Source: Tubulanus polymorphus | Taxonomy: Eukaryota; Nemertea; Palaeonemertea; Tubulaniformes; Tubulanidae | Length of the DNA stretch: 64,000 nt | Reading direction: 5' to 3' | Assembly (NCBI RefSeq): GCF_964204645.1 | Contig: NC_134029.1 | Location: 24,384,450-24,448,449 of the forward strand | Shown here: positions 1 to 64,000 of the stretch, in pieces | How the letters are laid out: every line of letters starts with the position of its first letter | Position numbering within the stretch: position 1 is the first letter of the stretch | Position numbers and translations under genes: made by a program | The notes under the pieces: model-generated | What the model was told of the DNA's origin: nothing | Seen by the model: only the letters and a program-made list of their open reading frames with translations | Databases searched by the model: none

Positions 1-2129
1 ATGACTTCAGTGAGAAAACTATGCTGAATATGTTAATACCCATATATTCGTATCCTAATCATTTTGCAAGGCGACAAATTTGTTCAGAGTTTGTGGATCC
101 TGATTCTGAAGTATTGAGAAGTATAGGGCTGAAGCGGATTTAGGGCGATCGGTTGGAAAATCAGCTGTGAAACTAAAACCCGTCAATAATTTCCGGCAAA
201 AGACAGTAATATCTCTGATATATCGGTTACCGGGGGGTAAAGACGTAGTAAGATGAATGAGTAGTATTACAGTATTTGAATGAGTGTACACTGAGTAAAC
301 TCGTCCTCAGTGATTTATCATCTAAGTTCGTCCAAGCGCATGTGAAATCACCTCTAATCACTGAATTACCAACTTTCACATCGAATTACACAATTTTACG
401 GTACAAAGACACGTCCACCGCCGGTACCGCGTTTTAGTTATATCTTCGAGTGGTTTCAGTACTGTGGAGCCGGATTTATTACACCGTATGAAATAAATCT
501 TGTCGCGGGTAGAAATATATCGGAATATATCGGAAGATATCGTTTTATTTGCGATGGATTTGTGTATTCAAGAAAGCCGCGTTGGTTTTCAATGATGCAA
601 ATTCATTTGACAGTCAATGTTGACATTGCCGCGGTGTCCGCGGTTCACTGTGCGATGGCCTCATTTGTCAAAATTGATTTCGCAAATTTCGCCACCAAGA
701 CTCTTTTGAGATTTCCAACGTGACCTAGTGTGTATCGAGAACATCATTTAAAGGTCACTGGAGCATCAAAATAATTAATTCAGAATTCAAGCACAACAAC
801 TCGCATCGCTTCGATCGCAGTAAGTGAAATACTGGAAATCTGTTTCGGTGAAGAAAATCAGGAAAGAATTTTGGGATTCGACACGCCCGGGTCATAATTC
901 CATGATTTGTGACGTCAGTCGATCTACACAATAGTACAGTTTCGCTGTCAGCTTTGAATAAGCAGTGTCGTTGAAACTGATTTTATATTTTTTGTTCTGT
1001 GTTTCAGGCGTATTCTTGGTTTTCATGATATTTATATCTCCCTATGTCTTCAGAATGTGAAATCTTTATCCCGCCTAGCATACTGGGCGTTGACTCCTTC
1101 CTAAAAGCGCCCACTCTTGGAACTTATCTAAGGCAGGTGATGGGATAGGTGCTACACTCACCTTCGATTAGTTTCCTGAGTGGTCCGGGTTTTAAAGGGT
1201 TAAAATTGATGCCGAAACCGATTGATAAAAAGGTGAAATGAATAGATACATTCGTTACATTTTATTCCACGAAGAAATGATGAAAATCTCTTCGAAAGTC
1301 CCTTCGCTTCAGAATCTCAGACACGTCTCTAACTACAATACATAACAATGGCACGAGCAACTTTTGACAGAACGTTCGGGGAAATTGTTCAAAGTTCTCC
1401 GCGACAATCGATGCTATAAAACCCGATTCAACAATTCTGCACTAAATTCTAACCCAGAGCTCAATAATAATTGAATCTTATTGAAAATTGAGGAACTGGG
1501 TCCGAAAATCTATTTTTAAGCTAACAAAGAGTTTCTGTAAATAGAAGAGCTCGGTCCGGATGACATGCAGTTCACACACATGTACGAACGTACTTAAACT
1601 GTCAGTTTTATCTGCTATACCTGAAAGCTTGCATCATCATTCTGTAGATATGTCAGTGAATGTCAGTATGGATGATGGTATGATCACAATTCGCTTATCG
1701 GAATTTATTGTTTATCGGGGTTAAACAATAGGAGAGATTGTCTGAATTCCCCGCTTATCTTTAATCTAACTCACATCATACAAAGATTCCCTGAGAAAGT
1801 ACTCTTTTTATGCACTTAATAGCACGACGCACAGCTTTCATCTGAGATCGTCGATGCCTTGAGGGGTTTATCTGGAATATTTATGAATAGATTCTGCATG
1901 TTTTTTTCTTGCAGAAAATAAGTTTGATATTGCGCTGTATATTTCAGAGAAACAATTATTCCATTGTGAAAATGACACAATTAATCATATTCAAACCAAA
2001 CATATGAAATATTTCAGTATAACGTTCGGGAATAGATATAACAATATTGTGGTCGTCATGCCCTGGCTAAATCATCATTTTAAGTGAACATGTCTCTGGT
2101 AAATCGTCAGGTTCTTCATAGAAATGTTA
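1..2129. other. Non-coding stretch at the left edge
   Basis: No supported gene. A short frame at 1044-1136 begins with ATG and ends before CAG/GTGATG, but it is short enough to be chance. AATATATCGG recurs near 520. Confidence 0.5.
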
Positions 2130-3344
2130 CTAAGATTTCTGACTAGATTTCATTTTACAAAAAAAGCAATCAGTAAACATTGTAATAGATTGATTTCTGA
2201 AAACTTTCATTGTTCCGATGTATATAAAAAAATTAATGCAAAACACAAACTGTCGAAATGTTTGTAGGAATTTTTCCAAATTGAACCATAACCTACTGAG
2301 AAAGAATGTAAAATGTGGAAATGAACTGGAACCGATACTTATTCCATGATTTCTATAAAGCACTGGTTGAATGGCGGACATTAAGTAGTAAATACATTTA
2401 ACTGCAGCTTGTGGAAAAACTAGTAAAATATACACAATAACTACAAGAAGAAGAGTTTTACTGGCTGAAGATTGATGACGATCTGTTCTCTTCGCTCTCA
2501 GCTCAGATCTCTTATTGCGTAATGCAGCAGTTAACACTGATAATATTATAATTATTACAGAAGGAAAGATATCTTGTAAAAATGTTTTTACAGCTTTTAT
2601 TTGTGACGTTTGGGATGAAGGCATATATTGGAATATATGTCCACATGCATATCTGTCATATGTTCCATTGTATCTACGATATTTGCTGAGATAAACCTTA
2701 TATGTGATTGCAGAATCCAAATTCATTATATACGCCCAAAAGATGACAAAACCTACTGCAATTTTACGCCGAGTGACGGTGAAATGTTTCATGTGAAAGA
2801 AAGGAAAACGAATAGAAACAAATCTCTCGATAGCAATCACTATAACTGTGTAGTTTGATACAGATATTGCCTGGCTATAAAATAGGTTTGAAAATATACA
2901 CGAAGGAAACAATCGTCTGGGCAGATAGTGGAAATAGTAATAGAAATAGTAAAATGATGGACATAGTTTACTGTGTTTAGCGAATGTCAGATAAGTTACG
3001 TCACATTCTGTATAAAATCCTAGATGATAAACTACAAACCCTTTCAAAAATTCAGGGAAGTTCCTAAGCTCAAACAAGACGACAAGTTGATCTGAAAACG
3101 AGAGAGTTATGAGATAAGGGAACGTGTAACGAACTGACTGATATCTGCGACACTTTATCAGTAAAATTATTGTCAGAAAGTTAAACACACTTCCCGGCGG
3201 ATGCAAGAACACATTTCTGAATATTCTGTTATATTCATAAACGAAGTTGATAAATCTTCCGAAAGCTATGATATAATCCGGTGTCTTCACAGCAGTGCGG
3301 TATATTCTACGAGTTGTGGTGATGATAGCGGTTAAATTATCCAT
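2130..3344 (-). CDS. Rhodopsin-class (class A) GPCR, orphan, intronless
   Basis: Single-exon receptor of about 404 residues in the plasma membrane, probably sensing a peptide or small molecule through G proteins; the ligand cannot be inferred. I start at the Met at 3344 because the open frame continues upstream without another ATG. Seven hydrophobic segments are visible. TM1 contains FNFLTIILLI (conserved Asn about residue 55). TM2 contains LITLSFSDQ (Asp about 85). TM3 ends AIERF, a DRY variant (about 173-175). TM6 contains VFPQ. TM7 contains CINFFIY in place of NPxxY, then a short helix-8-like stretch. An extracellular Cys lies before TM3 and another in loop 2 (RYACGH), the usual disulphide pair. 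The loop before TM3 is long and rich in Tyr and Phe. The style is that of FMRFamide-receptor-like invertebrate orphans. The reading frame is intact. An upstream exon cannot be excluded. Confidence 0.85.
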   Translation of the reverse strand: MDNLTAIITTTRRIYRTAVKTPDYIIAFGRFINFVYEYNRIFRNVFLHPPGSVFNFLTIILLIKCRRYQSVRYTFPYLITLSFSDQLVVLFELRNFPEFLKGFVVYHLGFYTECDVTYLTFAKHSKLCPSFYYFYYYFHYLPRRLFPSCIFSNLFYSQAISVSNYTVIVIAIERFVSIRFPFFHMKHFTVTRRKIAVGFVIFWAYIMNLDSAITYKVYLSKYRRYNGTYDRYACGHIFQYMPSSQTSQIKAVKTFLQDIFPSVIIIILSVLTAALRNKRSELRAKRTDRHQSSASKTLLLVVIVYILLVFPQAAVKCIYYLMSAIQPVLYRNHGISIGSSSFPHFTFFLSRLWFNLEKFLQTFRQFVFCINFFIYIGTMKVFRNQSITMFTDCFFCKMKSSQKS

Positions 3345-4566
3345 CACAAAAACAGAACTATTTGACACGACAATCTGTGTAGTGACTTCTTCCCTCACAT
3401 TATGTGTTAGAATACATCCTTCAAACTACTGCTACAGAACACACTATAATCATCTAAGCGTTTCTCATACTGTGTTTGAATTACTACTACGCGAGGCGCC
3501 CAATTTAAAGATACCCAACCTAAAATTGTTTGAAAGCCTTATGTATGACAATCCACTGTAGATTCAATACATTTTAGATCTAAAAGCTCTTCTTTTGTGA
3601 GAATATGTTGCTGTGTTGACACTGTGGTGTGACATTTTAGGGAATGGTGCAATCAATTGTATTAGGAAGTACTGTTTGAGACTATAAGAATCTAATGGAG
3701 TTTTTTTCATGATATATCTACGAGAAAGTAGGTTTTGGGGCCAGTTTTTGGCTCAAGACCGCCACGACTTGTTCGTTAGCGCCAGTTGTCACAATTCCAG
3801 AAGCCGAGCAAAACAAACATAAAAAACGATTTATGCAAGATGCTGTAATCTATCTCTTCATATATACAATGATTTGAATATGTGTCATTTGACACTAGAA
3901 CCACGTATGAAGTCGTCGGTATCTCTTCCACTTATATGCCGTTTTCCATATGAATACAAGTAATACTCATTCAGTCTGGTCTAATGATCTTGTTACTTTT
4001 ATGTGGAAGTGAAAGCGTCTGGAAAGACGTCTATTGTAGCGACGATTCTCGACACGTATAACACGCGTTGTATATAGCCAGAGGACCTGTCAAGGCATCG
4101 GACAAAGTTGACGCTTAATGGACTAATATACAACGAGGTAAATGCCCATTTCCAATAGCTACTACTAATGATGCCTGGACGCTTAAGGCTAGACAGGAAT
4201 TAGAAAGCCTAAGCCGCAACAAATTGCAGTACTTACAACGGTTATATGATGAATGCTTTAGTCACCAGTTTACCTCCTCTGGGAGTGAATTCATTGAATG
4301 CGATCAAGATCTAGCGGTTCAATAGTCCTATAAATTCATAGATTGGGTGATTAAACGAAAACCTAATACGTGTATGAATCTAAAACAACTGCGATTGTTT
4401 TACTTTTTTCGATTCGAGTGGGATTCTTCCACACCCATCTTCAGAGTTTATTTGACAATTTTCAATCATTATTTTCATTTCAATTACAGAAAGAAGTTAA
4501 CCAATTTCTTCGCGATGATTCTACAATCGATGCCACTGAACAAATCAAAGAATCTTTTCACGAAAA

Positions 4567-4632
4567 TATCAATAAAATATCTTTTTGCATAAACAGCAAT
4601 AAAATATCTTTTTGCAAAAACAGCAATAAAAT
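4567..4632. repeat. Short tandem repeat
   Basis: CAATAAAATATCTTTTTGCA repeated twice, then a partial third unit. Confidence 0.75.
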
Positions 4633-6049
4633 CCAGGATATACAAATTCGAATATTATTAAACTTCGATAATTCTGCAAAATTCCAAACTGAATTTCCAA
4701 TATGGATAGAGATATTTTTAAGATCATGAGTTATTAGAAAAATAAATCTTCCTTTGAGATGATACACGCTCCGAGGTCAGTGTTAAGGAAGGGCGCACAA
4801 TGTCGAGGGGAGAGGCGGAGGGGCGGAGGGGAGCTCAGTGTCGAGAGGGTCGGGAGTTGTTAATGGGGTCATTTTGAATCGCGAGTGCACCATCGCTATT
4901 TCATTATTCTCTATTAACATTCACTGCGGGAATATTCCGTGATAAAAGCCTTATAAATAATCGGGAATCCTGACAGCTAGAGAACCAACTATCCCTCACT
5001 CATACGGCATTCTTCATAATAACTGACGACAAAACAGTAATAGTACATTACGTAGGGTTTAACGGTAATAACAATCATTGATGGAAGTTTCAGGCAATCA
5101 AGGCCTCTTCAATATGATATAGACTGTTGGTATAGTAATTGCCTCATTCGTAGATTTGAAATAAAATACTAATAAAACGAAATGCACTATTTTAGAAGTG
5201 AAACCGAGAGCTATGGATGACTTTCAGTGTTTCTTTGGTAGCGAAACGTTCTCCGGTAAAACTGACACGTCTTGATGAAAAAAATAAGAGAGAAGTGAAG
5301 TTTCAAAAATGGCGGCGCATAGAATTGAGATGAAACGTCACAAATCTCTTTAGTTTCTCTACATAATCGTGGGTTTTATCTTCATTTGTTGATTACAGTC
5401 GCTGGTCTATGGGAACCTATTAATACTACATGGTCTCTCGATTCAAAAATCTGACAGAAATCTAACGCGTGAATTCTAATCAACTAAGTAAACATAAGAG
5501 CATCTATTTACTTATGCTCAGTGTCGTCAACTGTATTATTACTATATAAGCTCTTTATACAGTTTTCGCTATTTCCAGTCAGCCTTGACCCAGCTCCACG
5601 GTCACAGGGTTAGGAGACCCGATTCCCGGTGATTGAGAGACATCTTTAAAAATCTTGAAAATGAGAATTTTAGCGACGGCATCAACTGAGTAAATATAGA
5701 AATGTGAGGGTGACTTTATCAAAATTGTGTTAGAATCGCAATTGAAACAATGGCAGAATCACGATATCATCAATTCTAGTTAATGATGCCCAACAACCAC
5801 AACAATTCTGGTTACAACAACGCCAAAAAGATCTGCAGAATAAAAGGACGGGACATTAATCTTCCGATGTAGAGTCCAGATCCGGTTTTTTATCAAATCT
5901 ATGTCCAGGCTTAATGATATGATATTACGGGAGGCTTAACGACAACGGGAAATATATCGTGTTTACATTTCATTCATAAATAGGAAAACTATAATCTATC
6001 AAACCAGAAACCGATGACGAGGAGATCCGCGATCAGACTAGGGAGTGCT

Positions 6050-6150
6050 CCCAAAAAACAAACTAGGAAGTTCTCCCAGAACAAATAAGGGAGTGCTCCC
6101 TGAGCAAACTAAGGGTTGCTCCCCGAGCAAACCAGGGAGTGCTCCCTGCA
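6050..6150. repeat. About 27-bp tandem repeat, four units
   Basis: Units based on AGGGAGTGCTCCC plus GAGCAAACTA, with diverged members. Confidence 0.75.
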
Positions 6151-6504
6151 TCATCAAATCAAGTTCAAATCTACAAATAACGTGTTTTTGCTTGTATTGA
6201 CTATGCGGAGGTTGGCGAGGTCCCAAACGAGTGATCATCTCTGCACCGAACCGCCGTTCAGAGTTTGCATACTTCCATTCAAACAATCCAGCTATTAGCT
6301 TAGAATAATGATTTACACCGAGCAGTTTTAAGCTGGGTTTCTCTCTATCTGTTTAGTGTTGTGGGCATCTATACTCGAGCTGTAGAATCTACCGCTTATA
6401 CTTCATTCAGATAAATATCTCAGAAAACCCACGATGGGAGCCGGAGATCTGAGACACTCGGCAAGAGAACTCAGGTGCCAGAGCTGCTCCCCCTGGGTAC
6501 CAGG

Positions 6505-6622
6505 TAGGGGGAACACATAGAGCCGTTCAGTGTTGGAGGAATCCGTAAAGCCGCTCAGTGTTGGAGTAACCCGTGGAGCCGCTCAGTGTTGGAGGAACCC
6601 ATGGAGCCGTTCAGTGTAGGAG
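6505..6622. repeat. About 28-bp tandem repeat, four units
   Basis: Units based on GAGCCGTTCAGTGTTGGAGG and AACCCATG. Confidence 0.75.
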
Positions 6623-9046
6623 CCAACCGATTGAAATATAGGCAATAGAGGTTCCAGGGCCAAATTCGGTTTTCGTAGTGGTCAAAACTAATAACCGAAT
6701 GCGCTTAATTTCCGAACTATTTCCGGCCTAAAGTTCCGACGACGCCCATTTGACGTCCAATATGACGTAATAGAACAATCCGCGCGACAAGGTGTAACCT
6801 CGTATACGGTCGGCTGACATACACACACCTGCTAATTCCTCGATTGCCACAGTCAGTGTCTGCGACTTGTACACTTGTTGATGGGCACCACAGTGTAACC
6901 GGATGTCGCGAAATCTATCTAATCGAATTCATTGTCAATTTAACGCGTCGCCCGCTGAAGATTCGCAAGAGAAGGTCGATAAACACTGCTATATCGGGCT
7001 TTCGGGGCCCGTGGCAGCTGGTTTTACTAATTAGTTTTGCTTGTCTTGTTCGAAATTGAAACGGCGGGTGAGACCAATGGGCGATATTGAATTGCGTTCC
7101 CGCGGTGTTTGTGACGACAGTGTGGACAGTCTGTTAACCGACCATCAGCTGCCACTGTCTAATTTACCACAAAACTTTCATTTACATACAAACACAGATA
7201 GATAGACATAGAGATAGACAGTTGTATCCGGAATCTAAGAAATTACATCTGAATCCTCCCCGTGTAAAAGTATATACTGACATTTTCATTAATTACACGC
7301 ACATCTCTCCGAGGAATTCGTGTGTTGAATAAATTCTACACGTATGAAGCGATATATTCGGATCCGATTGCTTTCATCCGATCCGCGTTTTACATTTGTT
7401 ACATCTGCGTTCAGAGACGGTTTCAAATAAATTGACTTTTACAAATGAAATTTGAAAATGTCCCAAATAACGCCCAACTAACTGTAAATACTGAGGTAGT
7501 TTAGTGTGATTAAGTTCCCTCCAGTGGTTTCGTAGAAATATTTCTTTTTAAAATTTCGCTGAACCTTCAGATGAATATGATTGTAAATCACGATGCAAAA
7601 GCTTAAATGAACCGGTTTAGTGATCTCGGTGCTGAAGAGCTGTTTATTTGAGAACTGCTCTGGAAGACGATTCGAATTTACAAACTTGTTCAAGTGCATC
7701 ATAGCAAGTTATCGTTGTTATTTCAGTGTAAAATCAACACAAGCCTCCAGCGCCGAGAACACGCACCAACACTGCCTTCATCGGCCTTCATCATCTTAGG
7801 ATTTGGCGAACCTAACAATTGACGATAAACTGTGACGGACGGTGATTGTGGTAAAACCCAATTGAACTGTTAAATGAATTCATTGGCGTTAAAATAGATA
7901 AATTGAGCGACAAATATCGCGGAGTTTGATCCATCAATAACTCCATCATCTTTAAAGGGTTTATAGTGTTTTATCAAATTATCCGTTTTAGCGCTTGAAG
8001 ACAAGAATCTGACTTATTAAACTTGGTGAATTTATTGACGGAGATTCGAGTAGAATTGAAATGTTCACTGATGTACAGATGAAGAGATATCGCTGTAGAT
8101 TTTATCAATAATTGTCATCTTGACTTTCAGTAGACAGTATTGAAATTCATCTTCAATTCATCTTCGATTTCACCAATTTCCCAGACGTCGCATTTTACGC
8201 AGTATTTTGTCAGTTCTCGCTGTTGTTTGCTGCGCTGTAGTTTTATTTGATCCGTTTCGAGTCAATAAGCTTATTGAAAGGTCGTTCAAAAACTTAATCA
8301 TGAATTTCATTTAGAAAAAAAGTAATATATTGTGAAGCATTTTGTGCTCAGCTGCAGAAGAGTTTAAACGACGAAATAAAAAAATAATGTCAAGGTCGAT
8401 CTCGTTATTTTCGTTAAATATCAAGGTAACGGAAACAAACTAACAAAAACCAACTAACTAATTACACAGAAACTTTTCTCGACTCCGATGTAGCGAGAAA
8501 GCGCAGAAAAAATGAGATCAGGTGTTTTGAAATGTTTTCGTATCGGCACCGGCACTCTGACCCGCTGAAGAGTCCACATGCCGCAATTTACTGTTACATC
8601 GTGGTATACCAGTCCGAGTTCCTCTTGATTTTTTTACAGATATTTGCGTTATTCAAAAATAATGAATAGTTTGAAGATCATTAATAATAATTGGTCTTGA
8701 GAAATATTCATAGTTTATGCAAATTCCCAGGGCCCAGTTGCCAAGCCAAAAAGTCTACACATTCAGATATAGCTGATTTAGAGTTATCATTATTATCATT
8801 ATCATTATCAGGACTGAAGACTTTTAAAGAAAGAAGGCATTTACGAAGAAAGAATCCTTCTCAAAAGAGTCTTAACGTCACTACTCTCTAAATTTTGAAA
8901 ATAGCTCATCAATTTGAGCTAAAACGTCACAACACTTGTCTTTGATAGTTTTTTGACTCAAGTCGTTACTATACAACTGAATCACGAGGTCACTTTGTGA
9001 AGCAATATCAATAGTGCAGTCAGCTCTATACAATAAATTAACTCAC

Positions 9047-9125
9047 CTTTTCCCGCGCATGATGAATCCCAGGAAAACGCAATAAGAATCCCATAATAAA
9101 CCCATCTGACAGGTGATAAATCCAT
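9047..9125 (-). CDS. First coding exon of a secreted or membrane protein (signal peptide)
   Basis: Reading down the minus strand from the ATG at 9125, 26 codons give a short N-region (MDLSPVR), a hydrophobic core (WVYYGILIAFSW) and a small polar end (DSSCAG), the layout of a cleavable signal peptide. The frame then meets AAAG followed by GTGAGT, a near-consensus splice donor at 9046, leaving phase 1. The presumed 5' UTR upstream contains seven CTG/CAG triplets (9168-9188). Later exons must lie at lower coordinates on the minus strand or beyond the window edge; I could not identify any with confidence between 1 and 9000. The product therefore cannot be named. A chance combination of ATG, hydrophobic core and donor remains possible. 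Confidence 0.5.
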
Positions 9126-9167
9126 GATATCAGCAATCGTAATTCAGGTGACCGCTAGTCCGCTGTG

Positions 9168-9188
9168 CTGCTGCTGCTGCTGCTGCTT
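9168..9188. repeat. (CTG)7 microsatellite
   Basis: Seven CTG triplets, in the presumed 5' UTR of the signal-peptide exon at 9047-9125. Confidence 0.9.
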
Positions 9189-9369
9189 TAACTGGTCATT
9201 ATACATAGCTACATACACACTCGATTTAATGATATCCGCTCACTGATACAGCTATCTACAATATCCATCATCTCCGTGTCAATAATATCCTTTTATTATT
9301 GCATCTGATTCATCTGTAATAGAAAGAATAAAGTGTCGTCCATTACATTGCAACAATTTTTTTTCATCA

Positions 9370-9545
9370 CTGTGATTGCCGCTGAAACACCGTATCGCCT
9401 GTAGCTGGATTCGAACCGGCGAACCCTCGATTGGCGAGAGGCCCAGGTGGAAGACTGATACTTTAACGGCCAATTACATTTACGATACGCTGACCAATGC
9501 ACTAATAACCCCTCTTGTAACTGGTGTGGTGCAACCACGTACACT
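9370..9545 (-). repeat. Possible tRNA-derived SINE
   Basis: On the minus strand GGTTCGAATCC matches a pol III B box, with TTAGTGCATTGG about 80 bases upstream as a weak A box and a run of A after the unit. It does not fold as a tRNA. Confidence 0.35.
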
Positions 9546-9663
9546 TGGGATTATAGAATCAGATTTATAATGTTTAGGAAGTTTAGTCTTGACCGAATAT
9601 CAGAAAGACTAGTCTAGGACTCAAAACTTTTGATCACGAAAAAATTTGCAACAAAAGAATTGT

Positions 9664-9758
9664 ACTAGTAGGCTACATATATCCCTAGTGTCGGACTAGT
9701 AGGCTACGCACACATCCCTAGTGTCGGACTAGTAGGCTACGAACATATCCCTAGTGAC
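9664..9758. repeat. About 33-bp tandem repeat, three units
   Basis: CTAGTAGGCTAC followed by CATATCCCTAGTGTCGGA, three times. Confidence 0.8.
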
Positions 9759-10519
9759 GGTAGGCTTTAATCACGTTTTATGAATGAAATCCGTTTTTTT
9801 AAAGTTTCATCGTTATGAACACATTGAATGACGTCACACAAAGACAAGAAGTCATCTCGTCTGCTGTCGATACTTCACGGTATGAGCAGGAAGCTCGCAC
9901 AGGAAGCACGAGTCAGTGGTTCACACAAACACACACGCAGAAATAAAATTTGCAGCTCTATCGTCGAATAACGATAAATGAAGTGGAATTCTCTAAGGTT
10001 TCTATAGGGTTTATTATCGAACTGTTTGTCGACGAAGGGGCATCGTCTGTCTCACTACTAGGTACAATAATATCTACCTACACGAATATAGTTGGGGCTT
10101 CGTTTCTCAGACTTATGAATATAATTCCACTGACCATCGTCCTTTCACTGTTCAGACAAAACCATTATAAAGACATGATTTAAGAATATGGCTTGATCGC
10201 CCAATGTCGTTTTAAAAAGCCTCTTTGTTCAAAACAATTTGAAAAATCATTATCAAAATCATCTTTGAAAAGTCTTTTATTTCCCAAAGTAAAGATGCGG
10301 CGACTTCAATTGCGGTTGTGGAGCCATAAAGCGAATTGTAAACAGCTCTGTGGGTATTCTCACGTATATCACGCAGTGAAAGTGACTAATCATTCAAATA
10401 GAATCCTTGTTAGTAAAAGTCCACTATTCACTTGCTTCACGTGAGGCTAATTGATGAATAATTTAATTTAAAAATTAATATCAACTAATAGCTTTTAGCT
10501 TTACACTCACAGGGACCGG

Positions 10520-10640
10520 TGACTTGTTTATCAATCGACTCAGCGGGGATTCCTACCTCTAATTTGTCAAGCGTGTTTATAACCAATCAACGAACTTCGC
10601 AGCTTGTGGTGGGTTCAAACCCCGGTTAACTCATGCTATT
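10520..10640 (+). repeat. Possible tRNA-derived SINE fragment
   Basis: GGGTTCAAACCCC near 10612 fits a B box, and GACTCAGCGGGGATTC upstream resembles a decayed A box. No tRNA fold is evident. Confidence 0.25.
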
Positions 10641-11903
10641 CGGTCAGGACTATGTCAGAGTTTCCCGACTCGCTAATCTAATAATAAAAATCGTCGACGA
10701 TTCCGAGAATCGTCAACCTGGATGAAGGAAGGGAACATAGTTCAGATGCGCAGACCTGATCAAGGTCCACTACGGGTATGAGATACATCGTTATGACATC
10801 ATTGCCAATAAAACAAAAACCAATGTGGTAAAAGCTACAAAAGAATTAGTTATAAACATAACTTATGGTTCTATGATATAACTCCGTGAGCTCGCTTCGC
10901 TTCAGATTGAGTTCAATATCACGAGTTTGCGACTTCGAGTACCTATAGTACATTAAAGCCCGAACTCATTGATACCTTGGAGAACTTGGATCCTCACAGG
11001 TGGAAATCTAAAGTTTGATAAACTCCCAAAATCATGGAAATGGAAATTAAAAAAAAAAAATTTCATTTATCAATAAATGAATAATGATTATCAAACTACC
11101 TGAATTAGTTTTTTTGTACGGTAGAATTAATTTCTCTTAACTGTGGTGATACTTGGTGGAGCTTGTGACGGTGAGAGCGCGGGTGAAGTGTAGACTAGAT
11201 GGCGACGCGTTGAGGTGTGTCAATGACACTAAGAAGGTCCGTCATGCGCATAAACGAACGGAAATAGCGAATGTGAGATGAGAGAATGGATACTGATTAA
11301 AGCGAGTTTATTTACACAGTCACGTCTATCCTATCATTCCGTTCATATCAATAATAATAAAACTACAATTAACGCCAATCCAGGATCGGTCACGGTGTAA
11401 TAACAACCTGCCGTCCAATAGCGTGCACGTGAATCCACTGCCGAGACCGTCATCCGCGTTTTAGTGTGTGAATTGGACTGGATCAAACGCTCGTAAACAT
11501 ATCTTTATTGGTTAAACGCTTCAATGCCTACCGCGCATGACTTGATCTAACGAATATGCAAATTTGATGACTCAATTTTTCATGTAAGGTCAATACGAAT
11601 GGCGTCTTACGTCTTGGTTTATCTGAGAAGTTTTAAACAAAAACATACAAGAATATTTTGTTTTCACTTGTGATGACAAAAGGAAAATAGGAACCTTCCT
11701 CCCCAAACAGGGGTACGCTTACAACAATGTATTCCGCTAATATTGCCGGCCCCGGCCTCGATTGACAGCGAAGCTAAACACTAAATAGACTAATTTTGAC
11801 ACTAATTTTCCTTAATAGCCTATGTTTCGAGTCGGTCCTGTATATGTATCTTTGGTTTGTTTCTTTTGACTTATGTGTACTGAAAACATGTTTGATAACC
11901 ACG

Positions 11904-12220
11904 GATTGTCCCTGTTATTTATTTGGTTGGTAAATTTCGTTTGATTGAGTGTCCCCTACAGACCCACCACACCTGCCGGGAGCGAAACAGGGGGTCTGAT
12001 TTTGAAATCGGAAATCGAAGTACAGTTATAGTTGTGTGATCGGCGGCCGAGTTTACAAGAGTTTTTTGTTTAAATCGAAGTACATAATTGGGAAATTCGG
12101 TTCCGGTTCATTCAAACAATCTTCCATTCAGTCTGAACCGGCAAGCGACTGATTGGGGTGAATTTTCTTGGCTGCCTAATTGAATACATCAAGATTTTGG
12201 AAATAGCTATATTACAAGGC
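11904..12220. repeat. Interspersed repeat, copy 1 (about 320 bp)
   Basis: It matches 27099-27426 in the same orientation along its whole length. Shared blocks include CAGACCCACCACACCTGCC, GAAATCGGAAATCGAAGTAC, GTGTGATCGGCGG and AAGCGACTGATTG. No terminal inverted repeats are seen. Confidence 0.8.
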
Positions 12221-13033
12221 CGAGTCTTAGATTCCATTGTTTCCGATGTTTCGGCGCAATATTTCTCAATATCGGCCGTTAATACGAATTGCTCACATTC
12301 CCCCGGAGAGAAAACAGACTATAATTCTATTAACGAGAAGAATGCGTTAAGCGAGATGAAAACTCCAGAAAGCTCATTGAATACACCACCCGGGTATAAT
12401 TTAACACTCGATGAAGACAACCGAACTAACAAATCGGTCATTCAATGCATATTATTCCAGATAAAGAGTTCGGTGTTTACGACATCGTTTCGATGCGGGG
12501 AGGTGATTTTCACGCAGTTGATGTCTTCACGGGATTGAGTTACTAGAGATAATAGGATAATTCGGAAGATAATTCATCTATTTAGTGTTTACCGTTCTCC
12601 CGAAACTGAGTACTATATGGTGAGTCAGTGTGATCTAGTTACCAGTGATTACATCGTCGTCATTTACTCAGAAATCGTTCATTTCCTCTTTTTATCGGTG
12701 ATTGTCCATGAATTCGCCGTAAGATCAGTTCAATTAGGTCCTGACCTTGCCTCAGGTGACCTCGATTCAAAGAACCTTACATCGACTCAACTACCAAGGT
12801 GGCGTTGTGCAGTCATGGGTTCAGTCTGGGATCATCTTACGTCCATGGCCAATCTAATTAGATTATAAACCTAGGCTCGAGAGTTCACCACTGCATGGAG
12901 ACAAGAGTTGAACGTGGTGGCTCGTATCGAGACGGCCGTGGCGCTGAACCCAGCCCTGGTAAATCGAACATTGCTACAACGGCAAAAGATTGCTCCGATT
13001 TAAAGGTTCTTTATGTGTCACTAGGTTAGAATC

Positions 13034-13306
13034 CTAACTCTCCATCAGTTTATTCTTAATTAGGGGATTTTCTGTGTCGGTCATTTTTAAATCATCGTTC
13101 CCAATCTGAATAATGTTAATCACTTTCCCGATAACTCGTGGCTTTAAAACTCCAAACAGACAATAGATGATCGACAAATTTTTCATTAGTTTTTGTTGAT
13201 AGATTGTTGAGATGTGAGAGAGGATGAGTTGAACACCTGTCACCGAGAACAACCAACCAATTATACTACATGTCGACACAAAACAACTTCGATAACTCTC
13301 AACCGA
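13034..13306 (-). CDS. Possible terminal exon of an unidentified membrane protein
   Basis: On the minus strand an open stretch of about 110 codons ends at a stop at 13034-13036. It contains one clear hydrophobic segment (STCSIIGWLFSVTGVQLIL) and a second weaker one (SIIYCLFGVL), then a charged tail ending NPLIKNKLMES. An internal ATG near 13309 could start it, but the frame is open for about 20 codons further upstream, so it may be a 3' exon. I recognise no family. It could belong with the hydrophobic open segment at 14591-14816 on the same strand, but no splice pair joining them is convincing. Confidence 0.3.
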   Translation of the reverse strand, partial: SVESYRSCFVSTCSIIGWLFSVTGVQLILSHISTIYQQKLMKNLSIIYCLFGVLKPRVIGKVINIIQIGNDDLKMTDTENPLIKNKLMES

Positions 13307-14267
13307 CATCTGTTCTAAAATGACGGCTCCACAAATCTGCCAATTTCTCGGAGAATAATATGTACGAAAGAAAACTTAGACGACAGATATATAAACAGGA
13401 AGATGTCCGAATTAAACATTCGATCAACGATACACAATTCGACGGGCACCGATTTAGTTAGAATTTAAGTTCATTTCAACAATTTTATCCCTTGGTGCAA
13501 ATATAAACACAGAACCCAGTACCCTAGAACTAGGTCCAGAACTGTGGAACTGGGTCCACAACTTTGGGACTGGCTATAAGACTGTGGAACTGGGTCATGT
13601 ACTGTGGGATTAAGTCACTGTGGAATTGGGTATTGTATTGTGTCCAGAACTGTGGAACTGGGTCACTGTGGAATTTGTTATTGTAATGTGTCCTGATTGG
13701 TTCTGAACTGTGAACTAATACACGTTCATCTGTTGGTTCCCTCAAAAAATCTAGGATTAAAAAACTGTCAAATATTTCTGGATTCGACGTGTGAATATTA
13801 TCTTCACAGCACCGGTTGACAAATCGATAAAAATCGACCACAGTTTTTACGTATCTCGGAGAGAAAAGGCGCGCACGACGTCGACAGTAAATTGGTTTCG
13901 GTAACGAAGTGACTTCGACTCCACGAGTTGGCTGAATTTGATTGATAAATCGATTGTGGATTATTAGTGATTTAGCAGCGGTTTTCCACTCACTCTCTCT
14001 CTCCCTCTCACTCTCTCTCTCTCCCTCTTCCCTCTCTCCTCTCTCTCTCCCTCTGCCAGTCTCACCGTGTTACCAGCGTAGATTGATCATAGATTCAACA
14101 TCAACCATCAGTAAAAAAACTTCCATTTCGTCTAAATTACGACGGTATCGAAGAACTCCGTCGAAACAGCGACATCGTTAAATGCTTTGTTTATTTCAAC
14201 GGATACTCGTAGAGAGATGACCACTGACTATTGATAAACTAATAAACATCTCAACTTAACGTGAACT

Positions 14268-14417
14268 AGGTCCAGTTAAAGTATCATAAACCGTACCTAA
14301 CTTCAAACGTGGACCCCATTACACGGCGAACAACTCGGTATTGGTAACATGATAACAAAAATTATGATAGAAAAACCTTATGGAATCATTAAGTCATTAC
14401 TTTGCAACTGGACCCCC
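14268..14417. mobile_element. Possible degenerate MITE
   Basis: The ends AGGTCCAGTTAAAG and CTTTGCAACTGGACCC are imperfect inverted repeats about 150 bp apart, like the GGTTCCA family. Confidence 0.35.
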
Positions 14418-14590
14418 AGGTGCCTTGCAGTAATGTGTCAACTTCTGTTGAAAGATTTCAAATATCGATTTACAACCAAAAATAGCTGTAGTCTGTTGTT
14501 AAATGGACGGAATGGTAAAGACTACTGATCCAAGAAATAGACTCTATACACGATAAGTCGGTGCGCGTTTTATATTATAACCGGGTACAA

Positions 14591-14816
14591 TTAGCAGTTT
14601 CGAGTGTCGGCTACTTTCCATACAATACAGAGAAAAAATACGACCGACGCCGAGCTAACAAAACCGGCAAAAGTAGCTGAATAAGTGGCTACAAATATTG
14701 ACGGAAGTCTGGCTGATCTCAATAACTCGTACATGGCTACAAACGACACGCAATCTCTCATTAATGGTTCGTTCTTATTCCACGCTAAATCAATGAATTT
14801 CAACCGTTTCTTAGTT
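14591..14816 (-). CDS. Possible exon with one transmembrane segment
   Basis: Minus-strand open segment of about 75 codons beginning after a plausible acceptor (a CTGATAAC branch-like motif followed by TAG near 14817) and ending at a stop at 14591-14593. It encodes a charged start (ETKKRLKFIDLAWNKNE), an alpha-helical middle, and a strongly hydrophobic stretch (SSASVVFFLCIVWKV) close to the end. No family is recognised. The composition looks coding, but chance is not excluded. Confidence 0.25.
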
Positions 14817-15698
14817 TCTAGTTATCAGGGAAACCTGTATCCATCGAATTAGATTCGATACATTTTAAACTGAATATTGTACAGATTTTTCGAAAGCTAT
14901 TTAGTTAACAGACATGGCTAGGTCCTTGCTCGTCCAAGCAGAGGAGCCCGTCCCGGTTCTCAAAACAAATCAATTCAAGGAAGTCATCTCTGAAGGCGAT
15001 AATTTGTTTCTATTTCCTCAGATTTGATGGCACCCGATACGTCGATGACGCAATACTTCGATTTGCATATTTGACAGTTAACAACTGCGCTAATACTAAT
15101 CATAGCGAGTGAGCCAGTGAACTGTGGTGTGACGTATGTCGCTAATAATGTCCATTATAATCCCATCATCAATTCAAAACCACTATAAACCAGACGAAAT
15201 AAATCCCTGCCACAATGGAGAACTGTATGAGACCACTTTGTAATCTTCAATCGCGCTCAACGTGTGGAGGATAATCGCTTATAATCAATGAGAATCAGTA
15301 TTTCACATACAGCTGTGATCGCCACTTTCTCTTTCTTCACCTCTCTAGTTATTTGCGATCGTTCACAATCTAGTGGTGCGCAGTTTCGAGAATGAACCCT
15401 CGATCAAACAGCGGTTTCGTTGTCGTCCAGTTCTGGAGTTGAAATCAATTCGTAGCCAATAGTTTAGACCAAACTCCTCAGCTCCAGACAATGATTCAAC
15501 TTAAACGGACACATTTACCTAAATATCATTCAAAACTTTTTAATGCTTAACCAACAACTGCGAAATTGATCCTTAGGATCAGATTTATACCGATAACTAC
15601 AGAACTGTTGGATTGCAGGAAGCCCACAATTATTGAAGTATTATTTGATTGTCTGTGTGTGTGAGTGTGTGTGTGTGGGGTCGTGGTTTTTTTCCTAG

Positions 15699-15970
15699 CT
15701 CGTGAGGCAGAGCAGCTCGCAGTCTATCAGAGTCTCACGATAAATCTCTTCTTAGCGTGTTACTTTTACTTATCGGAATTCTTGATGCCTGAATCTCAGC
15801 GTGTGCGCCTAGATTTATACAGTTACTGGACTTCAAATAAATCAAGCCGTATCAAAGATGTTGGTGATCTTGATAATATTTCAGCTTTTCTGAAAGCAGT
15901 TACACGAAGCAGAACCGAAGCCGTTCGTTCGCCTGCGCCGAGTCTGGTCGAGGACCACGCACCTGACTGA
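15699..15970 (+). CDS. Probable terminal coding exon of an unidentified gene
   Basis: A (GT)n tract is followed by a good acceptor (a pyrimidine run ending in CCTAG at 15698), then 90 codons open in one frame to TGA at 15968-15970. The other two frames close quickly. The peptide starts REAEQLAVYQSL, has a moderately hydrophobic part (INLFLACYFYLSEF), then a polar tail with SQRVRLDLYSYW, KDVGDLDNISAFLKAV and EDHAPD at the end. No domain is recognised. The exon would be joined in phase 1 to an upstream exon I did not find. Confidence 0.42.
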
Positions 15971-16918
15971 TCACCGCAGCGAAATGATCACCACACTGAC
16001 ATCGCATTCGACACGAGAATAACTGAACCAATAAATTGAACACGAAAATCCTCGTGATTTTAAGATGATCAATAATAATTCACGCATTAATCGTAGTAAA
16101 ATGAGCTACACATGATTTCCATTAGGTCGTACCATCGAGCATTTTATCCATTAATGGAGGATTTATGAAAGACGAGAGATGGTGGTATCCTCGTATCGAT
16201 AATTCTGGACGACGATTTATCAAATGGCGTGACTTGAGAATTTCACTTCGAGATCTCGTATCAATTGTTCGTTAATGTAATTTACTTAAAAATCGGCGAG
16301 ATGAAATCCGTAAAAATAATCCGACGATTTTAACGGCGATTTTCACTTCGCTTTAATCGTCTTTAAAGTAATTCATTATAAATTGCAAAATGCATTTCAT
16401 GTAATAAGATCCAAAGCGAAGCCGGATCAAAGTTCGCTTCTGCGAGTAATTTCAATTCATTTAGCTGCTGAGATGAGAAGAATCGAAATGTCTTGTAGGA
16501 ATTCAGTTTATTTCGCCTAATTCATTCGTAGTGTCGACTATTATCATCCATCAAATGTGTGTAAGTGGAACTGACTGTGGAAATATTCGATTGGAATCCT
16601 GTTCCTTTGATCGATATTTTTACGAACGCTCGTTCACTAATGTCAATATAGTTTGCTTATATCGATGACCGAGCTAATTTTCTGCACCAATTCGTCTCCG
16701 AGTTCTCAGATATTTCTCAATCAGAAATCGAACCCACGGCAGTGACAATACAGCTGCAGTGCATAATGACATTTCAATAATTACACCTCGACTTCTCGAC
16801 TGACGTGTGCTGGTTGTAATAAGCGACCGTTTTACTCTCGTATCTCCAGCGATCGGAGTCAGATTCCATGCGTAACAACACTTCCATTCAGAGAGGACAC
16901 GATCCTAGAGACACCAGA

Positions 16919-17055
16919 GGCTGGTTCCATAGTCAAGACTTAAGTCCAAAAGTGGTCATAAATCTTAAGACTGGTCTTAAGCTGTTAGATAAACTATAGA
17001 ACAAAGATAGTCTTAGACTGGTCCTGAGTCTAAGCCATGACTATGCAACCGGCCC
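16919..17055. mobile_element. Palindromic MITE-like element
   Basis: Inverted ends GGCTGGTTCCATAGTCA and TGACTATGCAACCGGCC, with inner AGACTGGTC and TTAAGAC blocks. The ends resemble the GGTTCCA family. Confidence 0.6.
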
Positions 17056-17583
17056 CCGTTCCACGTCCCTTGATTTAAATCAACAGTTAAAACATTGGAA
17101 ATTGATAAGTTTGATTATTTAAGTTTGAGTCAAATCTAGCTCTGAGAACTATAACTCAAAATCCGAACGATGATTGGAATTAGTATTTTCGAATAACCCT
17201 TTTCATTACCAATAAATCGTAGATTTAGAAATTTCCAGCACCGTTCTTCTGAACATATCGATAATTTAATTGAACAATGTTTTGTTGTCGATGACAAAAA
17301 ATATTTCATTTTATTATATGAAATATATGAGATTTTTGATATTTTGGAATGAGATTGGTGGTATTTCTTAAAGGAAAATTCTGGAATCCGCAGTTTCTTA
17401 CGAATCTGAATAAAACTACGGATGCATTTGATTCGAGTCGATTCTACAGTAACGAGTTCACACCGATACAAGATTCGATCACGTGTTCGTATGGTGAGAT
17501 ATGTAAATACGCGTGAACGGTCACTGGTTTTTGAAAAAAAGTTCCACCTTTTGAAAATCCAGATCCTAATCACCTCTATACAG

Positions 17584-17738
17584 CCTCCATCATCAGACTG
17601 GATACAGGACACGAGAGTGAGACTCGTCGCCGAGCTGAGGCTGATATCCATCTTGACAAGCTTCAAATCGATGTTGAACGGAGAAGTGACGCATTGTTTC
17701 CCGCTGACAGTTTGGCGGAACATGTAAAACTATCGTAG
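17584..17738 (+). CDS. Probable terminal coding exon of an unidentified gene
   Basis: A CTAAT branch-point-like motif lies 15 bases before an acceptor (CTCTATACAG, ending 17583). The frame that follows has no start codon but stays open to TAG at 17736-17738. Its 51 codons encode a charged, helix-like tail, including RLDTGHESETRRR, DIHLDKLQIDVERR and a terminal SLAEHVKLS. The periodic charged and hydrophobic residues suggest a coiled region or the cytoplasmic tail of a receptor or channel. The longer minus-strand open frame over the same bases looks like a shadow. The gene is unknown. Confidence 0.38.
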
Positions 17739-18725
17739 CGCACGAGGCTGATCGAATGATCCTTGACATAATCATCGGTTCATAAAGATTCCTCATTCTG
17801 CACTTAGAATATTAATGTGTCCCCCGCTACTATTTGTGTGAAATATAAGCGAATCACGTCAAAACCTCAGTAAAACATTTCCGCTTTTACATCTCGAATC
17901 ATCGTGTGGTTCAATGGACGGCCATTTCTTCGTTCAAATTTCCATCTTGTTTCAACTCGGGCGCGCGCGCTTCATATCACGTTTATCCGTCGAATCATTT
18001 ACAGGTAAATCAACGCGGAAACTGCTTTAGACAATGAGACTGTGAGTGAAAATAGTAAAGGAATTTATTCAACTAGAGGCATTTTTTTTATTTCGTATCG
18101 ACTCCAAATTTAAATCATATCCGTAACTTGTACGTTTTAATCAGTGGTTCATTGATACGATTACGGAGTCCAATTTCGTGAAATAGTTAAACTAAAACAT
18201 TTGGTGGCTACTTCATGTTTCCAATGTCTTTTCAGTGAGAGTCGAGTATTGTATGAACCGGATTCTATTCAATAAGACTCGTCTTCCTGATGTTTATACC
18301 TGTATATATATATACATGTTTGGTGCAACACGGATAAGTAAAACTCGTCAGCGATTGCCCAGGTTCCCGTGTGATGATGCTCAGTGTATAATACGTGCTG
18401 ATCTGTGTAATTATGTTAGGAGTCTCTATTAACGTGAGGATAAGAAGTGTTGTACAAGTATCGTTGACCTGGCGATTCGAGAGTGATATATCAAATTGTG
18501 ACAAGAATGTCTTCAGCAGACGTTATGTCAGTGACAGAACTCACGAGATTGAAAACGACGTGACACGATATCGGGTGACAAGTTTACCGTATAGAAGTCA
18601 CGTGGGTTCAGTGTCACTACGAGTCAGTACACAACAACTGGTTACTAGCAACGCGTCATTCACAATCACCACATATCAAATGTATACAGTAAAAACAACG
18701 GTCTTAATGCCCGGTATTTCTCGAG

Positions 18726-20695
18726 ACCCAGTCATCCAGTCATCCAGTCATCCAGTCACCCAGTCATCCAGTCGCCCAGCCGCCCACTCATCCAGTCGTC
18801 CAGTCATCCAGTCGCCCAGTCATCCAATCGCCCGGTCACCCAATCACCCAGTCGCCCAGCCGCCCAGCCGCCCAGTCATTCAGTCATCTAGTCGCCCAGC
18901 CGCCCATCCGTCCAGTCACCCAGCCGTCTAGTCACCCAGTCACCCAATCACCCAGTCACCCAGTCATCTAGTCGCCAGGCCGCCCATCCGTTCAGTCGCC
19001 CTGCCGCCTAGTCACCCAGTCGCCCAGTCACCCAGTCACCCAGTCACTCAGTCGCTCAGTCACCCAGTCACCCAGTCACCCAGTCACCCAATCGCCCAGT
19101 CGCCCAGTCACCCAGTCACTCAGTCGCCCAGTCACCCAGTCACCCAGTCATCCAGTTATCTAGTCGCCAGGCCGCCCATCCGTTCAGTCGCCCTGCCGCC
19201 TAGTCACCCAGTCGCCCAGTCACCCAGTCATCTAGTCGCCCAGCCGCTCATCCGTTCAGTCGCCCTGCCGCCTAGTCACTCAGTCGCCCAGTCACCCAGT
19301 CACCCAGTCACCCAGTCGCCCAGTCACCCAGTCACCCAGTCACTCAGTCGCCCAGTCACCCAGTCGCCCAGTCACCCAGTCATCCAGTCATCTAGTCGCC
19401 CAGCCGCCCATCCGTCCAGTCGCCCAGTCGCCCAGTCACTCAGTCGCTCAGTCACCCAGTCACCCAGTCACCCAGTCGCCCAGTCACCCAGTCGCCCAGT
19501 CACCCAGTCACCCAGTCACCCAGTCACCCAGTCGCCCAGTCACTCAGTCGCCCAGTCACCCAGTCGCCCAGTCGCCCAGTCACCCAGTCACCCAGTCACC
19601 CAGTCACCCAGTCACCCAGTCGCCCAGTCACTCAGTCGCCCAGTCACCCAGTCGCCCAGTCGCCCAGTCACCCAGTCGCCCAGTCACTCAGTCAACCAGT
19701 CACCCAGTCATCCAGTCACCCAGTCATCCAGTCGCCCAGCCGCCCAGTCATCCAGTCATCCATACAGCCGCCCAGTCGCCCAGTCACCCAGTCACCCAGT
19801 CACCCAGTCACCCAGTCGCCCAGTCACTCAGTCGCCCAGTCACCCAGTCGCCCAGTCACCCAGTCATCCAGTCATCTAGTCGCCCAGCCGCCCATCCGTT
19901 CAGTCGCCCAGCCGTCTAGTCACCCAGTCACCAAATCGCCCAGTCGCCCAGTCACCCAGTCACCCAGTCATTCAGTTATCTAGTCGCCAGGCCGCCCATC
20001 CGTTCAGTCGCCCTGCCGCCTAGTCGCCCAGTCACCCAGTCATCCAGTCATCTAGTCGCCCAGCCGCCCATCCGTCCAGTCGCCCTGCCGCCTAGTCACC
20101 CAGTCGCCCAGTCACCCAGTCACCCAGTCAACCAGTCATCTAGTCGCCCAGCCGTCCATCCGTTCAGTCGCCCTGCCGCCTAGTCACCCAGTCGCCCAGT
20201 CACCCAGTCACCCAGTCATCCAGTCATCTAGTCGCCCAGCCGCCCATCCGTCCAGTCACCCAGCCGTCTAGTCACCCAGTCACCCAATCGCCCAGTCGCC
20301 CAGTCACCCAGTCACTCAGTCGCCCAGTCACCCAGTCGCCCAGTCACACAGTCACACAGTCACCCAGTCACCCAGCCACCCAGTCGCCCAGTCGCCCAGT
20401 CGCCCAGTCACTCAGTCGCCCAGTCACACAGTCACCCAGTCATCCATCCAGTCGCCCAGCCGCCCACTCATCCAGTCGTCCAGTCATCCAGTCGCCCAGT
20501 CACCCAATCGCCCGGTCACCCAGCCGCCCAGTCATCCAGTCACCCAGTCACCCAATCACCCAGTCGCCCAGCCGCCCAGTCACCCAATCACCCAATCGCC
20601 CAGTCACCCAGTCACCCAATCGCCCAGTCGCCCAGCCACCCAGTCACCCAGCCACACAATCGACCAGTCACCCAGTCGACCAGTCATCGAGTTAG
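18726..20695. repeat. 9-bp minisatellite, about 2 kb
   Basis: About 220 units of CAGTCACCC with variants (CAGTCGCCC, CAGTCATCC, CAGCCGCCC). Blocks of 60-150 bp that include GCCGCCCATCCGTTCAGTCG recur, a higher-order pattern. All frames are repeat artefacts. Confidence 0.95.
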
Positions 20696-21228
20696 CCAGG
20701 AACCTAGCCCAGGTATCACAAGTGATTTAAGATTTGACTCAGAGTTAACCCATGATTGTGGAACTAATGGTTGTGGTACTTCAGGAAAGGTTGACTGAGA
20801 ACAGGCTTAGATAATACCGAAGCACCTTCCTATCAACCACTGATTGTGATGTAATAATGGCCGCGTGTTTGTTTTATCGCTGATGGATCTGATCATCATT
20901 AAACAACCACCAGATAAACAATCATCAAAGTAGTAATAACAGCAAATTACACGAATAACTGTTGGGAACGGTGGCTGTGAAGAGCGGTGGCTTATGGAAG
21001 AAACATGCGCCATTTTTCTTATCGATGGATTTCGTAATGAACTCATCGTTCAATAATCATCTTCTGTAATTATGTTAGTCTTATCTGAACCTATTTACTT
21101 TTAGTAGATGAGCGAAGTTTGCGCTATAATGACATCTGAATCATATAAAAATCTAACACTAAGAATGAAAATTAGTATATAATCTTTCCCTGAGAGTCCA
21201 CGGATACAAGGCCCTATAGATCTCAAGA

Positions 21229-21470
21229 GAGTACCCATAGCCCACAGAGACTAGTCCCTAAAGAGCCCGATAGAGTACCCACAGCCCACAGAGACTAGTC
21301 CCTATAGAGCCCGATAGAGTACCCACAGCCCACAGAGACTAGTCCCTATAGAGCCCGATAGAGTACCCACAGCCCACAGAGACTAGTCCCTATAGAGCCA
21401 GATAGAGTACCCACAGCCCACAGATAGAGTACCCACAGCCCACAAGAGTACCCACAGCCCACAGAGAGCT
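21229..21470. repeat. 44-bp minisatellite
   Basis: About 4.5 units built of AGAGTACCCACAGCCCACAG and AGACTAGTCCCTATAGAGCC; the last units are shortened. Confidence 0.9.
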
Positions 21471-22861
21471 TCACGAGCCAGTTCGCTGGTTCACGGCTGG
21501 ATAAGAGGATACGATCCGATCAGTGATGCTGGAACGTCACCCGTCAAAAAATATCGATGGTGAAATATGACGTATATTAAGTCGATGAAGCGTGTAGACC
21601 ATTACTTTGTCTGGCCACAGAGGAGATATATGATCCCCGTAGTAAAAAACGGATAGCTCGTGGAACACGATAAACTCGACGTCCAGTAACGACCAAAACA
21701 CAGTGGAAAAAACTCGTGAATTATGACGAATTGATTTACAACGTAGTAAAGAGTCGGTGATGCGTGTTAGCGGCAAATCACTCACCAGCTTTATATCAAT
21801 GAGAAAATAATGTTAGATGCAGGGAGAAAAATATCAGAAAAACATGCTAAAAACTACGATCAATAGTAGACCACGGGCCAGATGCTCTAAAGTGCAACTT
21901 CCCACTGAACTCTAACTAACTTTTGAATAACTGAGGCCAGATTTGATCGTAGTTCCTCGAGAGGGAGGCAACAGGGGGCAGTAAGTTCATTTCCCTACAT
22001 TCAACTGTGGAACTAACTTCAGTTCTCAAGCTCTCGATCGACCCTAAATTACGATCGATCCTAGAGTTGGAGTCAAATCTTAACCGATAAACTCTAGACC
22101 AGGATCCAACCGGGGCATGATAAAACACGTTTCACAATTATCACTGGTATCAAGTGTGATTCAGTGAAAGGAGTCGCGGTTATCAATGAAACATGTATTT
22201 CACCAGAAGTCTATAGAATACGCAACGGATCCCCAGGTGTTGATTAAAACCTAATGCGATAATTATCTGAAGAACGGATCGTTTAAGAATTAAGTTTATG
22301 CCTCCGCGCAAAACCACTCGGGAAATTCCGCATTATAGAATCCGTTTATCGTATTATCAACTGTTTCAATTCCATCCGTAGATGAACTGATGATATACGC
22401 GCCTCCTTGTACTCCACAAGTACATTTTACCGTTATTGTTCTTAGGTGTTTAAGACATCAGGTGTTTAAGAGTGTCCATTTTACACAATCATTGACTACA
22501 GTTTGCTTATCACTGAGATTTATTCATAGAAATAATCATAATTTTCAAAAATTATTTGAATCTCTTTTTGCTCCGTTTTATAATAAATCTTTTGCTCGAA
22601 TACTAGTGTATAATACATTGCTGTCTGGACCTCTTCAGACATCCCGTTGCCTTGACCCTGCGTTCCCTCAGATATTCTTTCAATTTTTGATGTTGCAAAC
22701 TTCATATGTATAATGTGTTCAGCATTTTCAACAGAGACATTTTCAATTGCATAATAAATTAATACCACCAGAAATTAGACATTTAACCATAAACCATCAG
22801 AAGCTTTCGCTAAGACTTAACACTGCAAGAGTGGATGTCTGGAAGATGGGAGTTTAGGCAA

Positions 22862-23140
22862 GGTTGTCTGAGGGGTGGATTGCAGATTGTCTGAGGGGTG
22901 GATTGCAGATTGTCTGAGGTGTGGTCGAGGTTCACAGATTTTCTGAGGGGTGGTCGACGTTTGTAGATTGTCTGAGGTGTGGTCGACGTCTGTAGACTGT
23001 CTGAGGTGTGGTCGACGTTTGTAGATTGTCTGAGGTCTGGTCGACGTTTGTAGATTGTCTGAGGTGTGGTCGACGTTTGTAGATTGTCTGAGGTCTGGTC
23101 GAGGATTGCAGGTTGTCTGAAGTCTGGTCGAGGATTGCAG
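22862..23140. repeat. 29-bp minisatellite
   Basis: About ten units of GATTGTCTGAGGTGTGG followed by TCGACGTTTGTA, diverging toward both ends. Confidence 0.9.
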
Positions 23141-24604
23141 GTGGCGCATATTAATACTATCACTGTTTATGATGCGCAGTTCACAAAAATCCCTAGATTA
23201 TCATCAGACAAGAATGATTTTCAGTTTCAGTTGATAGAAATCAGAGATTTCAGAATAATAGTAATAATATGTATTAGACGAGTCTCGTCCATTAGTGAAA
23301 TGACAGTAGTGAAATTCGGCACCGCGGCATCATTTCGTCTTTACGGTCCATAAACTAACGAGTCAATTCCAGTGGAGGGGATTAAGTAAGTGAACTAACC
23401 CCGGATGGCAGGTTTATAGATGAGAGATGCACGGTTTATCCCATCGGGAAATGGGATTAAACGAGAAGAAATCGTAACCGTGTGTGAACACAACATTCTC
23501 CATAGTTTCTTCAAATCGTGATACAAATAAACTCTCTTATCCCCGAGACGTGTCGTATCCGCCGAATCCGTATCCGCCGAGCGGTAAATAGTAGAAGAAT
23601 TGTTGTCCGGTTTCAGTTCCGCTTTTTATCGGTTAAGATTTTTATTTTTATTGTTAAAACATTGAAATCAATGGATGAGTAAACTTTAAACTAGAAAACC
23701 GTGCATCTCGGTTATTTGCGGTTTCGGAAAATCGTCTTAAAATTAATTTTAGAAAAAGGAGAAATTTGACGTTCTTTTTTATTATCGATCTTATGAAAAT
23801 AAACTTTCGGTAGAAATTCGATATTTTGTAACATCTGTTACATATTAGTTTTTGTTATAGCTGTTGCTAAATAAATTTTTGATAATGGAATATTGAAGCA
23901 TGGTCTTTAGTTTGAGTTGAGTTTTTTTAATTTCTCCGATTAATGGGTGGTTTACAGTTTGATGCCAAGATCCACAGCCTTGCTAGAAAACCTGTATCGA
24001 ACTATAGTTTTCTGTAGTCTGAACTGATCAATTCGTTACCGGCGAGTGTTCGGTGGAAGTTCGAATAGATTCTTGTTGTTTTCGTGTCTAATGTTGCCCC
24101 ATTTTCCCTCGTTTTCATGGATGGAAAAACAAATCCGGAAAAAATAACAAAAGCGAAGAACCTGCTTTCATCGGAATGGCTTAATCCGTTCGCTGAATTC
24201 CCAGTCCGCCGTGCGGGAGTTAGTTCCTTATGGTGTTAATGCTCGAGTGGTTTGATATCTGGGGAATTTTCCGATCACGCGTGCGTCCCAATTGGAATAA
24301 TCGTCCTCCTAGTTCCCCTGACAACAGATAGCTCCCAATATGAAGATTTTGACGAGGTAAATATTTCGATTCGCCGCGAGAAATTCTTTGACAATTTGAC
24401 GGCTATTTTTGTCACCTGAAGCAAAACTGAAACGTAATCCATCTAAATGCAAATACGGGAAAGATGAAAAACATCGAGAACATGACGAAAATAACGACAG
24501 TCGAATCTTTTCTAGTCATATAAAGTATCACTGATCACTTGAAATTGTCTGAGTTTTATCACGAAAACAAGACACGTCTGGTATAGAATAGCAATAAAAT
24601 TCCC

Positions 24605-24705
24605 ATTTTCTGAACCCGACCTGTGCCACTGCAGGTTAGAATTCCACACCCCCGACCTGCACCACTGCGGATTAGAATTCCAAACCCTCTGACCTGTACC
24701 ACTCA
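24605..24705. repeat. About 45-bp tandem repeat, two and a half units
   Basis: GACCTGCACCACTGCGG followed by TTAGAATTCCA, repeated. Confidence 0.7.
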
Positions 24706-25409
24706 AAAATCTATCATATCTATCTCTCATTCTTACCGACCATAATTCAGGGCTTGGTTATTTCTTGTTTTCGGTAAGTAAAATATTTTCCACCAACATT
24801 ATGAAATGATACTCGAAGATGTCAATTTCACTGATCCTAATGGAATACTATTACTCTCTGAGAAAAATCTGTCCAAATTTCCAAGGTTAAGAGTTACAAG
24901 TTTTCCAAGACGTACACGCTTTATGAATATCATGAATGATTCATCAACAGAATTCGTCAACAGAATGATGCATTGAAAAAGTATTTCGCCAAACAAAACA
25001 AACATACAATTTATCGGTTATACCATGCTATTTACCTGGTATTTACAGGGTGGGCTTGAGTCTGAAAGTTCAAACTGCTCAAAGCATATTCCCTAATACC
25101 TGTCGCATTCCTTATAGAATCGTGGGCACCGTTGTACGTTCAAGTGGCCTACAATCTTAAGCGACTGGCCTTAATTTGCTAACTAAGAATGGTAATAGAT
25201 TAGACGGGTTTCGAATCCCTCCTCACAAGAAAAACGGGTTTCGAATATAGTCCCCCTCACGAGACAAGTCACTCATGACATCAGAGACATAGTGGGGTAA
25301 CGGTATCTACCCCATAAGGATTTCATTTTGGAAATGAATTCATTTCAACTTAATTCAAACCATAGACTACATAAGGTTTTCAAATCCATCGACAAAATTA
25401 ATCGAGACA

Positions 25410-25560
25410 TGTGGAACTGCGACTGCGGAACTGTGGGACTGTGGTGGAGCTGTTGGACTGTGGAACTGTGGGACTGTGAAGCTGTTGGACTGTGGGGCTG
25501 TGGGACTGTGGAGCTGTTGGACTGTGGGGCTGTGGGGCTGTGGGGCTGTTGGACAGTGTC
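25410..25560. repeat. 9-bp-based tandem repeat
   Basis: Units of GGACTGTG and GAGCTGTT; the frames across it are repeat artefacts. Confidence 0.8.
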
Positions 25561-26119
25561 CTGTTTTTGGTGAGAATTCACTGAAGATAAAGAAAGCGTT
25601 GCAAGGAGTGCTTGATTTTCATTGATTGCTAACATCGTTCTGGGGAAGCTCCGTAGCCAGCTGTAAAATTATGGCGACGATTTTAGGAAGCTTAAGTTGT
25701 GTAGATTTCATTTACAGGCGGTAATGGACTTGTCCATCTAAATCTGCATCAGATATCAACGGTTCGAGTCGGTTCTTATCAGAATCGAGTGTTTGTGATA
25801 CGCATAGTGACCGCAGTTTGATCTGGTTACCGCGAACAGACAGCTAAACCTCACGGGAATCACTGGCCATCACATCGTAAATTGACGCGTATCAACTGAC
25901 TATTTATATCACATTTCTCCTGGCCAGATCTCGTGCAGGTCTCGTGCAGGTCGCGTGCAGGTCTCGTGTTAAGGTCTTATTCCATTACGATCCCCGACAC
26001 ATATTTCTCCATTAGAGCAATCACCCCCACAACAATTCCATTTCTATTTTACGACGCGCCTTCAAACCAAGAAATGTTTCGAAATTGAGCTCCCACTGCT
26101 GCCAGCAGTCGAACCACCA

Positions 26120-26276
26120 GGGCCCGGTTCCACAGTTCTGAGTTAACTTTGACCCTCGAGTTAACTCTTTCGCTGGGGATATATTTCTTCATTATCCATT
26201 CAATCTGGGGGACATTAAAAATGAACTGATTTTAACTCAGAGTTAACTTTAACTCACAACTGTGGAACCGGGCCCA
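26120..26276. mobile_element. Palindromic MITE, GGGCCCGGTTCCACAGTT ends
   Basis: About 157 bp with inverted ends GGGCCCGGTTCCACAGTT and AACTGTGGAACCGGGCCC and inner GAGTTAAC repeats. It is related to the elements at 53651 and 58149. Confidence 0.7.
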
Positions 26277-26564
26277 GTAGCCTAGAATAGAGACATTTAC
26301 AGCTGGTTCCACAGCTGTATCATATAGAGTTTACCCTTGAACACGATTGAAACAAACAAGTTGTCTCAGGTCAACTGTAAAGACCTGTTTTTTCGGGTCA
26401 TGTCGTTTGTCACGATTATTTCCGTAATCATCAGACATCAGACATCAGACATCAGATATACAAACTCTTTTATATCGATTGCGAAGATATTTTTGAATTT
26501 TGTTTATATTTTTAGAGTCGTTCAATAAAATGCTTATTACAGAGTATTTGGCTTATACGAGTTA

Positions 26565-26721
<157 letters not shown>

Positions 26722-27098
26722 GTTTCACCCGAGAGGCAGATTGTGAGACTTGAACGAGAGACGTCCATTCAGCCTAGAGCACTTTAGATCAACCTTACAA
26801 AAATAGCCCCTAGCTCAATGCGTTCAGAAGACATGTTGCAGACATGTGCTTTTATCAAGTCACCGAGGCCACACTGCCGGTCAATACAATCAGAGATTTA
26901 CATGACAGATCCCCAAAATTTGTAAATGACTATATTATCTATTGTTGTAACGGGCAAGCAAACTATGACGTCACGTGCAACATGTCTTATAGACAGTTCA
27001 AATCGTAGAGCTTTTTAGTTCATCTCAAGACACTAAAACTAAATCTAAATCGAGTTTCATATGAACTATTCGAGATTTTTTTAAAATCTTAAAATAGT

Positions 27099-27426
27099 GA
27101 TTGTCCCTGTTATTCATTTGGCTAGAAAATTTCGTTTGATTTTTCGATTAAATGACCCTTACAGACCCACCACACCTGCCAGGAGCAAAACAGGTGGTTT
27201 GATTTGAGTTGAAATCGGAAATCGAAGTACAGATATAGCTGTGTGATCGGCGGTCGAGTTTACAGAATATTTTGTTTAAATCGGAGTACATAATTGGAAA
27301 ATTCGGTTCCAGTTCATTCAAACATTCTTCCAACCACTCTGAACCGACAAGCGACTGATTGTGATGAATTTTCTTGGCTGCCTTATTTAATACATCGAAA
27401 TTTTGGAAATAGCAATATTACAAGGT
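27099..27426. repeat. Interspersed repeat, copy 2 (about 330 bp)
   Basis: Partner of 11904-12220, with scattered substitutions and small indels, roughly 85-90 percent identical by eye. Both start GATTGTCCCTGTTAT and end near ATATTACAAGG. Confidence 0.8.
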
Positions 27427-28143
27427 TGAAGATCATTTTTTCCATTTTTATATTTTTTTAGTCGTTTTCTACGTGTAAATAGTCCGATAGTTTATTGTAG
27501 TTTTTTCTCGGGTAGATGATGATGTATAAGATTTTTAGCGGATCCATTTATCCGGTGAATCTAAATTTAGCTTCTGAAATTACGCGCGTTAAACCGCTAT
27601 TATTTCAGAGAAGAGAGAATTACGTATGATCAGTGAAATATTGACGTCATTTCAGCGGCTTCTCGGCGCTTTTAGATTTACGACGGTGTTTATTGGTAAT
27701 TAGCACTCGTTCACGCGCGCAGTAGTTGTTACGCAATACGAGTAGAGATCGCGATTAGAAAATGTTGTCGGTGATTTCAGCCTCTCTCCGCACTTCTATT
27801 GTCTCTCGTCTACCATTAGATCATGTTCAACATCACGATTATCCACAAAATACTCGTTTCTAGTCTTGATTAGCCAGTGAGGCGAGATAGGAAAGTGTGA
27901 ATTCCAGGGGTACGTTCTTGCTGTTATTGAACCGGTGTCGTTATTTGAGTACACTGAAGCCTAGCAGAACCTAATCTGCTTAGAGTAGCTCTGACCCCAC
28001 CTTTTTTAATAACCTTCGTACAAAACCGATTCATGTTCGCTTTTTGCTTCGGTAGGCTACACAAAAGTTGCGACGCCTGTTCCAAGTCGGCCCTGGTTAA
28101 TGCGACTAAAAAGGACTAAGCAATGAATCTTATTTCAAAACTC

Positions 28144-28279
28144 GACGGCCTACTGATTGTCTTTAAGTGAACACGGCCTACTGATTGTCTTTAAGAGAAC
28201 ACGGCCTACTGATTGTCTTTAAGTGAACACGGCCTACTGATTGTCTTTAAGAGAACACGGCCTACTGATTGTCTTTAAG
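28144..28279. repeat. 28-bp tandem repeat, five units
   Basis: ACGGCCTACTGATTGTCTTT then AAGTGAAC or AAGAGAAC, almost without divergence and so recent. Confidence 0.9.
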
Positions 28280-29868
28280 AAGATTATTCTTGTTATATCA
28301 ATTTACAAATTAATCGCATAGATTTAAATAAATTAACGCCATTTGACATCAGCCACACGTGATATCCGGTTTGAATTGCTACGTTAATTCAATTATCCCT
28401 GTAAAATGATTTGTTTTAGATTCCATGATTTAATCGAGATCGGACTGAAACTGCGGTCAGTGGACTCTCTCTCTCTCCGTACTGCGTGCGTGCCGGTGTC
28501 GATATCTCACAAACCGATCACGTAACGACGAAATGAGATTTCGGTTTATCTCACTGACACCTTATTACTATACGATGAGGAGACAGGGAGAGGGGATAAT
28601 AGGCAATTAATCATTAGATGTACCTATAATCGTAAAACCCTTTAATATCTATCATCCATACATCAATGTTACATGTAACTAGCGACCTCGTAACACACGC
28701 CGGTTATTAACCTGTATCATACGTGTCATATTGGACGTTACTACGACTTCTGCACTTGACGGCCACGATGATGTGCTGTGACGTCATGCACATCCGTGTT
28801 CACCTGAGGGGTTGTAAGAAGTAAAGACTTATGAGTTTGGAAATCAGCCTATGCTCGATCTCACAAATTGACGATATAATTTCTGAGCGTAAAAGGTTCT
28901 TGGATTTATATCTGCCATCATTTGAATATCATACATTATTGAAATAAGGCTTCGACTCAGACAACTCAGAAGCGGTCAATTGATAAATGTATAAAACATA
29001 AGATTTTCGTTTTTTTACGATTGGAAATTCTGTGTATTCAATGTACGACGTGCGAGTATAACTGCAGGCATTGTTTTATCGCATGCTATACGACGCATTA
29101 CCCCACTATACGGAATATGGGTTCTTCATGATATTATTCCGTCTTTGCTCGATATGAAAAATGCCTTCAAAGTAATAAAGGAATACCGGCCGTAAGCGAT
29201 CTATTTATCAGTGCGTAGACACATCGGAAGCGCTGCGCACTTTACCAACAAAGACAGTCGTATAAAAGAAGCGCGCAAAAAGTGTCCGAAAAGATTAATA
29301 AGAATAGTTTATTCACCGCCTTAAGTGGTGGTCGTTTTGTGCGAACAGCAGCAGAAAAACGCCGACATGAAAACAAAGTGGAACATACGAGTTTTATACT
29401 GGAAATAGAAGAAGATGAATGAGAGATGATGGTGATTCAGACAGAATATCGCTGTGCCGCCGTATGGTAGGCGCACACCCCAAACGTTCCATCAATATGG
29501 ACGAATCCTGTACCTCATCATTGAACATACACGTAAAGGCCTATTTCATCCGCATCTATAGTAATCGTAATAAATGTTATATTTCCAACTTGTTACGTTC
29601 AATATCGGATACAATTCAAACTATCCAAGTGCTACCCGTCTGTGCTATAATATTCGCCATACGTTTGTAGATTTTTGTGTCGAATTTGCCAGCGTGTCAA
29701 GCAGCCTTTGGTTTTTGCTGGAGATGCATCGTACCGTATTGTATCGTGTTTTCTGGGGGGTTTTTTTTGATGGAATTGGGATTTTGAAGAGTGCTAGAAT
29801 ATGTTGATCACGTGCTGATAAAGTAGCTAACGGATTCCAACTTTGATGTTCGTGACTCAATAAAGCAT

Positions 29869-30186
29869 TCCTCCTCGTCCTCCTCGTCCTCCTCATCCTC
29901 CTCGTCCTCCTCCTCGTCCTCCTCGTCCTCCTCCTCGTCCTCCTCGTCCTCCTCCTCGTCCTCCTCGTCCTCCTCGTCCTCCTCGTCCTCCTCCTACTCC
30001 TCGTCCTCCTCGTCCTCCTCGTCCTCCTCGTCCTCCTCGTCCTCCTCGTCCTCCTACTCCTCCTACTCCTCCTACTCCTCCTCGTCCTCCTCGTCCTCCT
30101 CGTCCTCCTCGTCCTCCTCGTCCTCCTCCTACTCCTCCTACTCCTCGTCCTCCTCGTCCTCCTCTTCCTCCTACTCCTTCTATTCC
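29869..30186. repeat. CCTCCTCGT 9-bp repeat, pyrimidine-rich
   Basis: About 35 units of CCTCCTCGT with CCTCCTACT variants. The minus-strand frame reads as an Arg/Thr repeat, which is an artefact. Confidence 0.95.
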
Positions 30187-31999
30187 TCACATAACAGCAA
30201 ACGAGAATTTGTGCTTCAACAGGTTTCAGTCAGGGAGCAAAACGCAAGAAGATCAATGTGCTTGATGTATAGCGATAGTGTTGAGACTGTGACCAATCGG
30301 GCCGAACAGAACCTCAAAAATGAGAAAGTGTTTTAAGCCACGGCTACAAAAAGGGCCATCGTTTATATCAATTGTATACTGCTGTTCGCGGTATCGGCAG
30401 AAGTTGTAACTAAACCTGATAAATCATTGAAGAGTGTTGTCGGTTCAGGTTCGGTTTGTCAGGTGGTTTTGCGTCATCGATCTTCTCAAGAAAAACCGTT
30501 GACGGAATGAGATGTTTGTTCCACCGAAAATATAAACATCATGTTAAGAATACCGGTAATTGTGCGCAACGATCTGCGCTGTCTAGACATGCGATATTAG
30601 ACCGACGGCATTAGACTGAAGACATTAGACAAACGACATTAGACCGACGAGACGGTGAATTGAGAATTATTACGAAACAGTCGGAACTTCAAATATAATT
30701 TAAATTAGCCACAAGTTTCTTACGTCATAGACACAATATATCTCAATATTGCGGGTTTCCTTTTGTCATTAACTAAGGCAGTCGTACATTCATATATACA
30801 TATATCTATGAACTATCGTAGACAGTATAAGAGTGAAATCTCAGGGGATGGGGGTAGTGAGGTTTCACGTCTCACGCCCTTCCGGACCAGATATCTCCCT
30901 CCATTCGCTGTTAAACCGTTTCAAACCATAAAGTGAATCAGGCAGCATCACTGCAGTGGTTGACAGCGAGTTTAATCGTCTGAATTTAGTATCGTATGAT
31001 GACCATTTCGTTATGAAGAGAGTTGATAGATTCCGTACTCATTTACGAGTCGACGAAGATTTCAAACATCGTATGAATTATAATCTACGCGAGGATTCAG
31101 TTTCATCGTAAATTCACAGTTGAAATTAATTTCGTTGAATCATAGTTGACTTTACCTCCTCTGAGACCTTAGCGACAATGTCGAAATCAGTTATTATAAC
31201 TTCTGTAAACTCAATTTCTGATTTCCAATCTAATCTTTTGTTTCATGTCCAATAATTTCGATTGGTTTCCACGGGATACAACTCGGTAAAGATGGACCAG
31301 TCTGGAGATATAAGTGCTCGGGATTTGAGAGTAGACCTGCTGAGTACTGCTGAGTTTAATGAAGCTATAGCCGATGAAATTTACTGTGAAATAATGAAAA
31401 AAAAAATCCATTGGACGATGAACACATGCCATGTCGTCGCTTCGAAACCGTTCTGAAAGTTCTAATCTCCTACTGAAACGAAGACTTACATCGCACAATG
31501 AGACTAATGAACACGAGTTCTCCGAGCGAGCTCCACGACCTTGAATCTAAAGCGCCCCGCATCGAAACGAACGCCAATTCTAAAATTGATCATTACCGAA
31601 AGAAATATAGACAGCAATCCCCTCGGGCTGGGACAAGAATACATTGGGAAATCAATTTCCGTCGAGGGTGTCATCAATTTCATTTGAAGAAAAAAAAATC
31701 TAATGAATTAACATTGATCAATGCTGAGTCGATGTTGAAATAGTGGTAAATATGGAGCGGACAATTTAATCATGTCCGCCGACCATCCAGCCGTCTGTCT
31801 GTCAGTCTGTCCTAGAAGCTGGACTGACAGATATAGCCTCAGTGCTCTATCCACTACACACAGCTACACATCATCCTTATTAGCAATCATTACGATATAC
31901 GGAGTGCCGAGTTAGGAGTTTAACCGAAAACTCTAATCTCTAATCCGGTCATCTTTACACCACACATTACCCACAGTGTATATACATATCACACTCCGC

Positions 32000-32475
32000 T
32001 GAAAGAGAGAGAGGGAGAGGGGAGAAGGGGAGAGAGAGAGGGAGAGAGGGGGAGAAGGGGAGAGAGAGGGAGAGAGGGGAGAAGGGGAGAGAGAGAGGGA
32101 GAGAGGGGAGAGAGGGAGAGAGAGTGGGAGAGAGGGAGAGAGGGAGCGAGAGGGAGAGGGGGAGAGAGAGGGGAGAGAGGGAGAGAGAGGGTGAGGGAGG
32201 GTGAGGGAGGGGAGAGATGGAGAGAGAGGAGAGAGTGGGGAGAAAGGGAGAGAGAGGGGGAGAGAGGAAGAGAGAGAGGGAGAGGGAGTGGGAGAGAGAG
32301 AGGGAGAGGGGGAGAGAGAGAGGGGAGAGAGGGAGAGAGAGAGGGAGAGGGAGAGGGAGAGAGAGAGGGAGAGGGGGAGAGAGGGAGAGAGGGAGAGAGA
32401 GTGGGAGAGAGGGGAGAGAGGGAGAGGGGGGTAGAGGGAGAGAGGGGGAGAGGGGGAGAGGGGGAGAGGGGGAGG
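32000..32475. repeat. Imperfect (GA)n/(GGGAGA)n purine tract
   Basis: About 475 bases almost free of pyrimidine on the plus strand. It could form triplex DNA. Confidence 0.95.
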
Positions 32476-34545
32476 TTGAGATCAAATACATTTTATTCCT
32501 TCATTCTTCATTTTAACTACCATAAAGTACGTGATGAATACACCAACTCGAGAGTCTTGAGAATCTCATTACACATTTCTTTCAATTTTTCAATTTTCAA
32601 TCAAAGTTTTCAATATCGTGATTTGTAAATAGTTCTAAATGTATGTGATATTATTGGTGGATATTGCTGTCATCCCGATTAAGACTTACATCAGACAGGG
32701 TATAATGCCGTCATTTAAAATGCAACCAGAGCATCCATGAAATCCCTTAATATAGATACGTAATTTGATTGAAACCAGCTGAACTGGCCATAATGCACGT
32801 TTATGTGTACAGATCGTTAAATCTTTTAGGGCTCGATTTCACTCCTAGGCGGGGGTGGATTAGATTGTGTTGTTTTTAGCGAGGAACATGTACTTTCCGT
32901 GCGAAATAAATCGAAAAAGGTCAAATAAGTGCAGCGACTATAATGGTTCTTATAGGATAATGTGGATCACTGTACATTTCTCGTGAAAGTACGTCTATGA
33001 GATGTCGGCTTAGCGTTCAACCTCGATATCAGTACATTACAACATTAACCAGACAATCACGAAAAACTACGACTCCATTTTATACCAAATATAAAAAAAT
33101 TATCCCGAAATGTATTTGAATAGCGAAATCAATAGCATTAAAGTACAAGTAACCTCCTTCATGTTTCAAGTATTCTATCGAGACATTTATTGAAATATCA
33201 ATCAATAATCACAAATTCTGTAAAAACAATAACGTAGATTTAAGTGTAATGTATTATTACAACCGCCGTTTGAAAAACATCGATAATTTCTATATTCACC
33301 GCTTCGAGATGACGACTGATCCGTTTAATTCGTCCGTTAAAAACAAATTTGCGATGATCGAAAGAAATTAATTTCAGGAAATAGACGACTTGAGCTAGTG
33401 ATGCTGCCCTACGGGTATCATCAGCTGCACTGAAATTGATAATTCAATAGATCTCTACGAGACTTGTCATTTTACCCCTTGATTGATATTAGTCTGATAA
33501 TTGTCTGTAATGCCTTCATATTTCATCCCCGACTATTCATCATCCTGACTTCAGTGTCCTCGATGAGGCCTACATTCTAGTAATAACCATGATAATAATT
33601 ATCATAATCGATATTATAATGATATTTATTTGACATAGCGAATAAGTATAGGAAAATCTCCAGGATTTACATTTTAATGACGAAAAATTGTTCAAAGTTA
33701 AAAGGTCATTCCCACAATATACATTGACAGCTATAAGAAAATGACCCCGGTCCCCTTGTCGATTAAAACAGAAAACAAACTGGCACGTTTCTTAGGTCGG
33801 TCCTTGGATTTTCATCCGCGCCGGCCATCTTAGATCATGTGACCTAAAAACTAGGTCTGCCATTTTTTCTTATTCTGATGAGAGAAGCAATGAATATTGG
33901 GTACACATCCCCGTGGGTATCGCGGGAACAAACACCCCTGGGTGCATAAGCTATAATGATACTATAAACTCAAACCAATATAAACACAGCAACATTTTAG
34001 CAACGGCGATATTTTTCTTGTGCCTTAGTTCTTACTAATTAACTATAAGTTTACGGGGAAATATCGCGTTAAACGTATTTTTAGCTCCAGAGAATTTTGT
34101 ATTTCTTCACAAGAAAAAGAAACAACATCTTCAAAAACGTGATCGGACGCAAAAGGATAAATGAATTGCGACGGTGAAAAAATACCAATTCCGCGGTCGC
34201 AAATTCCTTTTGTTTTATGTGGCACGGATCGCGACGGTCAGAGCCATAAATTGGACGCGGTTCTTTAACGATCGGTCCGTTTGGAAATAATCCGAACTGT
34301 TGTAAATTAGTGATGTCGTTCGGTCTGGCGGTCGGGCAGTCGGGCTGGTGGCTAGTCAGTCAGCCAGAGAGTGAGAGAAGTTAATTAACCTAAAGCTGCT
34401 CTATCGTAATCCATACGTGATTACTGGCTATTAATTTTTCTTCGCAGACAAACCGCTCATCAATAACTAACTCTCTCGTCTTAAAAACGTGTTAATGAGT
34501 GAAGAGAATCGAAGGCTCGCACTTAAGAAAGGAGAGGCAGCTAAT

Positions 34546-34870
34546 ATCTCAGTGTCTCAGTCTCAGTATCTAATCTCAGTATCTCAGTATCTCAGTCTCA
34601 GTATCTCAATATCTCAGTATCTCAGTGCCTCAGTGTCTCAGTATCTCAGTATCTCTATTTCTCCGTATCTCAATATCTCATTATCCCTATATCTCCGTAT
34701 CCCTATATCTCAATATCTCAATATTTCAGTATCTCAATATCTCAGTATATCAGTATCTCAGTGTCTCAGTATCTCAGTGTCTCAGTGTCTCAGTATCTCA
34801 ATATCTCATTATCCCTATATCTCCGTATCCCTATATCTCAATATCTCAATAGATCAGAATCTCAATAGGT
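34546..34870. repeat. TCTCAGTA-type satellite, about 325 bp
   Basis: Units ATCTCAGT and GTCTCAGT, mixed with CCCTATATCTCCGTAT blocks that recur twice. Confidence 0.9.
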
Positions 34871-35382
34871 CACTTCTTCCAGGGGATATTTTCGAGGCCT
34901 AGAATTGTGCCTTCCCATTGAGGTTGTTGCCCTTTTTCACCAAGACAACGATCGTTAGAACCTGAAAACTTGACATTGACTTTAGTTCAATGATTATTTG
35001 TGTGTCGTTCCAGTGACTGTTTTTTTGATTGGAAATCTTCCGATGTAATCACACAATCAAGCTCACTGAAGTAGACTTAGGCAGACCGTACACACGATTT
35101 CCATCATTCAACGTGGATTTCAATTTACATCAATTATTTACTTCTCGGAGCACGTAACCGACTCGACGTAACCGCGCGCGCAGCGAACACGAGAAAAATT
35201 GCTCTCACAAAATGGGCATTAATTGCTAATTAAGGGACAGCATCAAACGTGCACGGAATATCACTATATACTGTACCTATTTACTGGCTGCTTCATCGCA
35301 GATAGATTTTAAAGCGAAGGTCAATGAGGCTTCTTCGATCAATTTTTTTAAAAATAGATCCTAAATACTGACATATCGCGAA

Positions 35383-35698
35383 GAGGGAGAGGGAGAGGGA
35401 GAGGGAGAGGGAGAGGGAGAGGGAGAGGGAGAGGGAGAGGGAGAGGGAGAGGGAGAGGGAGAGGGAGAGGGAGAGGGAGAGGGAATTGGGAGAGGGAGAG
35501 GGAGAGGGAGAGGGAGAGGGAGAGGGAGAGGGAGAGGGAGAGGGAGAGGGAGAGGGAGAGGGAGAGGGAGAGGGAGAGGGAGAGGGAGAGGGAGAGGGAG
35601 AGGGAGAGGGAGAGGGAGAGGGAGAGGGAGAGGGAGAGGGAGAGGGAGAGGGAGAGGGAGAGGGAGAGGGAGAGGGAGAGGGAGAGGGAGAGGGAGAG
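35383..35698. repeat. (GGGAGA)n hexanucleotide, about 52 units
   Basis: Nearly perfect over 316 bp, with one interruption (GGGAATTGGG near 35485). The Leu-Pro, Ser-Leu and Gly-Glu frames across it are artefacts. Confidence 0.97.
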
Positions 35699-38090
35699 CG
35701 AGTCTGTACGATTCACACCGGGCAATTACTGTAATCATCACTAACAACAACGACTATAATATTGCTGTGAATATCCGAATAATAACCGAACTATAAATAC
35801 ATAAACCCTGTTAATAATGATACGAAACCCGGCACGATAAAACCTGAGTTGATATTTATTTGACGTTTCGACTTTATCCTAAGCGTCATCTTCAGGTTTG
35901 CTCGCAGGAATTCTCGAAATCGAAGTCCCTGTTTCATTGATATAAAAGCCAACACTGAGAATAAAAATTCTGTTTCATATATATTCTACTAGTCATCTTT
36001 AGGAGTAGTAGTATTGTAACAAAATGGTGAGATGAGACCACTTCTACTTTTTTGAAAAATTCTTTATGAGGGATTCGTGGACAAATAGCCACATATTCTT
36101 CGACCTAAAATATAGACATTATTCAAATGTCACCCACTTCGTTTCAATTTTTACGTTATACTAGGAGATGATGTAGATGATGTTTTCCAAGGAAAGTTTT
36201 CATACCCTAACACAGTTTTGAGTTCATTTACCTCGGAATCTCAAATTCCATTCCGAATTAACGATTAATGAATTCCGTAGAGATCTGAAGACGAGTAAAA
36301 ATGCGAAGAATTTTAGAATGCGTTTGATAATTTTTCAAGTTTGTATTTTTGCACGAAGACACCGATCAGCGGGTCGGGCAGAATCTCGCGGTTACGCGGA
36401 AATAAGGTAAACTTTTCACCTTATTCGTCGCTAATTGGTCAAAGTCGCAGACAAGTTACGAAATCATTATAACCCAAAGTCTCGCATCAAGATGGAAAGA
36501 TCAGTAAACTATCATAACTTTTAAATTTGACAAAATATCATTCAGTCTATATTCGTTTTACATAGAATGAAGGCTTCGTATTTGTAATAGTCTCATGTAC
36601 AGTTTGTTGCTGCTGCTGCTAAATATGAGCGCATTTACACATTTAACAATACACAATTCAACTTCCAGTCGCGGTATTGGTTAATCATTGAATTGGAAAC
36701 AGGCACCTGCACGTGCACCTGTTACTCGATCCACTTCAAACCGTGTTTTTGAATTACACTTTAAGCACTTGTTGTAAGTTGTATAAAATGGTGACTGTTT
36801 GAGGGGAAGAAATAATATACTTCATGCCTAATGTAAAAAAGTTACGTTAACTAAACCGGCTCGATTTTATAATCAATATGACTGAAATTAAGTAGTCTGA
36901 AAAACACCTGGTCTCGATTCTGTATATAAGGTTAACGCAATATTGTGTGTTTATCCAACTGAATTCTGTTGAAAAATCAAACATTTCTTCCTCTATTTTG
37001 GATAGACTTTTTTCGTCGAAAATAATTGATTAAACGTCCATGAATAACCTATTGATCTTCGGCAGAAACGAGAGAAACGTCGAAAATAGTTTTTCTATAA
37101 ATATGGAAACAATTTAAAGAATAAATGTATGTATAAATAGATGGTGAAATTGTTGAAAAACTATATATTTACAGCAGCGATTGATCGCCGATGATTGAAT
37201 CCTCAAGCGAGGGTGGTGAGTTATGGAATTCACGACGGTGAGACTTTTTTGTTTTGTCTGCGAACAGTCAAGAAAAGATGTTTGAAAAACATTGTCTAAA
37301 TCCTTCAACGGCGCGCATAAAGAAGAACTTTGAGGGAGAAATCATCTCCGACACGGAACTCACCTCGGAATACTAATACACAGACCTCATAGTATTAATA
37401 TTTGCTTAATAAATTCTGCTATATATCATCATCAGTAGTTTCATATTACATAACCGAGGTGTATAGACCCGGCTATACATACATGTACGCAATAAACATA
37501 TATAACTATCTGAGATAAAATCGACACATTGGTTCGATGATCAATGATCGCCAATATCTCGTCCGTCCGTCATAATACACCGTATAGACGACACCCGGCA
37601 CTCGGCTAAATTAATGATAAGGCAACGAAACCACTCTAGATAAATTAATTCAGTTACTAAAGAGAAGATGTGAACCTATTGGTAAAAGCAATTTCGAGAA
37701 AGCAGTACTAGACATGTGTTCTCGTCGATTACACATCGACTTAAATATCAGTTTTCTCTCTACTTTTCCCGATACGGAGAATAGAAAATTCAGCTACTTT
37801 TGTTCGAGTTGCTGTTGAATAACTAGAATTAGGCGTTATTTATTTTGTCGGTTAGCTGTCACCGGGGATAGATATGCTAATATTACATCAGGCGAATTGA
37901 TGCAATTAAACGCAGCGCGTCCTGGTGACGTTCACATCTCGTGTTGAGTTAGTTTAATTGAAGAATAATCTGCGAAAATGAAACAGCTGTAACTGGTGAA
38001 CCGCTGCAACGACAGACCGTGTTTTAATTGACACATGGATCAGCCATTTATAGACAAGCCCGGTCACACTAATACAACGAGATAGAGGAA

Positions 38091-38263
38091 TTCAAAAAAA
38101 TTCCTTTCAGCTAAAATAGTTTATTGATTCGATGTTTCGACCATAACTTAATAGCCAGGAATACCGCGCATAGCGAATACTTCAGTATTCCTGAAGATGA
38201 TCATTAAGTTTTAGTCGAAACGTCGAATCATTAAACTATTTTAGCTTAAAGGAAATTTTTTGG
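38091..38263. mobile_element. Foldback element
   Basis: About 173 bp with inverted arms: TTTCAGCTAAAATAGTTTA at the left pairs with TAAACTATTTTAGCTTAAA at the right, and GATGTTTCGACC pairs roughly with AGTCGAAACGTC. CTGAAGATGA lies near the centre, a motif also seen at 35.9 kb. Confidence 0.65.
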
Positions 38264-39207
38264 ACTTGATTTTCTCGCTTTATCGGTGTGGAATTCTCTA
38301 TATATTGTCAGAAACACAGACACAGTGGTTTCACCGATGGTTACTGTACGGCAGCCATTGTTTCCAACCCAACCACAACTGCTCCACAAACTTGTCAACT
38401 AATATAATCCAATTTTGTAACATAAGGGTTTCATGTGACCATTTTTTAAGTTTCTATATAGAAATATAATTTGCTGCGAGTAAATACAAATATTTTGAAA
38501 TTTCAAACCGCTTACACAGCTTAAACAGCTGTCTGGGCGGTTAATGTTAACCTCCGTAATTTGATGCGATAGCGGTCATTGAAAAAATACATTTCAACAT
38601 TTTCAATCACAATTGTATATTTCCATGTATCTGTACGAAACCAACCAGATTGAACAGGTTATAAGTACCACATCCCCAAACACGTCCTGTTATCATGGTT
38701 CATTGATAAACAGACAAACATAAAACTCACTAATATCTATAGCCAGAATTTAAATCTTTTTTTACGACAAGAAGAAGAAATTAAAGTAAATGCGGCGACA
38801 ACGCTATCGGTTTTTTTGGAGCTAATATGCTAATTCGACGATGACGTCACAGTGTGGAAATAATATATTCGTCGAAGTTTCTGCAGAAACAAGTTGTTGT
38901 TTTATAGATTACGTATTTCTCCCTGAAATAAACACTTTTCAAATCCTAGCAGTTTCACGACTTTATATACAACGACAGATTTCTCGATTTAAAACTGAAA
39001 CAAATGGAACTGACTGATAGACGGACGGTAGTGTGCAACTTTTAAGGATTAGTTTTCTTTGAATTGTCGCTTCAAAAAGCTCCCAAAGAACAGTTTTCCA
39101 AAACCCTGAGCATCTACATCACACATTTTACACAAAAGGATTTTTTAAAATCGAAAACAAATTTCAACTTACCGATTTAGTAATAATATGACAAATCACG
39201 TGAACAG

Positions 39208-39414
39208 TTAGTGAATTCTCCTCGTTCAGAATATGGTGATTTTTCACGAAGCAACAAACGCTCGTCGGCTAACTCCTCAACAGCGCGCCGTAACACCAGC
39301 CTCGATACTCAGCCGAATACAGTGACGTCTGGTGGTAAAATATCCGAACTAAATGATGAGGATGGCCATCAGGAATATATATGTTGTCATTTAATGAAAA
39401 CGAGAAAACTATAA
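39208..39414 (+). CDS. Possible 3' coding exon, Ser/Arg-rich tail
   Basis: An AG at 39206-39207 precedes 68 codons open to TAA at 39412-39414. The peptide is polar and rich in Ser, Asn and Arg (SRSNKRSSANSSTARRNTS) with an acidic patch (SELNDEDG) and a final CCHLMKTRKL. RRNTS resembles a basophilic kinase site, as in cytoplasmic tails of receptors or channels. AATAAA follows near 39643. The acceptor has a poor pyrimidine tract and no upstream exon was found, so this stays tentative. Confidence 0.3.
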   Translation, partial: LVNSPRSEYGDFSRSNKRSSANSSTARRNTSLDTQPNTVTSGGKISELNDEDGHQEYICCHLMKTRKL

Positions 39415-40436
39415 CCAAGGAATATTAGCCCCAAAACTGTATACCCTCCTAACACCCCCCTCGCCACATCACACTGATATTAGATATCGCTGACTTGAAT
39501 CAACTCGAGCGAGTTTTTTTCAGATTCAAATCTCTTTTCTCATAATCCGACATCACTTTTAAGAGTTTCAAACAAAGAGAATGAAAAATTAGCGATCACT
39601 TCATTCATAGGATAATCATTTACTCATTTTTGTGCTAAAGAAATAAAATAGAATATACCGAATTTCAAAACCTAAGATTCAAAAACCAATCGAAGATTTC
39701 AAAAACAAATCCAATTTCTTAGGATCAAACAGGGCGGTGTGAACTTCAAAAAAATTGTGGTCGTGGCACCTCCTGTAATGTGGTTTTATCATTTTATGTG
39801 ACCACAGTCTGTGAGATCGTGATCAGATCGAGACGGCAAACAAACCTTACACAGACCACTCATACGCGATCTATAGATTGACCAAATACGTCGGATTTTG
39901 ATTGTTCTGGTACAAACCAGTTTGTGGCCTGTACGACAATAGGTCACGTTATTGTTATGTGAGGAAGGTAGTGGCCCTACTGAATGTATGTTCTGTACAC
40001 GAGAATTTTACAATGAAACTGCGAGTAAAATCACTTTATTTTTAGTATGGGATTTTATTTCATTGTTTGTCTTTTTGTGGTTTTACATCATGGAAATGTA
40101 AACAGTAAATATACGATAGAATACAAAATTTTCTTTTTAATTTTAGAAATGTCGAAACTACATAAAATTCGATGTGATCCGTGAATTCGGATCGTGTTTT
40201 TGCCAAAGAAAATAGTCAAAATAGATTATGTCTGGTGTGAACGAACTGTATCGATTTTATCCAACGTAAATTTTCTGAATAAATACAAGATCGGATATGT
40301 TTTCATACTAAGTGAAGGCGTTTAAATGAAGTCGATAGAACCACCAATAAACGATGGATATTCGGGGGACCGCTACAGGAGGCAGTTCCGATCGGGTAGT
40401 TTGATTGAACGTTAGTGTTTTTGTTTTTTCTACTCG

Positions 40437-41477
40437 ATGATGTCGGACTCGTGTAACGATAGTTTGTCGTGTAAAGATCGCGCATTAATGATGATTACTG
40501 GTCGCGCTAGTTTACCCGGATATTCCCCGCTGTTTATCGACTACATGGCCGGCAGCGAACAACTAAAAACTAACTACGGAGCTTTTTTATATCTAGTCGG
40601 TTATCTGATAATGATAACTGTTGGTATTACGGGTAATACCATCGTTCTTATTATCATGTTTCGTAAGACAATGCGTCGTTATTCCTATTCGATCTATCTG
40701 ATGTCTATAGCCGTCATGGATAACTGTAGTTTAGGAATTTGCGTCGTTGCTTGGATAAACGTATTCTCACGTTTCGTCTTCCATCGTTTCATTATCATGC
40801 CCTATATGACGTACATGGGTTGCCTGGTGACCGATTATTTCGTCACTTTAATCCTGTTCGTCGGTTTATGGTTGGTAGTTCTTCTATCCGTCGAGAGGTT
40901 CGCTGTCGTCCATTTCCCGATGTCCAGTCGACAAGTATGCACGCGCAAAACAGCCGCAATGGCGACGACTGTAGTTTTTCTAATTCCCGCTGCGGCGCTG
41001 GTAGTCTATCCGGTGACGCCATTTTACTATCTGATCACCGATTACGCGGCCGGTAAAGAACTGGTGCACCGCGGCGCCTGTTGGTACCGGCGCGGTTATT
41101 CCTATTACGCCTCAGTAACGCGCTCAGTAAACATCTTCACTTCTACTTCGCTGGTGATCATTCTAAATTCGCTGATAATCTTACGTCTTCGCTGCACGAG
41201 TGATAAACTCGGTGAAACGACTACAAAATCCGCCAAAACGGCTAAAACCACTAAAATGCTAGTATTCATATCTTTATCATTTGCTGTATGTATGGTACCG
41301 ATGGCAGCGGTTATACTATTCAATTATACTGATTTCGATTTATCGGATGAAACCTGGGGAGCTTTATACAATATACAGGATTTCTTTTACACTCTTAATC
41401 ACGTTATTAATTTATTCATTAATTTAACAGGGGATGAAATCAGGGGTGAGTTCAATAAGTTGACCAGCACGTGTTAA
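40437..41477 (+). CDS. Rhodopsin-class (class A) GPCR, orphan, intronless
   Basis: Intact single-exon frame of 346 residues encoding a seven-helix plasma-membrane receptor. TM1 has GNTIV (Asn 67). TM2 has SIAVMDN (Asp 95). TM3 starts after Cys 129 and ends SVERF (153-155), a DRY variant. Loop 2 has Cys 215 (GACWYRR) for the usual disulphide. Intracellular loop 3 is short, basic and Thr-rich (TTKSAKTAKTTK). TM6 has CMVP. TM7 reads NHVINLFIN where NPxxY is expected, so both Pro and Tyr are missing. GDEIRGEFNKL matches an amphipathic helix 8, which argues against use of the GTGAGT inside it as a splice donor. The style is that of invertebrate peptide-receptor-like orphans; the ligand is unknown. 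The ATG used is the first of a tandem pair. A palindromic element begins 69 bases after the stop. Confidence 0.88.
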   Translation: MMSDSCNDSLSCKDRALMMITGRASLPGYSPLFIDYMAGSEQLKTNYGAFLYLVGYLIMITVGITGNTIVLIIMFRKTMRRYSYSIYLMSIAVMDNCSLGICVVAWINVFSRFVFHRFIIMPYMTYMGCLVTDYFVTLILFVGLWLVVLLSVERFAVVHFPMSSRQVCTRKTAAMATTVVFLIPAAALVVYPVTPFYYLITDYAAGKELVHRGACWYRRGYSYYASVTRSVNIFTSTSLVIILNSLIILRLRCTSDKLGETTTKSAKTAKTTKMLVFISLSFAVCMVPMAAVILFNYTDFDLSDETWGALYNIQDFFYTLNHVINLFINLTGDEIRGEFNKLTSTC

Positions 41478-41545
41478 ACAACGGTTTAGCGAAGAAACAC
41501 TCACAGAGTCACGTGTTAAGACGATTAATACGGGAGCGCCTAAAT

Positions 41546-41730
41546 TCCCACAATACAGAAAAGAAAAACAAGAGTAAAATGTTTTCTTGAGCTGTAGTTT
41601 ATTTTCAACGTTTCCACTATATCCTAATATTCCTCAAGATGAGTATGAGGATATAGTCGAAATGTCGAAATAAACAACTATTAGCAGCTCAAGGAAACAT
41701 TTCAGACTTAATTTTCTGCATTGTGGGATT
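41546..41730. mobile_element. Foldback element downstream of the GPCR at 40.4 kb
   Basis: About 185 bp with ends ATTCCCACAATACAGAA and TTCTGCATTGTGGGAT, and inner inverted blocks AAAATGTTTTCTTGAGCTG and CAGCTCAAGGAAACATTT, then TAGTTTATTT and AAATAAACAA. The CCCACAAT ends are shared with the hairpin at 60582. Confidence 0.65.
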
Positions 41731-42524
41731 TTATCGTATCATAACGGCTTGTACATAGGATGCTAGATCTCACATTTGACAGGGCGTGGTCACTTAGTCA
41801 TCGCATCTTACAGCAACTATATTCCTATTGTAACTGATGATATTCTCGCACTTGTGATTAGTGGGTATCATTACAGCTAAATTACTCTCGTGTTTCAACA
41901 AACGTCGATTCGATATCGAAAGAAAATTGCTATTGATTGGAAGATTGTTGGAAGATCGCCAATTTTCTGGCGCCAAGAAGAAGTCGAAAATTGATCTCGA
42001 AATTTAGAGATTAAATCATTAAACACGTGAAGTTTTATTCGTAGATTTAAAGTCTCGTTTATTTTGGATGATGTTTCTTATCGCTAGTGTAAATATGTGC
42101 TCTAACTATAGATCCGGTCCGGTGATTGGTCAGAAGGTCGGTGACGCGTCATCAGACATTCGCATCGCCTATCGGTTTACATCGTTACTGCTCGATATGG
42201 CTCCAAATTGGATTATATTTTTGTTTTTAGTTTTTATCGGTACCTGGTATACCTTTCTACAACTTTCTATTCTACGATTGGAACTCTCGAATCGGACCTT
42301 AACTCGCAAACTTGCAAACTCTTAAATAACTAGGGTTTTTTAGCGGGAACTAATCGTAAAGGTATATTTACAATTGGTAAAGAAAAAATTAACGGTTGAA
42401 ATTATGTTTTAGATGAGGGCCAACTAACTAGCTATACCACTAACATCAATTCTATTCTATGAATCAATAAAAAGATAAGACATATCACACAGGTCGTACC
42501 GGAACTTTTCAAGCCACCCTGTCA

Positions 42525-42894
42525 TCATCGTTCAACTTCGGATTCGATTTTCCGTGGCCCGGGGGGTCTTTTCTTTCTCACTGAAATCATGGACGTATCA
42601 ACTCTAGTTTATAAGTCCATGCTGAAATATTACTTACCCGATTGAATTCGGACCACTCTTGGTTTCTCATCACTTGGCGAGTCTGTTGTATCTTCCGTGT
42701 AGCTGTACAACCAAAACCTATTTATTTATGCAACCTAAACTAAACTATTTTTATCTATATCTAAACCTATAAAACATAATTTCAGCCGTTAATGTTAAAT
42801 AAATACCACTTACCTTACAGCGACCTTGCGACGCGATAAACCAGCGATTCGAAAATACAACTTATTATCCTCCGATTGAAGAGTCAATTTAATC
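42525..42894 (-). CDS. Unidentified gene, last three coding exons
   Basis: Three minus-strand segments join with canonical splice sites in one frame. They are 42894-42814 (donor GTAAGT; acceptor CAAAG less certain), 42702-42638 (acceptor TTGTACAG, donor GTAAGT) and 42580-42525 (acceptor GATTTCAG, stop TGA 42527-42525). Phases match: the first ends with two codon bases, the second with one. The peptide includes IKLTLQSEDNKLYFRIAGL, then SRRKVAV, an acidic linker YTEDTTDSPSDEKP and a basic end (RKKRPPGPRKIESEVER). No family is recognised; the basic and acidic tail suggests a nuclear or RNA-associated protein, which is inference only. The start lies upstream, between here and the SUMO2/3-type gene, which is transcribed the other way. 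The 42702-42638 exon is the best supported. Confidence 0.5.
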
Positions 42895-43000
42895 CTTTGA
42901 GTTGATAGTCAAATGTTATTTGTCATAAATAGTATATGAGTTCATTGCGAGAATGGTCCAAATGCCTTATCCATGAATTATTCCGTGTAAATTCGCTAAG

Positions 43001-43345
43001 TTAATGTTGGAACGCTATTTTTCCTTTTTGTGTAAAATCTAAGCACACGTGCAGACTGGTCGGATTTCCAAATGTCATGACGACTTGTACGAGCACCCAA
43101 CAATGTTCATGGCCTCTTAGTAAATTTCGTAAGCGCGGCTGCCGGATTGGCTGCATCGCCAATAACCCGAAATATGACAAGGGATTATTATAGGCCCTGG
43201 TCATTCTGGTATGACGGTCAACAGACACAGGTGGTAGCGCATCAAAGCTGCATGGTGCCGGGAATTTTAAAGTGTAACCATGAATGGATAAGCGGTAGTA
43301 AAGCCTAGTAAGTATAACCTCGGCGCGGCGGGTCCCGGCTCAGTT
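43001..43345 (-). other. Long minus-strand open frame of unknown meaning
   Basis: The frame ending at TAA 43001-43003 is open for roughly 115 codons back to a TGA near 43350. Its first ATG is internal, and some residues look coding (RAEVILTRLYYRLS, LVQVVMTFGNPTSLHVCLDF). It lies between the unidentified minus-strand gene and the SUMO2/3-type gene. It could be an alternative exon, an old repeat or chance. I do not call it a gene. Confidence 0.25.
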
Positions 43346-43772
43346 TAATCATGAAACTACCGTAAAGCCACCATTCAAACGTGGAGAAAAAATCAAAACA
43401 TGTTTATAACTCCGGCCTATTTGGTTACAAAGTTTCAAATATTATGTACTCAATATTTCCAAAAAAGAAACATTGTCGAAGTTGGTCCGCCCCGCAAACT
43501 AGTGAAACTAAGTCCGTGATCCGACATTTCCAATTCCGCGAACATTCAAGTCCGTCGACCGGCTATTAGTCGCCACCGCGGATTTCAACCAATCAGCATC
43601 ACGCATACAAAGGCCGATTCTTTTGTACTGAATCTTAAAATTCGAGGCAAAAAACAAAAAACCATCGATATTTTACCATAAATCAGAGAGACACGGCGAT
43701 ATTTACCGCTAATCAGAGAGATACAGCGATCAGAGATTGTCTTATAGCAGCATCGGACAATAATAAGTGAAT

Positions 43773-45315
43773 ATGAGTGAGGAAACAAAGGTAAGGACTG
43801 TGTCAGTGGTGTGCACCTCTCTCTCAAATCTAGACTATCCCCCACTCCGCATTGCCAAATCTGCTAAATTATTGCATTGGCAGTAATGACATGGCACTGC
43901 TGCCAGGGGCAGGGCTCTTTCACGATGAAACTAGACCTTTTCCTCCTCGTTCTCGTCAGGGGGTAAGAGAGAGTTTCTGTATAGAGACTTCAACTGAGAA
44001 GCCGTAAGCTGTTGTTGCGCCGGGTCGGTGTCCTCTCTAACCACTAAGTACATTATTTCCATTTTTTAAAATGGAGAACAAGTTGTCTGATTAGGTTTAG
44101 GGCCTATAATAAAAATTTAAACAAATGACTCGTAAGTTACCTCTCCCTCACATGGATGAGTCTTCGTTCCGAGTTTAGGGGAGCGACCTGAGGGCAGGGG
44201 GTAGAAAATCGGTAAGGTTCATGTTTAGGCAGGTGCTCCGATGTAGTTAAGCTCTCCTCATACAAAAAAGAGGGTTTATGTTAAACAGTGTGAAAACGAG
44301 GTGTCACATTTATACCCAGCTCATTCTGACATACATCAAATGGTTTTTATTGATATTTTTTTTGCAGGACGTTAAACCTGGATCTGAACATATCAATTTA
44401 AAAGTCAGCGGACAAGATGGAAGCATCGTACATTTTAAAATAAGAAAGAGTACTCCTTTAAAGAAGTTGATGCAAGCGTATTGTGATAGACAGGTGAGTA
44501 GTAGTCATCTGCTGGAGTTAGCTCCGGACCAGGTACATACGCGCAATGGCCTGATTTATTTTCACGATTGGCAAACTTACGGTTTTTGAATTTTGGTGTC
44601 TTCTGGTGATGAGTGACACAAAGTTCCCCTTGAAAAGAAAGTCCCCACTGAGGAAATGAAATAAATCATTCGGGTTTATATTTTGTTAAAGTTCACACGT
44701 CCCAATATCAGGGAATGAAAACCAACTATCAACTGGTTTTATTTGAAACAAGTTTTCAGCTCAACTAAATCCGGTGAATATTGATATGAATGATTTTTAT
44801 TTCAGGGCGTTTCTTACAAACAAGTTCGATTTGTATTTGATGGAAACAGAGTGAATGAAGGAGATACACCTTCCCTTGTAAGTATAGTACAGGAGAACTC
44901 CGCTGTAAACTGGCTGCTTTAGAGTGAAATTCCTTACAGATTCATTACTAAACTTGATTCATCCCCTACTTAGTAAACTACGTTACTGCGTTAATGTTAG
45001 GTGAATGTTATTGAGGATGTAAAAATCCTAAAATTCTATGATCTCATAAGTCTGTATTCGTTTTAACTATGTAAGAGAAATTACGGCCCAAACAGAATGT
45101 TCTGGAATCAGGCGGAGTCTACTGTAGACTCTGTCTCTTACTGCAGTAAAACTTTACCTTAATTCGTGTTTCACATACTAAGTGAGATTCTTTTTCCCTG
45201 TATGTTCCAAGACTAAAAGTGATTAATTCGATTTTGTTTGTGATTACAGTTAGAAATGGATGATGAAGATACAATTGAAGTGTTCCAGCAACAAACAGGA
45301 GGGATGAACACTTGA
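43773..45315 (+). CDS. SUMO: SUMO2/3-type small ubiquitin-like modifier
   Basis: Precursor of 93 residues that is trimmed by SENP proteases and joined through its C-terminal glycine to lysines of mainly nuclear proteins by the SAE1/2 and UBC9 enzymes. Four coding exons, all phase 0: 43773-43790 (MSEETK), 44368-44493, 44806-44877 and 45250-45315. The fold starts at [12 protein letters not shown]. The helix reads [14 protein letters not shown], then [30 protein letters not shown] and TGG followed by the tail MNT, removed on maturation. GQDGS, TPL and FQQQTGG place it with SUMO2/3 rather than SUMO1. The short N-terminus lacks the usual SUMO2/3 acceptor-lysine motif, though a lone Lys sits before the first splice. 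Introns use GTAAGG, GTGAGT and GTAAGT donors. A long 3' UTR follows. It converges with the SUMO1-type gene at 47 kb. Confidence 0.95.
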
Positions 45316-46153
45316 TCGCAGTCGACGCTAATGAATCTCAAGTGTATAAAATCTTATTTGCCATGAAAACTTTTTTAAGTGACCCGATGTGTTGTAGTAT
45401 GAATGAACACAGCAATGTCTCATCTACAAAAACTAATCCTGCATTTATTCGCACAAAAATCAGAAACGAAATTTAATCACTATATTTTGCGTTCATCTAA
45501 GTTTCCTGAATTTGAAGAGTATTTTTTGTGGTCCCAAAATTATTATTTTTGTCGTCATTTTATGTGCTTAATCTGTGTACATTTGACTCGTCCTAACTGA
45601 CCTACTCAGTGCCTGTGTCAACTCTATCAGAACCAATCACGAAATATTAAACAGAAATCTCAATGCTATGGAATAAGGCAGTGTTTAATGTGTGGAATTC
45701 GAAATGTCCCAGTTTGATTAGATCGCTGAATGAATTCGTACTAATCTATTACTGTGGAGTGAAATATCGAGATCTGTAGAACTGTGTCGTGTATGTCTGT
45801 CCCGATCCGGTTTTAATGTTCAGTTTGTGTATCTTCACCGCACAGAAATTAGCTGTTTATGATTTTACTAAGTTCCGATGAAACGAATGTTCTCGACTTG
45901 TCCGAACGCCCGTCACACCTTGTATCGTCGACACCTGCAAACTGTGTCATTTGTCTCGTCGCAGCAAACTCTGAACTGTCAACGGTTCCTGCAACTTTGA
46001 AGCAGTTCCGAATGGTTTTAAACGCAGTGTGCTTGAAATACATGTAATTCATGTTGAACTAACGATTTTTGACTTAAAATTAGTTTTTGTGTGAATTTGA
46101 GAAGCTTATGTTAAGTGTTATTCAAAATCTGTTCGAATTTCATAGAAAATGAT

Positions 46154-46159
46154 AATAAA
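46154..46159 (+). terminator. Polyadenylation signal of the SUMO2/3-type gene
   Basis: AATAAA on the plus strand about 840 bases after the SUMO2/3-type stop, followed by an AT-rich stretch. The signal of the opposing SUMO1-type gene lies about 450 bases further on. Confidence 0.5.
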
Positions 46160-46574
46160 ATGACTTATATATGTATATACATTATATATAAAAACTAAAC
46201 TTATGACTACTGTTTTTATTATTTCCTCCTTTTGTAATTTTCCTTTCCTCTCAGTTGGCTATACACGTATAACTAATATCGCCTTCCATTCAAGAAGTTC
46301 TATTTCTCAATAGAAACCGTATGGTGCTGCCACCTAGCACATTGTTTTTTGTATAACATGAGGTCGTCGGAGTTCATTACAGTTTAATCATTCAAACATT
46401 GTTTTAGTGAATATTTGTGTATTTCGAATGAACATTCCTTGGTTCCTACTAAACTGTTGCACCACCTCCAGACATTCCACATGAAGTGGGGTCCTCACGT
46501 GGTTAGAATGCGTCCCGGTAAAAACTGCTGCATTTAACTAACCCCAACACGGACCTGGCCAGCCAGGACACTTA

Positions 46575-46803
46575 TTCCAAATACACACAAATATGTATTC
46601 AATAATTTTATTAATTCCGATATTAATCAACGATAAACGTAATTTAATAACGCACATAAAATGATTGATTTGTTATGAATTTCAGACAAAAAACTACACG
46701 TAGGTTAGGACCAGTTTTGACGCGAACACTATCAATCATCCCTGAGTATTAACTATTTTGAGGTATATGAATTGGCTGCGGTTATTTCAGACCACGTAAA
46801 GTT
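46575..46803. repeat. Duplicated 3' flank of the SUMO1-type gene, copy 1
   Basis: About 230 bp resembling 53918-54160, with shared blocks GTATTCAATAATTTTATTAA, CATAAAATGATT and CAGACAAAAAACTACA. It contains the candidate polyadenylation signal of the SUMO1-type gene. Confidence 0.75.
46607..46612 (-). terminator. Candidate polyadenylation signal of the SUMO1-type gene
   Basis: AATAAA on the minus strand about 515 bases past the read-through stop of the SUMO1-type gene. It lies inside the segment that is repeated at 53.9-54.2 kb. Confidence 0.4.
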
Positions 46804-47126
46804 ACAATGATATGCATTGTTTCATCAATGACCTGAATTAGCGCTGGCAAAGGATACTACCTTACTATATAACTATGTATAAGTTGGACCAGACTAAAAA
46901 AGTGCCTCTTTAACATTAAGTTCATCTCCGATGTTTCCAGGAGTGAAATCTTGGTTGCGAATTATGGTACCGCGTTTCCCTGGTATATTCGTTGTATGGC
47001 TTATTTGACCGAGAAGGAATTCGACTTATCTGTTGAAGCAAAGTTCAAGGTTTCTCCTTCAAAGAGAGAGACACAATAATCGAATCGATGTTATATCATT
47101 TGTTAATGTTTCATCAGATTTCATCG

Positions 47127-48190
47127 TTAATGTATAAAAGAAATACCCGTTTGTTCTTGGTAGACCTCCACAACGTCTCCTTCCTCCATGTATAACTGTA
47201 ATATCAGAAACACATTATTTACACTGCACGAACATTATACGCGCCTGTATTCATTCTATATATTCGCCAAATGTAACTTGGTAAAAATTGATAGACTCTA
47301 TTTCCAACTGGCAGTTTTTACTGCACTTTGTTAACAGTCTCAAGGCAGAATTCGAAATAAACTTACTTGCTTTGGTGATACATCGTCAGCTATTCGATTT
47401 CCATCGAACAAGAATCTTAGACTATTCAATGATACGCCCTGAAAGAAATTACAAAACATTATCGGGATAAAGAGCTCATTTAGTTTGCGAACAGTTTGTA
47501 ATGTGAAGTCTCTGGGTCAGACTTAAAGCGGTATCGGTCCTAAATGTCCACAGTAGTTCACCCCTCCCAGTTCAGCCAGCGGCTCGCCACGCACCTGTCG
47601 ATCTGCAAACGCTTGCTTCAATTTCTTTAATTGAGTAGTTTTCTTGATTTTGAAATGAACCTCGCTATTATCGCTTCCCACAACTTTCAAATTGATGTGG
47701 TTTTCTTCAGGATTCTGAAATAAACACATTTGAATTAGTCAAATCGCTTTTGTACGCGGGTAAGCAATTGGGCCCAAGTGTCTGGGTGGCTGGGCGACTG
47801 GGCGACTGGGTGACTGGGCGACTGGGTGACTGGGTGATTGGGTGTGGCTGGGCGACTGGGTGGCTGGATGACTGTGTGGCTGGGTGACTGGGCGACTAGG
47901 TGACTGGGTGATTGGGTGTGGTTGGGCGACTGGGTGACTGGACGACTGGGCAGCTGGGCGACTGGGCGGCTGTGTGACTGGATGACTGGGTGACTGGGTG
48001 ACTGACGACTGGGCGACTGGGCTACTGGGTGACTGGGCGACTGGGTGACTAGGTGACTGGATGACTGAGAAGGGGGGTGGCTGGATGGCTGGTGGCTGGG
48101 TGACTATTGAGGGAGTTCTAGGGGTAGACCTTACATCTGGCCTAGTTCCTACCCCGAGTTTTACACACTTACCTCATTGAACTCACTCAT
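47127..48190 (-). CDS. SUMO1: SUMO1-type small ubiquitin-like modifier, C-terminus atypical
   Basis: Four coding exons on the minus strand: 48190-48173 (MSEFNE), 47714-47595, 47438-47367 and 47195-47127, 92 residues if the last is read through. Intron positions and phases equal those of the neighbouring SUMO2/3-type gene. [43 protein letters not shown] and [15 protein letters not shown] match SUMO1 closely. After QTG the frame continues ISFIH and stops, so the second glycine needed for conjugation is absent. A GT donor sits directly after ACGG, within the glycine codons, so a further short exon may complete the tail. The candidate acceptors I checked downstream (ending near 46755 and 46829) also yield only one glycine. 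Intron 1 carries a 9-bp minisatellite. The protein may be conjugation-dead, or the last exon was missed. Confidence 0.85.
47790..48110. repeat. 9-bp minisatellite in intron 1 of the SUMO1-type gene
   Basis: GGGTGACTG and GGGCGACTG units, the reverse complement of the unit at 18726-20695. The two arrays lie 27 kb apart and in opposite orientation. Confidence 0.9.
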
Positions 48191-48943
48191 ATTGACTGAT
48201 TTGTTGTTTGATCGGACAATCCGGTCTACGATAAAACTGATATTAAATCGCTTGTAGTATGCGCGACAAGTCGCTGTTTTTTTTTCTGAATTCCTCGAAA
48301 TGTTTTGTTGAATCCGAGCATAGGATACATACATTTACGTGCAATATAATATACAAACCAGTCTAAAATCAGTGAGGCGACCTATTTTAAAATCGGTCAC
48401 AGTCCGTTCACAATAACATTCAAGAACTAGTTTTGAAATATTTCCGACTTAGAAAGGTAAACGATGTAGGCCTGAAGTTAACTCTCAGATAACTACATTC
48501 AATAAAATAGCAGAACAGACTATACACTCATTAAACGTGGAGAAAAGATGAAATAATCTTTAGATTCCTCCATACAATCTGAATTTTGATTGATTTTAAT
48601 CTTTTTAATTTGTATATAGCCGGTTTTAATAATTTATTTGATTTATGTGAGAAAATAGAAACCGTATACTTAGCTACTGGGTCTGTTATGGTTAGCTTTG
48701 ATCAGGATGTTATTAAGGCATGTACAGGGTAGAGAGGCGGCCGACCGGATCAACTTGTAGAAATGGGTAAAACAAGATATCAATTCTACAATAAATGTTT
48801 TAATTTTACTAATAAAAATATCAAGTTTCTTTTCCTCATCAAATGATAAACAATTAATGAATTCATGTGACCTATCTAATTACTTTTACTTGCAGTTTTT
48901 TGTAAGCAAATATTGCCATGGCTTAAACATATTTTTATGGTTA

Positions 48944-49180
48944 TAATTAGTCACACGAGTGATTGCTCACACTCTGTAACGAGAGGAGACCAATGCTAAT
49001 TCTAGTCGTCGAAATGCATTATAAAGTCAATATATATTTCTTATTTGAGGAATGACAAAAGATATTTGTAATTAGTCACACGAGTGATTGCTCACACTCT
49101 GTAACGAGTGGAGACCATTTCTAATGCTAGTCGTTGAAATGCATTATAAAGTCATTATATATTTGTTACTTGAGGAATGA
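48944..49180. repeat. Tandem duplication, period 125 bp, two copies
   Basis: 48944-49054 and 49069-49180 share TAATTAGTCACACGAGTGAT, GCTCACACTCTGTAACGAG and ATGCATTATAAAGTCA, with about six differences. Confidence 0.8.
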
Positions 49181-49323
49181 ATAAAAGCACATCCATGTAT
49201 GGATTATCTGCAGTTAATTGGCATTCATTATAAACCGAAAATCCACATGGACGCCGTTGAACTCGGTAACAATAGAGGTTCTTATGCGTCCACGTTTCTG
49301 ATCAAAGTCGGTAGCTTGCGTTA

Positions 49324-50128
49324 AGGCTGACTTATATCGACAAGCAACGCGACGCCTACCGACGCAACTGGGTTTATTGCCGATTAGCGGCAACTAGCGG
49401 CCTACGAGAGGCCGCCAGTTGCTGCTCAATCGGTTCGACATAAGCCGGCTTGCGACGGCAACCCAACGCCTACCGACTCGTTGCAAGCCATATCCGGCTA
49501 GTTGCCCATGTTCTACTCCGGCCTACGGTAGGCGGACAGTTGCTTTCGATCACAACCGACATAAGCTCATCTGCGACGCGACGGAACTGAGCGCAAGGGT
49601 TCCAGCCAATAAGAGGCCGCATATACATAGTACAAATTATGACCGCTAGTTAGCGTCATTCGTAATTAGTCATAAACTTTCAAAATTCAAGTATTTCGAA
49701 ACGTTAACCAAAGTTTCAGCACGGCAGATGACTGGACTGAAGATCTAGAAGCGAAATTGGTAGAATTATGGTGTGAGCGGCCATCTTTATATGATGTCGC
49801 TAGCTCATTGTATTCAAAACAGAATCAGAAAGATAAAGATCTTAAAGAAATAGCTTTTCTAATAGAAACGTATTTCCCAATAATTCAAAATAAATCAAAT
49901 TTATTCTCAAAATGCTTATCACGTGACCATCTGGGCCGTTGCAGTTGCCAGTAATCGTAACCGACATAAGCAGGGAAGCAACTGGGAGGATCTCGTATCC
50001 CGATAGTCGGCCTCAGTTGCCGCGAATCGGAGCTTAGTCGACATAAGCTGGGCTGCGATCGCGGTCGCTCTCAGTTGCGTCGGTAGGAGTCGGTAGGCGT
50101 CGCGTTGCTTGTCGACATAAGCCAGCCT
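49324..50128. mobile_element. 805-bp TIR element with MADF-like coding relic
   Basis: The ends are inverted repeats of about 46 and 56 bases (AGGCTGACTTAT at the left, ATAAGCCAGCCT at the right; both then carry CAAGCAACGCGACGCCTACC or its complement), with TA on both flanks, the mark of a TA target duplication. CGACATAAGC recurs five times on the plus strand (near 49436, 49555, 49966, 50037 and 50111). Inside, about 49718-49954 encodes a peptide like a MADF domain (DDWTEDLEAKLVELWCERPS, then LYDVASSLYSKQ and DLKEIAFLIE). MADF or Myb-like genes are common passengers of DNA transposons, but no transposase is visible, so the element is non-autonomous. It ends about 50 bp before the start codon of the first kinase gene. 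Confidence 0.65.
49718..49951 (+). pseudogene. MADF-domain-like coding fragment inside TIR element
   Basis: After TTTCAG at 49714-49719 the frame is open for about 75 codons. LVELWCERPSLYD fits the start of MADF domains (hydrophobic pair, acidic residue, Arg-Pro, Leu, Trp or Tyr-Asp) and LKEIAFLIE fits the third helix. No start codon or donor is assured, and the frame stops at 49952. It is probably a transposon-borne DNA-binding relic. Confidence 0.45.
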
Positions 50129-50180
50129 TACACGTTCTGTGGTTCCCAATACGTCAGAAGCGATAAACACTAGTGAAAAC

Positions 50181-53100
50181 ATGGCCGATAAGACAGTGTC
50201 AAAAGCTATCCCAATATCGTGTGAAACTGCAGCCGAATTGCTGCAGGAATTGTACGGACTCGACTGCGGCGCGGACTTGAAGTGTCTCGGTGGCCTTTAC
50301 GATGCTAATTTCTACCTCAAAACGACGAAAACGAGTGAAGAATTTACGCTGAAAATATTGAATTCTGAACAATCAAAACATCCGCAACAAACAGGTAAAC
50401 ATGACAAAAATGCGTCTTGAAAAATTGACATGCCTATCGAGATGATTACGGCATGAATGATCCCAGTGCCGTATTTGTATTAACATCCTGTTCTCAAGCA
50501 ATCGTTAACAGTTTTATGGTGTATGATACTGGTATGAACATCATATATCTGAATATGAATAGAAGATATAGATTTAGTACCGGCCCTAATTTAGACTTAC
50601 AAGCCATCTATATCTATATGAAATGATTACAATACCACGAATACGTTATAGAAAGAATCTCTCTACGGAATTAATAGTTAAAATTAGATTTAAAAGTGAA
50701 TTCATTTTTGACCATGCAGTCATTATAAAGAATGATCTGGTGACTAGACATAATTCGTATGAATGGAAACTGTTGACAAGGTTTTCAAAGTAGAGTCAAT
50801 ATCTTAAACTGTAATCAGTAAAACACGTAGTAAAACTAGTATTATATAATATGTATGTATGTTTGTGTATAGCGCTGTATATACTATTCAGTATTCAATT
50901 ACTGATTATGTCATTTACCAATACAACACGACATATGTGTCTAACTCGAAGCGACACTTTTTTTCCAAAAAAAACATTGACTAAAACGTTTTATATCACA
51001 TGTATTATATAATGGGATGCATTGCCGCAGGTAGATATATCAATCAATATGCCGTTCTTTCAAAATGTGAGTTTAATTCTTTTCGCAATTTGAGAATAAT
51101 GAGGGGATTGATTTACGCACACGAGGCTCGGAACAAAGACAAACAGAAAACAGAAAACGGACGCCCCGCCTCACTATACCGTACGGTGCTGCCGCTATGC
51201 TCAACACTAGCGGAATTTTCATACACTGACGTTAGCTAACTCTGGCAATCTATGTAAGTCTACTGCCAGAGTTGGCCCGTGTTAGTGTATGAAAAATCCG
51301 CTAATGATAGACATAGCGGCAGCACCGTACGGTCTAATGTATTTCTGCGTTGTCCCTCCAATACCTGCATGGGTTTGAGTGTAAAATAGATAATCAAATA
51401 AAATAAAGCAGGCGCTCAGAATTCAAGCGTTGATGTATGTTTATCAACCTATATATTGATTATAGGTAGTTATTTTCTGTACAAGTGTCATATTTATTCA
51501 TAAGATCAAAACCCATTATATACACACATACGATACCTCTTTCTCGATATATCATTGTATTAGATTTGTAAATGGTGGGTCGGTTGGATTTAGGGGGTCC
51601 GGGCCTTGGACCCCGCTAGTGGCCTCGAGGGTTGGAACCCGCTAGTGGTCTTTTACATGGCCGCTTTATCTAGAAAATGCCTTTTCATTTCTTCTGGACC
51701 CTGGCCTTCCAAATTTACCAGATCCGCTCCTGAAATGACTTTACAGTCCTTTTCTACTCCCACGATTTTTCTTATATTTTTGTTCCAGTTGCTCAAATAG
51801 AAGTCATGAAGTTTCTGATCGAAGAGAAAGATGCAGTTTTACCGCATACTTTATCAACAGTCGACGGCGATTTGTATCAAATTAGAGAAATTCCTTATGA
51901 AAGAACGACAGGTGAAAGAAAAGACACGAAGGAAAAAACAAAAGTTTAAAAATGAAATTTTACAAACGAACAACGAGGTGTCCTATTTGATCAAAATCTC
52001 CAAAATAAATTCACTATCTAATCTTAAATTTTGAAATAATGGATTATCGCATCTGACTGCGTTTGTTCTGTACCCATCAGGAGATGCGGAAAATATGAAT
52101 GAATCGATGAAAAGTGGTTTGCATCTGGTGAGGTTACAGACGTTTCTACCGGGAACAGTTTTTCACGATATTCCAGCGGAGAAAGTTCCCAGTGGATTTT
52201 ACTACCAGCTCGGTGAATCTATTGCCAATCTACAAAAATCACTTCTGGTAAAATCAACAGCCAACTCTAGTAAATGTTTGATATTAATTCAAAATGTCTA
52301 AAAGCCAATTGTACATAACGTGATTAGAATTAACTCTGGTAAAGTTATTAGTATTATGTTGTGTGCAATGAGTATCGTTTCTTTTTTCTAACGAAAGTTA
52401 TCGAATCTAAAAGCGTCATACATTCTATATTTCTATGCAGGAATGTCCGGTCAATTTACCCCGTGTTCCACTGGAGGCCGATAAATGGAATCTGATCAAC
52501 CTTCCTCGATTACGAGATTTACTTCCACACGTCAAGCATTCCGAACATAGACAAGTTCTCGACAACATAATTACAGAATTTGAAGAAATTGTTCTCCCAA
52601 ATTTACAATATATGCGTTCAGGTATGTGACCTATATGAATAGGTGTACTGACGTCTTATTGGACGTCAAATGGCAGTGAACCATGTATAGTAACCGCATG
52701 CACATGATGTCCAATATGACGCGCAGTAAAATCAACTCCATCATCTCCATACACTTTGCCTGACTCGATAACGCGCGCACCGACTTGAGAATCATGAAAA
52801 TAGATACTTCGAACAAATTTCATTAAATTTCACCGAGTAAGGAGGAGTCTGAACTGGGCCTTGGTTAATCAGGAACGGGTCCAGGGGAGGATGCAGGGGG
52901 CGCGCACCCCTCCGAAAAATATCAAGTTACCTTGAAATTTCTACACGGGAAAATTAAAGATATGGAAACTGAAATCTAAAAAGTTTACATTTATAAGCTT
53001 CTTTTTTGTATCTAAAATAGAGTTAGTTTCCCGATGAGCACCCTCACTGAGCGGCACCCTTCAATTACGTGATATGTCCTATTATGGGGTAGCATCCCTC

Positions 53101-53672
53101 CGTGAATCAGACCCCAGATCAGCCCCTGTCAATGAGGCCAGAAATCTAAACTTTCTATTCAACAATTGTTACCTCGTATAACGTTTCTATTTCATATAGA
53201 ATATAATTCAATCACTGCTTATGTCTATATTTCTATAGGAATTCTACATTGCGACTTGAACGAGAAAAACACGATCATCTCCGAGTTAAACAACGACCAG
53301 ATAAAACTCGCCTTCATTGATTATGGTGATTGCGGTCATTCGTATGTTGTATTCGACTTGGCCATCGCGCTCATGCATTTCACGTACGACAACAAGGGTC
53401 GTGATATATTTGAAATATGTCGCGAGATTTTACGCGGTTACGCTACGAATTTCTACATTACGGAGGCGGAAAAACGTGCTTTGAAGACTTGTATCTGCGC
53501 TAGATTCACTCAAGGTATTCTGATAGGATCGAGTATCTATGCGCGAGATCCGACTAAGACATCGGCCTTAGATTTCTACCGTAACGGATGGTCGGTTCTG
53601 GAGACATTCTGCGAAAGCAAAAATGATCAATTGTGGAGCGTCGGTGATCAGGACCCAGTTCCACAGTTGTGA
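50181..53672 (+). CDS. HYKK: Hydroxylysine kinase-like protein (APH-type kinase), copy 1
   Basis: Member of the hydroxylysine kinase (HYKK/AGPHD1) branch of aminoglycoside-phosphotransferase-like kinases; the vertebrate enzyme uses GTP to phosphorylate 5-hydroxylysine in lysine breakdown. Five exons: 50181-50394, 51789-51911, 52081-52247, 52441-52621 and 53239-53672, giving 372 residues, close to the usual length of about 370. Conserved features are the ATP-lobe lysine in FTLKILN (Lys 58), the catalytic loop HCDLNEKN (Asp 234, Asn 239) and the metal-binding IDYGD (Asp 256). The loop has Cys where most relatives have Gly (HGD). Donors and acceptors are canonical and phases fit. The last six or seven residues (ending DPVPQL) and the stop lie in an inserted palindromic element. 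The start is 53 bp from the end of a TIR element. Whether this copy keeps the vertebrate substrate is unknown. Confidence 0.88.
51178..51333. mobile_element. Palindromic MITE, CCGTACGG family, copy 1
   Basis: About 156 bp with inverted ends (TACCGTACGGTGCTGCCGCT at the left and its near complement at the right) and inner inverted blocks AGCGGA and TTCATACACT. It lies in intron 1 of the first kinase gene. Two relatives lie at 54711 and 62734. Confidence 0.75.
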
Positions 53673-53763
53673 GTTAGAGTTAACTCTGGGTTAAAATTAG
53701 TTCATTTTCAATTAGTTAACTCAGGTTCAAATCTTAACTCCGAACTGTGGAACTGGACCCAGG
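53651..53763. mobile_element. Palindromic MITE at the 3' end of kinase copy 1
   Basis: About 113 bp with inverted ends GACCCAGTTCCACAGTT and AACTGTGGAACTGGACCC and inner AGTTAACTC and GAGTTAAC blocks. Its left end supplies the last codons and the TGA of the first kinase gene. Confidence 0.75.
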
Positions 53764-53917
53764 AGTAACTTTTATTTTCAATTTTGTTCTTTTTTGAGGT
53801 CGGGAATTGCTAGAAACTATAACAGCTTAAACAAAAATTTGTAATTCTTAATGTTCAAAATCCTCTGTTTACTAAAAATACGGAGCCCCATAACGATGTT
53901 TTCTGACCAGTCGGCAC

Positions 53918-54160
53918 TCTTTATTTCACATACACACAAATGTATTCAATAATTTTATTAATTCCAACCAACGAAAAACATAATTTAATAACGAACATAA
54001 AATGATTAATTTGTTCAGAATTACAGACAAAAAACTACATGTATAAAGTTTAATTAAACATGACCCGATTTTAAAGCGAACTCTCTCAATCCATCGCTGA
54101 GTTTTAACTGATCTGAGGTATAAATGGGCTGCGGCTATTTAATATCACGTAAGAGAACTT
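53918..54160. repeat. Duplicated 3' flank of the SUMO1-type gene, copy 2
   Basis: Same orientation as 46575-46803 and lying just downstream of the first kinase gene. No SUMO coding exon accompanies it. Confidence 0.75.
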
Positions 54161-54373
54161 TCCATCACATTTACTAAAAAACAATATCTGCACGAATACA
54201 CATGAATATCGAATGCAAAATCCATATGACAGCTGAACAACATTCATATTTCACCACCTGCCGTTAAACCGACCGAGACCGAAATATGACAGTGCCAGAA
54301 AAAAAAGTAAATTATGATAAATTGATGAGCGAGCATCATTAATTATTTCGAGGCTGAATGTTCTCGAATCGAA

Positions 54374-54375
<2 letters not shown>

Positions 54376-54420
<45 letters not shown>
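54376..54420. repeat. (CAG)15 microsatellite
   Basis: Fifteen perfect CAG triplets between the kinase genes; the poly-Ala frame on the minus strand is not supported as a gene. Confidence 0.95.
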
Positions 54421-54423
<3 letters not shown>

Positions 54424-54710
54424 CCATTAAAACAACACACAGTAGAAACAACTAACTGAACTGTAAGTACTGAAACCGAGGAACATATTGATTTCTGTGT
54501 CGACTCCTCCTGAGTCGGAGTCGATTCGACTCTCCCCGAAATTCCTTATCAATAAAATCAAATACGTTCATATATTGAATATTTGCAGGTTTGAAACTCG
54601 TTTGTCCATCATTATTCAAGCGACAAGAATTCGCAGCAGTTCCAACGCCACTTAAAATGATAAGTAAGTCAAAAAAAATTGCTTGAAATGACAAGCGTCC
54701 GCGCAGCCAA

Positions 54711-54872
54711 ACTATACCGTCCGGTGCTGCCGCTATGTTTAACATCAGCGGATTTTTCATACACTAACATGAATCGACTCCGGCAACCAAGGAGAGTCGA
54801 CTGCCATGGTCAGTTTGTGTTAGTTTATACAAAATCCGCCTATGATGATCATAGCGGCAGCACCGTACGGTA
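54711..54872. mobile_element. Palindromic MITE, CCGTACGG family, copy 2
   Basis: About 162 bp, ending TA-CCGTCCGGTGCTGCCG and CAGCACCGTACGG-TA, with TA at both ends and the same inner blocks as copy 1. It lies between the two kinase genes. Confidence 0.75.
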
Positions 54873-55410
54873 CCATTTGAATTTGCTACATCCTCCGTAT
54901 ACTATATACGGCTCTCGTTGCATCTTCACACATCAAGGGATTCGAACTCACTAAGTTAAAGCCATTCCCCGCACATAATAGTTCTCTTGGGTAACATTGG
55001 TTGTAGATATCAGTGAGAAAGGAATAAAATGAATTCTTGTTAGCTACTTTTACAAAACGTCCCAGAAATGAGTCGAAGTCATGATTTTTTTTAAACGCGT
55101 ATTTTCATTTTCCGACATTTCAGGTCATCTTATTAAACTATCTTTACCGATTTTGAGTGCAATAATGGGCCTTCCGTTTGGTCAATACATAGCAGAACAT
55201 GAAATAAGCCTTCATTAAGAAGAACATATAAATTAGATGGAATTCACTTTGTTGTTAACTGTTATCTTGAACGGTTATCTATAATCAATTCACAAAATGT
55301 ATTGTTACATGAAGATTCTTTGGTTCGGAAAATAAATCTCAACATTATAGAAACTATTTCTATCGGTCTGAAATTATTTATTTGATCATCTGGATTTTTC
55401 CATCGGCGGT

Positions 55411-55506
55411 GCAGAGTCGTTTTTAACGGGAACAGATTTTGACGATATTCCAGCGGAGTTGTCGGTGAATCTATCGTTAATCTACAGAAATCACTTCTGG
55501 TTAAAT
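55411..55506 (+). pseudogene. Relic of hydroxylysine-kinase exon 3
   Basis: About 96 bases match exon 3 of both kinase genes, including GGGAACAG, GATATTCCAGCGGAG, CGGTGAATCTAT and AAATCACTTCTGGT, with point changes and a deletion of about 28 bases between the GCGGAG and TCGGTG blocks. No flanking exons are visible. It lies between the two intact copies and is therefore the remains of a third copy or of an unequal exchange. Confidence 0.7.
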
Positions 55507-56453
55507 GCATAGGGACAGAATACATTACATTCGAATAACATTAATTATAATACGTCAGAGTAGGCGGAAATAAGTTTACATTTGGCCCGGCTCAAACCTG
55601 ACGGCGCCAACCGCGTGAAAATATTAATCGCGCCTATTTTTCGTTGGTTTCCGCGGAGAAATTTGTTTTTGATAGCATTTGAAGGCTCTATTTGAGATCA
55701 AATCGATTGATTCACCTTTTATGAATGTTGCGGATCCTCATCCTAATTCTAGGCGCAGCTGTTTCATATAGGCGATCTCAAGTACATTTAGAAATAATCA
55801 TTATCGGCCCTGTTTATGTGTAGATGTCAATATATTTACATGTTTCGGTTTGTTCCCTTTGATTGTATATATTATTATATAATATATATAGAATACGATT
55901 ATAGGTAGCGACATCATTAATGAGTTTAATATAACCTAATGACAATTCAGCTAATTTCATATGGAAATCGTTCTTGTGCGAGAGAATGTCAATCTACCTG
56001 GTGAAGAGTTGATTTGGATGATACCAGAATGATTCCCTTTTATAACTACTGGATACGGCTGCACTGATCTCTGTAAGTTCCACATCAGACTGGTTTCATG
56101 CCACATACAAACGTGAAGAACCAATCTAAAGGTAACGAAGAAAAAATATTTTGTGAAGCTTAAGTTACGTAGTAATTATGGCGCAATTCATGATATGCCA
56201 GAAAGTTGCGGTAGAAAGACTAAGGAACCAGTTCCACAATACGCAATTTGTTATAGTCTAGTATTATTTGAACTTCAAAAAAGGGTCAACCTAATCGCTA
56301 CCACCCGTAGAAATATGGGCCCTTTACTGTCGGGGCTTAACACAAGTGATTTTAGATACCGGTTCATAGACTTTTATTGTAATAAGTTCCCGGTGTTATA
56401 ACTGTATCGAAGAGTCTACGTACAACGTTTAAAAGAGATTTTGAGATCGAAGC

Positions 56454-59308
56454 ATGTTTAAGAATTTAGTGTCCAGAGCTCTCCCGATATCGGCTGAAAC
56501 GGCAGCGGACTTAGCGCTGGAATTGTACGGAATAGTGGCGGTTGATGTGAATATCTTGGACGGCTACCGCGATGCGAACTTCTATATTAAATCTCAAAAC
56601 TGCGAGGAATATGTGCTGAAAATAATGAATGCTGAGCAGAGTAAAGTACCTAATCGAACTGGTAGGTCAGTCAGTCAGTCAGTCAGTCAGTCAGTCAGTC
56701 AGTCAGTCAGTCAGTCAGTCAGTCAGTCAGTCAGTCAGTCAGCCAGTCAGTCAGCCAGCCAGCCAGTCAGTCAGTCAGTCAGTCAGTCTATCAGGCAGTC
56801 AGTCAGTCTGTCCGCTTATAGTCAATCAGTCAATCAGTCACTTTACGATGACGACGACTTCTTTTTCAATTGTAGCCGCCCTGATTCAGATAATGCAGTA
56901 TTTGCGTGAAGAGAAGGCTGCACCGGTTCCAAAACCGGTGAAAACTATAGATGGGAATCTTTACGAGATCAAAGAAATAACTTACAACAAGAAGACAATT
57001 AGTAAGTTTCGGTGCGTCGGAGCACGATAGTTAGATGACTCATTTACCTGATAATGCTATTCATCTGTGCATTCGAAGCGAAAGATTTTAATTTCAAATA
57101 AAATCAGTTCACCTTTGCCAGCTCTTTTAACTTTTATCAATTCACTATATAAGAAATGAAAGTGTGTTCGGAAAAAACGAGACAAAAAAGAATCAAAACG
57201 AATTACAAAAAATACCTGCATACGAAATAAGACTTTATATGGAGACATTTGACCTGGAACTTGTGACCTAATTCTTACATAAGTTTGTGCGTTTGAAGTC
57301 CTGAAACTCGATAGCGTAATATCTACCCCAGTAACGGGACACAATTCTCACCGCACTGATTTCAAGTTATTTCACTTTGTTGCGAAGGATTCATGAAACT
57401 ACTTGTGAACGACCTGGGCTGGGTTTCATAGATGTGGAAGAAAGATAGTCCCTTGGAACATTTTGAAATTTGTCAGTTATAACCATGGTTTCTCATTGTT
57501 ACTATGGTGGTTGTCACCCAAATTGAGGATTTACCCTTAAGGATAACTTTGATACTCAGTCTATTAAACCGGGCCCAGGATTTTGAGTGCTTTAACATAA
57601 TGTTTTGCATGAATGATATATTGCTTTTCTATTGAATTTCCAATGTCTGTTTCATGGATTCAAATTTCAATGATCGCTTTGAAAATGTCTTCGTTATCTC
57701 AGATACTGATGAATCCAGTGATTCGATGAAAAGTGGTTTGCATCTGGTGAGGTTACAGACGTTTCTACCGGGAACAGTTTTTCACGATATTCCAGCGGAG
57801 AAAGTTCCCAGTGGATTTTACTACCAGCTCGGTGAATCTGTCGCTAATCTACAAAAATCACTTCTGGTAAAATCAACAGCAAACTGAAGTAAATGTTTGA
57901 TATTAATTCAAAATATCTCAATTGTGCAAAACGTGATTAGAATTAACTCGAGCCAGCTGCACAGTCCGCGTTTAGATTTAAGGCCAGTTTCGGACTTTCT
58001 AAGTTTTTAGACAATTTAACAACTTGTGAACCGTCTGAAGATTTAATACTACTTTTGGACTTTTGGAATTAAAATTACAATCGTGCAACTTGGCCCAGAT
58101 GGTTAAATACCATGGTTGCAATCACATTGCAATCACCACTGTCACTCTGGATCCAGTTCTACAGTTGCAAGTAAGAGTTAACTCCGAGTTAAAGTTAGTT
58201 CATTTTCGATGTTTTAACCCGGAGTCAAATCTTAACTTAGAACTGTGGAACTGGACCCAGGCCTGTTATCCACCAGTTATAGCTCGCAGCCACCTTTAAG
58301 CAACTGCAGTCCAAAAAGGTTTCCATTTTCTAATGCTATTTTGTCTACTATAGGAATGTCGAGTTTCTCTTCCTCAAGTTCCACTGGAAGTTGACGAATG
58401 GAATCTAACGAACCTTCCTAAACTACGCGATTTACTTCAATTCGTAAATAATGCCGAACATCGACAAGTTTTTGACAACATAATAACAGAATATGAAGAA
58501 ATTGTTCTCCCAAATCTACAGAATCTACGCGCAAGTAAGGACCGATGCTGAGCTACTTGATCCAGATACATATGAAGCCAGTTGCCCAAACGTTGTTTTA
58601 AGTTAATCAGCGGATAGTTAACATAGTGACAATAAGGGGTTTTGAGTTAATTTAGTTTTAATTCGTACATGTTCAAATATACGACGCATCAGCCGAAATG
58701 ATTCATCTCATTATAACTATTGATTTTTTAGTTCGACTAATTTATGTCATCAATCCGGTGGTTATTTCAACCAACTTTTAAGAAACTGTTTTACAGGATG
58801 ATTCACTATAGAATCTGCGCGGTTTGTGCTGTTTTTGAAATGAACAGTTTTAACCTTTACTCTTATACTCTACTATAGAGGATGTACTTTATTTTTTTCA
58901 GGTGTGATTCACGGTGATATTACAACTGAAAATGTAGTTGTCGCGGGTTTAAACAGCGAACAAACACATCTTTCCTTCATCGATTTCGACGACGCAAACG
59001 TCGCTTATTTGATATTCGACTTGGCGATCACTCTCACCTACTATACATGCTACAATAAGGGTCGTGATATCTTTGAAATATGCCGGGAGATTTTATCCGG
59101 TTACACTTCGAATTTCTACATTAGAGAAGAGGAGAAGCGCCTTTTGAAGACTTGTATCTGCGCTAGATTCGCTCAGAGTATGCTGATAGGATCGAGTATC
59201 TATGCGCAGGATCCGGCAAAGACATATGCTATAGATTCCTACCGTAATGGATGGTCAGTTCTGGAGAAATTCCGTGAAATCACGGATCTGTGGAATGCAT
59301 GTTCATAA
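56454..59308 (+). CDS. HYKK: Hydroxylysine kinase-like protein (APH-type kinase), copy 2
   Basis: Tandem paralogue of the gene at 50.2 kb, same strand and same exon plan: 56454-56661, 56876-57001, 57703-57866, 58354-58534 and 58902-59308, giving 361 residues. Motifs are YVLKIMN (Lys 56), the catalytic loop HGDITTEN (Asp 232, Asn 237) and IDFDD (Asp 254). It keeps the normal HGD and ends in its own tail (LWNACS). The first exons of the two copies are only about half identical in protein, while exon 3 is almost identical in DNA. Intron 1 is only 214 bp and mostly (TCAG)n; introns 2 and 3 carry palindromic elements. Repeated AATAAA motifs from about 59624 may serve polyadenylation. Function is inferred from the family only. 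Confidence 0.88.
56667..56840. repeat. (TCAG)n filling intron 1 of kinase copy 2
   Basis: It starts five bases after the end of exon 1 and makes up most of the 214-bp intron; about 30 TCAG units with CCAG and TCAA variants. Confidence 0.95.
57416..57576. mobile_element. Palindromic MITE-like element in intron 2 of kinase copy 2
   Basis: Inverted ends GGGCTGGGTTTCATAG and CTATTAAACCGGGCCC, with imperfect inner pairing. Confidence 0.5.
58149..58261. mobile_element. Palindromic MITE, same family, in intron 3 of kinase copy 2
   Basis: About 113 bp, starting GGATCCAGTTCTACAGTTG and ending GAACTGTGGAACTGGACCC, with shared inner blocks (AGAGTTAACTC, AGTTAGTTCATTTTC). It is very similar to the element at 53651. 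Confidence 0.7.
58637..58752. repeat. 116-bp repeat, copy 1 (intron 4 of kinase copy 2)
   Basis: It matches 61196-61309 at all but a few positions; blocks include ATTTAGTTTTAATTCGTACA and TATTGATTTTTTAGTTCGAC. Confidence 0.8.
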
Positions 59309-59621
59309 GAACAGCTTTTTATCAAACGATCTTAAGAAAAATAATATTTCTAGCTTTTATCGCGTTATACTCTATAGGAGTCCACAGCCACTGTCGACCA
59401 GACTCTGCGCCATGCCGGTACACACCCCACGATAATGGCTTTTTACTAGAAATAGGTTTCCCCGTTTGCAACAAAGGAATTCCATTGAAAATTTCATTGG
59501 CTTATAGTAGTATAGACCTGAAGCGTTGTCACGGTACTGCAGCCCTGGGTTTGAAACACCAACTATAAACACATAGGTAAAAGGAAAAACGAAACATTTA
59601 TTTTCGAATTTAACCAATAAG

Positions 59622-59720
59622 GTAATAAAGAATCAAGTATTTCAATAAAGAATCAAGTATTTCAATAAAGAATCAAGAATTTTCGACTTCAACTTAAAGA
59701 TAATAAAGAATCAAGTAACA
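59622..59720. repeat. AATAAAGAATCAAG repeat downstream of kinase copy 2
   Basis: Three to four units of AATAAAGAATCAAGTATTTC, each containing AATAAA, about 315 bases after the stop. It may act as a polyadenylation cluster. Confidence 0.7.
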
Positions 59721-59970
59721 CATACATGTAGTTAGAGAGAAGAGTTGTTGAGGAGCCGTTTCAACCCGATATCAAATCAACAAACCACGTAAGATACAGA
59801 TAGACATGAATAAGTGAAGGTTTAAATGATTGCATTAGAAATTACGTGCGAGCTTTCGCTACTGTAGAGTTGCTTCTTCGGGAAAAAGTAAGACTAAAGT
59901 CATTTTTACAAAAACAACAGTATTTGACTGCTGTGAACTGATGTTTATCTCAGTGTAGGAGTTAACGAAT

Positions 59971-60102
59971 AAAACCCATAGTTACTTCCGTAAAAACAGT
60001 TTATTGCCTTACAGTTTCCAGGTTCAAACTAAACCTGTTTTATTTGAACCTCTAAACTGTAAGGCAATAAACTGTTTTTACGGAAGTAACTGTGGGTTTT
60101 AC
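59971..60102. mobile_element. Foldback element with about 55-bp arms
   Basis: AACCCATAGTTACTTCCG through GTTCAAA at the left pairs almost perfectly with TTTGAACC through GTAACTGTGGGTTTT at the right; about 14 unpaired bases lie between the arms. Confidence 0.75.
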
Positions 60103-60581
60103 AGGAAGGGAAATTAATCAGAGAATCATGCGGAGTGATTGCGGGTAATTACAAATTAATTCCTAAAAATGCTGCGGTTTCCTCTTGATAGACTTTACTT
60201 ATACACCTTAAGAAGCTTCTATAAGAGCAATAATTCATGATTTCTAATGAGTTAACCTGCACAGTGAATACCTGTATTCACGTCTATCTAGACACGTGTA
60301 TTTTGTCAACATATTGATATGGAATTTCGACAGCTTATGATCGGTGACGCGGTTTTACGAGCATGTCCGAGTAAAAACTGAACAGAGCTTTCGAACTTTT
60401 CTCTGTTCTTCCTCTTCAATTTGCTGCTCTTCAGCTACAACCATCGCCCAGACGGATAACATCATTGCGTAAATCGGTAACAATTTTACAATTCCACCTA
60501 CAATTGAACACGGATGACGTAGTATATCAGGGGTTGTTGAATCAATTGCAGATCACAATATCCGTGATAAAACGATACGAG

Positions 60582-60779
60582 TAGAATCCCACAATAAATG
60601 AATTAAATGATAAAATGTTTATCTAAAACATATGAGAAATATTTCGGGTGGTTACTACCACCCTTCTTCAGTCTAAAATGACTTTTAGACTGAAGAAGGG
60701 TGGTAGTAACCACCCGAAATATTTCTCATATGTTTTAAATAAACATTTTATCATTTAATTCATTTATTGTGGGATTTTA
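60582..60779. mobile_element. Near-perfect 198-bp hairpin (foldback MITE)
   Basis: Arms 60582-60678 and 60683-60779, 97 bases each, differ at only two positions by eye; the loop is four bases (TGAC). The ends read ATCCCACAATAAATG and CATTTATTGTGGGAT, like the ends of the element at 41546. No coding frame is present. Confidence 0.85.
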
Positions 60780-61195
60780 CTCATATCAGGGGTTGGTTTG
60801 GAACTGGTGCATACTTACAGCTTGGAGGAGTAAGATTCGCCCTAAAACCGGTGAATGTGACTATAATGTTTTGGAAAAACCTCCCCTGATTCTGAGATTC
60901 ACAGTCCTAATGCTACCGGAGTAAAGCCCAGTTTACAAAGTATTTATCAATGATTTACACAGTTGAATACACGCGGTTCTGTTTGAGACGAAACTCGCTT
61001 ATTACGATAGTTTCCATCATCTGGGCTAAGATATTTATATCAATGAAGCTTTGGATAATACGAAACCCGTTTAAAACGACAATTTCACTTTTGCCCAAAT
61101 GATTCGTATATCAACGGGGTTCCATTACATAAAATGGATCCAGCCACCAAAAAAGACTTCATCAAATCTAGTAACCTATAGTTTGGTAGTTTAGG

Positions 61196-61309
61196 GAGTT
61201 AATTTAGTTTTAATTCGTACATGTTCAAATATACGACACATCAGCCGAAATGATACATCTCATTATAAATATTGATTTTTTAGTTCGACTAATTTTCATG
61301 TCATCATTT
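61196..61309. repeat. 116-bp repeat, copy 2
   Basis: Direct partner of 58637-58752, about 2.5 kb downstream, differing at a handful of bases. Confidence 0.8.
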
Positions 61310-62733
61310 TTTTGTCATCATCATGCTATTTATAAACACCCATGCAATCAAACTGTTTACTTACTAATCATTTTGACCGAATGAACGACTGCGAAACCTC
61401 CGAACTGTTAAAAAATTCGTCTGAAAATGTTAGATATTAAAAAGATATAGATATATGATAATGATATATAATATGAAATATATACCTCGATAAATTTTGC
61501 TTGAAAAAGACGGGTAGGCGAAATCTCAATGAACAATGGAAACTTATTAATTAAAGTCCCACAATCGGAAAGCCGAAAGGTTATGTCACATAGTTCTTAA
61601 ACATTCGATACATAAAATATTTTCTATTTCCTTGAAAATGGTTAGTGGGAAACCGAAAAATCGATATTTCATAGTAAATTTTAGCATTTCGATATCTCAA
61701 CTCTGATTGTGAGATTTGGATTTTTATGTTTTAATTATTGAGAGATTTCGCCGTTTATTGAAGCAGTAGTGACATTCCCTACCTTGTAGTAATTAAGATT
61801 CTTTTCAACGTCTGATATTTCAGGGATAAAAGATTCAGCTAAAAGATAATCGCTTCGCAAATTAGGAAATGTTTGAGTTAACTAATTCTAAATACCATGG
61901 CGCTATACTAAAGCGATCCACCAGCCTGGTGGTAATAGCCGCTGTACGCATCCCTTACCTCTACTATTAGATCCCTTCAATGCGTATTGCAATATGAAGG
62001 GTTCAAAATACGACACGTTTAATGTGAAAATTATATGCGAAAAATATTTGTTTTACCGAAAAAAACTCCATTTTGGGGGAATAAACATCTGTCTGAGCGC
62101 GACAGGTGTCTGAAATATGAAACCAATTGAGGCAATAGTCTGTGCAGTTTCTGATCCTCGCCGACTGAAATTATGCTTGTTTTCTGTCATTTGAAACCGA
62201 ATTGTGACAAATAATCGATATAAGAACACGTCAGACCACTGTAATTCGTTCGACGTTTGACCATATGTCATCAATCCATGTACCGGTATATGTATTTTAG
62301 AACTTTCCTTAAAATCCCTAAAGAAAAATCTTCCTATCTTAGATATCATAGAGGTCCTAATACTCTATTCCAGAACAAGTCATTCTTAAACAAGCTTTTC
62401 ATTTCATTCCCCTTTTAAGCTACTCAATGTTAGGTTTTAGAATATAGTGATCTTACAGCAGGTTTATCTCAACACCAGTTCTTATGTGGAGTTTCGACTC
62501 GATTTAATGAGTTCTCAAATTGTAAATGAATTCGTTAATTTAAACCTGTTGAACTCCGAATCAAGGTGATATCATATAGACTATTAAACTATAGTCGTAT
62601 ATGTTACCACGCATTAATCTTATATTATACGTTTATTTGTCTGTTATAATGTGTTATTTTTTCATTGACAAATGATGTGTTTAGTAATTATAAACATTTG
62701 AACGCTCCACCCAAAAATAAGAATATACAACTG

Positions 62734-62892
62734 TACCGTACGGTGCTGACGCTATGCTCATCGTTAGCGGATCTTTCATACACCAATATTAGCCACCCCT
62801 GGTAGTTGAGTCATATCGAATGCCAGAGTCGATTCGTGTTAGTGTATGAAAAATCCGCTAACGATGAGCATAGCGGCAGCACCATACGGTGT
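62734..62892. mobile_element. Palindromic MITE, CCGTACGG family, copy 3
   Basis: About 159 bp, TACCGTACGGTGCTGACG at the left, GCAGCACCATACGGTG at the right, with long inner inverted blocks around TTAGTGTATGAAAAATC. It lies 3.4 kb past the second kinase gene. Confidence 0.75.
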
Positions 62893-64000
62893 ATTTGTAT
62901 TACAACATATTGAGTGCAATTATTGTTTCTGTAACATATTGTTTTTCTTATATTCTCTGTGATGTTTTATAATTATAAATACTTCTTGAGGTCACTCTAG
63001 TTACCTATCGTTGAGGTGATGAGCGTGAATAAATTTCATTTCAATTTCACCGTCATTAGTAGACTTTGGTGTAGGCCCAATGTTGCCCGCGAGTGTCTGG
63101 TGTTTGTAGTTCATTTACAATCAAATAAAGATATCCTCGGTGAAGATCTGAACACAAATGAATTGTGGGTGTCTAGCTGAAGGTTGCAGATTCATTCCAC
63201 CAAACATGGATTGGAAGGAAATATTAAATACATCAAACAAGTTGATTTTTCAATGTCATGTATTAAAATAGTATATTTTTTCTCTACTTTATATTTACAA
63301 ACTTTCACCTAGTGAAGAAAAAGAATTTATTGCCATCACAAAAATTCGACAATATCTTATTGTAGCAAACATGATTAGAAATTCAACAGAGACAAGACTT
63401 TGAATCGATCAGCCACGTCCATTCATTCATCATAAAAACAAAGCTATTACACTTAAACTTAACTTGGGTCGTCATCATTTGAACAAGTCATCTAATTACT
63501 GAACTCATCACTATTTTTGATTCCTAATCTGTTATTTCAAATTAAATTTACTAAGTGTAAGTCATAATTTTGATCAATCGTCAACATAATAATCGTCTAA
63601 ACTACACCGATTTAAGCAAGTTTGACCATATTTTCAAAATTTAATAATCCACAAATAACATGTACACGTGTATAACCCTTACCAATTTTCACCGGCACAA
63701 CAAATTATCTACAAAAACCACGACAGAATTTCAAAATAATTCATAATAAAATGCATGAAGAAACAATAAACATCAGGACAAAATATGCAAAGATATAATT
63801 AGAAGTTATTTGTTCAAATATTGGCGACACTTGCACGTTTCATATCAGAATATCAATATAGCACTCAGTGTTCTCATTGGCCAGTTAGCTGAATGACCTC
63901 ACAAAATGGACCAATCACAATAGAGAACTAAATGTCTGTATGTACATATATATATCACAATATTCTGTATTGTGCACAAATACTGATTGTATATTCTACA

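Follow-up and report, generated by a model that had tools for sequence, protein, structure and literature searches.

SUMO genes in the window and the genome

The window analyzed here is a stretch of 64,000 nucleotides from Tubulanus polymorphus, and it contains two SUMO genes, Sx and S2, that are convergent, lie tail to tail (43773–48190) and have the same four-exon structure. These neighbors look as if they were the product of an old local duplication. Sx is on the minus strand and its four exons are joined in frame through clean GT-AG junctions to encode a SUMO of 92 residues. Exon 1 (MSEFNE, 48173–48190), which was placed by reading, has an ATG in frame and the donor GAG/GTAAGT, and exon 2 (47595–47714), which has the Pfam match and encodes beta1, beta2, the helix and the SIM groove, has the acceptor TTTCAG and the donor CAG/GTGCGT. 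Exon 3 (47367–47438) joins in frame to exon 4 (47127–47195), in which the joined reading frame continues without a second glycine. This is exactly where the initial annotation had placed the last exon of a SUMO1-like gene lacking the diglycine. The position of human G97 is Ile in Sx, giving the tail Gly-Ile, and the protein ends with a pro-peptide-like ISFIH before the stop codon TAA at 47127. The genomic last exon does not encode the C-terminal Gly-Gly with a short pro-peptide behind it that marks a conjugated SUMO. The joined four-exon reading showed neither frameshifts nor premature stops, and none of its splice sites was broken. A CCAGTCACC-type minisatellite is present in intron 1 (47782–48105), and a much larger array of the CCAGTCACC-type unit is located at 18726–20707.

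The Sx protein matched the Rad60-SLD family (PF11976) with 70.6 bits, against a cut-off of 23.8, and the ubiquitin family with 56.1 bits. In a PDB sequence search the best single-domain matches were SUMO1 chains, the highest of them scoring 113 bits, and the top row by total score was a two-domain SUMO2 chain with approximately 77 bits per domain. These matches uphold the earlier description of an upstream SUMO fold that is SUMO1-like, and they indicate that Sx is a SUMO by descent, with a SUMO/Rad60-type beta-grasp domain and specific SUMO similarity. As Sx is 67% identical to human SUMO1, we infer that the fold is safe.

The genome searched comprised 268 Mb in 77 contigs, and three SUMO genes were found, S1, S2 and Sx, of which Sx is the odd one. 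A search of the genome with the Sx protein returned Sx itself, one S2 exon in the window and two S1 exons on contig C10; the remaining matches were weak (E of 0.096 and above). S1 (C10:12430194–12428134, minus strand) is a SUMO1-type gene of five exons, with the tail EQTGGGCKEYH. S2 (43773–45315, plus strand) is a canonical four-exon SUMO2-type gene with the tail QQQTGGMNT. Its exon 1 (MSEETK, 43773–43790) is inferred as the nearer of two in-frame candidates, in a scan whose donor pattern itself demanded G at +5; it is followed by exons 2 (44368–44493), 3 (44806–44877) and 4 (45250–45315), and exon 4 has the canonical diglycine with no intron within the tail.

Four further single PF11976 matches above the cut-off (G000:C2:3121857, C1:21824646, C6:10843639 and C2:26319163) may represent additional genes of the ubiquitin-like or SUMO-like kind. 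On contig C5 (G000:C5:20641716–20644088, L001–L007) there are ubiquitin-like units, seven of full length and three partial. Many have the same score and a spacing of 228 bases, and together they are probably a polyubiquitin gene.

Placement and constraint of Sx

Over 76 core residues Sx was identical to native human SUMO1 at 51, C. elegans SMO-1 at 47, S2 at 45, Drosophila Smt3 at 44, S1 at 41 and human SUMO2 at 40; S1 itself shares 47 of the 76 with human SUMO1, fewer than Sx. In a tree rooted on yeast Smt3, based on 76 columns from eight sequences and hence on weak support, Sx was sister to the SUMO1 clade with an ultrafast bootstrap of 72 (76 with a C52A SUMO1 chain); the SUMO1 clade without Sx had a value of 83 and the SUMO2/3 clade 98. 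In the unrooted tree Sx lay between the SUMO1 and SUMO2/3 clades. The gene structures are a further consideration. A SUMO1-type intron follows VIGQ/VVAQ in S1 and is absent from Sx, whose exon 2 runs through this place as that of S2 does; the donor of human SUMO1 exon 2 is at the same place (PMC13174819). The label "SUMO1-type" used previously for Sx is apt by sequence, but not by this intron. As far as the compared sequences can tell, Sx appears to be a SUMO1-side paralogue, with no finer placement.

The branch leading to Sx is of ordinary length. With the G97 column left out it measured 0.196, shorter than that of S1 (0.250) and not unusually long beside those of S2 (0.166), human SUMO1 (0.158), human SUMO2 (0.109), C. 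elegans (0.185) and Drosophila (0.193). Between Sx and S2, pS was 0.73 and pN 0.27, and differences at the first, second and third codon positions numbered 19, 20 and 43 of 76. When neutral evolution of S2 was crudely simulated until it was as distant in nucleotides as Sx is (n = 1000), a mean of 26.7 and a maximum of 36 residues were kept, compared with the 45 of 76 observed, and a stop codon arose in 957 of the 1000. These simulations, like pS/pN and the branch length, average over all the time that the gene has existed and cannot isolate the period after the loss of the glycine. Saturation or near-saturation at synonymous sites means that they provide no date for Sx.

Sx alters five of the 25 columns that are invariant in six other animal SUMOs (Q29S, Y51F, T76S, I88V and G97I), compared with none to three of 20–23 invariant columns in each of the other six. 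With G97 set aside, Sx alters 4 of 24 and S1 3 of 23, so that only the glycine stands out and no general relaxation of the conjugation surface is clear. G97 itself was present in all six of the other animal SUMOs compared and in yeast. The residues described as taking part in E1-to-E2 transfer are, in SUMO1 numbering, Q29, R63, Q92, Q94, T95 and G96, with G97 also in the set (PMC9911741). Five of the six other than G97 are kept in Sx and the sixth, Q29, is Ser; the corresponding residue of yeast Smt3 is Ser as well, which makes this substitution weak as evidence. As for the SIM groove, the residues VHFKIK, K46, L47 and R54 are kept in Sx. At the twelve positions that we take to form the groove, Sx has the residue of human SUMO1 or SUMO2 at 11, and Q at position 43, as in S1. 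These residues point to a hydrophobic and basic beta2-alpha1 SIM groove in Sx.

The 3′ end of Sx and a candidate fifth exon

The initial annotation had considered a fifth exon that would supply the diglycine likely if the gene is normal, the last intron of vertebrate SUMO1 being taken to lie near this place. The sister genes do not bear this out. All three genes have their last intron approximately 16 residues ahead of the glycines, before the codons for LEL, LEM or LYM, and in both S1 and S2 the Gly-Gly and the stop codon are inside a single last exon that starts where Sx exon 4 starts. Since neither gene has an intron at the glycines, the expectation of a fifth exon in Sx is unsupported. A human SUMO2 primer fits the same last-intron place, in a table in which most primers span exon junctions (PMC13174819), and the stop codon of human SUMO1 is reported to be in exon 5 (PMC9911741).

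The GT noted earlier directly after ACGG is indeed present (47146–47145, minus strand). It is the sole GT close behind the glycine, and represents a weak potential donor (CGG/GTATTT) that scored 1.1 bits, compared with 3.2–12.0 (leave-one-out) for the ten introns of the three SUMO genes, and ranked 22 of 109 GTs. Between this GT and the S2 stop codon there are 99 AG sites, 25 of which keep at least one glycine. The initial annotation had reported acceptors near 46755 and 46829 that restore one glycine only, which is correct for the AG at 46832 (its "46829"), although position 46755 itself carries no AG. Three of the 25 sites, 46465, 46333 and 46228, restore QTGG; the first of these had been missed by the initial annotation, and the pyrimidine fractions at the other two are 0.37 and 0.16. 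Joining to 46465 would give QTGGATV-stop, reminiscent of the human SUMO1 GGHSTV, from a candidate cryptic exon 5 (46449–46465, minus strand; G/GTGGTGCAACAGTTTAG, encoding GGATV-stop) behind the acceptor TCTGGAG. We do not favor this exon. The acceptor scored −1.5 bits, below the 5.7–12.1 of all ten introns (leave-one-out), and ranked 39 of 99 AG sites; the ten introns have G at +5 and CAG, where the candidate has T and GAG. The yardstick is small, ten introns from three genes with first-exon boundaries placed by reading, and as the donor of S2 exon 1 had been picked by the G+5 pattern, nine of the ten donors are free of that choice.

The frequency of sites able to restore the tail exceeds expectation modestly. 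Three AGGNGG sites were found downstream, compared with 0.68 expected from 500 base shuffles of 47146–45340, and 1.5 QTGG-restoring sites would be expected in 99 if they were as frequent there as among the 7000 AG sites on the two strands of the whole window. Only 46465 among these 7000 combines QTGG with a tail of at most five ending in TV, a criterion set after that site had been noticed. Among the 520 AG sites out to 10 kb, seven give QTGG, none with a pyrimidine at −3 and a pyrimidine fraction of at least 0.6, and crude Gly-Gly motif patterns on the minus strand of 48190–37195 identified no other fitting peptide. A second last exon resembling exon 4 elsewhere in the genome was also considered and rejected: the search with Sx returned only Sx for that part, plus weak whole-domain matches. 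Since the same search missed the last exon of S2, its sensitivity to single exons is limited.

Ahead of candidate exon 5, at 46578–46612 on the minus strand, an AATAAA (46612) with a GT-rich stretch behind it is likely to be a poly(A) signal; the AATAAA is 147 bases before the exon. Part of the Sx 3′ region (46555–46799, minus strand) has a 78% copy at 53903–54152, also on the minus strand, which keeps the AATAAA and the GT-rich stretch after it. No SUMO exon was detectable above 54152 (best alignment 26, compared with a shuffled mean of 31), and a segmental duplication may have produced a second Sx of which this stretch is what is left. It lies between two tandem kinase-like genes, read from ORF translations at about 50121–53672 and 56445–59308 on the plus strand, which are presumably hydroxylysine-kinase-like. 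The idea that a mobile element had split the glycine codons, with 46465–46449 as the old tail, was rejected, as 47145–46466 matched only itself and one partial copy in a genome search that skips very common words. With that single partial copy (54152–53903), the 680-base stretch is not a visible repeat family.

A proposed free SUMO and competing explanations

On balance we lean towards Sx being an old, constrained SUMO1-side paralogue that lost its second glycine, became unconjugatable and, if expressed, would act non-covalently through its SIM groove. The simplest route to such a loss would be deletion of one of the two adjacent Gly codons ahead of ISFIH. As G97 is missing, maturation and charging by the SUMO E1 and E2 should be blocked, and the Sx precursor would be expected to escape both. 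Any translated Sx would then stay free and unconjugated, bind SIM-containing proteins through the kept beta2-alpha1 groove, and thereby compete with, or bridge, conjugated SUMO. The product, if made at all, probably works by loose binding only. Experimental precedents point in more than one direction. The non-conjugatable control of a yeast mutant library, G97D/G98I with the tail deleted, is listed as lethal (PMC5319795), and Sx has Ile where this mutant carries G98I. Yeast Smt3 G98A is also reported as lethal, but a plasmid-borne copy gave rescue, which suggests that its defects are no more than partial (PMC5319795). SUMO2 deltaGG was described as activating calcineurin-NFAT signaling (PMC5073337); against the generality of such effects, SUMO-2 without Gly-Gly failed to promote translation in one study (PMC4074059).

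The conjugation-type tail VYQEQTG, which is kept in Sx as in human SUMO1, would be needless in a SUMO that had long been free and points to either a recent loss or a hidden exon. It is this tail that makes a recently broken redundant copy a serious rival, one to which we give perhaps half the credence of a free SUMO or somewhat less: Sx would have been conjugated until lately and now be drifting, with its function covered by S1 and S2, both of which are intact and bear Gly-Gly. One copy may already be gone from the locus, given the 78% copy with no detectable SUMO exon, and pseudogenes are described among tandem-pair SUMO genes of Arabidopsis, along with a putative diglycine-less SUMO5 pseudogene in Brassica (PMC6680281). 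However, Sx has none of the frameshifts, premature stops or damaged splice sites that were looked for, nor a marked excess in branch length. A missed exon, in which CGG/GTATTT is joined to 46465 and Sx is a normal conjugated SUMO, would likewise account for VYQEQTG, and the length and TV ending of the resulting tail, the post hoc singularity of 46465 in the window and the excess of AGGNGG sites over shuffles speak for it, as does a listed human SUMO1 transcript in which an additional exon separates exons 4 and 5 (PMC9911741). We nevertheless judge it unlikely, because both splice signals fall below all ten yardstick introns, the exon would be behind the poly(A)-like site, S1 and S2 have no intron at that place, and the window-wide rate by itself predicts QTGG-restoring sites. 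Of the two outcomes offered by the initial annotation, a missed exon or a free SUMO, the latter thus fits better.

A combination of these two is improbable in our view, namely that the gene is a switch in which a 3′ end near 46590 yields a free SUMO without Gly-Gly and a weak splice to 46465 yields conjugatable QTGGATV; the choice of 3′ end would then set how much Sx can be conjugated. It is comparably doubtful that the sequence is an assembly or allele artefact, with two Gly codons in the real or another allele and three bases missing here. A three-base difference would suffice, but an exact in-frame loss of three bases would be unusual, and the locus was found once, on a 25-Mb contig. We place least trust in a single-glycine modifier, in which cleavage after QTG would leave Sx to be conjugated by its one glycine. 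UFM1 has just one glycine at its end, and Sx retains one glycine and a short pro-peptide; against this, its tail would be one residue short, and the SUMO residues described as touching E1/E2 and the protease include both glycines (PMC9911741, PMC5319795).

If the reading of Sx as a free SUMO is correct, it has several partial parallels. Human SUMO4 is likewise a SUMO paralogue of an animal; its maturation is hindered and, it has been proposed, it might act mainly non-covalently (PMC12687455). SUMO4, however, keeps its Gly-Gly, is hindered by a proline and is close to SUMO2/3, whereas Sx is without G97 itself and on the SUMO1 side. Conjugation-deficient SUMO-like genes of flowering plants also lack the diglycine and some arose by tandem duplication, but some of those described are concatemers or pseudogenes (PMC6680281); Sx is an animal gene with a single domain and a conserved core. 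Human SUMO1-alpha and SUMO2-alpha are naturally made and non-conjugatable; they are reported to result from exon skipping inside the fold (PMC9911741), in contrast to Sx, in which the fold is whole and one glycine is gone. Human SUMO1 and C. elegans SMO-1, which are similar to Sx over the core and, in human SUMO1, share its QEQTG tail, differ in having Gly-Gly in place of the Gly-Ile of Sx; Sx is also without the SUMO1-type intron that S1 has. SUMO-like genes without Gly-Gly are already described in flowering plants, and non-conjugatable SUMOs as human isoforms, and Sx is an animal variant of this known kind; among the titles and abstract openings listed for matching open-licence papers, none concerned an animal SUMO gene in which the glycine itself is lost. 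A scan of viral contigs with Sx gave seven pattern matches, none of which was confirmed.

Were Sx merely a decaying copy, it would be ordinary. If it is expressed and under selection, it would represent a natural animal SUMO from which conjugation has been removed by one missing residue, the rest remaining SUMO1-like. Non-covalent SUMO functions would then be open to study without an engineered mutant, in parallel with what has been proposed for SUMO4.
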